A stretch of DNA of 64,000 nt from Brachybacterium halotolerans (GTDB lineage Bacteria; Actinomycetota; Actinomycetes; Actinomycetales; Dermabacteraceae), in the NCBI RefSeq assembly GCF_016623465.1, contig NZ_JAEDAJ010000001.1:565963-629962 (forward strand), written 5' to 3'. Below are positions 1 through 64,000 of this stretch, piece after piece. A program made the position numbers and the translations under genes. Numbering within the stretch: position 1 is the first letter of the stretch; each line of letters starts with the position of its first letter. The notes beneath the pieces are model-generated. The model saw nothing but the letters and a program-made list of their open reading frames with translations, was not told where the DNA came from and searched no databases.

Positions 1-298
1 GTCGGCCGACGTCCGCCGTGCGATGGGCGACCTGCCGATGCAGGTTCACGAGGTCCACGACGTCGTCGTCGACGATGCCGATCGTGCCGACGCCTGCGCC
101 CACGAGGTAGGGGACGCTCGCGCTGCCGAGCCCTCCCGCGCCGATCACGAGCACGCGGGCCGCGGCGAGGCGACGCTGCGCGGTCTCGTCGAACCCGGGC
201 AGGGAGAGCTGGCGTCGGGCGCGCTCGGCCTGCTCGGGGGTGAGCGGTGGCCCCGGCGCGACCAGCGGCTCCACAGCAGGATGAGCGAGTGGGTCCAT
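1..298 (-). CDS. MoeB/ThiF-family sulfur-carrier adenylyltransferase, N-terminal part
   Basis: N-terminal 99 codons of an E1-like enzyme that adenylates the C-terminal glycine of a small sulfur carrier (MoaD or ThiS type); the gene runs off the left edge. Seen: a short lead (LTPEQAERARRQLSLPGFDE, about residues 19-38), then the Rossmann nucleotide-binding motif VIGAGGLGSASVPYL, the acidic strand end IVDDDVVDLVNL and HRQ, all typical of MoeB/ThiF/HesA. The ATG at 298 is chosen because a TACGAT box ends 8 nt upstream and no Shine-Dalgarno is present. It is divergent from the MoaD-like gene at 429, its likely substrate. The C-terminal zinc and rhodanese parts, which would separate MoeB, MoeZ and ThiF, are outside the window. 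Confidence 0.88.
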   Translation of the reverse strand, partial: MDPLAHPAVEPLVAPGPPLTPEQAERARRQLSLPGFDETAQRRLAAARVLVIGAGGLGSASVPYLVGAGVGTIGIVDDDVVDLVNLHRQVAHRTADVGR

Positions 299-306
299 AG
301 CTGCCC

Positions 307-312
307 ATCGTA
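307..312 (-). promoter_or_regulatory. -10 box TACGAT for the MoeB/ThiF-like gene
   Basis: TACGAT on the minus strand ends 8 nt before the ATG at 298, placing the transcript start at or next to the start codon (leaderless). No clear -35. Confidence 0.6.
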
Positions 313-416
313 GGCGCGAGGGGCAAGAGGAGGTCGGGCGGCTGCGGGCGGTGCGTCCGGTCGGGCCCGCTGTCGAGGGCCGCCGTCTGCTCTCCCTCGG
401 GTCTCCCTCGGGCTCC

Positions 417-422
417 TAGACT
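417..422 (+). promoter_or_regulatory. -10 box TAGACT for moaD
   Basis: TAGACT is followed by 6 nt and then the ATG at 429, with no Shine-Dalgarno; the arrangement fits a leaderless transcript. Confidence 0.6.
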
Positions 423-428
423 GGGCGC

Positions 429-677
429 ATGTCCACGCTCACCGTTCGCTTCTTCGCCGCGGCGGCCGATGCCGCCGGCACCGAGCAGGAGACCTGGGAT
501 CCGGGCGATGCCCCCACGCTGGGTGCTCTGCGCACCCGGCTGGTCGAGCGCTTCGGAGAGCCCATGCGGCGCGTGCTCGCCAACGGGTCGTTCCTCGTGG
601 ACGGCGTGGTGCGACGGGACGACGGCCCCGTGGACGGCGATCGCGTGGACGTGCTGCCGCCCTTCGCGGGCGGCTGA
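429..677 (+). CDS. moaD: MoaD/ThiS-family sulfur-carrier protein
   Basis: 82-residue beta-grasp protein. It starts MSTLTVRFFAAAADAAGTE, as the small subunit of molybdopterin synthase does, and ends DVLPPFAGG, the flexible diglycine tail that is adenylated and then thiocarboxylated. The middle carries the family pattern TLGALRTRLVERFG and a glycine-valine turn (LVDGVVRRDDGPVDGDRVDVLPP). The length is normal for MoaD. It lies divergent to a MoeB/ThiF-type activating enzyme, and the pair shares a 130-bp intergenic region. MoaD is favoured over ThiS by the N-terminal VRFFAAA and the PPFAGG tail, but the conjugate made (molybdopterin or another thio-compound) cannot be told from this window because no moaE is visible. 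Confidence 0.85.
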   Translation: MSTLTVRFFAAAADAAGTEQETWDPGDAPTLGALRTRLVERFGEPMRRVLANGSFLVDGVVRRDDGPVDGDRVDVLPPFAGG

Positions 678-720
678 CGCGACCGGGCGTCTGACGCGAG
701 TGGGCGGCTGGCGCGACGCC
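670..720 (+). repeat. Degenerate 17-bp repeat between convergent genes
   Basis: Two to three imperfect copies of a unit like CTGACGCGACCGGGCG fill the gap between the ends of moaD and the GcvR-like gene. No stable hairpin with a T-run was found. Confidence 0.35.
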
Positions 721-724
721 GAGG

Positions 725-1306
725 TCAGGCGCCCGTCGGCGCGGCGGCGTCCTCGAGATCCAGGTCGACCATGAGGTCGTTCGCGATCGGCTCGAGCACG
801 CGGCGCACCATCTCGATGTCGCCCGCCTCCCCGTCGGCGCCGGGCAGGCGCACGAGCGCCTCGGCCTCGAACAGCACCCCGCCACCCTCCGGGGCGTCCA
901 GCGTCCAGGAGCGGAACGATTCGATGCTCACGCCCTGCTCGGCCAGCGCGCGGCTGACCTGATGGACCATCCCGGGTCGGTCCTGGCCGAGGAGGTGGAC
1001 GCGCAGCGGCTGCTCGTGCGGCATGGCGGAACCGGGCGCACGATCACGTGCACCGACCGCGCCCTCCGGCGCGCGGGTCACCTCGATGCTCCAACCGACC
1101 TCGGAGAGCAGGTCCGCCACGGCGGCCTCGAGCGCCGTGGCGCGCTCCTCCTGGATCTCCACGAGGACGATGCCCGCGAAGGTTCCGGCGAGACGGGCGA
1201 ACTGGCTGTCGAGCCAGTTCCCTCCCTGTGTCTCGACCACGCGGGCCAGGGCGGAGACGAGTCCTTCGCGATCCTCACCGATCGCGGTCAGCACGAGTTG
1301 CGTCAT
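725..1306 (-). CDS. GcvR-like tandem ACT-domain regulatory protein
   Basis: 193 residues with two ACT domains. The first (about 1-75) opens MTQLVLTAIGEDREGLVSAL and contains ETQGGNWLDSQF; the second (about 100-185) opens LRVHLLGQDRPGMVHQVSRAL. GDREGLV/DRPGMV turns after beta-1 are the ligand-binding signature of ACT domains, and the two-domain build with this N-terminus matches the glycine cleavage repressor GcvR. In Proteobacteria GcvR works by binding GcvA; no GcvA-like protein is seen here, so the target in this organism is unknown. The ATG at 1306 is preferred over longer frames because translation upstream is Arg/Ser-rich junk and a TAGGCT box lies 7 nt before it. Confidence 0.8.
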   Translation of the reverse strand: MTQLVLTAIGEDREGLVSALARVVETQGGNWLDSQFARLAGTFAGIVLVEIQEERATALEAAVADLLSEVGWSIEVTRAPEGAVGARDRAPGSAMPHEQPLRVHLLGQDRPGMVHQVSRALAEQGVSIESFRSWTLDAPEGGGVLFEAEALVRLPGADGEAGDIEMVRRVLEPIANDLMVDLDLEDAAAPTGA

Positions 1307-1313
1307 GCGGCCG

Positions 1314-1319
1314 AGCCTA
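1314..1319 (-). promoter_or_regulatory. -10 box TAGGCT for the GcvR-like gene
   Basis: TAGGCT on the minus strand with 7 nt to the ATG at 1306; leaderless arrangement. The box lies at the 3' end of the sigma-factor gene. Confidence 0.6.
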
Positions 1320-2579
1320 GACGACGCCGTCAGGGCGCGTCGCGGTGCATCGGTCGGACGTCGCCCGAGCATCACCGCCGCCGAGGCGGGCGGCCTGGCG
1401 CAGCAGGTGCTCGCGCTCAGGCAGGCTGCCTGCAATCCCCGCGGCACGAGCGTAGAGCTCTGCGGCGAGCTCGCGCCGCCCCGCCTTCTCGTGCATGTAT
1501 GCGTCGGCGGCCGTGCGGCGGGGCACGTCCTCGGCGACCTCGGCGAGTGCGGCCAGGCCGGCGAGCGCGCCATCGGCCTCCCCCACGGCGATCGCGCGGT
1601 TCAGCGCCACCACGGGGCTCTCGGTGAGTGCCAGCAGGTCGTCGTACCAGCCGGCGATCTGCACCCAGTCGGTCTCCTCGACGGTGCGGGCGTCCGCATG
1701 CAGCGCGGCGATGGCCGCCTGGGCCTGGAACGGCCCCAGCGAGCCGAGCGAGAGGGCGCACTGGAGGATTTCCACGCCCTCGGCGATGCCGTGGGCGTCC
1801 CACAGCGAGCGGTCCTGGTCCGCGAGCGGGACGAGGGCCCCGTCCGCGGCGAACCGGGCGGGACGCCGCGCATGGTGCAGGAGCATGAGCGCAGGCAGTC
1901 CGGCCGCCTCGGGATGGTCCACGGCGCGGTGCAGCTGGCGGGCCAGACGGATCGCCTCCGACGCGAGGTCGACCTCGCCCCGGTATCCCTCGTTGAAGAT
2001 CAGGTACAGCACCTGCGCCACGGTGGCGACGTCGCCGGGCTCATCGAGGCGACGTCCGGCGATCGTGCGCTTGGCGCGGCTGATGCGCTGGGCCATCGTG
2101 GCTTCGGGAACCATGTGGGCGGCAGCGATCTGTCTCGTGGTCAGTCCGGCGACCGCGCGGAGGGTGAGTGCGGCGGCGGCGGACGGACTGAGCGCTCGGT
2201 GGGCGCACAGGAAGAAGAGCTCGAGGGTGTCGTCGAGGCCCTGGGCACCGGGCGTCGTCACGCCGGGATACGTGTGCGCTCGGTCCTCCGCCTGCCTCGT
2301 GCTGAGCGCGTGGTCCGCCTCCTCCCTCCTGCGGCGGGAGGAGGCGGAGCGCACGGCGTCCACATGGCGTCGCCACGCGACGGTGACGAGCCATGCGGCA
2401 GGGTCGCGCGGCGGTTCCCGTGGCCAGCGCTCGAGCGCCTGGACGAGTGCCTCCTGGACGGCGTCCTCGGCGTCGGCGAAGTCGGCCCCGCGACGACGCA
2501 TCGCTGCGATCGTCGCGGGGACCAGCTCTCGGACTCGCCGGTCGTCGATCGGCGGGCGCGTCCCTCCCTCGGGACCCAC
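1317..2579 (-). CDS. ECF sigma factor with C-terminal TPR-like region (ECF42 type)
   Basis: 420 residues. About 1-95 is sigma region 2 (DAEDAVQEALVQALERWP; PAAWLVTVAWRRHVD). About 115-180 is sigma region 4 (TLRAVAGLTTRQIAAA, then AQRISRAKRTIAG). The remaining 230 residues are an alpha-helical region with LIFNEGYRG, VDLASEAIRLAR, ALHADARTVEETDWVQIAGWYDDL and SPVVALNRAIAVGEADG, the hallmark of the ECF42 group (DUF6596). Such sigma factors need no classical anti-sigma factor; the C-terminal part is thought to control activity. The gene starts at a GTG 10 bp after a DGPF-domain gene, the standard genomic partner of ECF42, so both are cotranscribed. The signal sensed is not known. Confidence 0.88.
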   Translation of the reverse strand: MGPEGGTRPPIDDRRVRELVPATIAAMRRRGADFADAEDAVQEALVQALERWPREPPRDPAAWLVTVAWRRHVDAVRSASSRRRREEADHALSTRQAEDRAHTYPGVTTPGAQGLDDTLELFFLCAHRALSPSAAAALTLRAVAGLTTRQIAAAHMVPEATMAQRISRAKRTIAGRRLDEPGDVATVAQVLYLIFNEGYRGEVDLASEAIRLARQLHRAVDHPEAAGLPALMLLHHARRPARFAADGALVPLADQDRSLWDAHGIAEGVEILQCALSLGSLGPFQAQAAIAALHADARTVEETDWVQIAGWYDDLLALTESPVVALNRAIAVGEADGALAGLAALAEVAEDVPRRTAADAYMHEKAGRRELAAELYARAAGIAGSLPEREHLLRQAARLGGGDARATSDRCTATRPDGVV

Positions 2580-2589
2580 GGCGGATGCT

Positions 2590-2997
2590 TCAGTCCTCGC
2601 CGGGCGAGTCCTCGCCGAGGAAGGGACGCACCTCGAGCCATTCGTGGATCGGCAGCCCGTCCTTGCCGGGCTCGGCCGAGAGCTCGGCCGCGAGCTCGAT
2701 GGCGCGCTCGCGGCTCTCGACGTCGATGACCATGCCCCCGGCGATGAGGTCCTTGGACTCGGGGAAGGGGCCGTCGGTGACGGGCGGCTTCCCCTCGCCG
2801 CCGTAGCGGACCCACAGTCCCTCCTCGGCGAGCGCCCCGGTGGCGACGAACTCGCCGCTCTCGCGCAGCCGGTCCATGAAGTCCTCCATGTAGCGCACGT
2901 GCGCCGTGACCTCGTCGGGCGTCCACGTGTCCATCGGATGGTCGTTCACGCCCTTGGGGGCGCCGCGGTAGTGCTTGAGGAGCAGGTATCGGGCCAT
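2590..2997 (-). CDS. YCII-related DGPF-domain protein, ECF42 partner
   Basis: 135 residues starting MARYLLLKHYRG, with the eponymous motif VTDGPFPESKDLIAGGMVID in the middle and a GG(M)xxDV turn as in YciI-like dimeric alpha-beta barrels. DGPF proteins are encoded next to ECF41/42 sigma factors across actinobacteria; their biochemical function is still unclear. The start at 2997 is fixed by AAGGAGG 6 nt upstream; longer readings add an Arg-rich tail. It is the first gene of a two-gene operon with the sigma factor. Confidence 0.85.
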   Translation of the reverse strand: MARYLLLKHYRGAPKGVNDHPMDTWTPDEVTAHVRYMEDFMDRLRESGEFVATGALAEEGLWVRYGGEGKPPVTDGPFPESKDLIAGGMVIDVESRERAIELAAELSAEPGKDGLPIHEWLEVRPFLGEDSPGED

Positions 2998-3037
2998 GAG
3001 GTTCCTCCTTGTGCGGGGCGGCGGGCTGCCGCCGTCG

Positions 3038-3850
3038 TCATGCGGGGGTCGGAGCCGCCGAGCGGTTCTCGACATCATCCTCCGAGGAGGATCGCGGGGG
3101 CTTCCGGGCCTCGATGAGGTGACGACTCGAGTGGGCGATGAAGGGGCCGTCGGACCGGATCTGCTCGTGCAGATCGCTCAGGCGGTCGCGGTGGGCGTCG
3201 ACGGTGAAGCCCGGGACCCACCAGATCACCTTGCGCAGAAGATAGACGACGGCGGCGACGTCGAAGATCTCGATGCGCAGCCGCGCGGTGCGCAGGTCGA
3301 CGACCTCGAGACCGGCGGCTCGGGCCTGCTCGGCCTCGACCTGGGGATCGCGCCCGCGGCGCTGCTCCGGCAGGGGGCCGAGGAAGAACTCGATGAGCTC
3401 GAAGGCGCTCGCGGGGCCGACGTGCTGGGCGAAGTAGCTCCCTCCGGGTCGCAGCACGCGGGCGATCTCGTCCCAGTGGATCGAGGCCGGGTGGCGGCTG
3501 GTGACCAGGTCGAAGGCTCCGTCGGCGAAGGGCAGCGGCGGTTCATCGGGGTCGGCGACCACGGCGACCCCGCGGGGATGCAGCAGCGCGGTGGCCCGCG
3601 CGATGTTGGGCGGCCAGGACTCCGTGGCGACCGCGAGCGGGGGAAACCTCGATGCGCCGGCGAGCACCTCTCCCCCGCCGGTCTGGATGTCGAGCGAGGC
3701 CGTCGCCCTCTCGAGGCGCTCCCCGAGCCGTCGCGCGTAACCCCATGGAGGGCGCTCCTCGGTCGCGCGGCCGTCGAGCCAGGAGAAGTCCCAGCCGGAG
3801 ACGTCGGCCTCCGCGCCGATCCGCAGCAGCTCGTCGAACGAAGTGGTCAT
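3038..3850 (-). CDS. Class I SAM-dependent methyltransferase
   Basis: 270 residues. A Rossmann-type methyltransferase: DIQTGGGEVL (motif I, about residues 54-63), VVADPDEPPLPFADGAFDLV (motifs II-IV) and IARVLRPGGSYFAQHVGP (post-IV). The region DFSWLDGRATEERPPWGYARR before motif I is common in actinobacterial proteins of this group. The substrate cannot be read from the sequence. Single gene divergent from the VOC-GNAT fusion; the ATG at 3850 follows a TAGCGT box by 6 nt, suggesting a leaderless message. The C-terminus ends in a Ser/Pro-rich tail. Confidence 0.8.
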   Translation of the reverse strand: MTTSFDELLRIGAEADVSGWDFSWLDGRATEERPPWGYARRLGERLERATASLDIQTGGGEVLAGASRFPPLAVATESWPPNIARATALLHPRGVAVVADPDEPPLPFADGAFDLVTSRHPASIHWDEIARVLRPGGSYFAQHVGPASAFELIEFFLGPLPEQRRGRDPQVEAEQARAAGLEVVDLRTARLRIEIFDVAAVVYLLRKVIWWVPGFTVDAHRDRLSDLHEQIRSDGPFIAHSSRHLIEARKPPRSSSEDDVENRSAAPTPA

Positions 3851-3856
3851 GGCGCA

Positions 3857-3862
3857 ACGCTA
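3857..3862 (-). promoter_or_regulatory. -10 box TAGCGT for the methyltransferase gene
   Basis: TAGCGT on the minus strand, 6 nt before the ATG at 3850. Confidence 0.5.
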
Positions 3863-3904
3863 GGGCCGACGGGGCGGCGGCGCCATGGGTTTCCTTCCGG
3901 TCGG

Positions 3905-3923
3905 TATTATAGATTGCTAGCAT
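3905..3923 (+). promoter_or_regulatory. AT-rich promoter region of the VOC-GNAT gene with palindrome TGCTAGCA
   Basis: In a window of about 70% GC this 19-bp stretch is almost wholly A/T and holds overlapping -10 candidates (TATTAT at 3905, TAGATT at 3910, TAGCAT at 3918) plus an 8-bp perfect palindrome TGCTAGCA at 3915-3922. It lies about 40 nt before the ATG at 3963, so this gene, unlike many neighbours, probably has a 5' leader. Confidence 0.45.
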
Positions 3924-3962
3924 CCGATCAGAGACCCCGCAGACGAGACAGAGAGCGAGCCC

Positions 3963-4910
3963 ATGACCGATGACATCCGCGCCCTGACCCTGATCGTCAC
4001 CGACCCCTCGGCCGCAGCCGCCGCACTGCACTCGATTCTCGACTGGGAGATCGAGGCCGACTTCGGCACGTTCGCGTCCCTCACGCCCGCCACGGGGATA
4101 CCGCTGTGGCTCAACGCTCCCGCGGACGGCGAAGCGACATCCTCGGGCATCGTCCTGCACCTCACGGCCGACGACGTCGACCGGGCCTTCACCGCCGCCG
4201 TCGACCGCGGGGCGCGAGCGGTGCGAGCCCCACAGGACATGGACTTCGGCGAGCGCTCCGCCTCGGTCGCCCTCACGGCGCTCCCCGGAGTCACCCTCGA
4301 CTTCTCGCACCCGATCACCCCGTCGCCCGGTTCCCTCGACGCGACCCCTCCCCAGAGGGAGGCCGGACACGATGCAGGGTCCGCGCGCGTCCACGACGGA
4401 GTCGCCACCGATCGGATCGAGATCCGCCCCGCGTCTCCAGGCGATGTCGAGGCGATCCGCGATTTCGGGGCCGACGTGATCCCCGCCCATTACGGACCGA
4501 TCATCGGCGAGGACGCCGCGCAGGGCCAGGTCGACCGCTGGTGGACGCGCGATGCCATCGAGCGATCGGTCTTCCAGGGGCATCACGTGGTCGCGATCGC
4601 CGCCGGCCGGATCGTGGGCGTCGCCGAGCGCGGCCGTCACGGCAGGGACCATGTGCTCTACAAGCTCTATCTCGCACCCGAGGCCCGCGGCCATGGGCTC
4701 GGACCCCGCCTCGTCGACAGCATCATCGAGCAACTGCCGGTGGGCACCGAGCGCCTCCTCACGGAGCACTTCGCCGGCAACACCCGCGCCGCCGCCTTCT
4801 ATGCGCGAGAGGGATTCGTCGAAGACCACATCGAGCCGCACCCGTCGGGCGACGTTGCGCAGGACACCGTGTGGCGGGTGCGGGATCTGGGGCAGGCCGG
4901 CGAGAGCTGA
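3963..4910 (+). CDS. Glyoxalase/VOC domain fused to GNAT acetyltransferase
   Basis: 315 residues with two unrelated domains. About 1-120 is a VOC (glyoxalase/bleomycin-resistance) half: ALTLIVTDPSAAAAALHSIL, GIVLHLTADDVDRAFTAAVD, and the ending SVALTALPGVTLDFSHP. About 150-310 is a GNAT N-acetyltransferase: IEIRPASPGDVEAIRDFG, the acetyl-CoA loop LAPEARGHGLGPRLVDSII, and the C-terminal NTRAAAFYAREGFVED. The joining stretch (about 120-150) is Pro/Asp-rich. Stand-alone versions of each domain are common; the fusion suggests one substrate bound or sensed by the VOC half and acetylated by the other, but neither substrate can be named. Only a weak ribosome-binding site precedes the ATG. Confidence 0.82.
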   Translation: MTDDIRALTLIVTDPSAAAAALHSILDWEIEADFGTFASLTPATGIPLWLNAPADGEATSSGIVLHLTADDVDRAFTAAVDRGARAVRAPQDMDFGERSASVALTALPGVTLDFSHPITPSPGSLDATPPQREAGHDAGSARVHDGVATDRIEIRPASPGDVEAIRDFGADVIPAHYGPIIGEDAAQGQVDRWWTRDAIERSVFQGHHVVAIAAGRIVGVAERGRHGRDHVLYKLYLAPEARGHGLGPRLVDSIIEQLPVGTERLLTEHFAGNTRAAAFYAREGFVEDHIEPHPSGDVAQDTVWRVRDLGQAGES

Positions 4911-4952
4911 CCCTCCGTCTTTGGTCTCGACCCGCGCCGACCATCGGCCAGA

Positions 4953-4975
4953 GGTGTCCACCAAACGTTGACACC
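4953..4975. promoter_or_regulatory. Palindromic operator GGTGTC-N11-GACACC over the -35 of the CPBP gene
   Basis: Perfect 6-bp inverted repeat (4953-4958 and 4970-4975) whose right arm lies inside a consensus -35 hexamer TTGACA at 4968-4973. A protein bound here would cover the promoter. The downstream operon encodes an HTH protein that could be the ligand. Confidence 0.55.
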
Positions 4976-4996
4976 CCGTCGAAGGCGGCGGAGCCT
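4968..4996 (+). promoter_or_regulatory. Promoter TTGACA-N17-GAGCCT of the CPBP-HTH operon
   Basis: TTGACA (4968-4973), a 17-bp spacer, GAGCCT (4991-4996, one mismatch to TANNNT at its first two bases), then 7 nt to the ATG at 5004. Geometry is that of a leaderless transcript. Confidence 0.55.
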
Positions 4997-5003
4997 CGAG
5001 GAC

Positions 5004-6104
5004 ATGAGCACCGCAGCCCAGAACCCCGCACCCGAGCATCCCGTCCCTCCGAGCTCCGCAGCGCCGCAGCGTCCGGCGCCGCGGATCGTCCCGCCGGTCG
5101 TCCTCGACCGCGTGCCGTGGAAGCGCGTGGGCCTGTTCGTCCTGCTCACCTATGTCATCTTCGCCCTGTTCGCCGCGCCCTTCTGGTTCCTGCCCGGCGG
5201 CATCGCGAACCCGTTCTTCACCCTGGTGATCGCGGTGGGCATGTGGGCGCCCGCGCTCGCCTCGATCATCATGGCGAAAGGCGTGGAGAGGACGAACTGG
5301 CGCACCCGAGTGGGTCTGCGCTTCCGCGGACGCTGGCGCGGGATCCTCGCGTGGTCGGTGATCGGCGTCGTCGCCATCGCGGCCGTGATCCTGCTGTCCT
5401 CGGTGGTCATGGTGCTGCGGGGAGTGCCGGGCGATCTCACCGGCGGCACCTGGCTGACCGTCGGCACCCAGCAGATCTCCGACCTCACGGGCACCGACAT
5501 CCCTCCCATCGCCTTCGTCCTGATCATGGCGATCAACCTGGTCTTCGGCCTGGTCGTCACGGCCGTCGCCGCGCTCGGCGAGGAGATCGGCTGGAGGGGC
5601 TGGCTGTGGCCGGCCCTGCGCCCGCTGGGCCGGGTGCGCGGTGCGCTCGTGATGGGTGTGATCTGGGCGCTCTGGCACACGCCGGTGATGGCGATCGGGT
5701 ACAACTACCCAGGCGTCGCCCGCTTCATCGCGATCCCGTTCTTCATCCTCCCGTGCATCGCGATGTCGCTGCTGTTCTGCGGCCTGGCCGACCGCGCGGG
5801 CGGCAGCCCCATCCCCTCGGCCTGGGCGCACTCGGCGGTGAACTCGCTCGGCTCCACGCTCATCGGCATCGTCAGCACGACGGCGACCGGCGCCGCCCTG
5901 AATCCGCTGATCGACACGCAGGCCGGAGTCGTCGGGGTCGTGCTGCTGCTGATCGCCGCCGCAGTCCTGGTCCCGTGGAGGGCACGGCGACCGATCGTGC
6001 ACGGGCTGCCGTCCGCGCCCGTCCCGTCGGGCGCCTCCGATTCCGCACCCCTCGCATCGGAGCCCGCACCGTCGGCGCCAGGATCCGGCAGGATCGAGGG
6101 GTGA
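5004..6104 (+). CDS. CPBP-family intramembrane glutamic endopeptidase
   Basis: 366 residues with about eight hydrophobic segments. After a Pro-rich cytoplasmic lead (about 1-40), motif 1 AALGEEIGWRGWLWPALRPL carries the two catalytic glutamates and the arginine, motif 2 GVIWALWHTPVMAIG carries the first histidine, and SAWAHSAVNS the second; together they define the CAAX/CPBP (Abi) membrane protease family. Members act in prenyl-protein processing in eukaryotes and in bacteriocin immunity or regulated proteolysis in bacteria; the target here is unknown. The C-terminal 45 residues are Ser/Pro/Ala-rich. The start at 5004 is supported by the promoter geometry. Its stop overlaps the next start by 4 nt (GTGA). 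Confidence 0.85.
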   Translation: MSTAAQNPAPEHPVPPSSAAPQRPAPRIVPPVVLDRVPWKRVGLFVLLTYVIFALFAAPFWFLPGGIANPFFTLVIAVGMWAPALASIIMAKGVERTNWRTRVGLRFRGRWRGILAWSVIGVVAIAAVILLSSVVMVLRGVPGDLTGGTWLTVGTQQISDLTGTDIPPIAFVLIMAINLVFGLVVTAVAALGEEIGWRGWLWPALRPLGRVRGALVMGVIWALWHTPVMAIGYNYPGVARFIAIPFFILPCIAMSLLFCGLADRAGGSPIPSAWAHSAVNSLGSTLIGIVSTTATGAALNPLIDTQAGVVGVVLLLIAAAVLVPWRARRPIVHGLPSAPVPSGASDSAPLASEPAPSAPGSGRIEG

Positions 6105-6748
6105 GCACCGAGACACCGGCCCGACGGGCCGATGCGGAGGCGCAGCTCTTCGAGGAGCTGCGCTTCTCCGCGTCGCTGTGCACGAGCGCCCTGGGGAGCG
6201 GGGAGATGGGCGGGGAGGAGTCCCTCGCAGCCGCGGCGCAGCTGGTCTCCTCCGCCGACCGCACCCTGCACCGGTTCGTCGCCGCCGCGCGCGCCGAGGG
6301 GACCTCGTGGGCGCACATCGGCAGCGTCCTGGGCATCTCCCGACAGGCCGCGCAGAAGCGCTTCTCCTCCCCGCCCCAGCGGGTGCTCGCCGAGGCGGAG
6401 AGCCCCGACCCAGAGCTTGTCGCGCGCGCCGTCGAGGTGATGGAGCACGCGGCGGCGGGCGAGGCCGACCTCCTCGATGCGATCGCGAGTCCTCGCATGC
6501 GTCGCGCGCTGGGCGAGGCCGGTGCCGCTCCGGTGCTGGCGGGCGTCGAGCCGGTCTTCGGCGCCTGCCTCGGCCGTGGGAGGCCGGAGGCACGCGTGAT
6601 CGCACAGGTCACGCTGGTCAGCGCGCGGGAGCATCGGGAGCGCGCCGACGCCATGGTCCGTGTCAGCCTCACCGCCGAGGGCCGACTGCTCGGCCTGTAC
6701 TACGACGTCGCCGAGCCGGATACCCTCGACGTCGTCCCTGAGCCCTGA
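6101..6748 (+). CDS. HTH-containing protein coupled to the CPBP protease
   Basis: 215 residues, GTG start overlapping the protease stop. About 30-85 forms a helix-turn-helix: DRTLHRFVAAARAEGTSWAH then IGSVLGISRQAAQKRF, a pattern common to small actinobacterial regulators. The C-terminal half (about 115-205) resembles a DUF3887-like alpha-beta fold (DLLDAIASPRMRRALGEAG; LTAEGRLLGLYYDV), which may bind a ligand. Translational coupling to a membrane protease suggests that the two work as one sensor-regulator unit and that this protein may bind the GGTGTC palindrome upstream of the operon; this is inference. Confidence 0.7.
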   Translation: MSTETPARRADAEAQLFEELRFSASLCTSALGSGEMGGEESLAAAAQLVSSADRTLHRFVAAARAEGTSWAHIGSVLGISRQAAQKRFSSPPQRVLAEAESPDPELVARAVEVMEHAAAGEADLLDAIASPRMRRALGEAGAAPVLAGVEPVFGACLGRGRPEARVIAQVTLVSAREHRERADAMVRVSLTAEGRLLGLYYDVAEPDTLDVVPEP

Positions 6749-6843
6749 GCCGGGGCGCTCGGAGCGCAGGCACGGGACGACGCACGTGCCGTCGGACCGG
6801 CCCCGGCCCCGGCAGGGACGGCGACGATCCGAAGGAGCATCAG

Positions 6844-7761
6844 ATGGCACCCGAGTCCTCCCTCCCCCATCACTCGGCGGCGAGCGGCTGGGCCATCGTG
6901 CTCGGCGGCGGAGGCGCCACGGGCAACGCCTGGCTGATCGGCGTCCTCGCGGGCCTGCGCGACGGCGGCCTCGACGCGGCCGACGCCAACCTCCTCGTCG
7001 GCACCTCCGCAGGAGCGACGGCCGCGGCTCAAGCAGCGTCCGGAGACCTCGCCACGCTCTATGCGGCCGTGCTCGAGGCGCCGCCCGCTGCACCTGCCGA
7101 CGGCCCGCGCGCCGCGTCCCCGCGCGGGGACGGCGCGCCGGATGCGCCACGGGCTGCTCCGCCCGTGGACCACCTGACCCGCACGCAGCGGATCATCGAT
7201 GCCGCCGAGGACGCCCCGCACATGCGGCGACTCCTGGGCGCCGCGGCGCTGGACCTCCCGGACGCTCGCTCGAACGCCTGGACCGAGCGCTGGCGGAGCA
7301 TCGTCGGCGGGCGGCTGCCCACGTCCCGATGGCCGGAGATCCTACTGCGGATCACGGCGCTCGACGCCGAGACCGGCGAGGGCGCCGTCTTCGATCGCGA
7401 CGCGGGCGTCCCGCTCGTGGATGCGGTCGCGGCGAGCTGCTCGAGCGGACTCCCCTACCGGATCGGGGACCGCTGGTTCCTGGACGGCGGCTACCGGCGC
7501 AACGAGAACGCCGACCTCGCCCGCGGCATGGAGCGCGTGCTGGTGCTCTCCCCCTTCGGCGGGCGCACCTGCCATCCCCTCGCCTCGAACATGCAGCTCT
7601 CGGCACAGGTCGAGGAGCTGCGCGCGGTCGGAGCCCAGGTCCAGGTGATCGTGCCTGATCCCCGGACGCAGCCCCTCATCGGGGCGGGCGCCATGGATCT
7701 CTCCAAGCGTTCGGAGACGGCGCGCGCCGGTCATCGCACGGGGCTGCAGCACGCCGGATGA
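6844..7761 (+). CDS. Patatin-like phospholipase
   Basis: 305 residues. The oxyanion hole motif GWAIVLGGGGATGNAWLIGV (about 15-34), the nucleophile elbow LLVGTSAGATAA (GxSxG, serine near residue 58) and the catalytic aspartate in DRWFLDGGYRRNENADL make a complete patatin Ser-Asp dyad, so a lipid acyl hydrolase is expected. An Ala/Pro/Gly-rich insert (about 80-105) follows the nucleophile helix. No signal peptide is seen, so it is cytoplasmic or membrane-associated. GAAGGAG lies 7 nt before the ATG. Lipid substrate not predictable. Confidence 0.87.
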   Translation: MAPESSLPHHSAASGWAIVLGGGGATGNAWLIGVLAGLRDGGLDAADANLLVGTSAGATAAAQAASGDLATLYAAVLEAPPAAPADGPRAASPRGDGAPDAPRAAPPVDHLTRTQRIIDAAEDAPHMRRLLGAAALDLPDARSNAWTERWRSIVGGRLPTSRWPEILLRITALDAETGEGAVFDRDAGVPLVDAVAASCSSGLPYRIGDRWFLDGGYRRNENADLARGMERVLVLSPFGGRTCHPLASNMQLSAQVEELRAVGAQVQVIVPDPRTQPLIGAGAMDLSKRSETARAGHRTGLQHAG

Positions 7762-7865
7762 CGGGGATCCGCCGCCGTCCCCACCTCGTCGCGGACGTGC
7801 CTGCGCCCTGATATCGGTGTGCGGTTCGTCTCCTGCGGAGCGCTCGCGTAAGGAAAGATGGAGGC

Positions 7866-9479
7866 ATGGGTGAGCTGCTGGTGACCTACCTGGTCGTGGT
7901 CTTCGGACTCGGCCTGCTGGCGCGCCTGCTGCGGCTGCCGCCCCTCATCGGATACCTCGGCGCGGGCTTCCTGCTGCATGCGATCGGCGTCGCGGAGCTC
8001 TCCGCCCTGCCGATGCTCGCGGACCTGGGCGTCGCCCTCATGCTGTTCGCGATCGGGCTCCACCTGGACCTGCGCGTGCTGCTGCGCATCGAGGTGTGGC
8101 TGACGGCGGGCGCGCACATGCTCGCCATGACCGTGATCGGCGCCGTGTTCCTCGCCGTCCTGGGCCTCGTCGGCCTCGCCGGTCCGGAGCCCCTGCACAA
8201 GCTGCTCGAGCTCGCGCTGGTGCTCTCCTTCTCCTCCACGATCATGGTGCTGAAGGTCCTCGCCGACCGCGACGACGAGCAGTCCCTGTACGGGCGCATC
8301 TGCATCGGCGTGCTGATCATGCAGGACGTGATCGCCGTGGTGCTGATCGCCGTGTCCACCGGCAGCGCGCCGAGCCCGTGGTCGCTGGGTCTGCTGGTGG
8401 TCGTGCCGGCGCTGGTGGTCGTCACCAGACGCTGGCACCGCCTGGGCGACGGCGATCTGGGGGCGCTGTTCGGACTCGCCATGGCGCTCGTGCCCGGGTA
8501 CGCCCTCTTCGAGTACCTGGGGCTCTCCGGTGGGCTGGGATCGCTGCTGATGGGCGTGATCCTCTCCAAGCACACGGGCGCCGACAAGCTCGCCCGCACC
8601 ATGTTCACCCTCAAGGAGCTGCTGCTGGTCTGCTTCTTCGTGGAGATCGGCTTCGAGGGCGTGCCGACGCTGCGGGACGTGATCGACGGGCTCTCCCTGC
8701 TTCTCCTGCTGCCCGTGCAGGCGGCCATGTCCTGGCTGCTGCTGTGGCTGCTGGGGCTGCGCAATCGCACGAGCGTGCTCGCGTCGCTGCTGCTGGCGAA
8801 CTACTCGGAGTTCGCGCTGATCCTCGCCGCGGTCGGCGTGCAGGCCGGGTGGCTGTCCACGCAGTGGCTCAATGCCCTGGTGGTCGCGGTGACCGGTGGA
8901 TTCATCCTGTCCTCGCTGAGCAACCCGCTGGCCACCACGTTGGGCACGCGCCTGGCGATGCGCCTGCCCAAGCACGCCCCCGAGCGTCTCCACCGGGACG
9001 ACCGGCCGATCGATCTGGCCAACGCGGAGGCCGTGGTGCTCGGCATGGGGCGGGTGGGCCGTATGGCCTACCTCCAGCTGCGTGACGTGCACGGCTACCG
9101 GGTGCTCGGCGTCGAGCACGACGCGGCGCTCGTGACCACGCTGCGCTCCCACGGCTTCCGTGTGGTCGAGGGAGATGCGACGGACCGCGACTTCTGGCTG
9201 CGGGTGCGGGAGGACGCCGGCGTGGTCGTGGTGGTCCTCGCGATGCCCACGCAGACCGCGAATCTCGGGGCGCTCGGCGAACTGCGCCTGGTGGGCGGCG
9301 AACGACCGGGTCGCGTGATCGCGGCCATCGCGAAGTACACGGAGGACGTCGACGAGTTCGAGCGCGCAGGCCTCTCGACCGTCGTCCACCTCTACGCGGG
9401 CGCCGGGGAGACCCTCGCCGACCGCGCCGCCGAGGCGCGGGCGGAATGGTCCGACGGCATGCCGAGGTCCGACGGGTGA
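7866..9479 (+). CDS. Monovalent cation:proton antiporter (CPA2, KefB/YbaL-like) with TrkA-N domain
   Basis: 537 residues. The first 375 or so hold 12 predicted membrane helices starting LLVTYLVVVFGLGLLARLLR, with ALMLFAIGLHLDLRVLL and SFSSTIMVLKVLADRDDEQS typical of CPA2 exchangers, and a later GLGSLLMGVILSKHTGADK. The last 150 form a cytoplasmic Rossmann NAD-binding (TrkA-N/RCK) domain, VVLGMGRVGRMAYLQLRD and VVEGDATDRDFWLRV. Such proteins exchange K+ or Na+ for protons and are gated by nucleotide or thiol ligands at the RCK domain. The architecture is closest to YbaL/RosB. Monocistronic. Confidence 0.85.
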   Translation: MGELLVTYLVVVFGLGLLARLLRLPPLIGYLGAGFLLHAIGVAELSALPMLADLGVALMLFAIGLHLDLRVLLRIEVWLTAGAHMLAMTVIGAVFLAVLGLVGLAGPEPLHKLLELALVLSFSSTIMVLKVLADRDDEQSLYGRICIGVLIMQDVIAVVLIAVSTGSAPSPWSLGLLVVVPALVVVTRRWHRLGDGDLGALFGLAMALVPGYALFEYLGLSGGLGSLLMGVILSKHTGADKLARTMFTLKELLLVCFFVEIGFEGVPTLRDVIDGLSLLLLLPVQAAMSWLLLWLLGLRNRTSVLASLLLANYSEFALILAAVGVQAGWLSTQWLNALVVAVTGGFILSSLSNPLATTLGTRLAMRLPKHAPERLHRDDRPIDLANAEAVVLGMGRVGRMAYLQLRDVHGYRVLGVEHDAALVTTLRSHGFRVVEGDATDRDFWLRVREDAGVVVVVLAMPTQTANLGALGELRLVGGERPGRVIAAIAKYTEDVDEFERAGLSTVVHLYAGAGETLADRAAEARAEWSDGMPRSDG

Positions 9480-9506
9480 GCGCGGGCCTCTGTCCCCAGC
9501 GGCTCG

Positions 9507-10403
9507 TCAGCCTTCGAAATACTCCGGCCGCCCCAGGTCCTCGAGCACCCCGGGCCCCGTCGGCTCCCAGCCCAGCCGCTCCCGGGTGATCGCGCTGGAG
9601 GCCGGCCGGTCCGCGGTCGCATAGGGCGCGTACGCACCGAACGCCCGCAGCGTCGCCACGCCCCGCGTGCTCACGGTCGGGACGTCCAGCCCGGCGCCAA
9701 TGGCCTCCGCGATGTCGCGGAAGGGCACGCCCTCCTCGGCGACGGCGTCGTAGCGCGAGCCGGGGACGCCGCGCTCGACGGCGCCGACGAAGACCCGCGC
9801 GGCATCGACATGGTGCACGGCGGGGACCCGGTTCGCTCCGTCGCCCGCGAAGGACGAGCGCCCGTGCCGGCGGGCGAGCGCGATGAGATGCGGCAGCGTG
9901 AAGCGGTCCCCCTCGCCGTGCACGCACGGCAGCCGCACCACGGAGGCGTTCGTCCCGGCCGCGGCGAGGCGCATGAGCGTGCGCTCGACGTTCCTGCCCA
10001 GCAGGCCCGCTCGGTCGGATGCGCGGTCGTCCTCGGTGATCGCGGGGCCGACGGGCCGCACGGGTGCGAAGCCGCCCGCCGCGACCAGGGGGCGCCGGCT
10101 CCCGGAGAACGCGGCGGCGATCGCCTCGAGCGCCGCGCGCTCGGTGCGTGCGGCGCGGCGCATGCGCAGCGGGCTCGCGTTGTCGAAGGCCGTATGGATG
10201 GCGGCGTCGGCCCGCCCCGCGGCCGCGTGCAGGGCGGCCGGGTCCTCGAGGCTCCCCCGCACGGGCTCGGCGCCGGCGGCCGCGAGGGCGTCGGCCGAGC
10301 GCTGCGAGCGCGCGAGGCCGAGCACCTGATGCCCGACCTCGCGCAGTTCGTGCACCACGGCGGCGCCGATGAACCCGGTGCCACCGGTGACCAGGACCTT
10401 CAT
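9507..10403 (-). CDS. NAD(P)-dependent epimerase/dehydratase (extended SDR family)
   Basis: 298 residues opening MKVLVTGGTGFIGAAVVHEL, the TGxxGxxG dinucleotide motif of extended short-chain dehydrogenases. SVVRLPCVHGEGDRFTLPHL and VHHVDAARVFVGAVERG fit NAD-dependent epimerase/dehydratase proteins. The usual YxxxK catalytic pair is not obvious: the region expected to hold it reads GLLGRNVERTLMRL, so the protein may belong to an atypical branch (NmrA-like or sugar-independent). It lies 40 bp downstream of ilvE on the same strand. Substrate unknown. Confidence 0.75.
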   Translation of the reverse strand: MKVLVTGGTGFIGAAVVHELREVGHQVLGLARSQRSADALAAAGAEPVRGSLEDPAALHAAAGRADAAIHTAFDNASPLRMRRAARTERAALEAIAAAFSGSRRPLVAAGGFAPVRPVGPAITEDDRASDRAGLLGRNVERTLMRLAAAGTNASVVRLPCVHGEGDRFTLPHLIALARRHGRSSFAGDGANRVPAVHHVDAARVFVGAVERGVPGSRYDAVAEEGVPFRDIAEAIGAGLDVPTVSTRGVATLRAFGAYAPYATADRPASSAITRERLGWEPTGPGVLEDLGRPEYFEG

Positions 10404-10443
10404 GCCGACTGCTTCTGAGTTCCGCACGCTCGGCGCGTCGTCG

Positions 10444-11535
10444 TCACGCCAGGCGGTGCAGCCACCCGTGGCGGTCCTCGACCGTGCCCGTCTGGATGCC
10501 GGTGAGCTCCTCGCGCAGGGACAGGGTGATCTCACCGGAGCCGCCGTCGCCGACGGTCCACGACCCCTTCGGGGAGCGGAACTCGCCGATCGGGTTGATC
10601 ACCGCCGCGGTGCCGCAGGCGAACATCTCGACGATCTCGCCGCCGGCGATCCTGTCCGTCACCCAGTCCATGCTCATCTTCTGCTCGCCGGGCTCGAGGC
10701 CGCGGTCACGAGCGAGCTGCAGGATCGAGTCACGGGTGACGCCCTCGAGGATCGAGCCGGTGAGCTCGGGGGTGAGGATGCGCCCGTCGTTCGTGATCGC
10801 CATGACGTTCATGCCGGAGAGCTCGTCGATGGTCGTGTGGGTCTCGGAGTCCAGGAACAGGACCTCGTCGGCCCCGTGCTCGGCGGCCTCCTTCTTGCCC
10901 AGCAGCGAGGAGGCGTAGTTGCCGCCGCACTTGGCGTCGCCGGTGCCGCCGGCGCCGGCGCGGGCGTAGGTGTCGGAGACCCAGACCACGAGGGGCTGCA
11001 CGCCGCGCGGGAAGTAGGCGCCGGCGGGAGAGGTGATCACGTAGTAGTCGACCTGCTGTGCGGCGCGCACGCCCAGGAACGACTCTGAGGCGAACATGAA
11101 CGGCCGGATGTACAGCGAGTCCTCGCCGCCGGCGGCGGGCACCCACGGCTCGTCGGCCGCGACCTGGGCCGTGAGCGACGCGAGGAAGTCCTCGGTGGGC
11201 AGCTCGGGCAGGGCGAGGCGGCGGGCCGAGCGCTGCATGCGCTCGGCGTTCTTCTCGGGACGGAAGGTCCACACGGAGCCGTCGGCGTGACGGAACGCCT
11301 TGAGGCCCTCGAAGATCTCCTGGGCGTAGTGGAAGACGGCCGCGGCCGGGCTCAGCGTGAGCGGGCCGAAGGGCACGACCTCGCCGCCGGTCCAGCCGTC
11401 CTCGGCCGTCCAGCGCGCGTGGGTCATGAAGTCGGTGAAGTGCTCGCCGAAGCCGGGCTTGGCGAGGACCGTCGCGCGGTCCTCGGCGGACTGGCTGCGG
11501 GTGGTCTCGGTGAGCGGGAACTCGAGATGGGACAT
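10444..11535 (-). CDS. ilvE: Branched-chain amino acid aminotransferase
   Basis: 363 residues, fold-type IV PLP enzyme that transfers the amino group between glutamate and the 2-oxo acids of valine, leucine and isoleucine (last step of their synthesis). Seen: YAQEIFEGLKAFRHADG near the N-terminus, the PLP lysine in GDAKCGGNYASSLLGKKEA, SGMNVMAITNDGRILTPEL and the phosphate-binding ACGTAAVINPIG near the C-terminus. The length suits the actinobacterial BCAT type. AAGGAG precedes the ATG at 11535 and a TATCCT box lies 29 nt upstream, so it has its own promoter, separated from leuB by 200 bp. Confidence 0.95.
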   Translation of the reverse strand: MSHLEFPLTETTRSQSAEDRATVLAKPGFGEHFTDFMTHARWTAEDGWTGGEVVPFGPLTLSPAAAVFHYAQEIFEGLKAFRHADGSVWTFRPEKNAERMQRSARRLALPELPTEDFLASLTAQVAADEPWVPAAGGEDSLYIRPFMFASESFLGVRAAQQVDYYVITSPAGAYFPRGVQPLVVWVSDTYARAGAGGTGDAKCGGNYASSLLGKKEAAEHGADEVLFLDSETHTTIDELSGMNVMAITNDGRILTPELTGSILEGVTRDSILQLARDRGLEPGEQKMSMDWVTDRIAGGEIVEMFACGTAAVINPIGEFRSPKGSWTVGDGGSGEITLSLREELTGIQTGTVEDRHGWLHRLA

Positions 11536-11563
11536 GGAAGGACTCCTTCGGGGCGACGTGTGC

Positions 11564-11569
11564 AGGATA
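11564..11569 (-). promoter_or_regulatory. -10 box TATCCT for ilvE
   Basis: TATCCT on the minus strand, giving a 5' leader of about 20-25 nt that includes the AAGGAG ribosome-binding site. Confidence 0.5.
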
Positions 11570-11579
11570 CGGCGGGGCG

Positions 11580-11730
11580 GGGGCGATGCGGCGCGGGTGC
11601 GGCCGATGCGCCGGCGACAGGGATGCGGCCGGCGGGCGACGGGTCGACGGCCGGCTGGCCGACGACACCGATGCGGCCGACGGGCCCGTGGTGCCGATGC
11701 GACCGGCGGGGCGGGCCGACGGGGGCGGGT
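11580..11730. repeat. Degenerate GATGCGGCCGGCGGG repeats between leuB and ilvE
   Basis: At least four imperfect copies of a unit close to CGATGCGGCCGACGGG (near 11606, 11622, 11669 and 11694) make up most of the 200-bp gap. No open frame with codon bias is seen in it. The repeats could form alternative hairpins in the leuB 3' tail. Confidence 0.45.
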
Positions 11731-11737
11731 GCCCTCG

Positions 11738-12808
11738 TCAGCCCTCGCGTACGGCCGCGTCGCCGGATACGCCTGCGACCAGGGCGTCGCCGATCTGCGT
11801 GGTCGTGCGCGCGCCGAGCTCGGCGCGGCGGGAGAGGTCCTCGTCGACGGCTGCGCGCACGCGGGCGGCGGCGTCGGCGAATCCCTGCTGCTCGAGCAGG
11901 AGGGCGACGGAGAGCACCGTCGCCGTGGGGTCGGCCTTCTGCTCGCCGGCGATGTCCGGCGCGGAGCCGTGCACGGGCTCGAACATCGAGGGGAAGGCGC
12001 CCGTGGGGTTGATGTTGCCGCTCGCGGCGAGCCCGATGCCGCCGCTGATCGCGCCGGCGAGGTCGGTGAGGATGTCGCCGAAGAGGTTGTCGGTGACGAT
12101 CACGTCGAAGCGCGCGGGGTCGGTGACCAGGAAGATGGTCGCGGCGTCCACGTGCAGGTAGTCGACGGCGACATCGGGGTGCTCGGCGCCGACCTTCTCG
12201 ACGATCCGGCGCCACAGGTGCCCGGCGTTCACGAGCACGTTGTGCTTGTGGACGAGGGTGAGCTTCTGGCGGCGCGCCTCGGCCTGGTCGAAGGCGAAGC
12301 GGACCACGCGCTCGACGCCCACGGCGGTGTTCAGCGAGACCTCGGTGGCGACCTCGAGGTCCGTGCCCTCGCGCATGGTGCCGCCGTTGCCCACGTAGGG
12401 GCCCTCGGTGCCCTCGCGCACCACGACGAAGTCGACGTCGCCGGGGTCGGCGAGCGGCGAGGTGACGCCGGGGGCGAGGCGCGTGGGACGCAGGTTCACG
12501 AAGTGGTCGAAGCCGAAGCGGAGCTTCAGCAGCATCCCGCGCTCGAGGATCCCGGAGGGGATGTCGGGATCGCCGACGGCTCCCAGCAGGATCGCGTCGT
12601 GCTGGGCGAGCTGCTCCATGTCCTCGTCGGTGAGAGTCTCACCGGTGCGGTGCCAGCGGCCCGCGCCGAGGTCGAAGTCGGTGGTCTCGACCTCGACGCC
12701 CTCGGGCGTGAGGGCGGCGCGCAGCACCTTGAGCCCCTCGGGGACGACCTCGTGGCCGATCCCGTCGCCCTCGATGACGGCGAGTCGGATGCTCTTCGTG
12801 CTGCTCAT
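11738..12808 (-). CDS. leuB: 3-isopropylmalate dehydrogenase
   Basis: 356 residues. Oxidises and decarboxylates 3-isopropylmalate to 4-methyl-2-oxopentanoate with NAD+ (leucine synthesis). Seen: [20 protein letters not shown] at the N-terminus, [36 protein letters not shown] (substrate arginines), [17 protein letters not shown], and the metal/NAD site [20 protein letters not shown] followed by [18 protein letters not shown]. Length and motifs match the actinobacterial LeuB/tartrate-dehydrogenase branch. Ribosome-binding site GAAGGAG and a second AGGAG lie just before the ATG. A perfect 14-bp hairpin sits between it and serA upstream. Confidence 0.95.
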
Positions 12809-12845
12809 GGCTCCTGCGTTCTCCTTCGTCGGATCTGCGGTGGTG

Positions 12846-12878
12846 CCGGCGGGGCGTCGGCGCTCGACGCCCCGCCGG
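12846..12878 (-). terminator. 14-bp hairpin between serA and leuB
   Basis: Perfect inverted repeat CCGGCGGGGCGTCG / CGACGCCCCGCCGG with a 5-nt loop, just after the serA stop codon. No T-run follows. It may terminate most serA transcripts, or allow partial read-through into leuB, for which no clear separate promoter is seen. Confidence 0.65.
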
Positions 12879-12884
12879 GCGGGT

Positions 12885-14492
12885 TCAGTAGGTGATGTCG
12901 ACCGCGAGCGAGGCGCTCGCGCCGACGGCCTCGCCGATGCGGTCGGCGAGGTCCTGGTCGACGCTCTGGTCGAGGTTGAGTACCACGAGGACCTCTCCCC
13001 CGCGCTCCTCGCCGCGGCGGGAGACCTGCATGCCGGCGATGTTCACGTCGGCGTCGCCCAGGAGCGCGCCGTAGGCGCCCACGAGCCCCGGGCGGTCCTG
13101 ATAGGTGATGAGCAGGAGGTGGTCGCTGAGCTGGACGTCGAGGTCGAGGCCGTCGACCTCGGTGAGCTTCTGCGACTGCTCGGTGCCCGAGAGGGTGCCG
13201 GAGACCGAGACCACGCGGCCGTCGCGCAGGGTGCCGCGGATCTGCACCACGTTGCGGAAGCGCTCGGAGTCCTCGCTGGTCACGAGGTCCACGCGGATGC
13301 CGCGCTCCTCGGCCAGCACCGGCGCGTTGACGTAGCTGACCTGCTCGGTGACGACCTGGCGGAACACGCCGCGCAGGGCGGAGAGCTTGAGGGCGGTGAC
13401 GTCGCGGGTGGCGATCTCCCCGCGCACCACGACCTCGAGCAGCTCGGGCCCCTCGGCGGCGATCGCGGTGAACAGCTGGCCCAGGCGGTCGGCCAGGGCG
13501 ATGCCGGGCCGGACGAGGTCGTCGATCGCGCCGCCGGCGACGTTCACGGCGTCCGGCACGAGCTCGCCCGCCAGCGCCAGGCGCACGGAGCGGGCGACGG
13601 CGACGCCGGCCTTCTCCTGGGCCTCGGCGGTCGAGGCCCCCAGGTGCGGGGTGAGCGTGATGTTCGGGAGGTCGAGCAGCTTCGCGGCGGTCTCGGACGT
13701 CGCCGGGGGCTCGCTCGAGTAGACGTCGAGGCCGGCGCCGGCGATCCTGCCGGTGCTGAGGGCGTCGAAGAGGGCCTCCTCGTCGATGAGGCCGCCGCGG
13801 GCGGCGTTGACGACGTGGAGGTTCGGCTTGGCGATCGCGAACTGCTCGGCGCCGATGAGGCCGACGGTCTCCGGGGTGCGCGGCATGTGCACGGTGACGA
13901 CGTCCGCCGTGCGCATGAGCTCGTCGAGCTCGACGACGCGGGCGCCGAGGTCGGCCGCGCGCGCGTGGTTGATGTACGGGTCGTAGGCGAGCAGGTTCAC
14001 GCCGAAGGGGCGCAGGCGCTCGGCGACGAGCTGGCCGATGCGCCCGAAGCCGACGATGCCGACGGTCTTCTCGAGGAGCTCGACGCCGGTGAGCTGCTTG
14101 CGCTCCCACTTGCCGGCCTTCACGGAGGCGTCGGCACGGCCGAGGTTGCGCAGCGAGGCGAGGATCAGGGTGATCGCGAGCTCGGCGGCGGAGACGATGT
14201 TCGAGGTGGGGGCGTTGATCACCATGACGCCGGCGGCGGTCGCGGCGGGCACGTCCACGTTGTCCAGCCCCACGCCCGCACGGGCGACGACCTTGAGATG
14301 GTCGGCGGCGGCGAACACCTCGGCGTCGACCTGGGTGGCCGAGCGCACCAGGATCGCGTCGGCGTTCTTGACGGCCGACAGCAGCGAGGGACGGTCGGTG
14401 CCGTCCACGGTCTGGATCTCGACGTCGGACCCCAGGACCTCGAGGGTCGCGGGCGACAGCTCCTCTGCGATGAGCACGACGGGACGCGTCAC
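12885..14492 (-). CDS. serA: D-3-phosphoglycerate dehydrogenase
   Basis: 535 residues; first step of serine synthesis, oxidising 3-phosphoglycerate with NAD+. Domain order: substrate and Rossmann domain ([39 protein letters not shown]; catalytic pair in [13 protein letters not shown] and [12 protein letters not shown]), the intervening domain found in the long actinobacterial type (about 320-450), and a C-terminal ACT domain ([19 protein letters not shown]) that senses serine. The GTG at 14492 follows GGAGGAG by 6 nt; the longer frame start at 14531 lacks such a site. It lies in the ilv-leu run as in mycobacteria. Confidence 0.95.
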
Positions 14493-14556
14493 GGAATCTC
14501 CTCCGGTGCGGATGGCGGTCGTCGCACGCATCCTCGAGAGCGACAGGTACAGGGAC

Positions 14557-14562
14557 AGCCTA
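14557..14562 (-). promoter_or_regulatory. -10 box TAGGCT upstream of serA
   Basis: TAGGCT on the minus strand about 60 nt before the serA GTG, predicting a leader of roughly 55-60 nt. It lies downstream of the ilvC terminator, so serA would be its own transcription unit. Confidence 0.45.
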
Positions 14563-14624
14563 GACCGCTGTCCGCCATGCGGGCGGGAGGTTCATCGGGT
14601 GAGACGGGGCCGGCGGGCACGCGA

Positions 14625-14658
14625 ACGGCGGGCCCTCCCCTCAGGGAGAGCCCGCCGT
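14625..14658 (-). terminator. Terminator after ilvC
   Basis: 15-bp inverted repeat with one G-U pair (arms 14625-14639 and 14644-14658) and a 4-nt loop, starting 25 bp after the ilvC stop codon. GC-rich stem without a T-run, as is usual in high-GC actinobacteria. Confidence 0.8.
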
Positions 14659-14682
14659 CGTGGATCAGCCGATCAGCGGGGA

Positions 14683-15834
<1,152 letters not shown>

Positions 15835-16416
15835 TCAGTCGGGCAGGAACTCCTCGACGAGCGACTCGGGCCCGCGGCTGATCGCGACGGCGCCGGACTT
15901 CACGATCTCGCGGATCCCGAAGGGCTCGAGCATGTCCAGCAGCGCGACGAGCTTGTCCTCGGTGCCGGTGGCCTCGATGGTCACGGCCTCCGCGCCGGCG
16001 TTGACGACCTTCGCGCGGAACATCTGCACGATCTCGAGGACCGAGGTGCGGGTCGCGTTGTCGGCCCCGACCTTCACGAGCACCAGCTCGCGCTGCACGG
16101 TGCGGCGCGGCTCGAGGTGCACGATGCGCAGCACGTTCACGAGCTTGTCGAGCTGGCGCACGATCTGCTCGAGCGGCTGCTCGGCGACGTCGACGACCAC
16201 GGTGATCCGGGAGATCTCCGGGTGCTCCGTCGGGCCGACGGCGAGGGAGGAGATGTTGAACCCGCGGCGCGCGAACAGCGCCGAGACGCGGGTGAGCACG
16301 CCCGGCTTGTTCTCGACCAGCACCGAGAGGGTCTGGGTGTCGTGCAGCGCCGCGGCGTCCGCGCGGGAGCTGCCCTGCGTGCTGTCGGGACGGGTGTCGT
16401 TCGTGGTGGTGTCCAT
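15835..16416 (-). CDS. ilvN: Acetolactate synthase small (regulatory) subunit
   Basis: 193 residues. N-terminal ACT domain (about 29-105: TLSVLVENKPGVLTRVSALF, then RRGFNISSLAVGPTEHPEIS) binds valine for feedback inhibition; the C-terminal ACT-like half (about 108-190) reads ELVLVKVGADNATRTSVLEI and VTIEATGTEDKLVALLDMLE. The N-terminal 28 residues are an extra polar tail. The gene starts 3 nt after the ilvB stop codon, so the two subunits are made together. Confidence 0.95.
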   Translation of the reverse strand: MDTTTNDTRPDSTQGSSRADAAALHDTQTLSVLVENKPGVLTRVSALFARRGFNISSLAVGPTEHPEISRITVVVDVAEQPLEQIVRQLDKLVNVLRIVHLEPRRTVQRELVLVKVGADNATRTSVLEIVQMFRAKVVNAGAEAVTIEATGTEDKLVALLDMLEPFGIREIVKSGAVAISRGPESLVEEFLPD

Positions 16417-16419
16417 GGC

Positions 16420-18177
16420 TCAGATGTCCCTCTCCCACTCGGGGCTCATGCCCTGGGCGATCTGGATCTCGTCGTTGGAGACGCCGGAGGGCACCATCGG
16501 CCACACCATGGCGTCCGCGCTGACCGTGAAGTCGATGACGACGGGCCGGTCGTTGATCTCCATGGCCTGCTGGATGGTCGCGTCGATGTCCTCGTCCCGC
16601 TCGCAGCGCAGGCCCGCGGCCCCGTACGCCTCTGCGAGCTTCACGAAGTCCGGGACGCGGCGCGTGCCGTGCCCCGTGTTCAGGTCCGTGTGGGAGTAGC
16701 GGCGGTCGTAGAACAGGTTCTGCCACTGGCGCACCATGCCCAGCGAGCTGTTGTTGATGATCGCGACCTTGATCGGGATGTCGTTGATGACGCAGGTCGC
16801 GAGCTCCTGGTTGGTCATCTGGAAGCAGCCGTCACCGTCGATCGCCCACACGACGCGATCTGGCGCGCCGACCTTCGCGCCCATCGCCGCGGGCACCGAG
16901 TAGCCCATGGTGCCCAGGCCGCCGGAGTTGATCCAGGAGTTCGGGCGCTCGTAGTGGATGAACTGGCTGGACCACATCTGGTGCTGCCCCACACCGGAGA
17001 CGAAGATCGACTCCGGCCCGGAGATCTCCCCGATCCGGGAGATCACCTTCTGCGGCGCGGTGTAGCCGTCGTCGGTCGTGGTCCAGCCCAGCGGGTAGGT
17101 CTCGCGCAGGTTGTCGAGCACGCGCCACCAGGCGTCCAGGTCCGGGTGGCCCTCGCGCTCGATGCGCTCGCGCAGCTCTCCCGTCAGCGCGGTGGCCGCG
17201 GCGCCCGCGTCCGCGATGATCGAGACGTCGGCGTGGCGGTTCTTGTCGATCTCCGCGGGGTCGATGTCGATGTGCACGACCTTGGCGCGCGGGGCGAAGG
17301 AGTCCAGCCGCCCGGTGACGCGATCGTCGAAGCGGGCGCCGATGGCGATGATGAGATCGGCGCGCTGCAGGGCGGAGACCGCCGCGACGCTGCCGTGCAT
17401 GCCGGGCATCCCCAGGTGATGGGGATGGGAGTCCGGCAGCGCGCCGCGACCCATGAGGGTGGTGGTGATCGGGCCGTCGGTGACGTCCACGAGCTCGCGC
17501 ACGGCATCGCTCGCGCCGGCGCGGATCACGCCGCCGCCCACGAGGAACGCGGGGCGCTCGCTGGCCATGATGAGCTCGGCCGCCTCGCGCACCGAGCGCG
17601 TGGAGGGCTCGGTGTGGGGGCGGTACCCGGGCAGCTCCTCGTCCTCGGGCCACACGAAGTCGGTGATGCCCTGCTGGGCGTCCTTGGTGACGTCCACGAG
17701 CACGACTCCGGGCCGGCCCGTCGAGGCGATGTGGAAGGCCTGCTTGATGACGCGGGGGATCTCCGCGGGGTCCTTGACCAGGAAGTTGTGCTTGGTGACG
17801 GGCATCGTCATGCCGACGATGTCCGCCTCCTGGAAGGCGTCGGTGCCGATGAACATCGAGCCGACCTGACCGGTGATCGCGACCATCGGGATCGAGTCCA
17901 TCTGGGCGTCGGCGATCGCCGTGATGAGGTTCGTTGCGCCGGGACCGGAGGTCGCCATGCACACGCCGACCTTCCCGGTCGCGTGCGCGTAGCCGCTGGC
18001 CGCGTGCCCCGCGCCCTGCTCGTGGCGCACCAGGATGTGCTGCAGGGTCTCCGCATCCATGAGCGGGTCGTAGGTGGGCAGGATGGCCCCGCCGGGAAGG
18101 CCGAAGACGACGTCGGCCCCCGCGTGCTCGAGCGACATGATCAGTGATGCGGCGCCGGTGACTCTCGTGCCTGTCAT
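16420..18177 (-). CDS. ilvB: Acetolactate synthase large (catalytic) subunit
   Basis: 585 residues. Thiamine-diphosphate enzyme that condenses pyruvate with pyruvate or 2-oxobutyrate, the committed step for valine, leucine and isoleucine. Seen: [18 protein letters not shown] with the catalytic glutamate, [31 protein letters not shown], and the ThDP/Mg site [18 protein letters not shown] followed by [12 protein letters not shown]. The ATG at 18177 follows GAAGGAG by 6 nt; upstream in-frame codons belong to the attenuator leader and are not coding. First structural gene of ilvBN(C), preceded by a leader peptide and attenuator. Confidence 0.96.
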
Positions 18178-18273
18178 CGGAACTCCTTCGGTCTTCGCGG
18201 ATGGGGCTGTGCAGATCCTCGGCCGATGTCCCCCGCTCCACCCATGGCGGGGACTGGGCCCCGCGTGGGCATC

Positions 18274-18298
18274 AAAAAGCCCCTCGGCCTGGGGCTCT
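18274..18298 (-). terminator. Attenuator terminator of the ilvBN operon
   Basis: On the minus strand AGAGCCCC pairs with GGGGCTTT around a 7-nt loop, ending in TTTTT, the only T-run terminator seen in the window. It lies 40 nt after the leader-peptide stop and about 95 nt before ilvB. An alternative, mutually exclusive pairing (GCCCCTCG upstream with CGAGGGGC) uses the same 3' arm. Confidence 0.85.
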
Positions 18299-18337
18299 CG
18301 AGGGGCGCGCGGGACGTCTCGTCGTCGAACGGTGGCG

Positions 18338-18376
18338 TCAGCCGCGCTCTGGAAGTACGAGAATGATCGTCTGCAT
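18338..18376 (-). CDS. ilvB operon leader peptide [12 protein letters not shown]
   Basis: 12-residue ORF with five branched-chain residues in a row (I-I-L-V-L), placed between a promoter and an intrinsic terminator ahead of ilvB. Ribosome stalling at these codons when isoleucine, leucine or valine tRNAs are uncharged would favour the non-terminating fold, as described for ilvBNC of Corynebacterium glutamicum, whose leader differs in sequence. A TACAGT box ends 7 nt before the ATG, so the leader is itself leaderless and translation starts at the 5' end of the RNA. Confidence 0.9.
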
Positions 18377-18383
18377 GCTGGCG

Positions 18384-18413
18384 ACTGTAGTGCGCCCCAC
18401 ACCCGCGCGGCAA
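18384..18413 (-). promoter_or_regulatory. Promoter TTGCCG-N18-TACAGT of the ilv operon
   Basis: -35 TTGCCG at 18413-18408, 18-bp spacer, -10 TACAGT at 18389-18384, 7 nt to the leader ATG at 18376. Confidence 0.7.
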
Positions 18414-18438
18414 ACCGTCCACCCTGTGGGACGGGCGC

Positions 18439-19209
18439 TCAGAGCAGTCGCCGCGAGAGCGCCCACGCCGTGAGCTCGTGCCGCGAGGACAGCTGCAGCT
18501 TGCGCAGCACGCTCGACACGTGCGTCTCCACGGTCTTGATGGAGATGAACAGCTCGGAGGCGACCTCCTTGTAGGCGTACCCCTGAGCGATCAGGCGCAT
18601 CACCTCCAGCTCTCGACGGGTGAGACGGTCCAGCTCCTCGTCGCTCGCGGCCTCCTCTCCCCCGGCGGCCCCGAAGGCGTCGAGGACGAAGCCCGCGAGC
18701 AGCGGTGAGAACACCGCGTCTCCGGCCACCACCCGGTGCAGGGCCGCGGAGACCTCGGCGCCCGAGGTGCTCTTGGTGAGGTACCCGCGCGCCCCGGCTC
18801 GGATCACGCGCACCACGTCGTCGGCCGCGTCGGAGACGCTGAGGGCGAGGAACACCGGCGGGCGTCCCGCCGTCGTCGGGTCCGCCCCGGGCGCCACAGT
18901 CACCCCGGGCGCGACGGACGCACCGGGAGCGGGGGGCGCACCGGGCGCCGACCGCTCGACGCCCGTGGTGCGGGCGATCACCTCCGCGCCGCCGCCTCCG
19001 CGCCCACCGGGGAGATGGACGTCCAGCAGCACGGTCACCGGACGGAGCTCCCGGATCGCCTCGACCGCCTCCTCGACCGTTCCGGCCTCGCCCAGCACGT
19101 CGATGTCCGCGGACAGCTCCGCCCGCAGCCCGGAGCGGAAGATCGAATGGTCGTCGACGATGAGAGTGGTCAGGCGCTCGGCCGCGGGGGTGCTGGACGT
19201 GGTGCTCAT
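18439..19209 (-). CDS. NarL/LuxR-family response regulator with insert in the receiver domain
   Basis: 256 residues. Receiver domain: acidic pair in TTLIVDDHSIFRSGLRAEL, phospho-acceptor aspartate about 63 (VTVLLDVHLPG), Ser/Thr switch in FLALSVSD (about 124), lysine about 146 (GYLTKSTSG). C-terminal LuxR HTH (about 190-252): LTRRELEVMRLIAQGYAYKE, ISIKTVETHVSSVLRKL. Residues about 82-117, between beta-3 and beta-4, are a Gly/Ala/Pro-rich stretch with hexapeptide-like repeats (ASVAPGVTVAPGAD) not found in ordinary receivers, so this domain is about 35 residues longer than usual. Its start overlaps the kinase stop (ATGA), making a coupled two-component pair. Confidence 0.9.
   Translation of the reverse strand: MSTTSSTPAAERLTTLIVDDHSIFRSGLRAELSADIDVLGEAGTVEEAVEAIRELRPVTVLLDVHLPGGRGGGGAEVIARTTGVERSAPGAPPAPGASVAPGVTVAPGADPTTAGRPPVFLALSVSDAADDVVRVIRAGARGYLTKSTSGAEVSAALHRVVAGDAVFSPLLAGFVLDAFGAAGGEEAASDEELDRLTRRELEVMRLIAQGYAYKEVASELFISIKTVETHVSSVLRKLQLSSRHELTAWALSRRLL
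18885..18960 (-). repeat. In-frame 18-bp degenerate repeats in the response regulator
   Basis: Codes for the Ala-Pro-Gly-rich run inside the receiver domain; units of about 18 bp encode V/A-A-P-G-x-x. The receiver still has all of its catalytic residues on either side. Confidence 0.55.
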
Positions 19210-20549
19210 CGGTGCTCCTGGTGCGGCGGGGCGGGGGTCGTCTCTGCGGAGGGGGCGGGTGCTCGCTCGTTCTCGCCCGCGTCCCGGGCCCGTGGGAGGC
19301 GCAGCACGACGCGCGTCCCGGTGCCGCCGGGTCCGGGCTGGATCCGGGCGCTGCCTCCCAGGCGCCGCATGCGGCCGATGATCGATTCCCGCACGCCCAG
19401 CCGCTCCGGGCCGATGGATGCGAGATCGAAGCCGGGGCCGCGATCGGAGACGGTCACCTCGAGCATCCCGTCCGACGCCTCGGAGAACACGCTGATCGTG
19501 CCCCCGGCGTGCCGGGCGGCGTTCAGCATCGCCTCCCGGGTCGCGGCGAGCAGTCCTTCCGGCGCCTCCGGCACGGCGCGGCCGGTGGTGACCACGTCGA
19601 TCCTCACCGCGTGCTCCTGCTCGCACTGCATGGCCGCGCGCCGGAGCTCGGAGGCGAGGTCGAGCGGTCCGTCGGCCCCGTTGCCGGTGGTCTCGGCGAA
19701 CAGCCAGCTGCGCAGTTCGCGCTCCTGTCCGCGCGCCAGCCGCGAGGCCTCGGATCCGGGCTCCGCCTTCTGCTGGATCAGAGCCAGCGTCTGCAGCACC
19801 GAGTCATGGAGATGGGCGGCGAACTCCGCCCGCTCCACCTCGCGGGCGCGCGCGGCGCGCTCCTCGGCGAGGTCGCGCACCAGGCGCACGGCCCAGGGCG
19901 CGAGGACCACGCCGACGCCCAGCAGCACGGAGGCCGCCGCCACGAACACGGTCCACACGTTCGGCTCGGCGTCGGAGACGAAGAACAGCAGGATCCCGAG
20001 CACCACGAGGGCGAGCGCCCCGGCGACCCGAGCGATCTGCGCCGACGGGCCGCTCGCGCGTCCGATGCGGAGCTCGTGGAGCTGCCGCCAGGCGAGTCCG
20101 GCGCCGATGAGCACGAACACGGCGGGCACGAAGAACGCCAGTGGGATCTGCGCTCCCATGCGCGATGCGACCATGGCGCCGCCCGCGAGCAGCAGGGCGA
20201 GTCCGAGGAGGATCTCGGTGACGGGTGCCCGCCCCAGCGCGGACCGGCTCGACGAGCCGTCCCGGGCCTGATCGCGCGCCTGTTCGTCCTCGGCGCCCGC
20301 CGCGTTCGCATCCGTCGCGGGTGACGCCGCCCGGGTGAGAGGAGCGCGCAGCGCCGGGGCGTCCGTCCCGGCGAGGGGCGTCGTCGCCCACAGCCACACG
20401 TACAGCAGGGCCCCGGCGCCGCCCGTCGCGGTGAGCACGCAGGCTCCGGCGCGGACAGCGGCCAGGGGCAGGCCCGTGTGCTCGGCGAGACCCGCGCACA
20501 CTCCTGCCACGGCATGCTGCCGGGGCCGGATCATCCTGGTCGTCCTCAC
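19206..20549 (-). CDS. PspC-domain sensor histidine kinase
   Basis: 447 residues. N-terminal PspC domain (about 8-70: IRPRQHAVAGVCAGLAEHTG, then ALLYVWLWATTPLAG), a polar linker, four membrane helices (about 115-235), then HisKA_3 with the phosphorylated histidine in FAAHLHDSVLQTLALIQ, and HATPase_c with TREAMLNAARHAGG and VSDRGPGFDL. Kinases of this build with a LuxR-type partner monitor envelope stress in actinobacteria (MacS-like, LiaS-like). The GTG at 20549 is chosen because a TTGGAT box precedes it by 6 nt; an ATG five codons later is the alternative. Divergent from the PspC operon at 20685, its probable target. Confidence 0.88.
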   Translation of the reverse strand: MRTTRMIRPRQHAVAGVCAGLAEHTGLPLAAVRAGACVLTATGGAGALLYVWLWATTPLAGTDAPALRAPLTRAASPATDANAAGAEDEQARDQARDGSSSRSALGRAPVTEILLGLALLLAGGAMVASRMGAQIPLAFFVPAVFVLIGAGLAWRQLHELRIGRASGPSAQIARVAGALALVVLGILLFFVSDAEPNVWTVFVAAASVLLGVGVVLAPWAVRLVRDLAEERAARAREVERAEFAAHLHDSVLQTLALIQQKAEPGSEASRLARGQERELRSWLFAETTGNGADGPLDLASELRRAAMQCEQEHAVRIDVVTTGRAVPEAPEGLLAATREAMLNAARHAGGTISVFSEASDGMLEVTVSDRGPGFDLASIGPERLGVRESIIGRMRRLGGSARIQPGPGGTGTRVVLRLPRARDAGENERAPAPSAETTPAPPHQEHR

Positions 20550-20598
20550 GCCCTCATCCAAGCAGGCGCGGGTCCCTCCCGGCACCGCCCCGGGGCCG

Positions 20599-20628
20599 AT
20601 CCCAGGGTTCTGCCCCGACATCCCAGGG
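20599..20628. promoter_or_regulatory. Direct repeats ATCCCAGGG, 21 bp apart, in the divergent PspC promoter region
   Basis: ATCCCAGGG at 20599-20607 and again at 20620-20628, both followed by TTC. The 21-bp period is two helical turns, as expected for a dimeric response regulator bound on one face of DNA. Lies between the kinase gene and the PspC operon. Candidate site for the adjacent LuxR-type regulator. Confidence 0.4.
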
Positions 20629-20684
20629 GGTTCTCGGGGTGCTCCCCGATGGTGCGGCGCCCTCCGCCCGGGAATGCTGGAGCC

Positions 20685-22172
20685 ATGACGAACCCTCCCC
20701 ACGGCCCCGACTCCCCCGGCCCCTCCCCGGACGCACCGCACGGAGAGAGCGCGCCCCAGCCAGACGGCGCGGCACCCACCGACGGCGCGGCACCCACCGA
20801 GGGCGAGGCGCCGGGTCCACGCTTCGGCTTCTTCGCCTGGATGCGCGGCATCGGACTGGTGCGCAGCGACGAGCGCTGGATCGCCGGCGTGTGCGGCGCC
20901 GTCTCCGAGCGCACGGGCCTGGACCCCCTGCTGGTGCGCGGGATCGCGATCGTCGTCGCGCTCCTCGGCGGACCTGTGCTCATCGCCTACGCGATCGGCT
21001 GGGCGCTGCTCCCCGACAGCCGGGACGAGATCGTGCTCGAGGATCTCTTCGCCGGGATCTTCGCCCCCGCGCAGATCGCGATCGGGGTGCTGTTCGTCCT
21101 GGGCCTCACCCCCTACGGTCAGGGGCTGTGGTGGCGGGGCGCGCCGGACTGGTGGAGCATGCCGGGCTGGCTCGAGACAACCGTGCGCACCGCCTGGGCC
21201 CTCGTGCTCGTCGGCATCCTGTTCTGGCTCGTCGTGCTCATCGCACGCCGCACTGGCGACCACGCCGGCCAGGGCCCCGACCGTCCGCACGGGACACGCG
21301 GGACGCGCGGCGAGTCCGCCGGCACCGCGAGGACTGAAGGACCCTCGCAGGGTCGGCACTGGTCGTCCATCGGCTCATCCCTCGGCGGCGCGCCGCGCGC
21401 CGCGAGGGGCGCCGGGCACCACGGCTCCTCCTTCCAGGAGAGGACGGCCGATCGGCGCGCCCACGAGGAGGATCTGCGACACCGTCGTGAGGAGAGGCTC
21501 GCCGAGCGCGCGGCGAGGTGGCGCAGACGCCAGCCCTCCGCCGGGTTCGTCGCGATCGGACTCGGCGCGGCCCTGGTGATCGGTGCGCTCGTCGCCCTCT
21601 CCGCCCAGGTTCTGGGGTGGTCCGACGCTCCGCTCATCGTGGGTCTCGCAGGTGCCCTCGCGATCCTCGCCATCGCCACCGTGGTGGCGGGAATCCGCGG
21701 ACGGGAGAGCGGCGGCCTGGGACTGTTCTCCTTCCTCGCCGTGATCGCCCTGGTCGTCTTCGGGGTCGTCCCCGCCGGCACGCAGATCAGCCCCTTCGGC
21801 GACACCCAGTGGAGGGTGGACGGGCAGAGCACCGGCACGACCGAGCGCTTCGCGATGATCGCCGGGAGCCCCGGCCTGGACCTGCGCGACCTGTCGCCCG
21901 CTGATCGCGGAGGCGACGTGGAGATGTGGCTGGGAGCGGGGACCACCCAGGTGCTCCTGCCCGAGGACGCCCCCGTGCGCGTGGAGGTCGACGGCCTGGT
22001 CGCGGGGGTCCGCACCCCCGACGCTCGCGACTCACAACCCGACGGGACCTTGCTCGCCTCGACCGAGCTCGAGAACCCGGCGGCGCGCACCGCCGACGAG
22101 CAGGACATCACGACCGTGCACGTGCGCGTGCTGTTCGGCACCGCCGACATCGACATCCAGGAGACCCCGTGA
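20685..22172 (+). CDS. PspC-domain multi-pass membrane protein
   Basis: 495 residues. Pro-rich polar lead (about 1-45), PspC domain (about 50-120: LVRSDERWIAGVCGAVSERT, IAYAIGWALLPDSRDEIVLE), two further membrane helices, a long Arg/Glu-rich cytoplasmic stretch (about 205-280: HEEDLRHRREERLAERAARW), three helices (about 285-370) and a C-terminal extracytoplasmic part resembling the cell-wall-active antibiotics response region of LiaF-like proteins (VEMWLGAGTTQVLLPEDAPV, about 420-495). The LiaF-like end plus the divergent PspC kinase suggests a modulator or output of the same stress system. The stop overlaps the next start by 4 nt (GTGA). Confidence 0.8.
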   Translation: MTNPPHGPDSPGPSPDAPHGESAPQPDGAAPTDGAAPTEGEAPGPRFGFFAWMRGIGLVRSDERWIAGVCGAVSERTGLDPLLVRGIAIVVALLGGPVLIAYAIGWALLPDSRDEIVLEDLFAGIFAPAQIAIGVLFVLGLTPYGQGLWWRGAPDWWSMPGWLETTVRTAWALVLVGILFWLVVLIARRTGDHAGQGPDRPHGTRGTRGESAGTARTEGPSQGRHWSSIGSSLGGAPRAARGAGHHGSSFQERTADRRAHEEDLRHRREERLAERAARWRRRQPSAGFVAIGLGAALVIGALVALSAQVLGWSDAPLIVGLAGALAILAIATVVAGIRGRESGGLGLFSFLAVIALVVFGVVPAGTQISPFGDTQWRVDGQSTGTTERFAMIAGSPGLDLRDLSPADRGGDVEMWLGAGTTQVLLPEDAPVRVEVDGLVAGVRTPDARDSQPDGTLLASTELENPAARTADEQDITTVHVRVLFGTADIDIQETP

Positions 22173-22612
22173 CCGAGCACCAGCCTTTCGACCCCGCACG
22201 AGCGCCCGACGCGAGCACCGAATCCGTCCAAGCTGCGCATCCCGAACCGGCTCCCGACGCGTCGGCCGAGACAGACCACTCGCCGTCGAGCGACGTCCCG
22301 CAGGATGCCGATCACGGGACCTCCAGCGCCGAGGACGTCGCATCACTCCCCCTTCACGCCGGCCATGACCCGGAGGAGACGAGGGATGGTCGCGACGCCG
22401 AAGGGACGGACGTTCGGGAACGGCGTGGACCCGTGTTCGGCACGATCTTCTGGGGAGCGCTGCTGCTGGTCATCGCGTTCATCGTCGGCATCCGAGCCGT
22501 CCCGGCCGTCTCCATAGATCCGACGGTGCTGCTGATCGGGGCGGTGGTGGCGCTGGGATGCCTGCTGGTGGTCGCCGGCGTCGCGGCTGCTCTGCGCCGG
22601 CCCCGCCGCTGA
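22169..22612 (+). CDS. Small membrane protein, second gene of the PspC operon
   Basis: 147 residues, GTG start coupled to the preceding stop. The first 88 residues are polar and acidic (many His, Asp, Glu and Ser), followed by two membrane helices, GTIFWGALLLVIAFIVGIRA and TVLLIGAVVALGCLLVVAGV, and a short Arg-rich C-terminus, so the tail is probably cytoplasmic. I do not recognise a family. Its position suggests a role with the PspC/LiaF-like protein. Confidence 0.65.
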   Translation: MTEHQPFDPARAPDASTESVQAAHPEPAPDASAETDHSPSSDVPQDADHGTSSAEDVASLPLHAGHDPEETRDGRDAEGTDVRERRGPVFGTIFWGALLLVIAFIVGIRAVPAVSIDPTVLLIGAVVALGCLLVVAGVAAALRRPRR

Positions 22613-22617
22613 CCGAA

Positions 22618-22663
22618 GTCACCTGTGGTGCCCGGCTCGCGCACCCGAGCGCGCAGAGGTGAC
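22618..22663. terminator. Possible bidirectional terminator between the PspC operon and ilvD
   Basis: Inverted repeat GTCACCT (22618-22624) / AGGTGAC (22657-22663) enclosing a second stem GCTCG-N6-CGAGC. It lies 5 bp after the stop of the rightward gene and between convergent genes. No T-run on either strand. The rest of the gap to 22779 shows nothing recognisable. Confidence 0.5.
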
Positions 22664-22779
22664 GGCCGGCCCCCCGCACTCATGCCACCGGGCCGATCTC
22701 ATGGTCGCGGCGGAGTCGGGGCTGCCGGGCGGGCCGCGCGCAGCGGCCGTTCACCGGCACCTGCGCAGTGGCCGCACGC

Positions 22780-24615
22780 TCAGTCCAACGGCTTCCGGGT
22801 CGCGCCGTAGGTCGCCGAGCGCACCAGGTGCGCGTAGACCTTGAGCGCCTGGGTGACCTGGCGCTCGCGGCTCTCGGGGCGCCAGGGCAGATTGCCCTTG
22901 GCCGCACGGCGGCGGGTGAGCTCGTCCTCCGGCACGTCGAGCTGGAGCAGGCGCTTGTCGACGTCGATGATGACCTTGTCGCCGTCCTCGACCAGGCCGA
23001 TGAGTCCGCCCTCGGCCGCCTCCGGGGAAATGTGGCCGATGGAGACGCCGCTGGTGCCGCCGGAGAAGCGCCCGTCGGTGACCAGGGCGCAGGCCTTGCC
23101 GAGCCCACGTCCCTTGAGGAATGAGGTCGGGTAGAGCATCTCCTGCATGCCCGGTCCGCCCTGCGGGCCCTCGTAGCGGATGACGACGATGTCGCCCTCC
23201 TTGACCGTCTTGTCGAGGATCTTCTGAACTGCCTCCTCCTGCGAGTCGCACACCACGGCGCTGCCCTCGAAGTGGAAGAGGTCCTCGGTGATGCCGGCCG
23301 TCTTGATGACGGCGCCCTCGGTGGCGAGGTTGCCCTTGAGCACGCAGAGCCCGCCGTCCTTGGTGTAGGCGTGCGGGACCGCGCGGATGGCGCCGCCCTC
23401 GGCGTCGAGATCGAGGTCGTCCCAGAGGTTCGCCTGGGAGAACGCCTGCGTGGTCCGCACCCCGCCGGGAGCCGCGCGGAAGAAGGTCTTGGCCTCCTCG
23501 CTGGTCTCCCCGCTGCGCACGTCCCACTCGGCGAGCCAGGACTGCAGGTCCGGCGAGTGCACGGAGTGGACCGAGTGGTCGAGCAGGCCGGCGCGGCCGA
23601 GCTCGCCCAGGATCGCGGGGATGCCGCCAGCCCGGTGGACGTCCTCGATGTGGTACTTCTGGCTGTTCGGGGCGACCTTGGAGACGCACGGCACGGACCG
23701 CGAGAGGCGGTCGATGTCCTCGAGGCCGAAGTCGATCCCGCCCTCGATCGCGGCGGCCAGGATGTGCAGCACGGTGTTCGTCGACCCGCCCATCGCGACG
23801 TCCAGGCTCATCGCGTTCGTGAACGCGGCCTTGGTGGCGATGTTGCGCGGGAGCACCGACTCGTCGTCGTCCCCGTAGTAGCGGCGGCACAGGTCCACGA
23901 CGGTGCGGCCGGCGCGCAGGAACAGCTCCTTGCGCAGCGCATGGGTGGCGAGCGTGGTGCCGTTGCCCGGCAGCGAGAGGCCGAGCGCCTCGGTGAGGCA
24001 GTTCATCGAGTTCGCGGTGAACATTCCCGAGCACGACCCGCACGTGGGGCAGGCGTTCTCCTCGATCTCGGCGAGCTGGACGTCGGTGACGCTCTCGTCG
24101 GCCGAGATCGAGATCGCGTCCACGAGGTCCAGGCGGTGGTCGACGACGCCCTCGACGGGCTTGCCGGACTCCATCGGCCCGCCGGAGACGAACACGACCG
24201 GGATGTTCAGGCGCATGGCGGCCATGAGCATGCCGGGAGTGATCTTGTCGCAGTTCGAGATGCACACGATCGCGTCCGCGCAGTGGGCGTTGACCATGTA
24301 CTCGACGCTGTCGGCGATCACGTCGCGGCTGGGCAGCGAGTAGAGCATGCCGCCGTGACCCATGGCGATGCCGTCGTCCACGGCGATCGTGTTGAACTCC
24401 TTGGCGACGCCGCCGGCCTCCTTGATGGCGCCGGCGACGAGGTCGCCCATGTTCTTCAGGTGCACGTGGCCGGGCACGAACTGGGTGTACGAGTTCGCGA
24501 TCGCGATGATCGGTTTGCCGAAGTCGGACTTCTCCATGCCGGTCGCGCGCCACAGGGCGCGGGCACCGGCCATGTTGCGGCCGTGGGTCGAGGTTCGAGA
24601 GCGCAGTTGGGGCAT
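22780..24615 (-). CDS. ilvD: Dihydroxy-acid dehydratase
   Basis: 611 residues. Iron-sulfur enzyme that dehydrates dihydroxyisovalerate and dihydroxymethylvalerate, the third common step of branched-chain amino acid synthesis. Cluster cysteines are visible in [13 protein letters not shown] and [14 protein letters not shown]; further family motifs are [49 protein letters not shown] and [20 protein letters not shown]. The ATG at 24615 gives the usual N-terminus [20 protein letters not shown]. It is separated from ilvB by the two-component and PspC genes, and divergent from an XRE regulator 78 bp away. Confidence 0.95.
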
Positions 24616-24659
24616 ATGACCATTAGGCCACGGTGGTGCGGAACCCACCAAGACGCCAG

Positions 24660-24686
24660 CACTACTAGTGGTGGAACTGATAGTTT
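24660..24686 (+). promoter_or_regulatory. Promoter TAGTTT and imperfect palindrome before the MmyB-like regulator
   Basis: TAGTTT (24681-24686) lies 7 nt before the GTG at 24694 (leaderless). Just upstream, CACTACTAGTGGTG (24660-24673) is an imperfect palindrome around ACTAGT and could be the autoregulatory operator in the 78-bp ilvD-regulator gap. Confidence 0.45.
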
Positions 24687-24693
24687 TCGGCGC

Positions 24694-25527
24694 GTGGACG
24701 AACCAGCACGCAAGGAGCTCGGCGCCCTCCTGCGCCGACGGCGCAACGAGGTCGAGCGCTCGGACTACGACCTGGGCCCGGTGGGCCGCGGGCGCACCAC
24801 GGGTCTGCGGCGCGAGGAGATCGCCTTCCTCTCGGGCGTCTCCGTCACCTGGTACACGTGGCTCGAGCAGGGGCGCGACATCAACCCCTCCCGCCAGGTG
24901 ATCGACGCGGTCGCGGTGAACCTGCACCTCAGCGAGGTCGAGCACGACTACGTGCTGGGCCTCGCGGGCTTCACCCCGCGTCCCCGCCCCGAGCTCGCCG
25001 AGCCCGAGCCGGTCCCCGCGCACGTCCAGCACCTGCTGGACGCCCTGGACCCGGCACCTTCTTTCGCGCTCACCGCGCACTGGGACGTGGCCGCCTGGAA
25101 CCGCAGTTACGAGGGACTGTTCCCGGGCGTGCTCGATGCCGATCCCGCCCAGCGGAACCTCCTGCAGTTCATCTTCACCGACGAGCGCGTGCGGGCGATG
25201 CTGCCCGAATGGGAGCTCACCAGCCGGCAGTTCCTCGCCGAGTACCGCGCCGAGGCGGGAGGACGCGCCGGTGGTCCGCAGCACGTGCGACTGGTCAAGC
25301 ACCTGCGCTCGCTCTCCCCCGACTTCTCCCGCGCGTGGGACGCCCACGAGGTCGAGCGCTTCAGCTCGCGCGTGCGCATCTTCGAGCACCCGGTCGGCGG
25401 ACGCCTGGTGTTCGAGCAGGTCAACATCGTCCCGCAGGACGCGCCCGACCTGCACATCGTCTCCTACCTGCCGCTGCCGGAGGGAGACACCCCCGCGGGC
25501 GTGCGCCGCCTCGCCGGCGAGGAGTAA
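24694..25527 (+). CDS. XRE-family regulator with MmyB-like ligand-binding domain
   Basis: 277 residues. HTH at about 10-80: [60 protein letters not shown]. Then the MLTR/MmyB-type ligand-binding domain (about 105-270): [50 protein letters not shown]. This two-part build is typical of actinobacterial MmyB-like regulators of methylenomycin-cluster type, which often control a divergent gene. The neighbour here is ilvD, but many members control unrelated oxidoreductases; the target is not certain. Confidence 0.85.
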
Positions 25528-25560
25528 GGGGCCGACGAGGCCCGCAGGCGGATCCGCTGC

Positions 25561-26298
25561 TCAGCGCCCGCCCGCGCGGAGGTCCTCCGCGCGGGGGTTC
25601 TCCGCGCGATGGTCCTCCGCGCGGGGGTCCTCGAGGGTGATCGCGACGACGAAGGGGTCGCCGGGCAGGTAGCGCACGGCGATCCGGCGGCCGGGCACCA
25701 GGTGGCGCAGGCTGCCGGGATGCAGGAACGCACGGGTGTCCGCGTCCCACGGGGTGCGGACGCCGCTGGGCTGCACGCGCACGCTCACGGCGACCTCGAC
25801 CTGGTCGTCCAGGCTCGTGCCCGTCGGCTGCGAGCGGATCACGCGGGCGGGGGCGAGCACGCCGTGCAGTCGCGCCGCCGCGACCTCCGGCGGGATCAGG
25901 CCCAGGGCGATCCGTCGGCGCAGCAGCAGCTCGCGCACCAGCGGGTCCGCCGCGTCCACGAGCTCCGGGAAGCCCCCGCCGCCGGGGCCGAAGCGCACCG
26001 GGAACGGGACGCCGGGCACGAGCGCGGAGAGCTCCGCCGGGGTCAGGCGCACGCGCAGCGCGAGCAGCGAGGGCTCGCGGCCGTCGCGCTCGATGCGCAG
26101 GCGCACCAGGTGCTCACGGGAGGGATCAGCACCGGAGGCATCTGCCGATGCGGTGCCGCCGACGCCCCCTTCGGTGCACCACAGGTCGAGCACGCTCGCG
26201 ACGCCGATGGTGGACGACCGGGACGCGGACGGCCCGGACGGCGCAGTTCTCGCGCGCCTCGCCCCGAGCAGTGCAGCACCGAGGCTGAACCGTCCCAT
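25561..26298 (-). CDS. Unrecognised actinobacterial protein with C-terminal pentapeptide repeats
   Basis: 245 residues that I cannot assign to a family. Seen: a hydrophobic-basic start (MGRFSLGAALLGARRA), a central region with beta-rich character (EHLVRLRIERDGREPSLLAL, VAVSVRVQPSGVRTPWDADT) and two similar elements that look like repeats of one small beta domain (LVPGVPFPVRFGPGGGG and LVPGRRIAVRYLPGDPFVV), followed by four copies of a five-residue unit E-D-x-R-A at the C-terminus. The duplication LVPGxxxxVRxxPG suggests two copies of a binding module. It follows the regulator convergently and precedes no operon partner. Confidence 0.6.
   Translation of the reverse strand: MGRFSLGAALLGARRARTAPSGPSASRSSTIGVASVLDLWCTEGGVGGTASADASGADPSREHLVRLRIERDGREPSLLALRVRLTPAELSALVPGVPFPVRFGPGGGGFPELVDAADPLVRELLLRRRIALGLIPPEVAAARLHGVLAPARVIRSQPTGTSLDDQVEVAVSVRVQPSGVRTPWDADTRAFLHPGSLRHLVPGRRIAVRYLPGDPFVVAITLEDPRAEDHRAENPRAEDLRAGGR
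25573..25632. repeat. Four tandem 15-bp units CGCGCGGRGGTCCTC in the 3' end of the gene
   Basis: Exact 4 x 15 bp tandem array with three to four variant positions per unit; in frame it codes for (E-D/N-x-R-A)4. Confidence 0.85.
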
Positions 26299-26317
26299 GC
26301 CCGTCCGTCCTTCCCGT

Positions 26318-26353
26318 CGATCACGCGCCGCACCGTGATGCGGCGCGTGATCG
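26318..26353 (-). terminator. Terminator of the siderophore operon
   Basis: Perfect 15-bp inverted repeat (26318-26332 and 26339-26353) with loop CCGTGA, beginning 16 bp after the desCD stop. No T-run; stem strength and position support termination. Confidence 0.85.
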
Positions 26354-26368
26354 CATGCTAGCGGCGGA

Positions 26369-28858
26369 TCAGGCGACGGGCAGAGCCGGCTCGGCCTCCG
26401 GGACGTCGGCGGTGCGCGCCACGGGATTGGGCATCGTCCCGGCGTAGAGCAGGGATTCGGCCTGGTTGCCGATGTCGACCATCTGCAGCGTGTTGCGCAG
26501 CTGCAGCCGGTTCAGGCACGAGTGCGCGAACTCCGCTGTGCGCAGATCCACGTCGCCCGCGAGCCCGCGCGCGAGCTCGGGGTGGCGCGCCTCATAGGCG
26601 TCCAGGGCCCCGGCGACCCGCTGCCAGAACACCTCGGCCGGCAGGACCCCGTCGGCCTCGAGGATCCCGGAGAGGTGGCGCAGCACGCCGTCGAAGATGT
26701 CCGTGAAGACGGACAGCGCCTTCTCATCGCCCGGGACCACCGCGCGGATCCGCGCGATCCGCTCGGGCAGCTCGCGGTGGCCCAGCACAGCCGTCTCCTC
26801 GCCGATGTCCTTCATGAACGCGCCCACCACGCGTTGCTCGCGCACGCGCAGGATGAGGTTCTCGCCGTGCGGCATGAACACGAGGTCGTGGCCGAGCAGG
26901 GCGTGGACCAGCGGCTGCAGGTAGGCGGAGAGGTAGTCGTCGAGCCATTCCTCGGGACTGAGGCCGGAAGCGCGGATCATCTGCGTCGCCAGGGCCGTGC
27001 CCTCGTGGTCGCGGTGCAGCAGCGCCGCCATGGTCATAGCCCGCTCGCCCTCGCCGAGCAGCGGCAGGGGGTTCTCGCGCCACAGGGCCGCGAGCATCTT
27101 GCGGTGCGGGTTGGTCGCGGGCGTGCGGTGGTAGACGTCGCCCGTGTACCCGAGCGCCGCGCGCTCGCGCAGCACGGAGAAGCCCTGCGCCGCGAACTCG
27201 GGGTCGCCCGTGACGACGCCGTGCACCCAGTCGTTGATGGCGGGCGTGTCGCGCATGTAGTGCGGGGAGAGCCCGCGCAGGAATCCCATGTTCTGGATCG
27301 CGAGCGCCGTCTTCACGTACGGGGCGCCGGACCGGCTGAGGTCGAAGAAGGTGCGCAGGGACTGCTGCGCCTGGAACTCGTCGCCGCCCGCGCCGAGGGG
27401 CACGAGGTCCTGGCGGGCCACGTCCGCGGCGAAGGTGAGCGGCAGGCGGTGGTCGGCCTGCCAGGGATGCAGCGGCATGAGGTGGTAGTCCGACGGGTCG
27501 AGCCCGCGCTCCCGGAGCCGGTCGGCGAAGGCGGCGCGCTCCTCGGCGCTGAGCGCCCCGGCCAGGTGCTCCTCGAGGTCGCAGCCCTCGCCGAGGCTCA
27601 GATGGCTGAGCTCCCGGCGCACCGCGATCCACTGCAGGCGCGTGCGCCGGCCCTGCTCGGGCGCATAGGCCCGGTAGTCGCTGAGCGCGTAGCCGATGCG
27701 GCCGTTGCCCGCGAGGAAGCCCGGGTGCCCCTCGGTCATGGCGGACTCGATCTGCTGCAGATCGGCGTCGAGCAGCTGCCGGGCGGTGGGCCGACGGCCC
27801 TCGCGGGCGTCCTGCAGCTTCGCGCACGCCGCCGCGAAGGTCGAGGCGAGCTCCTCGAGGTAGGTCGAGAGCAGGTCGTCGGGGATGCCGAGCACGCTCT
27901 GGAAGGCGGCGACGAACTCGAGCACGTCGAGGCGGCCGTGGGCCGGGCGAGCGCCGCCGCCAGCCGACGTGCCGTCGGCCGGCGTGCCGTCCGTCGACGT
28001 GCCGCCCGTCGACGTGCCGTTGGACGCGACCGGGTCCTGCGGCGTCTCGATCCGCACGATCGAGTCCTCGTCGACCAGCCAGTGCTCGAGCGGCAGCACG
28101 CGGGCGCGGAAGCGGTAGCTCGCCCCCGCCTCCGTGGGCTCGGCCAGCTCCCACCAGCCGTCCTCGAGATCGACGGGCGCCAGGATGCGCTCGTGCGAGA
28201 ACTCGGAGATCGCCTTGGCGAGCAGGTGCCGGTGCACGGCGTCGGCGACGTCGGGCCGCAGGTGGGCGTGGGGATCCTCGGCATGCTCGCCGGAGCCGCC
28301 GCCGAGCGGGGAGGCCGCGAAATCCTCCCGGGTGCAGACGCTGAGGGCGGCGCGCTTGCTGTGGCCGTCGACCGTGAGGTCGAGCTCGCGCAGCACGCGG
28401 AATCCCACGGCGGCGTTCTTGGCGAGGATGCGGTCGTTGCGCACGTCGGGCTCGACGACGACGCGCTCGGCGCGGCGCTCCGTGAAGCAGAAGCGCATGA
28501 CGGCGGCCATGATCTCCGCCGTGAAGCCGTGGCGCCGCTCCCCCGCCGGCGGGCCGACGAGCACGTGCATGCCCAGGTCGCCCGCGCGGGTGCGCAGCAC
28601 GTGCGACGGGATGAGGATCGCGGGGTCGTAGGTCTCGAGGTAGACGACGTCGGCGCCGGTCCCGGGCTGGTCCGCGCTCTCGAGGGAGCCGATCCAGCCG
28701 TCCTGGCGGGGATCGTCGGCGATCGCTCGGAGGTAGTCGAGGGTCTGCTCGGGGCTGTGGTCCGTCATCTCCCAGTAGCGGGCGCGGGGATCGGTGAGCC
28801 AGGTGTGGACGAGGGGCGCGTCGCGCGCGGGGTCGACGGGTCGGAAGGTGATCTGCAC
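26369..28858 (-). CDS. desCD: Fused hydroxamate acyltransferase and NIS siderophore synthetase (DesC-DesD)
   Basis: 829 residues. About 1-180 is a GNAT/IucB-type acyltransferase (DesC-like: ITFRPVDPARDAPLVHTWLT, HVLVGPPAGERRHGFTAEIM, VVVEPDVRNDRILAKNAAVG), which would acylate N-hydroxycadaverine. About 220-810 is an IucA/IucC synthetase (DesD-like: SAMTEGHPGFLAGNGRIGYA, LMPLHPWQADH, KTALAIQNMGFLRGLSPHYM, FMPHGENLIL), which joins and cyclises the units with ATP. In Streptomyces these are separate proteins. The linker includes a Gly/Thr/Ser repeat (about 279-298). GTG start 6 nt after AGGAG, 17 bp behind desB. Product presumably desferrioxamine-like; the acyl donor is not predictable. Confidence 0.92.
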   Translation of the reverse strand: MQITFRPVDPARDAPLVHTWLTDPRARYWEMTDHSPEQTLDYLRAIADDPRQDGWIGSLESADQPGTGADVVYLETYDPAILIPSHVLRTRAGDLGMHVLVGPPAGERRHGFTAEIMAAVMRFCFTERRAERVVVEPDVRNDRILAKNAAVGFRVLRELDLTVDGHSKRAALSVCTREDFAASPLGGGSGEHAEDPHAHLRPDVADAVHRHLLAKAISEFSHERILAPVDLEDGWWELAEPTEAGASYRFRARVLPLEHWLVDEDSIVRIETPQDPVASNGTSTGGTSTDGTPADGTSAGGGARPAHGRLDVLEFVAAFQSVLGIPDDLLSTYLEELASTFAAACAKLQDAREGRRPTARQLLDADLQQIESAMTEGHPGFLAGNGRIGYALSDYRAYAPEQGRRTRLQWIAVRRELSHLSLGEGCDLEEHLAGALSAEERAAFADRLRERGLDPSDYHLMPLHPWQADHRLPLTFAADVARQDLVPLGAGGDEFQAQQSLRTFFDLSRSGAPYVKTALAIQNMGFLRGLSPHYMRDTPAINDWVHGVVTGDPEFAAQGFSVLRERAALGYTGDVYHRTPATNPHRKMLAALWRENPLPLLGEGERAMTMAALLHRDHEGTALATQMIRASGLSPEEWLDDYLSAYLQPLVHALLGHDLVFMPHGENLILRVREQRVVGAFMKDIGEETAVLGHRELPERIARIRAVVPGDEKALSVFTDIFDGVLRHLSGILEADGVLPAEVFWQRVAGALDAYEARHPELARGLAGDVDLRTAEFAHSCLNRLQLRNTLQMVDIGNQAESLLYAGTMPNPVARTADVPEAEPALPVA
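27963..28022. repeat. Four tandem 15-bp units inside desCD
   Basis: Degenerate 15-bp units like GTCGACGTGCCGTCC repeated four times, in frame, coding for (G-T-S/P-x-G/D)4 within the N-terminal part of the synthetase domain, in a loop between family motifs. Confidence 0.75.
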
Positions 28859-28875
28859 GGTGGTCTCCTGGTGGG

Positions 28876-30249
28876 TCAGGCGTCGTCGGCGGGGAGGCCG
28901 AAGGTCTGGAAGGCGATGCGGCGCTCGATCGGGTAGGGCTCGCGGCCGGTGATCGCGTCGAGCACCACGGAGGCGCGCCAGGCGCCGAAGCCGAGGTCGG
29001 GGGCGGTGACGCCGTGCGTGTGCTCCTCGGCGTTCAGCACGTGGATCCGCTGCTGGTCGTCGATCGTGTAGTCGCGGGAGACATCGAGCCGGCCGCGGGA
29101 GTCGCGGCGGATCCGCCCGCCCAGGGGCGCGAGGAGCGCAGGCGCGCTCGAGCGGTACCCGGTGGCGCCGACCACGGCACGGGTGCGGTGCTCGCGCCGG
29201 GTGCCCAGCTCGCCGTGCTCGAGGGTGAGCACGTGCTCGCCGGCCTCCGCGTCGTGGCGCGCGGCGGTCACGGCGGTGTCGGTGAGCAGCGTGGTGGGGA
29301 CCTCGGCGCCGCCCTGGCTGAGCCGGTAGAGCAGCTCGTGGATGTCGTCGATCAGGTCGCCGCTGATGCCCTTGTACAGGGTCCTCTGCTCGCGGCCCAG
29401 GCTCTCGCGCCGCTCCTCGGACAGGGAGCGGAACAGGTCCGTGTACTCCGGGGACGTCATCTCGAGGGTGAGCTTCGTGTACTCCATCGGGAAGAACCGC
29501 GGCGAGCGGGTCACCCAGTCCACGCGGGTGCCGCGGGCGGCCGCGTCCTCGAGCAGATCGCGGTAGATCTCCGCGGCGCTCTGGCCGCTGCCCACGATCG
29601 TCACGGAGCCCGCGTCCAGCAGCTGCTCGCGCGCGGGCAGGTACTGCGAGCTGTGGATCACGGGCGGGGCCGACTGGTCCGCCGCCTCGGCGAGCTCGGC
29701 GAGGGCGGGAGGGAGCGCGGGTCGGGTGCCGACGCCGAGCACCACGTGCCGGCCGCGATGCTCCTCGGTGCCGACGATCTCTCCCTCCGCGTCGAGCACG
29801 TCGGCCACCACGAGGAGGTGCTCGCCCTCCTCCTGGACCGAGCGGACGCGGCGCCGCCAGCGCAGCGTGTCCAGCTGCTCGGCGACCCAGCGGCAGTAGC
29901 GGTCGTACTCCGAGCGCAGCGGGTAGAAGGACTCGCGGATGTAGAAGGGGTAGAGCCTGCCGGTCTCCTTGAGGAACTGCAGGAAGGAGAAGCGCGAGGT
30001 GGGGTCGGCCATCGTCACCAGGTCAGCGAGGAACGGCACCTGGATGGTGGCGCCGTCGAGCATCATCCCGGGGTGCCAGGAGAAGCCGGGAGCCTGGTCG
30101 AGGAAGATCGCGTCGACGTCCTCGAGCGGCTCGCTGAGCGCGGCCATGCCGAGCCCGAAGGGGCCGATGCCGATGCCCACGAGGTCGTGGATGCGGGCGT
30201 CGTCCGCGTGGCTGGTCGCGGGGACGGTCGAGGGCGCGGCCGTGCTCAT
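28876..30249 (-). CDS. desB: Cadaverine/lysine N6-hydroxylase
   Basis: 457 residues. Flavin-dependent N-monooxygenase that hydroxylates the primary amine used for hydroxamate siderophores. FAD site HDLVGIGIGPFGLGMAALSE, substrate region WHPGMMLDGATIQVPFLADL (the FADLVT-type motif of this family), NADPH site VTIVGSGQSAAEIYRDLL, and the ATGY signature in AVVGATGYRSSAPALL. Lies between desA and desCD; its ATG overlaps the desA stop by 4 nt. With a DesA decarboxylase upstream, cadaverine is a likelier substrate than lysine. Confidence 0.93.
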   Translation of the reverse strand: MSTAAPSTVPATSHADDARIHDLVGIGIGPFGLGMAALSEPLEDVDAIFLDQAPGFSWHPGMMLDGATIQVPFLADLVTMADPTSRFSFLQFLKETGRLYPFYIRESFYPLRSEYDRYCRWVAEQLDTLRWRRRVRSVQEEGEHLLVVADVLDAEGEIVGTEEHRGRHVVLGVGTRPALPPALAELAEAADQSAPPVIHSSQYLPAREQLLDAGSVTIVGSGQSAAEIYRDLLEDAAARGTRVDWVTRSPRFFPMEYTKLTLEMTSPEYTDLFRSLSEERRESLGREQRTLYKGISGDLIDDIHELLYRLSQGGAEVPTTLLTDTAVTAARHDAEAGEHVLTLEHGELGTRREHRTRAVVGATGYRSSAPALLAPLGGRIRRDSRGRLDVSRDYTIDDQQRIHVLNAEEHTHGVTAPDLGFGAWRASVVLDAITGREPYPIERRIAFQTFGLPADDA

Positions 30250-31847
30250 CGCTCGCTCCCCTCGGCGGCGAGGCGGCTGCCGGCGAGCAGGCCCCGGCCC
30301 GTCGCCCGCACGAGGTCGAGCACGGCGGCGACGTCCGTGACGGTCGCCTCGGGGTTCAGCAGGGTGAGCTTGAGCCACGGGGTGCCGTCGATCGTGGTGC
30401 GGGCGACCATCGCGCGGCCGGACTGGAAGAGGATCCGGCGGATGAGGGCGACGTGCCCGTCGGCCGTCCGGTCGTCCACGCCCTCGGGCTGGAACCGGAA
30501 CAGCACGGTGCTGAGGTCGCTCGTGCCCAGCACGGTGAAGTCGCGGTCGGCGAGCAGCAGCGCGCGCACCTCGAGGGCGAGGTCGCAGACGGCGTCGACC
30601 ATCTCGCCGAGCCGCGCGGGTCCGAGCGAGCGCAGGGTGGTCCAGAGCTTGAGGGCGTCGAAGCGGCGCGTGGTCTGCAGCGACTTGTCGACCTGGTTGG
30701 GCTCCGCCTCGGCCGACGCCGCCTCCGCCGCGGGGTTGAGGTAGTCCGCGTGCCAGGCCGCGGTGCGCAGGTCCGCAGGGTCGCGCACGAGGAGCGCGCT
30801 CGACGAGACGGGCTGGAAGAAGGTCTTGTGGAAGTCGATCGTCACGGAGTCCGCGCGCTCGATGCCCGTGAGCAGGTGGCGGCGGCGCTCGGAGACGAGC
30901 AGGCCTCCCCCGTAGGCGGCGTCCACGTGCAGCCAGATGCCGGCCTCCTCGCACGCCTCGGCGATGGCCGGCAGCGGATCGATGATCCCGCGGTCGGTGG
31001 TGCCGGCGGTGACGGCGACGGCCATCGGGAGCTCCCCCGCCGCCTCGAGCGCGGCGAGTCGCTCGCGCAGGTCAGCGGGGTCCATGCGCCCGTCGGCGTC
31101 GGAGTCGACGGCGATGACGGCGTCGGCCGCGAGCCCCAGCAGGTGCGCGGAGCGGGCGACCGAGAAGTGGCTCGCGGCCGTGGTGAGCACGCGCAGGCGC
31201 GGCAGCGCGTCGGTCCGCTCGCGCAGGTCCGCACGCAGGGCCCGCTCCCGGGCCAGGAACAGCGCCTGCAGGTTGGACTGCGTCCCGCCCGAGGTGAAGA
31301 CGCCGTCGCCGCTCTCGAATCCGACGAGGCCCGCGGCCCACCGCACGAGGCGCTGCTCCATGTGGGTCGCGACGAGCGACTGGTCGAAGGTGTCCACGGA
31401 CGTGTTCACCGCGGCGAGCATCGCCTCGGCCGCGACCGCGGGGAGGACCACGGGGCAGTTCAGGTGCGCGAGGTACGAGGGGTGGTGGAACCATACGGCG
31501 TTCCTCGCATAGAGCGCGTCGGCCTCGGCGAGGGCCGCTCGGTCGCCGATGCCCGAGCCGTCGAGGTCCACGTCCGCGACGAGACGCTCGAGGGCGTGCC
31601 GGTCGGGGCCGACGGAGGGGGCGTCGACGCTGCGGAAGCGCTCCGCGAGGGTATCGACGACCTCGTGGAGGAGCTCGGCGTAGGCGTCGGCAGAGGAGCC
31701 GTTCAGCAGCGCGGTCGTCGTAGTGGTGGTCGCGGTCGCGGTCGACGCCGTGGAGGCCGTCGCCGCGGAGGGCTCGGCGGCGGGCGCGCCGGTGCCGGCA
31801 GATGCCGGGAGCTCGTGCGCAGAGGTCTGCGGGAGCAGCTGGGACAT
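30246..31847 (-). CDS. desA: PLP-dependent lysine decarboxylase, siderophore type
   Basis: 533 residues. Group II PLP decarboxylase that would convert lysine to cadaverine for desferrioxamine synthesis. Seen: NAVWFHHPSYLAHLNCPVVL, DGVFTSGGTQSNLQALFLAR, LHVDAAYGGGLLVSERRRHL and the PLP lysine in VTIDFHKTFFQPVSSSALLV. The N-terminal 45 residues are a low-complexity Ala/Thr run before ALLNGSSADAYAELL, where other DesA proteins begin; no better internal ATG is seen. First gene of the operon, controlled by an iron box about 50 bp upstream of the ATG. Confidence 0.93.
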   Translation of the reverse strand: MSQLLPQTSAHELPASAGTGAPAAEPSAATASTASTATATTTTTTALLNGSSADAYAELLHEVVDTLAERFRSVDAPSVGPDRHALERLVADVDLDGSGIGDRAALAEADALYARNAVWFHHPSYLAHLNCPVVLPAVAAEAMLAAVNTSVDTFDQSLVATHMEQRLVRWAAGLVGFESGDGVFTSGGTQSNLQALFLARERALRADLRERTDALPRLRVLTTAASHFSVARSAHLLGLAADAVIAVDSDADGRMDPADLRERLAALEAAGELPMAVAVTAGTTDRGIIDPLPAIAEACEEAGIWLHVDAAYGGGLLVSERRRHLLTGIERADSVTIDFHKTFFQPVSSSALLVRDPADLRTAAWHADYLNPAAEAASAEAEPNQVDKSLQTTRRFDALKLWTTLRSLGPARLGEMVDAVCDLALEVRALLLADRDFTVLGTSDLSTVLFRFQPEGVDDRTADGHVALIRRILFQSGRAMVARTTIDGTPWLKLTLLNPEATVTDVAAVLDLVRATGRGLLAGSRLAAEGSER

Positions 31848-31869
31848 GGTGGTCGGAACCTTCCTGCCG

Positions 31870-31891
31870 GTGGGGCGGAAGGTCGCCCCAC
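31870..31891 (-). promoter_or_regulatory. 8-bp perfect hairpin in the desA 5' leader
   Basis: GTGGGGCG-N6-CGCCCCAC, between the iron box and the desA ribosome-binding region. It would be transcribed. Possible RNA stability element or pause site; it is not followed by T residues. Confidence 0.55.
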
Positions 31892-31897
31892 GGTCGT

Positions 31898-31916
31898 TGA
31901 GGGTTGCCTACCCTAA
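31898..31916 (-). promoter_or_regulatory. Iron box (DtxR/IdeR/DmdR type) at the desA promoter
   Basis: TTAGGGTAGGCAACCCTCA matches 15 of 19 positions of the actinobacterial iron-regulator consensus TTAGGTTAGGCTAACCTAA. It overlaps the -10 candidates TAGGGT and TAGGCA; a TTGCGC lies about 18-19 bp upstream as a possible -35. Iron-loaded repressor bound here would shut the siderophore operon. Confidence 0.85.
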
Positions 31917-31984
31917 GCGTGCTCGAGCGACTCTGCGCAAGCAGGCTCCCGGCCCGGATGAGATAGCCGACAGTTCCCGCGCAT

Positions 31985-32006
31985 CGCTCGCCTGGCGAGG
32001 CGAACG
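31985..32006 (-). terminator. Terminator after the DinB-family gene
   Basis: 9-bp stem with one G-U pair (31985-31993 / 31998-32006) and a 4-nt loop, about 30 bp after the stop codon of the DinB gene. Confidence 0.6.
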
Positions 32007-32037
32007 CGCAGGCAGAGCGGATATTCGCGGTGCCCAA

Positions 32038-32571
32038 TCACGGCGGGTCGTTGCCGACCAGCCCGTCGATCGCTTCGCGGACGATGGACGTCTGCCCAGT
32101 GTGCAGGAGGTTCTCCTCGAGGATGTCCACGAGCCGTCGCCGACGACTGACCTGGTACTCCGGGTCGTCCTGGACGAGCTCGTCGAGGCCGCCGTCCCGG
32201 ACCAGGTCGCTCCACTCCCGGCGGCAGCGTCCGATCGTCTCGTACCAGAGGGCGTAGAGCTCCTCGGGCGGACTCTCGGCGGCCGTGGTCCATTCCGCGT
32301 CGTAGGCCGTCCACGGCTCGGGGCCGGTGGTGGGCGGGCCGGGGGCGCGTCCGGCGGCCGAGGCGGTCCACATCTCCTCGACCTTCGCGAGATGGACGAT
32401 CGTGCCGGCGATCGTCACCCCCGAGGGCGGGTGCCGCGTGCCCAGCTGCTCCTGCGTGAGACCGCCGGACTTCCAGGCGAACTGGCGGTGCACGCGATCC
32501 AGGGCGAAGAGGAGCATCTCCCCCTCGCCGCCGCGCAGACAGTCCTCGATGGGTACGTCGTTGTAGTCCAT
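32038..32571 (-). CDS. DinB-family (DUF664) protein
   Basis: 177 residues, four-helix-bundle type. Seen: EGEMLLFALDRVHRQFAWKS, the family pattern SGVTIAGTIVHLAKVEEMW (first metal-ligand histidine), and the last helix VDILEENLLHTGQTSIVREA carrying the H-x-G-Q histidine. Such proteins are metal-dependent thiol transferases or hydrolases (mycothiol-dependent in actinobacteria) or of unknown role. Single gene; a TACTCT box lies 6 nt before the ATG. Confidence 0.82.
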   Translation of the reverse strand: MDYNDVPIEDCLRGGEGEMLLFALDRVHRQFAWKSGGLTQEQLGTRHPPSGVTIAGTIVHLAKVEEMWTASAAGRAPGPPTTGPEPWTAYDAEWTTAAESPPEELYALWYETIGRCRREWSDLVRDGGLDELVQDDPEYQVSRRRRLVDILEENLLHTGQTSIVREAIDGLVGNDPP

Positions 32572-32577
32572 GCCGCG

Positions 32578-32583
32578 AGAGTA
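32578..32583 (-). promoter_or_regulatory. -10 box TACTCT for the DinB-family gene
   Basis: TACTCT on the minus strand, 6 nt before the ATG at 32571; leaderless. Confidence 0.55.
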
Positions 32584-32653
32584 GACCTCACGAGAATGGC
32601 GATCTGGTCGACACCGGATCCGTGCGCGTTCTCCGAGTGCCACAGGCCCGCGC

Positions 32654-32944
32654 TCACAGATGCCGCCCCGGATCCATCCGCTGGTGGAGGATACGGATCA
32701 CGTCGATGCGATCTCCGCGCTGGACGTAGAAGACGAGGTGGCTGCCGATCCCGTATCGACGGTAGCCCTGGCGGATGTCGTCGACGGGGCGACCCCGATC
32801 CGGGTCTGCGGCGAGGCGCTCGATGGCGTTCTGGATGTCGCGCAGGTAGGACTCCGCCTGCGAGGCGCTCCAGCGGTCTTCCGTGAAGTCCCAGATCTCG
32901 GAGAGATCCCTCTGCGCTGCCGGAGTGAGGCGGAAGCGTTTCAT
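32654..32944 (-). CDS. parE: ParE/RelE-family toxin
   Basis: 96 residues with the full ParE pattern: basic start MKRFRLTPAAQRDLSEIWDF, TEDRWSASQAESYLRDIQNA, the central DPDRGRPVDDIRQGYRRYGI and the C-terminal HLVFYVQRGDRIDVIRILHQ. ParE proteins poison DNA gyrase, while RelE relatives cut mRNA; the DLSEIWDFTEDRW start and R-Y-R-Y-x-x-G-x-H-L core favour ParE. Its ATG overlaps the antitoxin stop by 4 nt. Confidence 0.9.
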   Translation of the reverse strand: MKRFRLTPAAQRDLSEIWDFTEDRWSASQAESYLRDIQNAIERLAADPDRGRPVDDIRQGYRRYGIGSHLVFYVQRGDRIDVIRILHQRMDPGRHL

Positions 32945-33174
32945 GCCTGCTTCGACGCGATGAAGGCGTCGAAGTCGAACGGCTGGGCCTCACCGCTCTC
33001 CTCGCCGACGACGAGGGCCTCGCGCAGTGCTGCCAGTTGCGTCTCCCGATCCTCGAGGAGGCGCAGCCCGGCACGGATCACCTCGCTGGACGATCGATAG
33101 CGACCCGAGGCGACCTGCTCTGCAAGGAAGCCGGAGTAGTGGTCATCAAGGCTGATCGACGTGTTCTGAGCCAT
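32941..33174 (-). CDS. parD: ParD-family antitoxin
   Basis: 77 residues. N-terminal ribbon-helix-helix DNA-binding part (NTSISLDDHYSGFLAEQVAS, then GRYRSSSEVIRAGLRLLEDR) and a short C-terminal toxin-binding tail. First gene of the pair, so the antitoxin is made ahead of the toxin. The TATCGT box 6 nt before the ATG points to a leaderless message, and a palindrome just upstream is a likely autoregulatory operator. A longer frame to 33372 is not coding. Confidence 0.9.
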   Translation of the reverse strand: MAQNTSISLDDHYSGFLAEQVASGRYRSSSEVIRAGLRLLEDRETQLAALREALVVGEESGEAQPFDFDAFIASKQA

Positions 33175-33180
33175 GGCGTC

Positions 33181-33204
33181 ACGATACCAAGAATGGGTAA
33201 TTCT
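33181..33204 (-). promoter_or_regulatory. parDE promoter with operator AGAAT-N5-ATTCT
   Basis: -10 TATCGT at 33186-33181. Perfect palindrome AGAAT-GGGTA-ATTCT at 33190-33204 lies in the spacer directly upstream, where ParD or ParDE would block RNA polymerase. The stretch is notably AT-rich for this genome. Confidence 0.6.
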
Positions 33205-33262
33205 ACGCCTCGACCTTGACATCGACCGTCCCGTGGTGCGCTCCAAGGGGCCCGTGAGAACA

Positions 33263-33296
33263 GGAGCGCCGCACCTCACGTGGGGTGCGGCGCTCC
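33263..33296 (-). terminator. Terminator of gatCAB
   Basis: 13-bp perfect stem (33263-33275 / 33284-33296), extendable to 15 with a G-U pair, starting about 24 bp after the gatB stop codon and followed by TGTTCT on the minus strand. Confidence 0.85.
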
Positions 33297-33319
33297 GGCA
33301 CAGAGCTGCGTTCGGGGCG

Positions 33320-34831
33320 TCAGCCCTGGACGCCCAGCTTCTCCATGATGATCTCGCGCACGCGGCCGGCATCGGCCTGACCGCGCGTGGCCTTCATGAT
33401 GGGGCCGATCAGCGCGCCGATCGCCTGGACCTTGCCGCCCTGGATCTTGGCGACCACGTCGGGGTTGTCGGCGATCGCCTGGTCCACGGCACCGGTGAGC
33501 ACCGAGTCGTCGGAGACGACCGCGAGGCCCTCCTTCTCGACGATCGCACCGGGATCGCCCTCGCCCGCGAGCACCTTGCCGAGCACCTGACGGGCGATCT
33601 TGTCGTTGATCTTCTTGTCGTCGATGAGCTTCTGGAGCTCGGCGACCTGCGCCGGGGTGGCTGCCAGGTCCTCGAGCTCCACACCCTGCTCGCCGGCGGT
33701 GCGGGCCAGTTCGCCCATCCACCACTTGCGGGCGGACTGCGCGCTCGCGCCCGCGACCACGGTCGCCTCGATGGCCTCGAGAGCACCGGCGTTGATGACG
33801 TCGCGCATCTCGAGATCGCTGAAGCCCCACTCCTCGCGCAGGCGGCGTCGGCGCGCCGCCGGCAGCTCGGGGAGGTTCGACCGCAGCTCCTCGACCCACT
33901 CGCGGCTCGGCGCGACGGGCACCAGGTCTGGCTCGGGGAAGTAGCGGTAGTCCTCGGCGTCGGACTTCACGCGCCCGGCGCTCGTGTGGCCGTCCTCCTC
34001 GTGGAAGTGACGGGTCTCCTGGACCACCGACTCGCCGGCGTCGAGGATCCCCGCCTGGCGGGAGATCTCGTAGCGCACCGTGCGGTCGATCGAGCGGAAC
34101 GAGTTCACGTTCTTCGTCTCGGTCCGGGTGCCCAGCGGCGCATCGGCCGACGGGCGCAGGGAGACGTTCACGTCGGCCCGGACGTTGCCGCGCTCCATGC
34201 GCGCCTCGGACACGTCGAGGGCGCGGAAGATGTCCCGCAGGGTCCGCACGTAGGCGGCGGCGACCTCGGGGGCCCGCTTGCCCACGTTCGGGATCGGACG
34301 GGTCACGATCTCCACGAGCGGCACGCCCGCGCGGTTGTAGTCCACGAGGGAATGCGTCGCGCCCTGGATGCGGCCGCTGCCGCCCACGTGCGTGGACTTG
34401 CCGGCGTCCTCCTCCATGTGGGCGCGCTCGATCTCCACGCGCACGATCTCGCCGTCCTCGAGCTCCACGTCCACCCAGCCGTCGTGCGCGATCGGCTCGT
34501 CGTACTGGGAGGTCTGGAAGTTCTTCGTGAGGTCGGGATAGAAGTACTGCTTGCGCGCGAAGCGGCAGGACTCGGCGATCTCGCAGTTCAGCGCGAGGCC
34601 GATGGTGATCGCGTACTCGACGGCCTTCTCATTGACCACGGGCAGCGTGCCGGGCAGGCCCAGGCTCACCGGGGTGATCGCCGTGTTCGGGTCGGCGGCG
34701 AAGATGTTCGGCGCACCGTCGAACATCTTGGTCGCCGTACCCAGCTCCACGTGCACCTCGATGCCCAGCACCGGGTCGTAGCGGTCGGTCGCGTCCTCGA
34801 AGTCGACGAGATCGGTATCGATGGTCGTCAT
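33320..34831 (-). CDS. gatB: Asp/Glu-tRNA amidotransferase subunit B
   Basis: 503 residues. Binds misacylated Asp-tRNA(Asn) or Glu-tRNA(Gln), phosphorylates the acid and passes it ammonia from GatA. Seen: [94 protein letters not shown], and the C-terminal tail domain ([20 protein letters not shown]). The ATG at 34831 shares one base with the gatA stop (TGATG) after a GAGGTG ribosome-binding site. Confidence 0.96.
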
Positions 34832-36384
34832 CACTTCACCTCTCCGGTCCGAGCGCCGGTCGGCGCACCGGTCAGCGCGGGGGCGCGGTCCAGGAGCGGG
34901 CCGCCCCAGGAGTCCTCGAGCAGCGCCTCGAGCGCACCGCCCACGCGGTACAGCCGCTCGTCGGCCCGCGCGGGGGCGAGGAACTGGATGCCCGCGGGCA
35001 GTCCGTCCTCCGCGAGCCCGCTGGGCAGGGACAGCCCGGGCACGCCCGCGAGGTTCGCGGGGATCGTGGCGATGTCGTTCATGTACATCGCCAGCGGGTC
35101 GTCGGTCTTCTCGCCGAGGCGGAAGGCAACGGTGGGCGACGTCGGCGAGGCCAGCACGTCGACCTGCTCGAAGGCGCCTGCGAAGTCGTTCTGCACGAGC
35201 GTGCGGACCTTCTGGGCGCTCCCGTAGTAGGCGTCGTAGTAGCCCGCGGAGAGCGCGTAGGTGCCCAGCAGGATGCGGCGCTTGACCTCGTCGCCGAAGC
35301 CGGCGCCGCGGCTGGCCTTCATGACCGACTCTGCCGTCGGATGATCCTCGGGCACTACGCGCAGCCCGTAGCGCATGCCGTCGAACTTCGCGAGGTTCGA
35401 GGACGCCTCCGAGGGCATGATCAGGTAGTACGCGCCGAGCGCGTACTCGAAGTTCAGGCAGGAGACGCGGACGATCTCCGCGCCGGCCCGTTCGAGGGCC
35501 GCGAGGGACTCCTCGAAGCGGGCGCGCACCTCGGGGGCGAAGCCGTCGCCCTCGAGCTCCTCGACGACGCCCACGCGCAGACCCTTGACGTCCTTGCGGC
35601 GGGCGGCCTCGCCGAAGGCCGGGACGGCCTCCGGCAGCGAGGTCGAGTCGCGCGCGTCGTGCCCCGCGATCAGCTCGTGCAGCAGCGCGGCGTCCTCGAC
35701 GGTGCGGGTCACGGGACCCGCCTGGTCGAGCGAGCTCGCCATCGCGATGAGCCCGTAGCGGGAGACGGAGCCGTAGGTCGGCTTCACGCCGACGGTCCCG
35801 GTGACCGAGGCCGGCTGGCGGATCGAGCCGCCGGTGTCGGTGCCGATCGCGAGCGGCGCCTCGTAGGCGCCGACGGCCGCGGCGCTGCCGCCGCCCGAGC
35901 CGCCCGGGATGCGCTCGCGGTCCCAGGGGTTGCGCGTCGGCCCGAAGGCGCTGTTCTCGGTCGAGGACCCCATGGCGAACTCGTCCATGTTGGTCTTGCC
36001 CAGGATCGGCAGTCGCGCCGCGCGAAGCTTCTCCACGAGCGTCGCATCGTACGGGGGCACCCAGCCCTCGAGGATCTTCGAGGCGGCCGTGGTGGGCGTG
36101 CCCTTGGTGACCACGACGTCCTTGACGGCGATCGGCACGCCGGCGAGCGCGTGCAGCTGCTCGCCCGCCGCGCGACGCTCATCCACGTCGCGCGCGACCT
36201 CGAGGGCCGCGTCCTCGCTCACGTGCAGGAAGGCGTTGAGGTCGCCGTCCACGGCCGCGATGCGGTCGAGGTGGGCGCGGGTGAGCTCCTCGGAGGAGAA
36301 GTCGCCGGCGGCGAGGCCCTGGGCCTGCGCCGCGGCGGAGAGGCGCGTGGGATCCGCGCTCGGGTGGTTCTCGGTGCTGCTCAT
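34831..36384 (-). CDS. gatA: Asp/Glu-tRNA amidotransferase subunit A
   Basis: 517 residues. Amidase that releases ammonia from glutamine for GatB. The Ser-cisSer-Lys triad is visible: lysine in [15 protein letters not shown], cis-serine and nucleophile in [16 protein letters not shown] and [16 protein letters not shown]. The ATG at 36384 is preferred over a GTG at 36390 because GGAGGAG lies 5 nt before it; the GTG would overlap gatC by 4 nt. Second gene of gatC-gatA-gatB. Confidence 0.96.
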
Positions 36385-36386
36385 GC

Positions 36387-36683
36387 TCACTCCTCCCCCA
36401 GGATCTGCGGGACCTCGAAACGACCGTCCTCCGCCTCGGGGGCGCCGGAGAGCGCCTCCTCCTGGGTGAGGGTCGCGGTGACGACGTCCTCGCGGAACAC
36501 GTTCGTCATGGGGATGGGGTGGCTGGTCGCGGGCACGTCCTCCGTGGCGACCTCGGAGACGGATGCGACAGCGTCCATGATGGCGTCGAACTCACCCGCA
36601 TAGCGGGTGATCTCGTCATCAGTGAGCTGGATCCGTGCGAGGTCGGCGAGGCGTGCGACGTCTTCTCGTCCGATCGCTGGCAT
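36387..36683 (-). CDS. gatC: Asp/Glu-tRNA amidotransferase subunit C
   Basis: 98 residues; stabilises GatA and GatB. Helical start [20 protein letters not shown] and [15 protein letters not shown] are typical, and [20 protein letters not shown] is the family C-terminal belt. The ATG at 36683 lies 7 nt after a TAGGAT box and is taken as the start; an ATG three codons upstream overlaps that box. Confidence 0.94.
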
Positions 36684-36690
36684 GCCATCC

Positions 36691-36696
36691 ATCCTA
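36691..36696 (-). promoter_or_regulatory. -10 box TAGGAT of gatCAB
   Basis: TAGGAT on the minus strand, 7 nt before the gatC ATG; leaderless. It faces the TACGAT box of the divergent methyltransferase gene 35 bp away. Confidence 0.6.
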
Positions 36697-36730
36697 GAGG
36701 CGATCGCGGGATGGGTGGACCGGCTCCATC

Positions 36731-36736
36731 TACGAT
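36731..36736 (+). promoter_or_regulatory. -10 box TACGAT for the divergent methyltransferase
   Basis: TACGAT then 6 nt to the ATG at 36743; leaderless. Confidence 0.6.
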
Positions 36737-36742
36737 GCGCTG

Positions 36743-37603
36743 ATGACACATGGACCCGATCAGCGACGGATCGACGCACGGCTCCACGAGTACTACGGGA
36801 GCGGGCACAAGGGGCAGAGGCTGCGCTCCTCGGCCGGAGGCGTGCTCGAGTTCCGGCGCACGCAGGAGATCGTCGCGGCGCAGATCGATCGCATCGCGAG
36901 CGAGACCGGACGCTCGACCCTTCGCATCGCCGACGTGGGCGGCGCGACCGGTGCCCATGCGGCGCCCCTGGCGGCACTCGGCCACGTCGTCACTCTCGTG
37001 GATCCGGTGCCGGCCCAGGTCCGCGAGGCGGAGAGCATCAGCGCAGTGACGGCTCTCGTCGGGGATGCGCGCGACCTCCGCCTCGACGACTCCGCGCACG
37101 ATGTGGTGCTGCTCCTCGGCCCGCTCTACCACCTGGCGGAGGCGGTCGACCGGGCTCGGGTCCTCACCGAGGCACGGCGCACGCTCCGCCCGGGAGGAAT
37201 CCTCATCGCCGCGGGGATCTCGCGGCTCTCCTCGTTCACGGACACCTATCTGAGCGCCGCGGCCGACGGGGCCGACGCGGGCGGGGATGTCTCCGTCTGG
37301 GACGACGCGTGGCAGGGAATCCTGGCCGGCGGCTGGGCCGACATCCCCGAGGTCCCGTTCCCCTTCGGCCACTTCCACACCTCCGCCGAGCTCGCCGCTG
37401 AACTGCGCGATGCCGGATTCGCGGACGCCACGGTGCACGGCGTCGAGGGGCCGATCGGCGTGGCGGCGGAGCTTCTCGGCACCGAGGACCGGGCGCTCGA
37501 GGTGCTCATGGACCTCGCGCGCCGCAGCAGCGAGCACCCCTTGCTGCGGGACATCTCGCCGCACCTTCTCGCCGTCGGACGGGCACCCCTCCCCTCTGCC
37601 TGA
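36743..37603 (+). CDS. SAM-dependent methyltransferase
   Basis: 286 residues. N-terminal RIDARLHEYYGSGHKGQRL, motif I LRIADVGGATGAHAAPLAAL, motif II/III LVDPVPAQVREAE and LVGDARDLRLDDSAHDVVLL, then LGPLYHLAEAVDRARVLTEA and RTLRPGGILIAAGISRLSSF. The GPLYHL step after motif IV is characteristic of a group of small-molecule methyltransferases of unknown substrate. Ends with LLRDISPHLLAVGR. Monocistronic, divergent from gatC. Confidence 0.82.
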   Translation: MTHGPDQRRIDARLHEYYGSGHKGQRLRSSAGGVLEFRRTQEIVAAQIDRIASETGRSTLRIADVGGATGAHAAPLAALGHVVTLVDPVPAQVREAESISAVTALVGDARDLRLDDSAHDVVLLLGPLYHLAEAVDRARVLTEARRTLRPGGILIAAGISRLSSFTDTYLSAAADGADAGGDVSVWDDAWQGILAGGWADIPEVPFPFGHFHTSAELAAELRDAGFADATVHGVEGPIGVAAELLGTEDRALEVLMDLARRSSEHPLLRDISPHLLAVGRAPLPSA

Positions 37604-37650
37604 GTGCCGTTGCCAGGGGCATCGCCCGGACTATCCGGAGGGGACGCCGC

Positions 37651-38541
37651 TCAGCCCCCGACGCGGTAGTGGTAGGCGCCGATCCGCCGGAAGCCGCGCT
37701 TCCGGTACAGGGCGAGGGCCGCGGGATTGTCCGTCTCGACCTCGAGCAGGGCGCGCTCGGCACCCTGCACCCGGGCGGCGGCGAGCAGGGTGCGCACGAC
37801 CGCGGTGCCCAGCCCCTCGCGTCGGCGGGCGGGATCGGTGGCGATCTGGTTGAGCACCGCGGAACAGGTGCGCCCGTGGTCGACGAGGGCCGCTCGGCCG
37901 ACGGCCACGGCGTCCGCAGGGACCCCGTCGGGCCCGTCCCGCCCGGTCGCCGGAATCGTCCCGTCGGCCGACGTGCGCGTCCCCTCGCCCGCGATGGCGA
38001 CGTGCACGGCGGGGGTCCCGGCGAGGATGTCGTGCATGGTCTCTCGGGCGCCCTCGCCCTCGCGCGGCGACAGGCGCCAGGACGCGGCGAACCAGTCCTC
38101 GGGCAGCGGGCCGCTGCTGATCATCGCCCGGGCATCGGGCGCAGGAGTCCTCGGACCGAGCGGCAGTTCGAGGATCTCGCAGGGCGCCTCGACCGTGAGA
38201 CCGCGCCGGTCGAGGGCCTCGTCGACCGCTGCGTGCCCGTGCTCCGGATACATGCGGAACAGGACGGACTCCCCGGACGCTCGGACCAGGCCGCTGACGC
38301 GGTCCAGTGCCGGGTCGAGCGCCTGCGGGTCCGACGGCGGATCGATGGGGACGATGCTGTTCGCACGCCGGGTGACGCCGCGCGAGCGCAGGATCGCGAA
38401 GCCGTCGACCTGCATCCGCGAGAGCGGGCGCCATCCGCCCATCAGGGTCTCGACGAGGGCCGTCGGCCCCAGGGGGTTCGGCCCCTTGCCCGCCGTCGCG
38501 GAGCTCTTCGAGGATCGGTTCTTCGCACTCTTCCTGGCCAC
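37651..38541 (-). CDS. GNAT acetyltransferase (double-domain type)
   Basis: 296 residues. The C-terminal GNAT domain (about 130-296) has DGPDGVPADAVAVGRAALVD, the acetyl-CoA loop LNQIATDPARRREGLGTAVV and NPAALALYRKRGFRRIGAYH. The N-terminal 125 residues (NSIVPIDPPSDPQALDPALD; LFRMYPEHGHAAVDEALDRR) resemble a degenerate first GNAT lobe, as in FR47-like acetyltransferases of actinobacteria. GTG start 6 nt after TACGAT. The substrate is unknown. The N-terminal lead is Lys/Ser-rich. Confidence 0.82.
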   Translation of the reverse strand: MARKSAKNRSSKSSATAGKGPNPLGPTALVETLMGGWRPLSRMQVDGFAILRSRGVTRRANSIVPIDPPSDPQALDPALDRVSGLVRASGESVLFRMYPEHGHAAVDEALDRRGLTVEAPCEILELPLGPRTPAPDARAMISSGPLPEDWFAASWRLSPREGEGARETMHDILAGTPAVHVAIAGEGTRTSADGTIPATGRDGPDGVPADAVAVGRAALVDHGRTCSAVLNQIATDPARRREGLGTAVVRTLLAAARVQGAERALLEVETDNPAALALYRKRGFRRIGAYHYRVGG

Positions 38542-38547
38542 CGCTCG

Positions 38548-38553
38548 ATCGTA
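38548..38553 (-). promoter_or_regulatory. -10 box TACGAT for the GNAT gene
   Basis: TACGAT on the minus strand, 6 nt before the GTG at 38541; leaderless. Confidence 0.55.
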
Positions 38554-38652
38554 GTGGGGCCGCGTCCTCCGGTGCTGCTGCGGGCGTGTGCGTAGGATCG
38601 TGGATCTCGCCCCCGAGAACCCCGATACCTCTTCAGCGCCGAAGGTGATCGC

Positions 38653-38838
38653 ATGTCCGTGGACCCCCATATCGACTACCACTCCCATGATCCGGAGGAC
38701 GGCGAGGAGCTGTCCGACAACCCCGCGATCCGGGAGGCCCAGATCCTCGAGGCGCGCATGCGCAAGGCCCTCGCCACCAAGGAGGACCCGCTGCGCGAGG
38801 GCGAGAGCACGTCGGACCGCATGCACCGGCGCGAGTGA
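38653..38838 (+). CDS. Small acidic hypothetical protein
   Basis: 61 residues, highly charged, no membrane segment or cysteine. The second half (AIREAQILEARMRKALATKE) is predicted helical. Coding is supported by GAAGGTGA 6 nt before the ATG, a TAGGAT box about 60 nt upstream and a terminator-like hairpin just after the stop. I do not recognise a family. Confidence 0.65.
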   Translation: MSVDPHIDYHSHDPEDGEELSDNPAIREAQILEARMRKALATKEDPLREGESTSDRMHRRE

Positions 38839-38847
38839 TCCGAAGGG

Positions 38848-38877
38848 CCGCCCCGCCGAGCGCGAGACGCGGGGCGG
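38848..38877 (+). terminator. Terminator after the small gene
   Basis: CCGCCCCGC (38848-38856) pairs with GCGGGGCGG (38869-38877) around a 12-nt loop, starting 10 bp after the stop. Confidence 0.6.
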
Positions 38878-38974
38878 GCGCCGCATCGGCCACCGATCCT
38901 CCCCAACGCCCTCTCGTGCACATCGCCGCTGATCTCCCACCGGGATGTCATGGCCCGATGACACACTGACGCCC

Positions 38975-41236
38975 ATGACCGCGAGCGCCGCCGAGACCCA
39001 TCCGCAGTTGCACGCCGAGGCCCTCGAGGCCCTGCGCGACCTCACCGGCAGGGCCGACGCCGCCTTCCATCCCGGCCAGTTCGACGCGATCGCCGCGCTC
39101 GTGGACGAGCATCGCCGAGCGCTCGTAGTCCAGCGCACCGGCTGGGGCAAGTCCGCCGTCTACTTCCTGGCCGCCCTGCTGCAGCGCCGGCGCGGTGCGG
39201 GCCCCGCGCTCATCGTCTCCCCGCTCATCGCTCTCATGCGCGACCAGGTCGCGGCCGCCGCCCGAGCCGGAGTGCGCGCCGAGGCGATCAGCTCGGCGAA
39301 CCCGACGGCCTGGACCCAGATCGAGCAGTCCCTCGCGGCCGACGAGATCGACGTGCTCCTGGTCTCCCCCGAGCGTCTGGTCAACCCCCGCTTCCGCGAC
39401 GAGCAGCTCCCCCGCCTGATCGAGCGCTGCGGCCTGCTGGTGATCGACGAGGCGCACTGCATCTCCGACTGGGGACACGACTTCCGTCCCGACTACCGGC
39501 GCCTGCGCGACCTCGTCGGCCAGCTCGGCCCGCAGGTGCCCGTGCTCGCCACGACCGCGACGGCGAACTCCCGCGTGGTCGCCGATGTCGAGGAGCAGCT
39601 GGGGGTCGTGGCGCAGGGCACTTCGGGAGAGCCGGGGACTCCGGGGCCGACGGATGGGACGACGGGCGTGCTCACTCTTCGCGGCCCCCTCACCCGCGAC
39701 TCACTGCGCCTGGGCTGCCTCTCCCTGCCCGACGACCGCGCCCGCCTGGACTACCTGGTGCGTCACCTCGACGCCTTCGAGGGCTCCGGCATCATCTACA
39801 CGCTCACGGTCTCCGCGGCCGAGGACCTCGCCGCCCTGCTGAACACCCCCGAGAGGCCCGTGCGCGCCTACACGGGGCGCACGGACGCCGAGGACCGGGC
39901 GCAGCTCGAGGCGGACCTCAAGGACAACCGGATCAAGGCGCTCGCCGCGACGAGCGCCCTGGGCATGGGCTTCGACAAGCCGGACCTCGGCTTCGTCATC
40001 CACCTGGGCGCCCCGAGTTCCCCCGTCGCCTACTACCAGCAGGTGGGACGCGCGGGCCGCGCCACGGACAGCGCGGACGTCCTGCTGCTCCCCGGCCGTG
40101 AGGACCGCGCGATCTGGGAGTACTTCGCGACCGCCTCCATGCCCTCGCAGGACTCCGCCTCCCAGGTTCTCACCGCTCTCGCTGAGGCCGGCTCCCCGCT
40201 CAGCACCGCGGCGATCGAGGCGCGCGTCGACGTGCGCCGCGCCGCCCTCGAACTGCTCCTGAAGGTGCTCGCGGTCGACGGCGCCGTCGAGGCGGTCAAG
40301 GGGGGTTGGATCGCGACGGGTCGCCCCTGGGAGTACGACGCCGAGCGCTACGAGAACGTGGCCCGCACCCGCCGCGAGGAGCAGCAGGCGATGCTCGCCT
40401 ACGAGCGGCTGGGCTCCGAGGGGACGGGCCCCGACGTCGTCGCCTCGGATCCCGCGCAGTGCCGCATGGTGTTCCTCGCCCGCCAGCTCGACGACACCAC
40501 GGCGGTCCCCTGCGGCCGCTGTGACGTGTGCGCGGGGTCCTGGTACCCGTCGGCCGACGCCCCGCCGGGAGCGGCCGACGCCCAGGTCTCCGCCCTCCTG
40601 GACCGCGTCGGCGTGCCCGTCGAGCCGCGCAAGCAGTGGCCCCAGGGCCTCGACCAGCTGCGCATGCAGGGGCTGCAGGGCGCCGCCCCCAAGGGAAAGA
40701 TCGCGGAGGACGAGCGCTGCGAGGAGGGCCGCGTGATCGCCCGCATGTCCGACCTGGGCTGGGCGGTTCCCCTGCGCAGCCTGCTGCGCACCGACGAGGA
40801 CGGCCGGCGCATCGACTCCCCCGTCCCCCGGAACATCGGCTCGCGGATCATCGAGGTGCTCAAGGAGTGGGACTGGCAGCAGCGCCCCGTGGGTGTCGTG
40901 GCCATCCCCTCCACGACTCGGCCGGAGCTCGTGAGCTCGCTGGCCTCGGGCATCGCCTCCATCGGCAGACTGCAGGACCTCGGCCCCCTCGGTCTCGCCG
41001 CCGACGCCGTGCCCCTCAGCGGTGCCCGCAACAGCGCCTTCCGCGTCGCCGCCCTCTGGGACCGCTTCGTGATCACCCCCGAGCTGCAGCAGCAGATCGA
41101 CGCACTGGCCGGCGCCCCGATCCTGCTCGTGGACGACGTGATCGACACGCGCTGGACGATGACGATCGCCGCTCGACTGCTGCGCCGTGCGGGCTCCGGG
41201 CCGGTGCTGCCGCTCGCGCTCGCACAGGAGGCATGA
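38975..41236 (+). CDS. recQ: RecQ-family helicase with C-terminal phosphoribosyltransferase-like domain
   Basis: 753 residues. SF2 helicase core: motif I VVQRTGWGKSAVYFLAALLQ, motif Ia IVSPLIALMRDQV, motif II LVIDEAHCISDWGHDFRPDY, motif III LATTATANSRVVADV, motif VI YYQQVGRAGRATDSADVLLL. A zinc site follows (CRMVFLARQ and CGRCDVC, about 500-525). After a linker, the last 130 residues (about 620-753) contain a PRTase-like loop VDDVIDTRWTMTIAARLLRR, the PRPP-binding pattern, replacing the RQC-HRDC end of E. coli RecQ. Such fusions occur in actinobacteria; the role of the PRTase part is unknown. Possible leaderless start: CACACT box 7 nt before the ATG. Confidence 0.9.
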   Translation: MTASAAETHPQLHAEALEALRDLTGRADAAFHPGQFDAIAALVDEHRRALVVQRTGWGKSAVYFLAALLQRRRGAGPALIVSPLIALMRDQVAAAARAGVRAEAISSANPTAWTQIEQSLAADEIDVLLVSPERLVNPRFRDEQLPRLIERCGLLVIDEAHCISDWGHDFRPDYRRLRDLVGQLGPQVPVLATTATANSRVVADVEEQLGVVAQGTSGEPGTPGPTDGTTGVLTLRGPLTRDSLRLGCLSLPDDRARLDYLVRHLDAFEGSGIIYTLTVSAAEDLAALLNTPERPVRAYTGRTDAEDRAQLEADLKDNRIKALAATSALGMGFDKPDLGFVIHLGAPSSPVAYYQQVGRAGRATDSADVLLLPGREDRAIWEYFATASMPSQDSASQVLTALAEAGSPLSTAAIEARVDVRRAALELLLKVLAVDGAVEAVKGGWIATGRPWEYDAERYENVARTRREEQQAMLAYERLGSEGTGPDVVASDPAQCRMVFLARQLDDTTAVPCGRCDVCAGSWYPSADAPPGAADAQVSALLDRVGVPVEPRKQWPQGLDQLRMQGLQGAAPKGKIAEDERCEEGRVIARMSDLGWAVPLRSLLRTDEDGRRIDSPVPRNIGSRIIEVLKEWDWQQRPVGVVAIPSTTRPELVSSLASGIASIGRLQDLGPLGLAADAVPLSGARNSAFRVAALWDRFVITPELQQQIDALAGAPILLVDDVIDTRWTMTIAARLLRRAGSGPVLPLALAQEA

Positions 41237-41281
41237 CGCCCGCCCCGCGTACGGCGAGTCCGGACCGCGCGTGACGCTCGC

Positions 41282-41590
41282 TCAGATCAGCCTGAGAAGG
41301 GCGGCGCTGACGCCGGCGACCAGAACGACCACCACGAGGGGCAGGCGCAGGAGAGCGGCCGTCCCGCCCAGCACGACACCCGCCACCCGCGCGGGGTCCG
41401 CGAGATCGTGCCCGTCGAACAGGGCCGACGTCGCGGAGATGGCCGCGAGCAGGATGATCACGCCGAGATCCATCTGACGCGCGAGTCCCTCCGTACCCTG
41501 CAGCACCTCGGAAGCGCGCAGGCCGGCGTAGCGGATGGCGTAGGTCGCGATCGCGAGCACCGCGGCCGCAGCGAGGATCGGAGTGCTCAT
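41282..41590 (-). CDS. azlD: AzlD-family branched-chain amino acid exporter subunit
   Basis: 102 residues with three to four membrane helices (ILAAAAVLAIATYAIRYAGL, LGVIILLAAISATSALF, VAGVVLGGTAALLRLPLVVV). The small subunit of AzlCD (BrnFE-like) exporters. Its ATG overlaps the azlC stop by 4 nt. Exports branched-chain amino acids or analogues; in this window it complements the ilv genes. Confidence 0.88.
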   Translation of the reverse strand: MSTPILAAAAVLAIATYAIRYAGLRASEVLQGTEGLARQMDLGVIILLAAISATSALFDGHDLADPARVAGVVLGGTAALLRLPLVVVVLVAGVSAALLRLI

Positions 41591-42312
41591 CGCCGCCGCC
41601 TCCTCCACGCTCCGCGGAGCATCCCGGGCACGAGCACGGACAGCGCCACGAGCGGCGCGATGCCCGTCGCGACCACGGGCGTCACCGCCACGGCGGCCGC
41701 TGCGCCGCCCAATGCGAGACCGCCCGTCCGCAGGTCCCGGACCACCCCGATCAGCATCGCCAGCAGGATGGCGGGGAACACCGCATCCAGACCGAGCGAC
41801 GAGGGGTCGGGGACGCTGCGGCCCAGCAGCACCCCGAGCGCCGCGCCGGCGGGCCACGCGACAGCGATCGCTACGCCCAGCACACGGAAGGCACGTCGAC
41901 CCGTCCCCGCATCCGGTTGCGCGAGCCCGTACGCCGCCGTCTCGTCGTTGACGAGGTGGGCGTCCAGCAGCCGCGTCGCCCCGCGCGGCAGGAACCGCGC
42001 GACCGAGACCCCGTAGAGACCGTTGCGAAGATTCAGCAGCAGCGCCCCGACCACGGCGAGCACGGGCGACGCACCGCCCGCGATCGCCCCCACGAAGACC
42101 AGCTCGCTCGAGGCACCCAGCACCGTGCACGCGAGCAGGAGCACGAACCACAGCGGCAGGTGCGCACCGTCCGCCAGAGCGCCGTACGAGACCCCGACGA
42201 GCAGCACCGAGCCGGCGATCGATGCGATCTCCCCGGCACGACGGGAGCGCGCAGCATGCGCAATCATCTCGGGGGCTGCTGCGCCCGCCACCGTTCGATT
42301 CTTCGGACTCAT
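41587..42312 (-). CDS. azlC: AzlC-family branched-chain amino acid exporter subunit
   Basis: 241 residues, about seven helices. Seen: SVLLVGVSYGALADGAHLPL, FVLLLACTVLGASSELVFVG, LLLNLRNGLYGVSVARFLPR, the LNLRN-x-LYG pattern typical of AzlC (BrnF), and LVNDETAAYGLAQ. The ATG at 42312 is chosen because TTGACG-N17-CATTGT ends 7 nt before it; in-frame ATG (42318) and GTG (42321) lie inside the promoter. Controlled from a shared region with the divergent XRE-cupin regulator. Confidence 0.88.
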   Translation of the reverse strand: MSPKNRTVAGAAAPEMIAHAARSRRAGEIASIAGSVLLVGVSYGALADGAHLPLWFVLLLACTVLGASSELVFVGAIAGGASPVLAVVGALLLNLRNGLYGVSVARFLPRGATRLLDAHLVNDETAAYGLAQPDAGTGRRAFRVLGVAIAVAWPAGAALGVLLGRSVPDPSSLGLDAVFPAILLAMLIGVVRDLRTGGLALGGAAAAVAVTPVVATGIAPLVALSVLVPGMLRGAWRRRRR

Positions 42313-42328
42313 GTTCATCACAATGAAC
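42313..42328. promoter_or_regulatory. Operator GTTCAT-N4-ATGAAC over the azlC -10
   Basis: Perfect 6-bp inverted repeat covering the azlC -10 (42320-42325) and the bases up to the start codon. Likely site of the divergent XRE-cupin repressor. Confidence 0.65.
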
Positions 42329-42348
42329 GCCCGTGTCGAGTTCGTCAA
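42320..42348 (-). promoter_or_regulatory. azlCD promoter TTGACG-N17-CATTGT
   Basis: -35 TTGACG at 42348-42343, 17-bp spacer, -10 CATTGT at 42325-42320, 7 nt to the ATG at 42312. Confidence 0.6.
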
Positions 42349-42365
42349 GATGGACGACGGGTCAG

Positions 42366-42371
42366 TATGGT
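42366..42371 (+). promoter_or_regulatory. -10 box TATGGT for the XRE-cupin regulator
   Basis: TATGGT then 6 nt to the ATG at 42378; leaderless. Its -35 region overlaps that of azlC, so the divergent promoters compete or are co-repressed. Confidence 0.55.
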
Positions 42372-42377
42372 GAACGC

Positions 42378-42932
42378 ATGGTCGAGTCTCAGCTGCGGAA
42401 CCGCATCGGTGCATCCGTGCGCCGCGAACGCACCCGGAGAACATGGAGCGCCGCCGAGCTGGCCCGCCGGGCCGGCATCTCGAAGGCAGGACTCTCGCAG
42501 CTCGAGAGCGGCAGCGGGAACCCGAGCGTGGAGACCCTGTGGGCCATCGCCACGGCCCTCGACGTCCCCTTCGCCGCACTCGTGGATCAGGGGGACGAGG
42601 GACCGACGGTGATCCGCGCCGGTGACGCACCGGAGGTCGTCGCCGGCTCCGCCCGCTACAGCGCCGCCCTGATCTCGGCGTGCCCGCCCGGCGCCCGGCG
42701 CGACCTGTACGTGGTGCGCGCGGAGCCCGGGCAGCCGCGCCTGTCCGATCCGCACCAGGCGGGGACCATCGAGCACGTGGTGCTCATGTCCGGCAGCGCG
42801 CTGGCGGGTCCGGTCGACGACGCCCAGGAGCTCGGCCCGGGCGACTACGTCGTCTACCGGGGCGACCTCCCGCACACCTTCGAGGCCCGGTCCGCGGGCA
42901 CCAGTGCCCTTCTGATCTCCGAGCTGTCCTGA
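42378..42932 (+). CDS. XRE-family regulator with C-terminal cupin
   Basis: 184 residues. HTH about 5-65: IGASVRRERTRRTWSAAELA, RRAGISKAGLSQLESGSGNP, SVETLWAIATALDVPFAALV. Cupin about 110-180: TIEHVVLMSGSALAGPVDDA, LGPGDYVVYRGDLPHTFEAR. The HTH-cupin arrangement with a divergent azlCD pair is common; the cupin would sense the exported amino acid or related metabolite. A gene of unknown function (42953) follows 20 bp downstream. Confidence 0.88.
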   Translation: MVESQLRNRIGASVRRERTRRTWSAAELARRAGISKAGLSQLESGSGNPSVETLWAIATALDVPFAALVDQGDEGPTVIRAGDAPEVVAGSARYSAALISACPPGARRDLYVVRAEPGQPRLSDPHQAGTIEHVVLMSGSALAGPVDDAQELGPGDYVVYRGDLPHTFEARSAGTSALLISELS

Positions 42933-42952
42933 CGCCGAAAGGGAACCCGGAC

Positions 42953-43294
42953 ATGAACGATCATCAGCCCATGGACGACCACCGATCCGGCAGCGGCGAG
43001 GAGATCGACGACGGCTCCATCGAGGTCAGTGCGCTCGCGATCAACGTGGCGGTCCCCGAAGCGCTGCAGTGGACGGACACCCTTCGCGGCCAGGAGTTCC
43101 GGCTCACGAGCATCACCGTGCGCCTGCTCCCCGACTCGTCCCTCGCCGCCAAGGCCTACGGACGCCCCGTCGAGGGAGGCCGCGGGGGCTACGTGTCCTT
43201 CCCCGTGCCCGAGACCCCGGAGATCCGCGCGCTGATCGAGGCCGGCGCTAGAGAAGCGGCGGTGCGATGGTCGGGTCAGAGTGGCCTGGGCTGA
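42953..43294 (+). CDS. Hypothetical protein after the XRE-cupin regulator
   Basis: 113 residues, no family recognised. Polar start with several Asp/His, then a compact alpha-beta-looking region (EVSALAINVAVPEALQWTDT, FRLTSITVRLLPDSSLAAKA, YVSFPVPETPEIRALIEAGA). No membrane segment or signal peptide. AAAGGGA lies about 8 nt before the ATG. Spacing suggests cotranscription with the regulator. Confidence 0.6.
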   Translation: MNDHQPMDDHRSGSGEEIDDGSIEVSALAINVAVPEALQWTDTLRGQEFRLTSITVRLLPDSSLAAKAYGRPVEGGRGGYVSFPVPETPEIRALIEAGAREAAVRWSGQSGLG

Positions 43295-43316
43295 CGCTGC
43301 GGCCTGATCTCCCCGT

Positions 43317-44225
43317 TCAGTCCGCGCTCTCGATCACGGCGAGCGCTTCGGCCACCTCGCTCCGCAGCGCGGGATCGAGGGGAAGCAGAGGACGCGGGAG
43401 CACCGGACGCTGCACCAGCCCGAGCTGAGCGGCGATCTCCGCGACCACGCGAATGCTTCCGCCGCAGCGGGCGAAGAGATCCCAGAGTCCCTGCAGACGG
43501 TCCGAGAGGGCGGTCGCCAACGCGGCGTCGCCGGACTGAGCCGCCCGACCGATCGCGAGCACGTGCTCGGGCAGTGTTCCCGCGAGAGCGGAGAACCAGA
43601 GGTCGCAGCCCGCCAGCAGCGCTATGGCTCCCGCTCCGTCCCCGGACACGCCGATCCGAACGTTCGCGGGCACCGCCTCCCGGATCCGCTGCAGGTGCGC
43701 CCGCGCAGCAGCCGCATCCAGCGGAACCGGAGGGATCTTCACCGCAGCCACCCTGGGCAGCGAGGCAACGCGCGCATAGGTCTCGAGCGAGAGCTCGACG
43801 TGGGTGGTCGCCGGGTTGTCGTACACGACCAGCGGCACCGAGAGCTCGCGCACGGCGTCTTCGTACAGCGCGACGATCTCGTCATCGGTGAGGGGCTGAT
43901 AGGCCACGGGCGCGAGCAGGACGCCACGAGCCCCGGCCTGCTGCGCATCCTGTGCGAGCGCCGCGACCTCGCTGCTCGCGCAGTGCCCCACACCCACGAG
44001 CACCGGGACGCCGTCGCTCTCGGCCACGGCGATCCGCGCGACCTGACGTCGCTGTTCCCTGGTCAGGTACGTGTACGCGCCCGTGGAGCCGAGAACGCCG
44101 ATCGACTCGACGCCTGCCCCGACGAGCCGGTGCACGAGGCCGGCCAACGCCGCCTCATCGACCCGACCGTCCCGCAGCGGTGTCAGGGGGAAGGCACTCA
44201 CCCCGGTCAGCCAGTCGTCGCCCAC
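43317..44225 (-). CDS. DapA/NAL-family class I aldolase
   Basis: 302 residues, TIM barrel. Seen: LTGVSAFPLTPLRDGRVDEA, the substrate loop ESIGVLGSTGAYTYLTREQR (normally GTTGE in DapA, here GSTGA), the tyrosine in PLVVYDNPATTHVELSLE, the Schiff-base lysine in RVAAVKIPPVPLDAAAARAH and a glycine-rich SGDGAGAIALLAGCDLWFSA. The chemistry is that of a pyruvate-dependent lyase or synthase; the changed GSTGA loop and lack of the DapA tail make true dihydrodipicolinate synthase doubtful. The GTG start lies 71 nt inside the 3' end of the RCC1-like gene, with GGAGAGGGG before it. Confidence 0.82.
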   Translation of the reverse strand: MGDDWLTGVSAFPLTPLRDGRVDEAALAGLVHRLVGAGVESIGVLGSTGAYTYLTREQRRQVARIAVAESDGVPVLVGVGHCASSEVAALAQDAQQAGARGVLLAPVAYQPLTDDEIVALYEDAVRELSVPLVVYDNPATTHVELSLETYARVASLPRVAAVKIPPVPLDAAAARAHLQRIREAVPANVRIGVSGDGAGAIALLAGCDLWFSALAGTLPEHVLAIGRAAQSGDAALATALSDRLQGLWDLFARCGGSIRVVAEIAAQLGLVQRPVLPRPLLPLDPALRSEVAEALAVIESAD

Positions 44226-45096
44226 GTCGTCCCCTCTCCAGGTCGCGCCAGTCGCCAGCGGCCCACATCCATCTGTCCCACGCATCATCCCCCGCCGCGA
44301 GCACGTTGCCGTCCGCGCGCAGCGCCAGGGAGTGCTGCGGGCCGGCGGCGAGGGCGATGACGTCGTCCCATGTCTCGATCTCCGCCCGGCCCGGCGTTCC
44401 GTCCCCGGTGACCAGCACCTGACCGTCGGCCCGCAGTCCGAGGACGCGGTGACTGCCGGAGGAGATCGCGACGATGTCCGTCCACCCGCTGACGGCGTGC
44501 CGACCATCGCCCGTGTCGCCGGCGACGAGCACGTGGCCGGTCGAGGTCAGGCCCACGGTGTGCAGGTGGCCGGCGTCGACGGCGACGAGGTCGTGCCAGC
44601 CGCCCACGGCGCACTGGCCCCGGGTGTCGTTGCCCGTCGCCCGCGCGGTGCCGTCGCCCCTGAGGCCCACCGTGTGCCAGTCCCCGCAGGCGGCATCGAC
44701 GATGCCGCGCCATGCGTCCACGTCGCACGCGCCTTCGTCCCGGCGTCCGACGGCGAGCACCGTGCCGTCCTCCCGCACGCCCACGGTCCTGCGCCAGCCC
44801 GCGGCGATCGCCGAGACGGCGCCCCACTCCGAGACCTCGCACTGGCCATGGGCGTTCCATCCGACCGCCGCGACGGTGCCGTCCGACCGGAGCGCGACGG
44901 AGTGCGCGCGGCCGGTGTTCGCGGCGACGTGGACGCTCCCCACCGCGACCGAGACGATGCCCGTCCAGTCCTGCACGCGCTCGGCGCCCGACGGGTCCCG
45001 ACCGGCGGTGACCACGGTCCCGTCGGCCCGGAGCCCGAGGGAGTGCCGGGGACCCGCGGCCAGGACGCGGCGCGCCGCGCGCGAGGGCGCGGTCAC
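44155..45096 (-). CDS. RCC1-repeat (beta-propeller) protein
   Basis: 313 residues made of about six to seven imperfect repeats of roughly 42 residues, each with a core like AAGPRHSLGLRADGTVVTAG, AAGWRRTVGVREDGTVLAVG, ACGDWHTVGLRGDGTARATG, DAGHLHTVGLTSTGHVLVAG, SSGSHRVLGLRADGQVLVTG and AAGPQHSLALRADGNVLAAG. This is the RCC1/ATS1 seven-bladed propeller pattern; no signal peptide is seen. The GTG start is 4 bp after the ligA stop and the 3' end overlaps the DapA-like gene by 71 nt, so the three genes form one operon. The last 30 residues leave the repeat pattern and are Arg-rich. Function unknown; the fold is used for protein or nucleotide interactions. Confidence 0.85.
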   Translation of the reverse strand: MTAPSRAARRVLAAGPRHSLGLRADGTVVTAGRDPSGAERVQDWTGIVSVAVGSVHVAANTGRAHSVALRSDGTVAAVGWNAHGQCEVSEWGAVSAIAAGWRRTVGVREDGTVLAVGRRDEGACDVDAWRGIVDAACGDWHTVGLRGDGTARATGNDTRGQCAVGGWHDLVAVDAGHLHTVGLTSTGHVLVAGDTGDGRHAVSGWTDIVAISSGSHRVLGLRADGQVLVTGDGTPGRAEIETWDDVIALAAGPQHSLALRADGNVLAAGDDAWDRWMWAAGDWRDLERGRRGRRLADRGECLPPDTAAGRSGR

Positions 45097-45100
45097 GGGG

Positions 45101-47776
<2,676 letters not shown>

Positions 47777-47777
47777 C

Positions 47778-47783
47778 TATCGT
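47778..47783 (+). promoter_or_regulatory. -10 box TATCGT for the GNAT gene at 47790
   Basis: TATCGT, then 6 nt to the ATG at 47790; leaderless. Confidence 0.6.
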
Positions 47784-47789
47784 GCGGGC

Positions 47790-48437
47790 ATGGACGAGAC
47801 GGCGCGGATCCGCGAGGCGAGACGGGAGGATCTCGCGACCCTCGAGGCGATCGAGGCCGAGGGCGATGCCATGTTCGCCGACCTCTTCGGCCCGGAGCCC
47901 TTCGGTCCGGACTCCGCCGAGAGCGGGGAGGCGCGGGCGGCGGAGCCCGGGATCGTGCTGGTCGCCGTGGTGGGAGCAGCGGCCGACGAGCGGGTCGCGG
48001 GCTTCGCCCACGTGCTCGAGATCGACGGTGCCGCCGCTCGCGGGGACAGGGCGGAGGCGCATCTCGAGCAGCTGGCGGTGCTGCCCGCCTTCGGCCGCCG
48101 CGGCATCGGCCGGGCGCTCGTGGAGGCGTCGTGCACATGGGCCGCGGGGCGGGGCCACATGCGGATCACCCTGCGCACCTATGCCGAGGTGCCGTGGAAC
48201 GCGCCCTTCTACGCCCGCTGCGGGTTCCGCGTCGTCGACCCGACGGTCGGTGGTGGAGACTTCGACACGGCCTTCCAGCGCGGGCTCGTCGAGACCGAGC
48301 GCAGGGCGGGGCTCGGGAGGCATGGACGACGGGTCCTCATGGTGCGGGACGTCGGCCCCGGCGTCGGTCACGACGTCGGCCCCGCGGCTTCATCCGCGAC
48401 GCGCGCATGCTCCTGCGCACCTGGTCCGTGCCGATGA
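47790..48437 (+). CDS. GNAT N-acetyltransferase
   Basis: 215 residues. IREARREDLATLEAIEAEGD at the start, VLVAVVGAAADERVAGFAHV, the acetyl-CoA loop QLAVLPAFGRRGIGRALVEA, and the C-terminal strand NAPFYARCGFRVVDP. Substrate unknown (RimI-like fold). The last 35 residues after RRVLMVRDVG are low-complexity and overlap the convergent membrane-protein gene by 101 nt, so the true C-terminus may be functionally dispensable. Confidence 0.82.
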   Translation: MDETARIREARREDLATLEAIEAEGDAMFADLFGPEPFGPDSAESGEARAAEPGIVLVAVVGAAADERVAGFAHVLEIDGAAARGDRAEAHLEQLAVLPAFGRRGIGRALVEASCTWAAGRGHMRITLRTYAEVPWNAPFYARCGFRVVDPTVGGGDFDTAFQRGLVETERRAGLGRHGRRVLMVRDVGPGVGHDVGPAASSATRACSCAPGPCR

Positions 48438-48777
48438 GCACCATCGACACGCACAGCGCGGCCGCCCCGCACGCGCACCACAGGGGCGCCGACGACGGGT
48501 GGGGCTTCCATCCGTACTCCCCTGACCCATAGCGGTAGATCGTGATGTGTTCGCCGACGTCCGCGGATCCTCCGGAGACCGTGTCCTCGACTCCCTGATC
48601 CGTGCGGAAGACGACGACCGTTCCTCTCCTGAAATGGGTCACCTGCGTCGCGGTGGCATGGACTTCCACAGGATCAGCCGCGCCGTTCCCGGAGTAGATC
48701 GCTGCGGCGACCACGGCTGCCGCTCCGAACATCAGGGCTGCGACTGCGAAGGTGACGGAGAGGAAGGCGGTGCGCAC
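48337..48777 (-). CDS. DUF3592-like two-helix membrane protein
   Basis: 146 residues. First membrane helix FLSVTFAVAALMFGAAAVVA, an extracytoplasmic beta-rich region (VHATATQVTHFRRGTVVVFR, TDQGVEDTVSGGSADVGEHI) like DUF3592 proteins, second helix APLWCACGAAALCVSMVLIG, and an Arg-rich cytoplasmic tail. GTG start 8 nt after a TAGGCT box. The 3' end runs 101 nt into the convergent GNAT gene; no stop is seen earlier. Confidence 0.65.
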   Translation of the reverse strand: MRTAFLSVTFAVAALMFGAAAVVAAAIYSGNGAADPVEVHATATQVTHFRRGTVVVFRTDQGVEDTVSGGSADVGEHITIYRYGSGEYGWKPHPSSAPLWCACGAAALCVSMVLIGTDQVRRSMRASRMKPRGRRRDRRRGRRPAP

Positions 48778-48785
48778 AGGATCGG

Positions 48786-48791
48786 AGCCTA
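48786..48791 (-). promoter_or_regulatory. -10 box TAGGCT for the DUF3592-like gene
   Basis: TAGGCT on the minus strand, 8 nt before the GTG at 48777. Confidence 0.5.
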
Positions 48792-48864
48792 GCCGGGCGG
48801 CGCATGCACGCGGCCCCGGCGAGTCGACCCGGCGCGACGGACGGCCCGAGGACCTCCCGCACTG

Positions 48865-48880
48865 CGTTGCATTCGCAACG
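48865..48880. promoter_or_regulatory. Palindrome CGTTGC-N4-GCAACG in the 240-bp gap before the HNH gene
   Basis: Perfect 6-bp inverted repeat with AT-rich centre ATTC. Lies between the divergent DUF3592-like and HNH genes, about 55 bp upstream of the HNH -10. Could be an operator or a short hairpin. Confidence 0.4.
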
Positions 48881-48932
48881 AAGAGTTCTCCACAGTGCCC
48901 GATTCGTACTGGTTTTCGAAGGAGGCGTCGCC

Positions 48933-48961
48933 TAAACTGGACATATCGAACACAGTTCCGA
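48933..48961 (+). promoter_or_regulatory. Promoter TAAACT and SOS-like site before the HNH gene
   Basis: TAAACT at 48933-48938 predicts a leader of about 75 nt. Just downstream, TCGAACACAGTTCCGA (48946-48961) agrees at 10 of 12 fixed positions with the actinobacterial LexA consensus TCGAAC-N4-GTTCGA, but one half-site is weak. Confidence 0.35.
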
Positions 48962-49018
48962 CCCGAGCTCTCTCGGGCACCCCGCTGCAGCACTCGCGAT
49001 CACGAGGAGGTGAGCACG

Positions 49019-50659
49019 ATGACGATGACCGATCCCGGCATCCACCAGGGCGTTCTGGGCGGCGCCGACTTCTTCGAGCCCGTCCCCGCGGGCGATGTGG
49101 TCGTGCTCGAGCCCCTGCTGCCTGCGCGGACCAGGACCCCGGTGAACCGGGAGAACGCCTCCCGCCACGTCCAGGTCAGCCCCACCCTCGAGGTCGACGA
49201 ACTGGTGCACACGACGTGGGACCAGGGCGTCCACGAAGCACGCGAGCTGGCGCGCTCCCTGCTCCTCCTCGCACCGGCATGGGAGGGCCGCCATCTCCCG
49301 GATGCGGATCGCGACAGGGTCCGTGTCGCCGACCTCGCGGTCGCGACCGCTCTGCGCTGCACCATCGATGGGGCGCAGCGCCGTATCCGCGACGCCCACC
49401 GCGCCGTCGATCTCCTCCCCCACGTGCACGCCCTCCTCGAGACGGGCGCCTTCCCGGCGTCCTGGTTCACCGAGCTCCTCTCCCGCACCAGCGGCCTCAC
49501 GGACGACGAGATGGCGGTCGTCGACCTCACTGTGCGCTTCTGGGACGTCGGCATCGCGCCCGAGCAGTTCACGCGCAGCCTGAGCTCGGTGATCGCACGG
49601 CTGCTCTCCCGCCGCGAGCTGCCACCGCATCTCGCATCCGAGAACCGTCGGCGCGTCGAACTCCTCCCGGACGACATCCCAGGGATCGCCCGCATCGAAG
49701 TGCAGGGGCCGGCGCACGAAGTCGTCTCCTTCGCTCGCCGCCTGGACGCGAGCGCCCGCGCGGTCCAGCAGGCCCAGCGCCACGCCCTCGAGGACGGTTC
49801 CCCGATCCCGTGGGATCCCGAGGGCGAGGTCCTCGCCACCGGCATGCCCCTCTCGCTCGGTCACATCCGCTATCTCCTCACCACCCTCACCACGCCCGAC
49901 ACCCAGGGTGTGCACGTGCCTGCGGAGCGCTTCCGGCTCGGCGTGCTGGTGCCGATGATGACGATGCTCGGCCAGGACGACGCCCCCGGCATGCTCGACG
50001 GGCGCATCCCCATCCCGGCGGACATGGCCCGTGACATCGCCGCCGGCCAGGACGACTGGGTGCGGATCCTCACCGATCCCAGCAGCGGCGAGTTCCTCCC
50101 GCTGCCCGCGGACCGCTACCGCCCCACGCAGGCCATGCTCGAGCACCTGTGCGATCGCATGACCACGTGCGGCCTGCCCGGATGCACGCGCCCGGCGACC
50201 ACGGCCACCGAAGCCGACCACGTCGTCGAGTACGACCACGAGGATCCCGCGAGCGGCGGCGCGACAGCGGTCGACAACCTGCACATGCTCTGCTGGCAGC
50301 ACCACGCGATGAAGACCGAGGGACTCATCGACCCCGTGCGCATCGGGCCCGAGGACTCCCCCAGCGGCCGGTGGGGCACGCTCTGGGACGTGGCGGACAG
50401 GTGCCGCGTCTTCCTCGAGGACAACGCGGACATGGCCACGGCCGAGACCGTCGCCGATCTCGAAGAGGCCTGGGACCAGCTGTGCGACGCCCGCGCCAAG
50501 CATCGGCGGGCGCGCGACGGGCTCCCGTCGCTCACCGATCACCCGCCATGTGCAGACCCGTCCACCGGGTTCGGCTCTCCGCCACCGGCGGGCCCACCGC
50601 CGCCAGCGGGCTCACCGCCGCCGGCACCCCGCGAGCCCTCGCCGCCCCCACCGTTCTGA
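49019..50659 (+). CDS. DUF222/HNH endonuclease-like protein
   Basis: 546 residues. The long N-terminal part (about 60-350) is the DUF222 (13E12-type) region common in actinobacteria, e.g. RVRVADLAVATALRCTIDGA, LLPHVHALLETGAFPASWFT and MARDIAAGQDDWVRILTDPS. About 385-445 is an HNH nuclease: CGLPGCTRPATTATEADHVV, EYDHEDPASGGATAVDNLHM, LCWQHHAMKTEG with the metal-binding His and Cys residues. The C-terminus (about 515-546) is a Pro-rich tail with PPPAGxPPP units. Such genes are often multicopy and their function is unsettled (once linked to mobile elements). The ATG at 49019 follows GGAGG by 8 nt. Confidence 0.88.
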   Translation: MTMTDPGIHQGVLGGADFFEPVPAGDVVVLEPLLPARTRTPVNRENASRHVQVSPTLEVDELVHTTWDQGVHEARELARSLLLLAPAWEGRHLPDADRDRVRVADLAVATALRCTIDGAQRRIRDAHRAVDLLPHVHALLETGAFPASWFTELLSRTSGLTDDEMAVVDLTVRFWDVGIAPEQFTRSLSSVIARLLSRRELPPHLASENRRRVELLPDDIPGIARIEVQGPAHEVVSFARRLDASARAVQQAQRHALEDGSPIPWDPEGEVLATGMPLSLGHIRYLLTTLTTPDTQGVHVPAERFRLGVLVPMMTMLGQDDAPGMLDGRIPIPADMARDIAAGQDDWVRILTDPSSGEFLPLPADRYRPTQAMLEHLCDRMTTCGLPGCTRPATTATEADHVVEYDHEDPASGGATAVDNLHMLCWQHHAMKTEGLIDPVRIGPEDSPSGRWGTLWDVADRCRVFLEDNADMATAETVADLEEAWDQLCDARAKHRRARDGLPSLTDHPPCADPSTGFGSPPPAGPPPPAGSPPPAPREPSPPPPF

Positions 50660-50895
50660 CCCGAGAGCACCCGAGGCACAGCTCCTGATCCGATGGGCTG
50701 CGTCCCAACACCCGGTCACCTCACCACTGGCATCTCACCGACCGCACCCGGTCGCGCTGCACCCGCTGTTTCGTCGGCGAGGGCATGCGCGCCGGGTGCG
50801 AGTCATGCCCGAGGCACGTGTGTCCTCGGCCTGCACCTCACACGCTCGGTGCACGAATCGCACGCACGTCCCGTGCCATCCGGGCTCGACGCGCA
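50660..50895. other. 236-bp gap between the HNH gene and the LysR gene
   Basis: No coding potential seen. One short perfect hairpin, CGACCG-CACC-CGGTCG at 50739-50754, could end HNH transcripts. Nothing else is recognised. Confidence 0.4.
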
Positions 50896-51813
50896 TCACC
50901 CGCGCTCAGCGCCGTCGGCGATCAGCGCCTGGAGCGCGCCCTCGAGCCGTCCCGGCCTCACGCCCGACCACACGGCCCGCAGCGAGCGCTCCACCGCGAC
51001 ACCCCGCACCGGCACCTCCACGAGACGTCCCTCGCGCAGATCCCCGGCGACCACCAACCGGCTCAGCAGGGCGCAGCCCGCGCCGCCCGCCACGGCGGTG
51101 CGCACCGCGGCGTTCGAGTGCAGCTCGAGTGCGGGCTCCGCGACCTCTCGCGGCGCGAGCGCCCGGGTGAGCACGTCACGCGTCCCCGACCCCTCCTCGC
51201 GCACCACAAGCGGTGTGCGCGCGAGCAGGTCCGCGTCGATCCCGTGCTCGAGCACGTCCCGATCCAGAGCCCACGGATGCCTCGGAGCGACCACAGCGAC
51301 CAGCCGATCCCGCGCGACCTCGAGCGTGGTGAGCTCGTGCGGCACCTCGAGGCCCTCCACGAACCCGAGATCCCCGCGCCCGCGGCGGAGCGCGGCGATC
51401 ACCCCGGCCGTGTTCTCGACCTCGAAGGAGACCGGCACACCCGGCTGGTCCGCGGCGAGGGCGGCGAGGAACGTGGGCATCAGGTGCTCGGCGATCGTCT
51501 GCGAGGCGAGGATCCGGATCCGCCCGGCGCCCGCGGCCGAGCGGACCTGCTCGACGAGCCCATCGGCCGCGTCGAGCACGCGCCGGGCATGCTCCACCGC
51601 GACCCGGCCCGCGGCCGTCGGCTCGGAGCCCCGCGCACCCCGATCCACGAGGCGAGCGCCCAGGCGTCGCTCGAGACGGGAGAGCTGTCGCGAGGCATTG
51701 GGCTGGGCGAGACCCAGGGCCGAGGCTGCGGCGGAGACGCTGCCCAGGTCGACCACGGCGACCAGCAGCTCGAGGGAGGCCAGGTCGGGCCTCGACGCAT
51801 CATGCAACGGCAT
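50896..51813 (-). CDS. LysR-family transcriptional regulator
   Basis: 305 residues. N-terminal winged HTH (about 10-70: LELLVAVVDLGSVSAAASAL, GLAQPNASRQLSRLERRLGA) and a periplasmic-binding-like effector domain (IRILASQTIAEHLMPTFLAA; DLGFVEGLEVPHELTTLEVA; PLVVREEGSGTRDVLTRAL). The REEGSGTRDVL segment is typical of the CysB/YeiE group. Divergent from a YeiH-type transporter, the usual target of YeiE-like regulators. ATG at 51813, 7 nt after TATCAT. Confidence 0.88.
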   Translation of the reverse strand: MPLHDASRPDLASLELLVAVVDLGSVSAAASALGLAQPNASRQLSRLERRLGARLVDRGARGSEPTAAGRVAVEHARRVLDAADGLVEQVRSAAGAGRIRILASQTIAEHLMPTFLAALAADQPGVPVSFEVENTAGVIAALRRGRGDLGFVEGLEVPHELTTLEVARDRLVAVVAPRHPWALDRDVLEHGIDADLLARTPLVVREEGSGTRDVLTRALAPREVAEPALELHSNAAVRTAVAGGAGCALLSRLVVAGDLREGRLVEVPVRGVAVERSLRAVWSGVRPGRLEGALQALIADGAERG

Positions 51814-51829
51814 ATCCCCGATGATATGC
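51810..51829. promoter_or_regulatory. LysR box GCATATC-N6-GATATGC and -10 TATCAT
   Basis: Perfect 7-bp inverted repeat spanning the LysR start codon and its -10 (TATCAT, 51826-51821). It contains the T-N11-A core of LysR sites. Binding here would repress the regulator gene and act on yeiH, whose start is 55 bp away. Confidence 0.7.
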
Positions 51830-51884
51830 GCCCGATCAGATCGACCACTACCGGGGACCGCCCTCAGCCGTGAGGCTGGATCAC

Positions 51885-53048
51885 ATGCCCGAACCCCGCC
51901 CAGACACTTCCCCGCGCACCTCGACCGCGACGGCGACGACGCCCGCGCCGTCGACCCGCCCGACGACACCGTCCGCCCCCACCCCGGGTTCCCCGCTCCT
52001 CCGCGTTCTGCCCGGGCTGCTGCTGTCGTTCGCCGTCGCCGGGCTCGCCTACGGCCTGGGAATGCTCGTCCCCGTGGCATCCCCGGCGCTCGCGGCGATC
52101 CTCGTCGGCGCGCTCGCGGCGAACCTGGGACTGCTGCCGCCGGCGCTGAAGCCAGGACTGGACCTGGCCGCGAAGCCCGTGCTGAGGATCGGGATCGTGC
52201 TGCTCGGTCTGCAGCTCGCGATCGGCGACGTGATCGCCCTCGGACCGCTGACCATCGTGGTGATCGTGGCGATCGTCGGCATCGGGATGGCGAGCGGTCT
52301 GCTCATCGGCCGGGCTCTGCACCTCCCGCCCACGCAGGCGCTGCTCATCGCCTGCGGGTTCTCGATCTGCGGCGCCGCCGCCGTGGCGGCGGCCGGCGGG
52401 GCGATCACGCCGCGGCGTCGCGAGGGCGAGAGCGCCGAGGAGGCGACCGAGCGCCTGGAGACGCAGATCGCGACGGCCGTCGCACTCGTCGTCGTGTTCG
52501 GGACGCTGATGATCCCGCTGCTGCCGCTCGTGGCCCGCGCCCTGGGCCTGGGCACGGACGCATCCGGGACCTGGGCCGGGGCGTCGATCCACGAGGTCGC
52601 GCAGGTCGTCGCCGCCGGCAGCATCCTGGGCGGCGGGGCGCTCGGCATCGCCGTGCTCGTGAAGCTGGGCCGGGTGCTGATGCTCGCTCCGGTGATCGCG
52701 ATCCTCACCGCCGTGGAGCGTCGAGCGGCGGAGACCGACCGGACGTCCGTCGACTCCCCCGCCGGCGCCCCCGCGCCCGCCGCCAAGCGCCCGCCCCTGG
52801 TCCCGTTCTTCGTGCTCGCGTTCATCGTCGCGGTGTGCATCCGTTCGACCGGTCTGCTGCCCGAGGCGGTCGTCGACGTCTCGAAGCCCGTGCAGGCGCT
52901 GTGCCTGGCAGCGGCGATGTTCGCGCTCGGGACCGGGGTGCGCGTGCGTCTGCTGAGGCAGGTCGGCGGACGTCCTGTGGTGCAGGCCGCGCTGGTCACG
53001 CTCGTGGTCGCGGCCGTCGGTCTCGGCGGGGCGCTCCTGGCCGCCTGA
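51885..53048 (+). CDS. YeiH-family putative sulfate/anion exporter
   Basis: 387 residues, about ten membrane helices. Seen: LPGLLLSFAVAGLAYGLGML, ALAAILVGALAANLGLLPPA, the signature KPVLRIGIVLLGLQLAIGD, LLIACGFSICGAAAVAAAGG and SIHEVAQVVAAGSILGGGAL, all hallmarks of the PSE (UPF0324) family. Function is inferred only from the family name and its LysR partner. The N-terminal 35 residues are a Thr/Pro-rich tail. The ATG at 51885 is chosen (GAGGCT 7 nt before); a GTG at 51870 is the alternative. Confidence 0.85.
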   Translation: MPEPRPDTSPRTSTATATTPAPSTRPTTPSAPTPGSPLLRVLPGLLLSFAVAGLAYGLGMLVPVASPALAAILVGALAANLGLLPPALKPGLDLAAKPVLRIGIVLLGLQLAIGDVIALGPLTIVVIVAIVGIGMASGLLIGRALHLPPTQALLIACGFSICGAAAVAAAGGAITPRRREGESAEEATERLETQIATAVALVVVFGTLMIPLLPLVARALGLGTDASGTWAGASIHEVAQVVAAGSILGGGALGIAVLVKLGRVLMLAPVIAILTAVERRAAETDRTSVDSPAGAPAPAAKRPPLVPFFVLAFIVAVCIRSTGLLPEAVVDVSKPVQALCLAAAMFALGTGVRVRLLRQVGGRPVVQAALVTLVVAAVGLGGALLAA

Positions 53049-53120
53049 GCCGGCTGCCCCGGACGGTCCGGCCCTCCCGCTCGGTCGTCCTGCCTGGTGA
53101 TCCCGCCCAGCCATCCCGCA

Positions 53121-53126
53121 TACCCT
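53121..53126 (+). promoter_or_regulatory. -10 box TACCCT of the uORF-hydrolase operon
   Basis: TACCCT, then 6 nt to the ATG of a 12-codon ORF at 53133; leaderless geometry. Confidence 0.55.
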
Positions 53127-53132
53127 GACTCC

Positions 53133-53171
53133 ATGAAGGATCCGACTCGCCGCGAGGGCACGCGCCCGTGA
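53133..53171 (+). CDS. Leaderless upstream ORF MKDPTRREGTRP coupled to the hydrolase
   Basis: 12-residue ORF beginning at the predicted transcript start. Its TGA overlaps the GTG of the hydrolase gene (GTGA, 53168-53171). Because the hydrolase GTG has no Shine-Dalgarno, re-initiation after this ORF is the likely way it is translated. The peptide itself shows no pattern (six charged residues). Confidence 0.6.
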   Translation: MKDPTRREGTRP

Positions 53172-54103
53172 ACCCGCTGCTGCGGGCAGTGCTGCGTCTG
53201 TTCGCCGCGCCGCGCATCGACATGCGCCAGGACTATGCGAAGGTGCGCCGGCTGCAGCGACAGTTGGCCGCGCGGCCGATCCCCCGGTTCCGCTCGCTGG
53301 ATCGGCAGATCATGTCCGCCGACGGCGGGCACCAGATCCCCGTGCGCGTGTTCTCGCCCAAGGAGCGTCGGCGCGAGGACGTGCTGCTGTTCTTCCACGG
53401 CGGCGGCTGGGTCACGGGCGACATCGAGAGCTACACCCCGGCGTGCGCGACGATGGCGGACCTCACCGGCTGCGTCGTCGCCTCGGTCGACTACCGCCTC
53501 GCGCCGGAGCATCCCTTCCCGGCGGGGCTCGAGGACTGTGCGCGCGTCGCGCGGCTGCTGCTCGAGGATCCGCAGCGCGCGGGCATCAGCGACCCGCGGC
53601 GCATCGTGCTGGTGGGCGACTCGGCGGGCGGGAACCTCGCCGCTGTGCTCTCGCTGATGCTGAGGGACGAGGGAGGGCCCGTGCCCTCGCGCCAGATCCT
53701 GCTGTACCCGGTGACGCACTGGGACCACGACCCCGAGACATCGCCGTTCGCCTCGGTGCGTCGCCATGGCAGCGACTACCGCCTCACCGACACCGAGGTC
53801 CAGGACTACATGGAGCTCTACGTCCCGGACCGGGGGCGCCGGCAGGACCCGCTGGTGGCGCCGCTGATGGCGACGGATCTGAGCGCCCAGCCCGAGACGC
53901 TGCTGATCACGGCCGAACTGGATCTGCTGTGCGACGAGGGCGAGGCCTATGGCGCCGCCCTCGCAGACGCGGGGAACGACGCGGAGGTGCACAGGGTCGA
54001 CGGCGCCCTGCACGGCTTCATCACCCTGCCCCGCTTCGCGCGCCCGCTGCGCGAGGCCTACCAGCACATCGACGCGTTCCTCGAGCGGACCTCGCCCACA
54101 TGA
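53168..54103 (+). CDS. Alpha/beta hydrolase, hormone-sensitive-lipase family
   Basis: 311 residues. Oxyanion motif LLFFHGGGWVTGD (HGGG, about residues 77-80), DYRLAPEHPFPAGLEDC, nucleophile elbow VLVGDSAGGNLAAVLSLM (serine about 149), acid and His from LITAELDLLCDEGEAYG and DGALHGFITLPRFARPL. A complete Ser-Asp-His triad, so an esterase of short acyl esters is expected. First enzyme gene of the four-part operon; the next ORF starts within its stop (ATGA). Confidence 0.87.
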   Translation: MNPLLRAVLRLFAAPRIDMRQDYAKVRRLQRQLAARPIPRFRSLDRQIMSADGGHQIPVRVFSPKERRREDVLLFFHGGGWVTGDIESYTPACATMADLTGCVVASVDYRLAPEHPFPAGLEDCARVARLLLEDPQRAGISDPRRIVLVGDSAGGNLAAVLSLMLRDEGGPVPSRQILLYPVTHWDHDPETSPFASVRRHGSDYRLTDTEVQDYMELYVPDRGRRQDPLVAPLMATDLSAQPETLLITAELDLLCDEGEAYGAALADAGNDAEVHRVDGALHGFITLPRFARPLREAYQHIDAFLERTSPT

Positions 54104-55608
54104 GCCGCCGGACCTGGGTGCGGCTCGACAACGCCTCGAACATCTTCCTCGCCGCGCGCACCGAGTCGGACACCAAGGTGTTCCGGCTGAGCGCCGAGAT
54201 GGATGCCGAGGTGGATCCGGGCGTGCTCCAGGAGGCCCTCGACGCGGTCTTCGAGCTCTATCCCCTCTACCGCGCGGTGCTGCGCCGCGGCGTGTTCTGG
54301 TACTACCTGCAGGACAGCGACCTGCGCCCCGTGGTCGAGCCCGAGCGTCGCCCCAGCTGCGCGCCGATCTACCAGGACGGCAGGCGCACCCTGCTGTTCC
54401 GGGTGATCCACCATCGCCGGCGGATCTCCCTGGAGGTCTTCCACGCGCTCTCCGACGGGACCGGGGCGATGTGGTTCCTCACCGACCTGCTCGTCGAGTA
54501 CGCGCGGAGGCGCTACCCCGCGGATGCGGCGGGCGCAGCGGGCGCGCCGGGGACGACGGACGGCGCGGAGACGCCGCGCGCGCCGGCTGCGGCCGCGGCG
54601 GGAGACTCCCCGTCCTCCCACGCGCTGGAGACCGACAGCTTCGCCCACTACTTCCGACGCCGCCGCCCCACCGCCTTCGAGGAGGCGTTCGCCGAGGCCG
54701 CCGCTCCCGCCGCGCTGACCCTCGCCGAGAAGACCGTGCGCGCGGCAGGCTCCACCGGCGGCATCCCGACGAGCGCCTCCCCCGCCCCGTCCGACGCCGT
54801 CCCCGCCGGGCCTGCGCGACGCACCCGCATCCACCGCGTCCGCGGCACCCGCACGCCGGACGACCGCACCCGCGCCGTCGAGCTGACGATGCCGACCGCC
54901 CAGCTGCTCGCCCTCTCGAAGGCCGCCGGAGCGAGCCCGACCATGTATCTCACGGCGCTGTTCATGGACGCGGTGCGCGAGTCCTCGGGCGGCCTGGGCA
55001 GGGCCCGCACGCTGAGCGCCTCGGTGCCCGTGAACCTGCGGCAGTTCTTCCCCTCCACGAGCGCCCGCAACTTCTTCGCGACCATCCGCGTCGAGCACAC
55101 CTTCTCCCCCGACGGCAGCGACGGCCGTGATGGCTCAGTCGGCCCAGACGGCCCCGACTCCCCCGAGGCGGTCGCCCGCGCCCTGGAGGCCGAGTTCCGC
55201 CCGCAGGCATCGGCCGCGGCGCTCGCGCCGAAGGTCGCGCGGTTCATCCGCGTGGAGCGCTCCCCGCTGCTGCGGATCGTGCCGCGTCCCCTCAAGGACC
55301 TCATCCTGGGCTGGCTGAACGCCGCCTCGAACCGGCACCTGAGCCTCGCGGTCTCGAACCTGGGGCGGCTGCGCCTGCCGGAGCCGGCGGCCTCGCACGT
55401 GGGCCGGGTGCTCTTCCAGGTCTCGGCCGCGCGCCCGCAGTTCTGCGCGATCTCCCACGGCGAGCAGATGACCGTCACCTTCACCTCGCCGTTCACTCAG
55501 ACCGGGCACGTGCGTGCCTTCGCCCGCTCGCTGAGCGCGCGCGGGATCGACGTGTCGGTGACGGCCGCCCGGGTCACCGAGGCCGAGCTCGCGGAGGTCG
55601 CGCCATGA
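54100..55608 (+). CDS. Condensation-domain-like acyltransferase
   Basis: 502 residues. The active-site pattern EVFHALSDGTGAMWFLTDLL (HxxxDG, about 110-129), the second half with AGASPTMYLTALFMDAVRES and SVPVNLRQFFPSTSARNFFA, and the C-terminal SNLGRLRLPE match alcohol acetyltransferase/PapA-like members of the condensation (BAHD, WS/DGAT) superfamily. An Ala/Gly/Ser-rich linker (about 145-240) joins the two lobes and a short Asp/Gly run (SDGRDGSVGPDGPD, about 345) is inserted in the second lobe. Coupled by 4-nt overlaps to the hydrolase before it and the zinc-ribbon protein after it. Acyl donor and acceptor unknown. Confidence 0.8.
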   Translation: MSRRTWVRLDNASNIFLAARTESDTKVFRLSAEMDAEVDPGVLQEALDAVFELYPLYRAVLRRGVFWYYLQDSDLRPVVEPERRPSCAPIYQDGRRTLLFRVIHHRRRISLEVFHALSDGTGAMWFLTDLLVEYARRRYPADAAGAAGAPGTTDGAETPRAPAAAAAGDSPSSHALETDSFAHYFRRRRPTAFEEAFAEAAAPAALTLAEKTVRAAGSTGGIPTSASPAPSDAVPAGPARRTRIHRVRGTRTPDDRTRAVELTMPTAQLLALSKAAGASPTMYLTALFMDAVRESSGGLGRARTLSASVPVNLRQFFPSTSARNFFATIRVEHTFSPDGSDGRDGSVGPDGPDSPEAVARALEAEFRPQASAAALAPKVARFIRVERSPLLRIVPRPLKDLILGWLNAASNRHLSLAVSNLGRLRLPEPAASHVGRVLFQVSAARPQFCAISHGEQMTVTFTSPFTQTGHVRAFARSLSARGIDVSVTAARVTEAELAEVAP

Positions 55609-56270
55609 GGCGGTGCACCGAGTGCGCGGTGCGGATCGAGGGCAACTGGTCGCGCTGCCCGCTGTGCGGGTCGCACCTGGTGGGCCATCCCTCCCCCGAT
55701 CCGCTGCCGAGTGTGCCCCTGCGCTTCTCCCGCCGTCGCCTGCTGCGGATCCTCACGGTGATCTCGCTCGTGCTGGTCGCGATCTCGTTCGTCGTCCAGC
55801 TGTGGCTGGGGCATCGACCGGCCGAGTTCGGGGCGGTCCGCTCGGTGTGGCTGGGCGTGTGCACCATGTGGCTGGTCGCGCTGATGGCGCTGCGCGGCCG
55901 ACGCGACCTCGCCCGGTCCACCCTGACGCTGCTGGTCCTGGCCGCGCTCGTGTGCACGTATTGGGACTATCTGACCGGCTGGCATCGCTGGTCGCTGACC
56001 TTCGCGGTGCCGATCATGTGCGGATGCGCGATCATCGCGCTGGTGATCCTCGAGCACGTCATGCGCCTCGAGGTCGGCGAGCACGCCCTCTACAGCGCGC
56101 TCACCGTGCTGCTGGGGATCGTGCCGATCCTCTTCCTGCTGCTGGGCTGGGTGACCACGCCCGTGCCGTCGGCGATCTGCGTGGTGCTCGCGCTGCTCTC
56201 GCTCGCGCTGCTGCAGCTCGAGCGCGCGGCGGAGGTTCGCGACGAGCTCGCGAAGAAGCTCCACGTCTGA
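55605..56270 (+). CDS. Zinc-ribbon membrane protein (DUF6320)
   Basis: 221 residues. N-terminal CxxC-x13-CxxC zinc ribbon (CTECAVRIEGNWSRCPLCGS), then six membrane helices from about residue 45 to 205 (RRLLRILTVISLVLVAISFV onward) and a charged cytoplasmic end. This family is encoded beside alpha/beta hydrolases and alcohol acetyltransferase-like proteins in several phyla, an association that argues for one membrane-bound system. Function unknown. Overlaps the acyltransferase stop by 4 nt. Confidence 0.78.
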   Translation: MRRCTECAVRIEGNWSRCPLCGSHLVGHPSPDPLPSVPLRFSRRRLLRILTVISLVLVAISFVVQLWLGHRPAEFGAVRSVWLGVCTMWLVALMALRGRRDLARSTLTLLVLAALVCTYWDYLTGWHRWSLTFAVPIMCGCAIIALVILEHVMRLEVGEHALYSALTVLLGIVPILFLLLGWVTTPVPSAICVVLALLSLALLQLERAAEVRDELAKKLHV

Positions 56271-56326
56271 GTCGCGCTCCTCGGGGCGGCCGGTGGCGCG
56301 TCCTTCACGCTCGGTTCTCGATGCGC

Positions 56327-57580
56327 TCAGCCCTCGACGCGCTCGGCCCAGGCCGGCGCCGCGCGCAGCAGGGTCTGCAGATCGCTCTCGTCCAGGAGGG
56401 ACGCGCGGGAGGGCTCGGCCGACGGGTCTGTGCCGCCGCCGGGAAGGGCGGGGCCGACGGCCCGATCCGGTCGATGGGCGAGCCACGTGAAGCCCGCGAG
56501 GTCGCGCGGACCGAAGCCGAGCTCCCGCCAGCTGCGGGTGACGGACCCGAGCTGCGCCTCGAGGCGCTGCGGGCCGGCGGGATCCACGACGAGCTCGATG
56601 CCGACTCCGGCCTCGCGCAGCTCGGCGAGCAGCTCCCAGGCGGAGAAGCCCGCCGGGGAGAGCGCGAGCCGGGTGGCGCCGGCGGTGCGGGCGGCGCTCA
56701 GCAGCGCCGTGTCGCCGCTGGGCGCGAGGGTCACGTCCTGGACGTCGAGGCCCGCTCCGGACCGGAGCTCCTCGAGCAGGGTGCGCCAGACCTCGCCGAT
56801 GTCGGGAACGGGCAGCGCCGGGTAGCGGCGGTACTCCGAGGGCGTGGGGATCGCGCCGCGTGCCAGCGCGAGGGCGGCGCCGTCGCGGATCAGCAGGCGC
56901 GGCCGGGCGCCGGGCACGTGGCTGCGCACCGCGTCGAGGTGCTCGGCGATGCCCTCGGCGAGCAGGTGCGGGAGGTCGCGCAGGGCACCGCGGTCGGCGA
57001 GGGTGCGCTCGCCCGAGCCGAGGAAGGTCGCGGCGGCGAGGGTGAGCGGGCCGAGCGTGGTGACGACGAGGTCGCCCTCGTACCCGTGCAGGGCGATGCG
57101 GGCGGCCTCGAGGAGGCGCTCGCGCAGCTCCTGGGCGCGACGCCACGTGCGCGAGCTGCCCGGCCCGATCCGCCATCCGTAGCTCGCGAGATCGCCCGTG
57201 GTGCCGGCGAGCAGGGTGAGCGATTGCGGGAGCAGCTGGTCGGCACCCTCGGTGCCGAGCGCCGCGGGCAGGAACAGGCGCGTGGCGATCTGCTCCTCGA
57301 GGTCGTCGCCGAGCAGGCCCCGCAGACGGGTGAGGGCGAGCAGGCGGTCCGCATCGCCATCCGCGAGATCGGAGGCACCGCCGGACGTCCGCGCGTCCCG
57401 GCCGCCGGTCGCCCCGGACGGCACGTGCCCGGTCAGCATCTGCCCGGTCGTCTCCTGCCGGGTCGGCACCTGCCAGGTCCCGTCGCCCGTGATCGTCACG
57501 AGAGGATCGGCGCCCGTGGTGCCGCCGCCCGCCGCGCGCTGTTCCGTCACGCGGCCCTCACTCATGCGGCCCACCGTCAT
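56327..57580 (-). CDS. MetE-like TIM-barrel protein (Rv3015c type)
   Basis: 417 residues. Resembles the C-terminal half of cobalamin-independent methionine synthase: TRLFLPAALGTEGADQLLPQ, LASYGWRIGPGSSRTWRRAQ, GYEGDLVVTTLGPLTLAAAT, VRSHVPGARPRLLIRDGAAL. The zinc-binding His/Cys ligands of true MetE are not seen, so catalysis of homocysteine methylation is doubtful. The first 75 residues are a Gly/Thr-rich extension. Its ATG overlaps the mnmA stop; the iscS-mnmA-MetE-like order is conserved in actinobacteria including mycobacteria, so a link to sulfur or tRNA thiolation is possible. Confidence 0.75.
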   Translation of the reverse strand: MTVGRMSEGRVTEQRAAGGGTTGADPLVTITGDGTWQVPTRQETTGQMLTGHVPSGATGGRDARTSGGASDLADGDADRLLALTRLRGLLGDDLEEQIATRLFLPAALGTEGADQLLPQSLTLLAGTTGDLASYGWRIGPGSSRTWRRAQELRERLLEAARIALHGYEGDLVVTTLGPLTLAAATFLGSGERTLADRGALRDLPHLLAEGIAEHLDAVRSHVPGARPRLLIRDGAALALARGAIPTPSEYRRYPALPVPDIGEVWRTLLEELRSGAGLDVQDVTLAPSGDTALLSAARTAGATRLALSPAGFSAWELLAELREAGVGIELVVDPAGPQRLEAQLGSVTRSWRELGFGPRDLAGFTWLAHRPDRAVGPALPGGGTDPSAEPSRASLLDESDLQTLLRAAPAWAERVEG

Positions 57581-58656
57581 GCGGCGCGGCGCTCGAGGGT
57601 CGCCGACGCGATCACGCGGTCACCGTCGTACAGCACGAGGGTCTGCCCGGGGGCGACGCCGCGCACCGGGGAGCTGAGGCGCACGCTGAGCATGTCGTCG
57701 GCCCGCTCGATGATGCCGGGCAGCGCCTCGCCGTGGGCGCGGATCTGGGCGCTCACCTCGCGTCCCGGCGCGAGCGGCTCGAAGGGGATCGGCGCGGACG
57801 CCTCGAGCAGGGTGGTCGAGAGCAGCTCGGCCGCGCCGACGACGACCTGCCGGGTCTCGGGCTTCACGTCGAGGACGTAGCGCGGGGCGCCGTCGGCCGC
57901 GGGGCGGTCCAGGCCCAGTCCCTTGCGCTGGCCCACGGTGAAGCCGAAGGTGCCGCGGTGGGTGCCCAGCACGGTGCCATCGGCGTCGACCACCTCGCCC
58001 GGGGCCTCGCCGAGGCTGCGCTCGAGGAAGCCGCGGGTGTCGCCGTCGGCGATGAAGCAGATGTCGTAGCTGTCGGGCTTCGTGGACACGCCCAGTCGGC
58101 GCTCGCGGGCCTCGGCGCGCACGGCCTCCTTGTCCTCGAACGCTCCGAGGGGGAACACGGCGCGGGAGACGGCCTCGGGGCCCATGACCGCGAGCACGTA
58201 GGACTGGTCCTTGGGGAGGTTGCGGGCACGGTGCAGCGAGGGGGCGCCGTCCGGGCCCTCGGCGCGCACGTCCGCGTAGTGGCCGGTGCACACGGCGTCG
58301 AAGCCGAGGGCGCGGGCGCGCTCCATGAGGGTCGCGAACTTGATGTGCTCGTTGCAGCGCACGCACGGGTTCGGGGTGCGGCCGGCCGCGTACTCGGCCA
58401 GGAAGTCCGAGACGACCAGGTCGTGGAAGTCGTCGGAGAGGTCCCAGACGTAGAAGGGGATGCCGATGCGCTCGGCGGCGCGGCGGGCGTCGGCCGCGTC
58501 CTCGACGGTGCAGCATCCGCGCGATCCGGTGCGGTTCTCGGCCCGGTTCTTGGACAGCGCCATGTGGACGCCGACCACGTCGTGGCCCGCCTCGTGGGCG
58601 CGCGCGGCCGCGACGGCGGAATCGACGCCGCCGCTCATCGCTGCCAGCACCTTCAT
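57577..58656 (-). CDS. mnmA: tRNA-specific 2-thiouridylase
   Basis: 359 residues. Adds sulfur to U34 of tRNA(Lys/Glu/Gln). PP-loop VLAAMSGGVDSAVAAARAHE, catalytic cysteines in RTPNPCVRCNEHIKFATLM and DSYDICFIADGDTRGFLERS, RNLPKDQSYVLAVM and the C-terminal beta-barrel (TFGFTVGQRKGLGLDRPAAD; QIRAHGEALPGIIERADDML). The ATG at 58656 matches the usual N-terminus MKVLAAMSGG. Sulfur comes from the cysteine desulfurase encoded about 100 bp upstream. Confidence 0.96.
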   Translation of the reverse strand: MKVLAAMSGGVDSAVAAARAHEAGHDVVGVHMALSKNRAENRTGSRGCCTVEDAADARRAAERIGIPFYVWDLSDDFHDLVVSDFLAEYAAGRTPNPCVRCNEHIKFATLMERARALGFDAVCTGHYADVRAEGPDGAPSLHRARNLPKDQSYVLAVMGPEAVSRAVFPLGAFEDKEAVRAEARERRLGVSTKPDSYDICFIADGDTRGFLERSLGEAPGEVVDADGTVLGTHRGTFGFTVGQRKGLGLDRPAADGAPRYVLDVKPETRQVVVGAAELLSTTLLEASAPIPFEPLAPGREVSAQIRAHGEALPGIIERADDMLSVRLSSPVRGVAPGQTLVLYDGDRVIASATLERRAA

Positions 58657-58761
58657 GGGGACCTCGCCTCCTGCTCGGATGCCGCGCGGATCCGGGACGC
58701 GCGGCCGCACCAGTCTACGAAGCGCCGGATGCGGACAGGCAACCGCTCGACGAGCGCTTGC

Positions 58762-59952
58762 TCACCGCACGAGCGCGCCGACGGCCCGCGCCCGCTCGAT
58801 GGCCTCGGGCAGGGCGGCGAGCACGCGGTCCACGTCGTCCACGCGGCTCGACCAGCCCAGCGAGAGCCGCAGGGCGCCGCGCGCAAGATCGGGCTCGATG
58901 CCCATCGCGGTCAGCACGTGGCTGGCCCGGGTGACGCCAGCCGAGCACGCGGAGCCCGCCGAGGCGTCGATCCCCTGCTGGTCGAGCATGAGCAGCAGGG
59001 CGTCCTGGTCGCATCCGGGCAGCAGCACGTGCACCACGTGCGGGCTGCGCGGGGCGGCCTCGGCGGTGAGCACGGCGTCCGGGGCGATCTCCCGGATGCC
59101 CGCGCGCAGGCGCTGCGCCATCTCCCCCAGTCGCGCCGACTCCGCCTCCCGGTCCGCGAGGGTGCGTGCGAGCGCGGCGGCGAGCGATGCGGTCTGCGGG
59201 GCGTCGAGCGTGCCCGGGCGCACGCCGCGCTGCTGCCCGCCGCCGGTGAGGCCCGCGACGAAGGGGATGTCGGGGCGCACCACCAGCAGGCCCACGCCCA
59301 CGGGGGCGCCGATCTTGTGGCCGGTCAGGCTCAGCATGTCCACCGTGCGCACGGGCAGCTCGACATGGCTCGTGGCCTGGACGGCGTCGGTGTGGACGAG
59401 GGCGCCGGCGGCGTGGGCGATCTCGGCGACCGCCGCGAGGTCCTGGACCACGCCGGTCTCGTTGTTCACGAGGGCGACGCTCACCACGCTCACGTCGCCC
59501 GGGGCGAGGGCCTCCCGCAGCGCCTCGAGGTCCAGCAGACCGTCGCCGTCCACGGGGATCTCACGCGACTCGATGCCGGGGGCCAGGGAGCGGGCGGTCT
59601 CGAGCACCGCCGGATGGTCGGTCGCGCAGACCGCGACGGCCCGGCGGGACGGATCGGCCGCCTGGGCGGCGAGGGCCGCGCCGCGCACGGCGAGGTTGTC
59701 GGCCTCGGTCCCGCCGGAGGTCAGGGTCAGCCAGGAGACCGGGACGTCGAGCGAGGCCGCGAGCGAGTCGAGGGCGTCGTCGAGGACGCCGCGGGCGCGG
59801 CGGCCGGAGCCGTGGCGCGAGGTCGGGTTCCCCGGAAAGGCGGAGGCGTCGAGGAAGGCGTCGCGGGCCTCGGGCCGGAGCGGCGCCGTGGCCGCGTGGT
59901 CGATGTAGACGCGCGGCGGGGTGCCGTGCTCACCAGGGCTGGCTGGGGTCAC
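58762..59952 (-). CDS. iscS: Cysteine desulfurase (IscS/NifS family)
   Basis: 396 residues, PLP enzyme. Seen: VYIDHAATAPLRPEARDAFL, LTLTSGGTEADNLAVRGAAL, VVSVALVNNETGVVQDL, the PLP lysine in DMLSLTGHKIGAPVGVGLLV and the active cysteine in DASAGSACSAGVTRASHVLT. The long GSACSAG loop is that of group I desulfurases. The GTG at 59952 lies 23 nt inside the 3' end of the upstream membrane-protein gene, so both are on one transcript. Donates sulfur to MnmA and probably to cluster assembly. Confidence 0.95.
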   Translation of the reverse strand: MTPASPGEHGTPPRVYIDHAATAPLRPEARDAFLDASAFPGNPTSRHGSGRRARGVLDDALDSLAASLDVPVSWLTLTSGGTEADNLAVRGAALAAQAADPSRRAVAVCATDHPAVLETARSLAPGIESREIPVDGDGLLDLEALREALAPGDVSVVSVALVNNETGVVQDLAAVAEIAHAAGALVHTDAVQATSHVELPVRTVDMLSLTGHKIGAPVGVGLLVVRPDIPFVAGLTGGGQQRGVRPGTLDAPQTASLAAALARTLADREAESARLGEMAQRLRAGIREIAPDAVLTAEAAPRSPHVVHVLLPGCDQDALLLMLDQQGIDASAGSACSAGVTRASHVLTAMGIEPDLARGALRLSLGWSSRVDDVDRVLAALPEAIERARAVGALVR

Positions 59953-60991
59953 TGCTCGCTCCGTCGTCCGAGTCCTCGCCGTCGCCCGAGTTCGCGTCGC
60001 CGTTGCGCTTCTCGAGGTCCTCGGCCTTCTTCTGGTCCTCCGCGTCGCCCTGCGTGGGAGCCTCCTCGTCGGGCCCGTCGCCCTTCGGATCCTCCTTCTT
60101 GGGGTCGCCCGGGTCCTTGGGCGCACTGCCCTTCCCGTCCTGATCGCCCTGGTCCTCGCCCTGGCCCTGGTCGTCGCCCTCCTGGCCCTTGTCACGGGCG
60201 TCCGGGTCGTTGCCGGCCTCCTTGTCGGACGAGCGGCGCTCCTCCTCGATGCGCTTGCCGTTGTCGCCGGTGGTGCCCTTGTCCTCGTTGCCCGAGCCCT
60301 CGCCCTCGCCCTGCTGGTCCTCGCCCTGGCCTCCGCCGCCCTGGCCCTCGCCGTCGCCGCCTCCTCCGCCACCGGCGCAGGGGGCGAGCAGCTGCTCGGC
60401 CTCGTACAGGCGGTCGGCGCGGTCGCCGGCGTCGTCGATCTCGTTCGCCTGGCGCTCGATGGAGATCGCGAGGTTGTTGAGGATCTTGCACTGGGCGTGG
60501 GGCGGCTGGTTGAGGTCCTTGCCCTCCTGCCAGTCCTTCAGCGCCACGCGCAGCTCGGTCTCGGCCTCGGCGTTCTTGTCCTGCTGGAGCAGGTCCGTGC
60601 CCTTGGTGAGGTGCGGGAGGTAGGGCTCGAACCAGTTGGCATTCTGCACGGGCCACAGCCGCTCGCTCGCCCGGGCGTAGGACCCGTCGCCGTAGGCGCC
60701 GTCGTGCCATGCCTGGGTGAGGGGCATGGAGACGAAGCGGACGGCGAGCAGGGCGAGGATCAGCAGCGGGATGCCGAGGATCGCGAAGGCGATGAGCCGG
60801 ATCCGGCGCAGCAGCCGCACGTCGAGCCCGAAGTCCTGGGGCCGACGGGGCTCGGCCTCGGCGAGCGGCCGCGCGGCGTCGTCGGCCGCCCCGTCCTGCG
60901 GGGACGGGCTCGCGGCCGATGGGCCCGAAGGACCGGAAGGGCCAGAGGCGCCGGGCGGCGCGGGCGGCGGAGGGGTGAGGGTCGAGCTCAT
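59930..60991 (-). CDS. Membrane protein with Gly/Gln/Asp-rich acidic tail (Bat-operon type)
   Basis: 353 residues. Pro/Gly/Ser-rich lead (about 1-50), one membrane helix (RLIAFAILGIPLLILALLAV, about 65-84), a helical TPR-like part (about 115-200: YLPHLTKGTDLLQQDKNAEA, ETELRVALKDWQEGKDLNQP, AISIERQANEID), then about 145 residues almost wholly Gly, Gln, Glu, Asp and Lys, likely disordered. The position directly after two vWA genes resembles BatC/BatE-like proteins. ATGA overlap with the upstream vWA gene. Confidence 0.7.
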   Translation of the reverse strand: MSSTLTPPPPAPPGASGPSGPSGPSAASPSPQDGAADDAARPLAEAEPRRPQDFGLDVRLLRRIRLIAFAILGIPLLILALLAVRFVSMPLTQAWHDGAYGDGSYARASERLWPVQNANWFEPYLPHLTKGTDLLQQDKNAEAETELRVALKDWQEGKDLNQPPHAQCKILNNLAISIERQANEIDDAGDRADRLYEAEQLLAPCAGGGGGGDGEGQGGGGQGEDQQGEGEGSGNEDKGTTGDNGKRIEEERRSSDKEAGNDPDARDKGQEGDDQGQGEDQGDQDGKGSAPKDPGDPKKEDPKGDGPDEEAPTQGDAEDQKKAEDLEKRNGDANSGDGEDSDDGASSDPSQPW

Positions 60992-62031
60992 GACCTGCCT
61001 CCTTCTCCCGGGGGATCGCCCGGACCGGCGGATCCCGCACCGGTCGCGGCGAGCAGCTCACTGCGGTCGCGCCGACGCGGCAGACGATACGTCATCTCCC
61101 CCAGCTCCCAGATGAACAGGGCGGCCAGCGGGATCGCCGCCACCCAGTACCAGTCGCGGAAGCTCGCCACGTCACGGCGGGACTCGATGGGGATGGGCTT
61201 GAGGGTGATGCCCTCCATCGTGCCCTCGATCGGGGCCTCGGGATCGGTGCGGTGCAGGTACGGGACGCCCATCTGCTGCGCGATGGCCTTCAGCTGGTCC
61301 TCGTCGATGCGGGAGATGCCCTTCGCGCCCGAGGAGTCGGTGATGTACTCGCCGTGCGTGCCGGCGCCCGAGGCCTTCATAGGCCCGCCCTCGCTGGTGC
61401 CGTAGCCGAGCACCGCGCCGCCGTCGATCATCGGCTTCAGCTGGTCGAAGGGCTCCGCGTCGCGGTCGTCGGTGTTCTCGCCGTCGCTGAGGAAGTACAC
61501 GAGGGAGTACGAGTCCGGGTCGTCGGTCTGCGCGTCGGAGAGGGCCTTCGTGAGGGTCGCGAGCGGGCGGTCCACGTTCGAGCCCTTGGACTGGGCGGTG
61601 GACTCGGTGGCGAGGGTGTTGATCCAGGCCTTCGCGGCGCCCGCATCGGTGGTCAGCGGCAGCTGGGAGGCGGCGGTCGAGTCGAAGGAGATGATCGAGT
61701 AGCGGGACCCCTGGGTCTCGGACATGATCTGCTCCATGTCGTGCTTGACGCCGTCGAGTCGGGACTGTCCCTTCGCGTAGTCCTCGGCGTTCATGGAGCC
61801 GGTGCGGTCCACGACGAAGAACACGTTCGCGTTCATGCGCTGGGTCTGCTCGGCCTCCGTATAGGTCGCCGGGCGCAGGGCGACCACCGCGAGCAGCGCG
61901 ACCATCAGCGCGCGCCGCAGCCACGCCCAGCGCTGTCGCGGGCGGCGCACCATCATCACGACCGCGAGCGCGAGCAGCGGGACGAAGACGAGGATCGTGG
62001 CCCACAGCGGGATCAGATGCTCCAGATGCAT
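60988..62031 (-). CDS. vWA-domain membrane protein (BatB-like)
   Basis: 347 residues. Two N-terminal helices (LIPLWATILVFVPLLALAVV; ALMVALLAVVALRPATYTEA), a von Willebrand A domain (about 70-290) with MIDAS DRTGSMN (VFFVVDRTGSMNAEDYA) and SLVYFLSDGENTDDRDAEPF, and a C-terminal helix DWYWVAAIPLAALFIWELGE. The MIDAS third position is Thr rather than Ser (D-x-T-G-S). GGAGGAGAGC ribosome-binding site. Part of a DUF58-vWA operon whose function in actinobacteria is unsettled. Confidence 0.85.
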   Translation of the reverse strand: MHLEHLIPLWATILVFVPLLALAVVMMVRRPRQRWAWLRRALMVALLAVVALRPATYTEAEQTQRMNANVFFVVDRTGSMNAEDYAKGQSRLDGVKHDMEQIMSETQGSRYSIISFDSTAASQLPLTTDAGAAKAWINTLATESTAQSKGSNVDRPLATLTKALSDAQTDDPDSYSLVYFLSDGENTDDRDAEPFDQLKPMIDGGAVLGYGTSEGGPMKASGAGTHGEYITDSSGAKGISRIDEDQLKAIAQQMGVPYLHRTDPEAPIEGTMEGITLKPIPIESRRDVASFRDWYWVAAIPLAALFIWELGEMTYRLPRRRDRSELLAATGAGSAGPGDPPGEGGRS

Positions 62032-62046
62032 GCTCTCCTCCGTCTC

Positions 62047-63069
62047 TCAGCGGTTGCGCCAGCCCACGATCAGCACCCCGGCGAGGGCGATGAGCGTGAG
62101 CACGAAGGCGAACAGCGGATGATCGGTGCGGATGAGGGTGGGCTCGGCTCCCATCTTCTGGGCCTGGGTCTGCTGGATCTCCCGGATGATCGAGGGGATC
62201 GCGTTCGGGTCCGAGGACTGGTAGAGCGTGCCGCCGTGGTCCTCGGTGACCTTCTGGAGCTCGTCGAAGCACTCCTCGGAGCACTCGTAGGCGCCCGGGT
62301 AGAACGTGTACAGATCGATGTCGCGGTCCTCGATGGTCTTGGCGGCCTCGTCGAGGGAGTAGATCGGGTCGCCGTTCACCTCGTTGTCGGTCGCGAAGAT
62401 GATCGAGCGGCTGCGGTCCGTCTCGGCATGGTCGAACAGCTGACCGCACGAGGCGAGGCCGTCGGGCACGATCGAGGCCTGGTCGTCGAGGCCGCGCGTG
62501 CCCTCGACGAAGTCCGCGTACTTCTCGACCTTGTCCTGCGGGTAGTCGCGGCTGCCCAGGCGGTAGCCGAACTCGTCGAAGTCGATCGCCTCGGCTCCCT
62601 CGCTGAGCTCGCGCTCGACGAGGTCGTAGTCGTCGGTGAGCGGGAAGACGGTGCGGGACGTCGAGTTGAAGATCGACAGGGCGATGCGCTCGCCGTGGAA
62701 GTCGTCGACCATCGAGGCGAAGGTCTGCAGGATCTCCGTGTCGTACTCGTACATCGAGCCGGAGACGTCCAGGCACAGCACGATGTCGCGATCGGCGAAC
62801 TCGGGGGTCTGCACGCGCTCGGTGGCGATCCGGCCGGAGAGCAGGGCGGCTGCGAGCAGGCCCAGCACGGCGACGCCCACCTGCACCACGCGCAGCACGC
62901 GTGCGAGCCGCTGGCTGCGCACGAAGCTCGGGATCCGCTCGAGGAACGAGGAGTTCGCGACGAGCACGGGCGCGCGGTGCATCGAGCGGCGGTTCCAGAA
63001 GGTGATCGCCCAGACCACGATCCCGGCGACCAGGAGCAGGCAGGCCACCCACCACAGCGTCATGACCAT
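62047..63069 (-). CDS. vWA-domain membrane protein (BatA-like)
   Basis: 340 residues. Two N-terminal helices, vWA domain with a complete MIDAS IVLCLDVSGSMYEYDTEI, and RSIIFATDNEVNGDPIYSLD as the second acidic motif; C-terminal helix PLFAFVLTLIALAGVLIVGW. The ATG at 63069 follows GGGAGGTGA by 7 nt; an ATG at 63063 would overlap the upstream stop by 4 nt. In Bacteroidetes and Leptospira, Bat proteins assist aerotolerance; here only the architecture is shared. Confidence 0.85.
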   Translation of the reverse strand: MVMTLWWVACLLLVAGIVVWAITFWNRRSMHRAPVLVANSSFLERIPSFVRSQRLARVLRVVQVGVAVLGLLAAALLSGRIATERVQTPEFADRDIVLCLDVSGSMYEYDTEILQTFASMVDDFHGERIALSIFNSTSRTVFPLTDDYDLVERELSEGAEAIDFDEFGYRLGSRDYPQDKVEKYADFVEGTRGLDDQASIVPDGLASCGQLFDHAETDRSRSIIFATDNEVNGDPIYSLDEAAKTIEDRDIDLYTFYPGAYECSEECFDELQKVTEDHGGTLYQSSDPNAIPSIIREIQQTQAQKMGAEPTLIRTDHPLFAFVLTLIALAGVLIVGWRNR

Positions 63070-63569
63070 CGGCGGATCACCTCCCGCGCGCGGTGCACGG
63101 AGCCCTCGAGGTCGACGTCGCTCGCCGGCGCGAAGTCCGGCTCGTAGAGGCGGGCGATGAGCTCGCCGACGTCCCGTGTCCGGGGATCGGCGATGAGCGT
63201 GGCGACGTCTTGGCTGGTGACGTCGTGCCCGGTGGTGCGGCGCACGAAGCGGCGCATCACGGCGGTGAGCTCGAGGTGGCCGGTGCGCTCGTCGATCGCG
63301 CCGTCCTCGTGTCGCGCCGCGATGTCGTTGACGGAGCGCAGGAACTCGGCCTTGAGCGATTCGGGCTCGTCGGGCCGCCGGCGGTAGGCGCGGCGGGAGA
63401 CGACGGCGCGGGAGATCCGCAGCACGCCCACGATGATCGCGACGATGACGATCACGCACAGAACGGCGAGGATCAGCCAGGCGATCGAGTACTGGGGCGG
63501 ATCGATGATCGTCGCGGGCGACGGGCTCGGCGTGGGATCGGCGAGCACCGTGAGGTCATGCGCGGGCAT
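63060..63569 (-). CDS. Membrane protein of the vWA operon (DUF4381-like)
   Basis: 169 residues. One helix (SIAWLILAVLCVIVIVAIIV, about 28-47), a basic stretch, then a helical cytoplasmic domain (ESLKAEFLRSVNDIAARHED, LTAVMRRFVRRTTGHDVTSQ, VGELIARLYEPDFAP). The size, single helix and position between DUF58 and vWA genes match DUF4381-like proteins. Overlaps the DUF58 gene by 14 nt upstream. Confidence 0.72.
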   Translation of the reverse strand: MPAHDLTVLADPTPSPSPATIIDPPQYSIAWLILAVLCVIVIVAIIVGVLRISRAVVSRRAYRRRPDEPESLKAEFLRSVNDIAARHEDGAIDERTGHLELTAVMRRFVRRTTGHDVTSQDVATLIADPRTRDVGELIARLYEPDFAPASDVDLEGSVHRAREVIRRWS

Positions 63570-64000
63570 GGCGGTACTCCCTCTCCCGCAGCATGGCGAT
63601 CATGTCGTCCACGACGGTGCTGTCGCCGGCCGTGAGCAGGTGGGTGATGTGCAGGCTGTCGAGCATCTCGGTGGTCGCCTCGCGGCGGGCGCGGCGGTAG
63701 TTCTCGACGTCCCGGGCCACCTTCGTGGAGACGCGGGCGAGCTCGGAGATCTCCCGGGGCGATTCGACGTCGACGACCTCGTGGTCGAGGTCGCCCGCCT
63801 GCAGCGGGTCGGCGTCGCCGATGCGGATGACCATGACGTCGTGCCGGGTGGACAGGCGCCGCAGCAGGGAGTGGTCCTCGGGGCCGGGGTGCGCCTCGTC
63901 GGTGATGATCGTCATCAGGGTCGAGCGGCGGGTGACGCGGAAGGCCCGCTCGAGCAGCCAGGAGACGTCCGACGGGCGGGATCCGGCGGTCGTGGACTGC
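63556..64000 (-). CDS. DUF58-domain protein, C-terminal part
   Basis: C-terminal 147 codons of a DUF58 protein; the gene continues beyond the right edge. Visible: SDVSWLLERAFRVTRRSTLM, TIITDEAHPGPEDHSLLRRL, HDVMVIRIGDADPLQ, and the helical end NYRRARREATTEMLDSL. DUF58 proteins are vWA-like and usually follow a MoxR ATPase gene, which would lie just outside the window. Confidence 0.8.
   Translation of the reverse strand, partial: QSTTAGSRPSDVSWLLERAFRVTRRSTLMTIITDEAHPGPEDHSLLRRLSTRHDVMVIRIGDADPLQAGDLDHEVVDVESPREISELARVSTKVARDVENYRRARREATTEMLDSLHITHLLTAGDSTVVDDMIAMLREREYRHARA

Follow-up and report, generated by a model that had tools for sequence, protein, structure and literature searches.

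The coupling of genes through leaderless small ORFs is already known from mycobacteria, where such ORFs meet the downstream gene in an RTGA stop/start tetramer and encode unconserved peptides (PMC4633059, in the text available). For uPPE2-PPE2, the accessible part of PMC11260477 describes an SD-less gene that depends on its uORF through an AUGA overlap, with termination-reinitiation having been measured; coupling terms are absent from PMC9094748. The operon analyzed here resembles the coupled mycobacterial ORFs (Shell et al. 2015) in a short ORF predicted to be leaderless, in its RTGA overlap, and in keeping the architecture but not the peptide, and differs from them in belonging to another genus of Actinomycetota and in being a single operon traced through 28 loci. 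Similarly, it differs from uPPE2, whose uORF carries an SD of its own together with a riboswitch according to the portion of that report at hand, whereas the uORF here is leaderless as judged from its -10 box and is accompanied by no riboswitch at the Rfam threshold. On the enzymatic side, Clo1313_1074 (WP_003519433.1) of Clostridium thermocellum is reported to acetylate 2-phenylethanol with acetyl-CoA but not linear C2-C10 alcohols and to be active in E. coli without DUF6320, and is placed by its authors in an operon with an esterase/lipase; they state its in-vitro activity without presenting data (all from PMC8112048, in the sections available). To that same extent, the main text of PMC8112048, which was the sole source on Clo1313_1074 and WP_003519433.1 in the literature searched, lacks the term 'zinc ribbon' and makes no mention of DUF6320. 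The Clo1313_1074 locus shares with the window both the acyltransferase (ACT) family and the hydrolase-ACT-DUF6320 gene order. AATase, PapA-type and condensation-domain enzymes have the HxxxDG motif and weak profile matches in common with ACT, but ACT is unlike them in having a separate membrane protein with a zinc ribbon as its partner; to our knowledge, no such separate partner is known for those families.

The window, meaning the whole 64,000-nt stretch of Brachybacterium halotolerans DNA that was analyzed (GCF_016623465.1, NZ_JAEDAJ010000001.1, positions 565,963-629,962, forward strand), contains the following features:

53121..53126, + strand: -10-like hexamer TACCCT, ending 6 nt 5′ of the uORF ATG; called from sequence and a genome spacing control
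53133..53171, + strand: predicted leaderless 12-codon mini-ORF, MKDPTRREGTRP, with a GTGA stop/start overlap with the hydrolase gene
53168..54103, + strand: alpha/beta hydrolase, HSL type (Abhydrolase_3), 311 aa; HGGG 77-80, GDSAG 150-154, S152/D252/H282
54100..55608, + strand: HxxxDG acyltransferase (ACT), 502 aa; HALSDG 115-120; CAT/AATase/PapA-like, under the Pfam cut-off
55605..56270, + strand: DUF6320 membrane protein, 221 aa; CxxC/CxxC zinc ribbon C4-C7, C18-C21; six helices

The uORF runs from its ATG at 53133 to a TGA at 53169-53171, with the hydrolase GTG at 53168, and ATGA overlaps join the hydrolase gene to ACT (ATG at 54100) and ACT to DUF6320 (ATG at 55605). A preliminary description of this DNA had proposed this same arrangement, with a leaderless 12-codon uORF, GTGA and ATGA overlaps, an esterase with an intact triad, an HxxxDG acyltransferase, and a six-helix DUF6320 protein carrying a CxxC/CxxC ribbon. 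Each of these elements was borne out, the leaderless start as a prediction: the overlaps and coordinates are correct, TACCCT lies 6 nt upstream of the uORF, the Abhydrolase_3 protein has S152, D252 and H282, the acyltransferase motif occupies residues 115-120, and the membrane protein matches the DUF6320 profile (PF19845) at 141 bits against a cut-off of 29.9, its structure model (mean pLDDT 84) comprising the ribbon and six helices. The description had further held that all four ORFs are translated in series. This is too strong because the DUF6320 gene has its own SD-like GGAGGT and because DUF6320 starts have an SD run of at least 5 nt in 16 of 28 scored genus loci (28 starts were scored for each gene, but the loci differ between genes).

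Distances from TANNNT to ATG were compared over 464 kb of the genome, comprising the window and twenty sampled 20-kb stretches. TANNNT was found 6-7 nt 5′ of an ATG in 48 cases, whereas nine other pairs of spacings gave 3-9 cases each, and 37 of these 48 ATGs lead straight into ORFs of at least 100 aa with high GC3. Another three of the 48 begin mini-ORFs whose stop overlaps the start of a long ORF in NTGA, an arrangement that occurred once at the control spacing of 10-11 too. A simple consensus scan revealed neither a consensus -35/-10 pair upstream of the uORF nor a sigma-70-like promoter for the hydrolase 3′ of the uORF. The hydrolase start of the window has an SD run of four (GAGG), 10 nt 5′ of the GTG and inside the uORF; runs of 4 nt occur at 10 of 28 hydrolase starts in the genus, the window included, and runs of at least 5 nt at none of the 28. 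A hydrolase promoter and ribosome-binding site downstream of the uORF, which had been proposed as evidence that would speak against the uORF, were thus not seen. The absence of a strong SD is consistent with translation that depends on the small ORF, and the operon is probably expressed by means of a very short leaderless ORF from which ribosomes pass to the hydrolase gene. The codon-position G+C of the mini-ORF (0.83/0.59/0.84) weakly resembles that of the hydrolase (0.72/0.51/0.96).

Across the genus, 28 loci that are related to each other and have a readable hydrolase start were scored, leaving out L032 (start off the contig), L041 and L062 (no hydrolase), and L061, which has no start codon at the aligned hydrolase position and where visual inspection shows an in-frame ATG 7 nt 3′ of TAGAGT at -39. 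A leaderless mini-ORF is found in 21 of the 28, in several chromosomal contexts, and is missing from the other seven. These 21 ORFs lie in one common frame, comprise 11-15 codons (12 in 15 cases), and retain the RTGA-type stop/start overlap, which in the window is the GTGA at 53168-53171; they were found by a -10 box 6-7 nt upstream, and this spacing is thus not independent. Because the loci are related, the recurrences are not independent events either. The encoded peptide is not conserved, with 32, 54 and 34 differences at codon positions 1, 2 and 3 among 16 close pairs. In four genus loci the operon is coupled directly to another upstream gene, and in G005, where the hydrolase is absent at the locus, ACT is preceded by a 38-codon ORF of the leaderless type that overlaps it in GTGA.

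The hydrolase matches Abhydrolase_3 (PF07859) at 220.3 bits (cut-off 25) and places its catalytic D252 and H282 30 residues apart; HGGG, GDSAG and the Ser/Asp/His triad have roles typical of HSL-type alpha/beta hydrolases. More specific names were rejected, as matches to LipP1 lipase (NF058653, 259.3 bits) and chloramphenicol hydrolase (NF033149, 184.1 bits) fall under their equivalog cut-offs of 350 and 500, respectively. In some relatives Cys replaces the catalytic Asp.

The window ACT has a single Pfam match, to PapA_C at 16.3 bits (cut-off 30), and no other family at E 0.1; among 21 ACT sequences, matches at E of 0.1 or below were to PapA_C in 17, AATase in 12 and Condensation in three. 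Membership in the curated PapA or alcohol acetyltransferase families was rejected, as their profile cut-offs were not reached. The HxxxDG motif, catalytic in the CAT/condensation superfamily, is present in 13 of 13 ACT sequences of set A2 and, except for one doubtful call (the 642-aa ORF of L123), in the ACT ORFs called in Bacillota (72 of 73). The preliminary description regarded the trio as having no assigned product, which is only partly right, since a relative of the middle enzyme, encoded within the same trio, has been assayed. In a genome of the right genus, both published cloning primers for Clo1313_1074 match a 426-aa ACT ORF without mismatch, and this ORF is flanked by a hydrolase gene (46% identical to that of the window) and a DUF6320 gene (32%). 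On the basis of this primer match, Clo1313_1074 is identified as the middle gene of such a trio. The window ACT is 33% identical to it over an alignment of 484 (E 2e-100).

The partnership of ACT with DUF6320 extends far beyond this operon. DUF6320 and ACT occur in an identical set of 31 of the 38 genus genomes (the G017 copy of DUF6320 being broken), and each of the 10 Actinomycetota genomes, out of 396, with DUF6320 above cut-off has a strong ACT match (10/10); G225, where DUF6320 falls below cut-off, has no ACT match. All three genes are adjacent in 71 ACT-centred Bacillota/Chloroflexota loci, counted within the best 80 of at least 564 and thus biased towards relatives of the query, in line with the earlier claim that the trio recurs in distant phyla. 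Starting instead from DUF6320 in Bacillota, ACT adjoins it in 16 of the 18 places examined out of 20 (G442:C38, which is L083's own trio, and G798, below cut-off, were omitted). ACT and DUF6320 are near-obligate partners. The hydrolase, matched at E 1e-40, occurs in 30 of 38 genus genomes, which is the ACT/DUF6320 set minus G005; it is not beside ACT in three of the same best 80 of at least 564 loci, and is away from its usual position in 9 of the 18 DUF6320-centred places. Independent occurrence of the families, named at the outset as contrary evidence, was accordingly not seen for ACT and DUF6320 but was partly seen for the hydrolase, which appears to be the usual but separable, least obligatory member of the trio. 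The gene set is found in Bacillota, in other Actinomycetota families, in one Chloroflexota MAG and in this genus, which probably acquired the trio from Bacillota.

No paper on DUF6320 was found in the literature searched. The window model resembles only generic helical bundles when compared to solved folds (VIA-align), and in a sequence comparison one PDB chain matched the protein at E 0.034, the alignment being confined to residues 1-24. The zinc ribbon was counted with a profile for each DUF6320 segment. Within the best 80 of at least 564 ACT-centred loci it is present in 67 of 67 separate DUF6320 frames and in none of nine fused to ACT, and a tenth ACT-DUF6320 fusion, L079 from another class, also lacks it, versus eight of eight separate frames with the ribbon in its sample. 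The ribbon is likewise present in 31 of 33 segments from the genus (the other two being pieces of the broken G017 copy), in eight of eight from other Actinomycetota, and in 15 of 18 from DUF6320-centred Bacillota. Among the three Bacillota segments without it, L220 is the second half of a split frame, L224 is a weak DUF6320 match, and L223 is a true exception, a separate ribbon-less frame beside ACT; because of L223 and the weak L224, the ribbon is not strictly tied to the unfused state. Nor is the history of fusion simple, since L090 and L092 are unfused and have the ribbon, yet group in one clade with the nine fusions. L226 was rejected as a further fusion, its ACT ORF having no DUF6320 match and its separate DUF6320 frame carrying the ribbon; the doubtful L123 ORF was not counted among the fusions; and an earlier count of 56 of 57 on called DUF6320 ORFs, whose one miss was a 554-aa miscall in L156, was superseded. 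Loss of the ribbon in the ten fusions and its retention in separate frames suggest that the ribbon probably docks ACT.

On balance, these comparisons favor the view that the trio encodes a CoA-dependent alcohol O-acyltransferase tethered to the membrane and an esterase that partners it, expressed via a leaderless mini-ORF. ACT would use its HxxxDG histidine to acylate a hydrophobic alcohol at its hydroxyl, taking an acetyl or short acyl group from acyl-CoA, a step based on the activity reported for one relative and on the motif seen in the window ACT. DUF6320 would fix ACT to the membrane on its cytoplasmic side, with the ribbon as the dock, as the ribbon's loss in fusions suggests, and the HSL-type hydrolase would probably deacylate the ester so formed or one related to it. 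The ribosome is predicted to start at the 5′-terminal AUG of a leaderless transcript, translate 12 codons and restart at the GTGA overlap, in which case the hydrolase would need no strong SD. The architecture comes from comparison, transcription start and re-initiation are inferred, and the sequence of the peptide would be irrelevant. Since Clo1313_1074 is reported to work in E. coli without DUF6320, an anchor would be dispensable for activity as such. As to the natural acceptor, which none of the neighboring genes identifies in the genus and relatives' loci read, a membrane-soluble or aromatic alcohol is our first guess. The preliminary description of a membrane-bound ester- or lipid-modifying system thus fits in its membrane association and ester formation, while 'lipid-modifying' goes further than the evidence, because alcohols are the only acceptors reported as tested.

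A bolder version, which we hold more tentatively, is that DUF6320 proteins are membrane receptors of condensation-type acyltransferases with a detachable ribbon dock, which would be superfluous once ACT and DUF6320 form one chain; the complex would acylate a membrane-soluble alcohol in an undescribed lipid modification and be expressed from a portable leaderless launch ORF. If the preferred reading is right, DUF6320, a family of unknown function, gains a testable role, and at least 564 ACT relatives can be assigned a probable type of reaction together with a membrane partner. The trade of ribbon for fusion makes a clean prediction on docking. The uORF series amounts to a natural experiment in which an SD-weak gene is kept translated while its neighbors change, and a launch ORF of this kind, if real, would be portable and able to switch its downstream partner within the genus.

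Two other functions were weighed for the proteins. It is unlikely, but the least so of the alternatives, that the trio is a protective acylation switch in which ACT acetylates a toxic hydroxylated small molecule of internal or external origin, the esterase reverses this, and DUF6320 is a sensor or exporter. Pairs of acetyltransferase and acetyl-hydrolase serve in self-resistance, and here a CAT-type motif lies beside an HSL esterase with a sub-threshold chloramphenicol hydrolase match (184 bits, cut-off 500), the assayed relative acts on a small aromatic alcohol, and the gene set appears stand-alone and horizontally spread; however, ACT is bound more tightly to DUF6320 than to the esterase, fusions retain the membrane part, and no biosynthetic cluster or resistance context appears among the neighbors read. 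Less probable again is envelope O-acylation, where ACT would load DUF6320, the acyl group would cross the membrane to a surface glycan or teichoic acid, and the hydrolase would recycle it. The close pairing of a six-helix protein with an acyltransferase would suit such a scheme, and all 46 of the DUF6320 sequences compared from the window and Bacillota share D121, E214 and H220, leaving room for a function beyond anchoring. Yet a wider alignment has no invariant acidic or His residue in the membrane part. Also in its favor, a TraX-cluster gene lies downstream in 11 loci (of the best 80 of at least 564), some Agathobaculum loci encode a sulfatase-domain protein downstream, and Anaerotruncus has a neighboring gene of the diacylglycerol kinase family, but such neighbors are confined to few lineages, and the assayed relative used free alcohol without DUF6320.

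The mini-ORF, too, admits other readings. That it encodes a regulatory leader peptide (attenuator or sensor) and does not serve to deliver ribosomes, we consider improbable. On the transcript predicted for this metabolic operon it is the first ORF, and small uORFs of mycobacteria enriched in a single amino acid have been proposed to be regulatory (PMC4633059, in its available text), but the peptides here diverge, frame and overlap are kept in ORFs of just 11-15 codons, no Rfam family reaches the gathering threshold in 50800-56400, and the 5′ end folds no better than shuffled sequences. It is more improbable still that the mini-ORF is a chance artefact and the hydrolase simply leaderless or reached by frameshift. 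In favor of this, the leaderless ATG of L033 and L050 shares its frame with the hydrolase, the hydrolase ATG of L040 itself lies 7 nt after TATCCT, high G+C makes short stop-free frames easy, and the codon-position signal is weak. However, all 23 upstream leaderless-type ATGs, albeit from related loci, share either the frame of the coupled mini-ORF (21) or that of the hydrolase (two), with 0 of 23 in the third, and the length differences among the 21 mini-ORFs are multiples of three throughout.

All four reading frames of the preliminary description were found, with their overlaps, in the window (G+C content of 70-76% per 4 kb; host genome, 3.85 Mb over 24 contigs):

53133-53171, + strand: mini-ORF, a predicted leaderless frame of 12 codons, its TGA stop within GTGA
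start 53168, + strand: HSL-type hydrolase, 311 aa, its GTG start inside the GTGA shared with the mini-ORF stop
start 54100, + strand: ACT, an HxxxDG acyltransferase of 502 aa, ATGA overlap with the hydrolase
start 55605, + strand: DUF6320 membrane protein, 221 aa, ATGA overlap with ACT
DUF6320 residues 43-67, 76-96, 102-124, 129-153, 157-179 and 187-219: helices 1 to 6 of the model

The hydrolase matches Abhydrolase_3 at 220 bits and has S152, D252 and H282 all present, ACT carries HALSDG at residues 115-120 and has a single Pfam match, which falls below cut-off, and the DUF6320 profile matches at 141 bits. The predicted DUF6320 structure (mean pLDDT 84, pTM 0.70) comprises a ribbon plus helices; the basic segments that precede helix 1 and separate helices 2 and 3, judged by eye, fit cytoplasmic ends.

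ACT and DUF6320 are the core of this gene set, with the hydrolase as a common partner, given the co-occurrence of the first two and the patchier distribution of the third. Of 38 genomes of the genus, 31 have DUF6320, and exactly these 31 have ACT; the hydrolase (E value of 1e-40 or better) was present in 30 of 38, that is, the DUF6320 set minus genome G005. Among 396 sampled Actinomycetota genomes, DUF6320 exceeded its cut-off in 10, all with a strong ACT match, and in an eleventh with DUF6320 below cut-off (G225) no ACT was found. One genome (G220) had a strong ACT with a weak DUF6320 match adjoining it, and another (G182) gave only a weak ACT match. The order hydrolase-ACT-DUF6320 was seen in all nine loci taken from other families of Actinomycetota, and in locus L079 ACT and DUF6320 share one frame. 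A scan of GTDB genomes for ACT yielded at least 564 confirmed relatives; among the best 80 loci, all three genes were adjacent on one strand in 71, the rest comprising three contig-end cuts, three loci without hydrolase and three without DUF6320 nearby, two of which had DUF6320 elsewhere in the genome. With DUF6320 as the starting point, it was over cut-off in 17 of 398 Bacillota genomes, and ACT adjoined it in 16 of 18 places examined, the hydrolase being in its usual position in nine (L221 has a weak hydrolase match 3' and L217 a hydrolase piece 2.3 kb off). Both places without adjacent ACT, L208 and L224, are weak DUF6320 matches, the latter adjoined by a helix-turn-helix ORF. The preliminary observation is right, and better supported than it was from the window sequence alone; the near-obligate pairing of ACT with DUF6320 is new as far as the literature was searched.

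Several further features were seen at these loci. L208 encodes a helix-turn-helix protein (1438-2352, - strand) whose C-terminal part is a DUF6320-like membrane domain (42.6 bits), and it has no ACT nearby. In L219 a pectinacetylesterase-like gene (4399-5637) follows ACT-DUF6320, with no adjacent hydrolase of the trio's family, and a TraX-cluster gene (representative PF05857, 159 bits) lies two to four genes 3' of ACT in 11 of the 80 loci L083-L162. Cys replaces the catalytic Asp of the hydrolase in L073, L075, L077, L078, L080 and L081, that is, in six of seven rows of other actinomycetotal families in alignment A3, and in five of 68 Bacillota hydrolases. Decaying or misassembled copies occur in G017 (L061/L062, DUF6320 split across two contigs, with a stop) and in G027 (L038, hydrolase in two frames).

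ACT and DUF6320 are fused in one frame at ten loci: nine from Lachnospiraceae and related Clostridia, plus L079 from another class. None of these ten has the paired CxxC motifs of the zinc ribbon, and in the nine clostridial fusions the DUF6320 profile match starts past it, whereas the ribbon is present in 67 of 67 separate DUF6320 frames among the best 80 of at least 564 ACT loci and in 8 of 8 from other Actinomycetota. The ribbon therefore appears to have been dropped on fusion in two distant lineages, a trade that is new as far as the literature was searched. A counter-example is L223, where a ribbonless separate DUF6320 frame (3888-4472, +) is overlapped by an ACT whose N-terminus carries a long basic extension (2192-3913, +). 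L090 and L092, which are unfused and have the ribbon yet fall within the clade of the nine fusions, also count against a simple rule. Among 11 aligned sequences that span the groups, all four ribbon cysteines are invariant, and the membrane part has no invariant acidic residue or histidine; D121, E214 and H220 are invariant in the window protein and 45 Bacillota and related sequences. We infer that the ribbon would dock ACT and the six helices anchor it.

The preliminary description saw here a membrane-bound ester- or lipid-modifying system and the window's best candidate for an undescribed pathway. A membrane system that forms esters is likely right in kind; the claim of an undescribed pathway needs correcting, since one relative has assayed activity. 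According to PMC8112048, the Clostridium thermocellum protein Clo1313_1074, whose operon also encodes an esterase/lipase, acetylates 2-phenylethanol in E. coli cells but is inactive on linear C2-C10 alcohols; its activity in vitro is stated there as data not shown. Its published forward primer, searched against six genomes of the Acetivibrio mesophilus genus, had one match, exact, in one genome. The ORF (426 aa; ACT profile E 5.5e-184), whose end matches the reverse primer, is probably Clo1313_1074, an identification resting on the primers. It is 33% identical to the window ACT and lies, as in the window, between a hydrolase (46% identical to the window's) and a DUF6320 gene (32%). In a tree of 91 ACT sequences (midpoint root, for drawing only), the ten genus rows form one group within a 28-row set (support 100/100), the remainder being Bacillota and one Chloroflexota MAG and including L132 and L138, relatives of the assayed enzyme. 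We read this nesting as suggesting acquisition of the genus ACT from Bacillota. 2-Phenylethanol may be a surrogate for the natural acceptor, to which no consistent pointer was found among neighbour genes.

The mini-ORF was followed in loci from the other 30 genomes of the genus that match DUF6320, the hydrolase start being readable in 28 loci, window included. In 21 of these related, hence non-independent, loci an ORF of 11-15 codons (12 in 15 of the 21) runs from a leaderless-type ATG to an NTGA overlap with the hydrolase. In L033 and L050 such an ATG shares the hydrolase frame, and none of the 23 upstream leaderless-type ATGs lies in the third frame. In L036, L037, L048 and L055 a preceding gene, of one family in all four, has its stop overlapping the hydrolase start, and in L040 TATCCT lies 7 nt ahead of the hydrolase's own ATG. 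Shine-Dalgarno runs of at least 5 nt precede none of the 28 hydrolase starts, as against nine ACT and 16 DUF6320 starts; runs of 4 nt precede 10, 16 and 25, respectively, and in the window GAGG lies 10 nt 5' of the hydrolase start. The peptide is not conserved (32/54/34 differences at codon positions 1/2/3 in 16 close pairs), and its codon-position G+C of 0.83/0.59/0.84 is weakly coding-like. The arrangement is kept in several chromosomal contexts. L041 (G005) has lost the hydrolase; there a 38-codon ORF whose ATG lies 6 nt after TAGGCT overlaps ACT by GTGA (ACT begins near position 4850 in the oriented locus). A ribosome-loading device would be expected to look like this. Mycobacterial coupled leaderless small ORFs likewise combine conserved architecture with unconserved peptides, as described in PMC4633059, and termination-reinitiation was measured for a uORF with an AUGA overlap in PMC11260477. 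By this analogy the genus mini-ORF would be a fresh example of a type already described; as a portable leaderless launch ORF ahead of an ACT-DUF6320 set it is new as far as the literature was searched. Directly 5' of the trio in the window is a Cons_hypoth698 membrane protein gene (51870-53048, +), divergent from a LysR regulator (50896-51789, -), a neighbourhood common only to nearest relatives among the fetched genus loci.

In the window a -10-like TACCCT ends 6 nt before the mini-ORF ATG. Across the window and twenty 20-kb stretches of the host genome (464 kb in total), TANNNT lies 6-7 nt ahead of an ATG in 48 cases, versus 3-9 for each of the nine other spacing pairs scanned; 37 of these 48 starts lead straight into ORFs of at least 100 aa with high GC3. 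Leaderless starts are therefore likely common in this genome. Three of the 48, the window's and two others, are mini-ORFs that overlap a long ORF by NTGA, and one more such case came from the control spacings, so that the coupled form is rare, yet not unique, in the host genome. The two others lie at 10826 and 15421 of L171, a host-genome locus.
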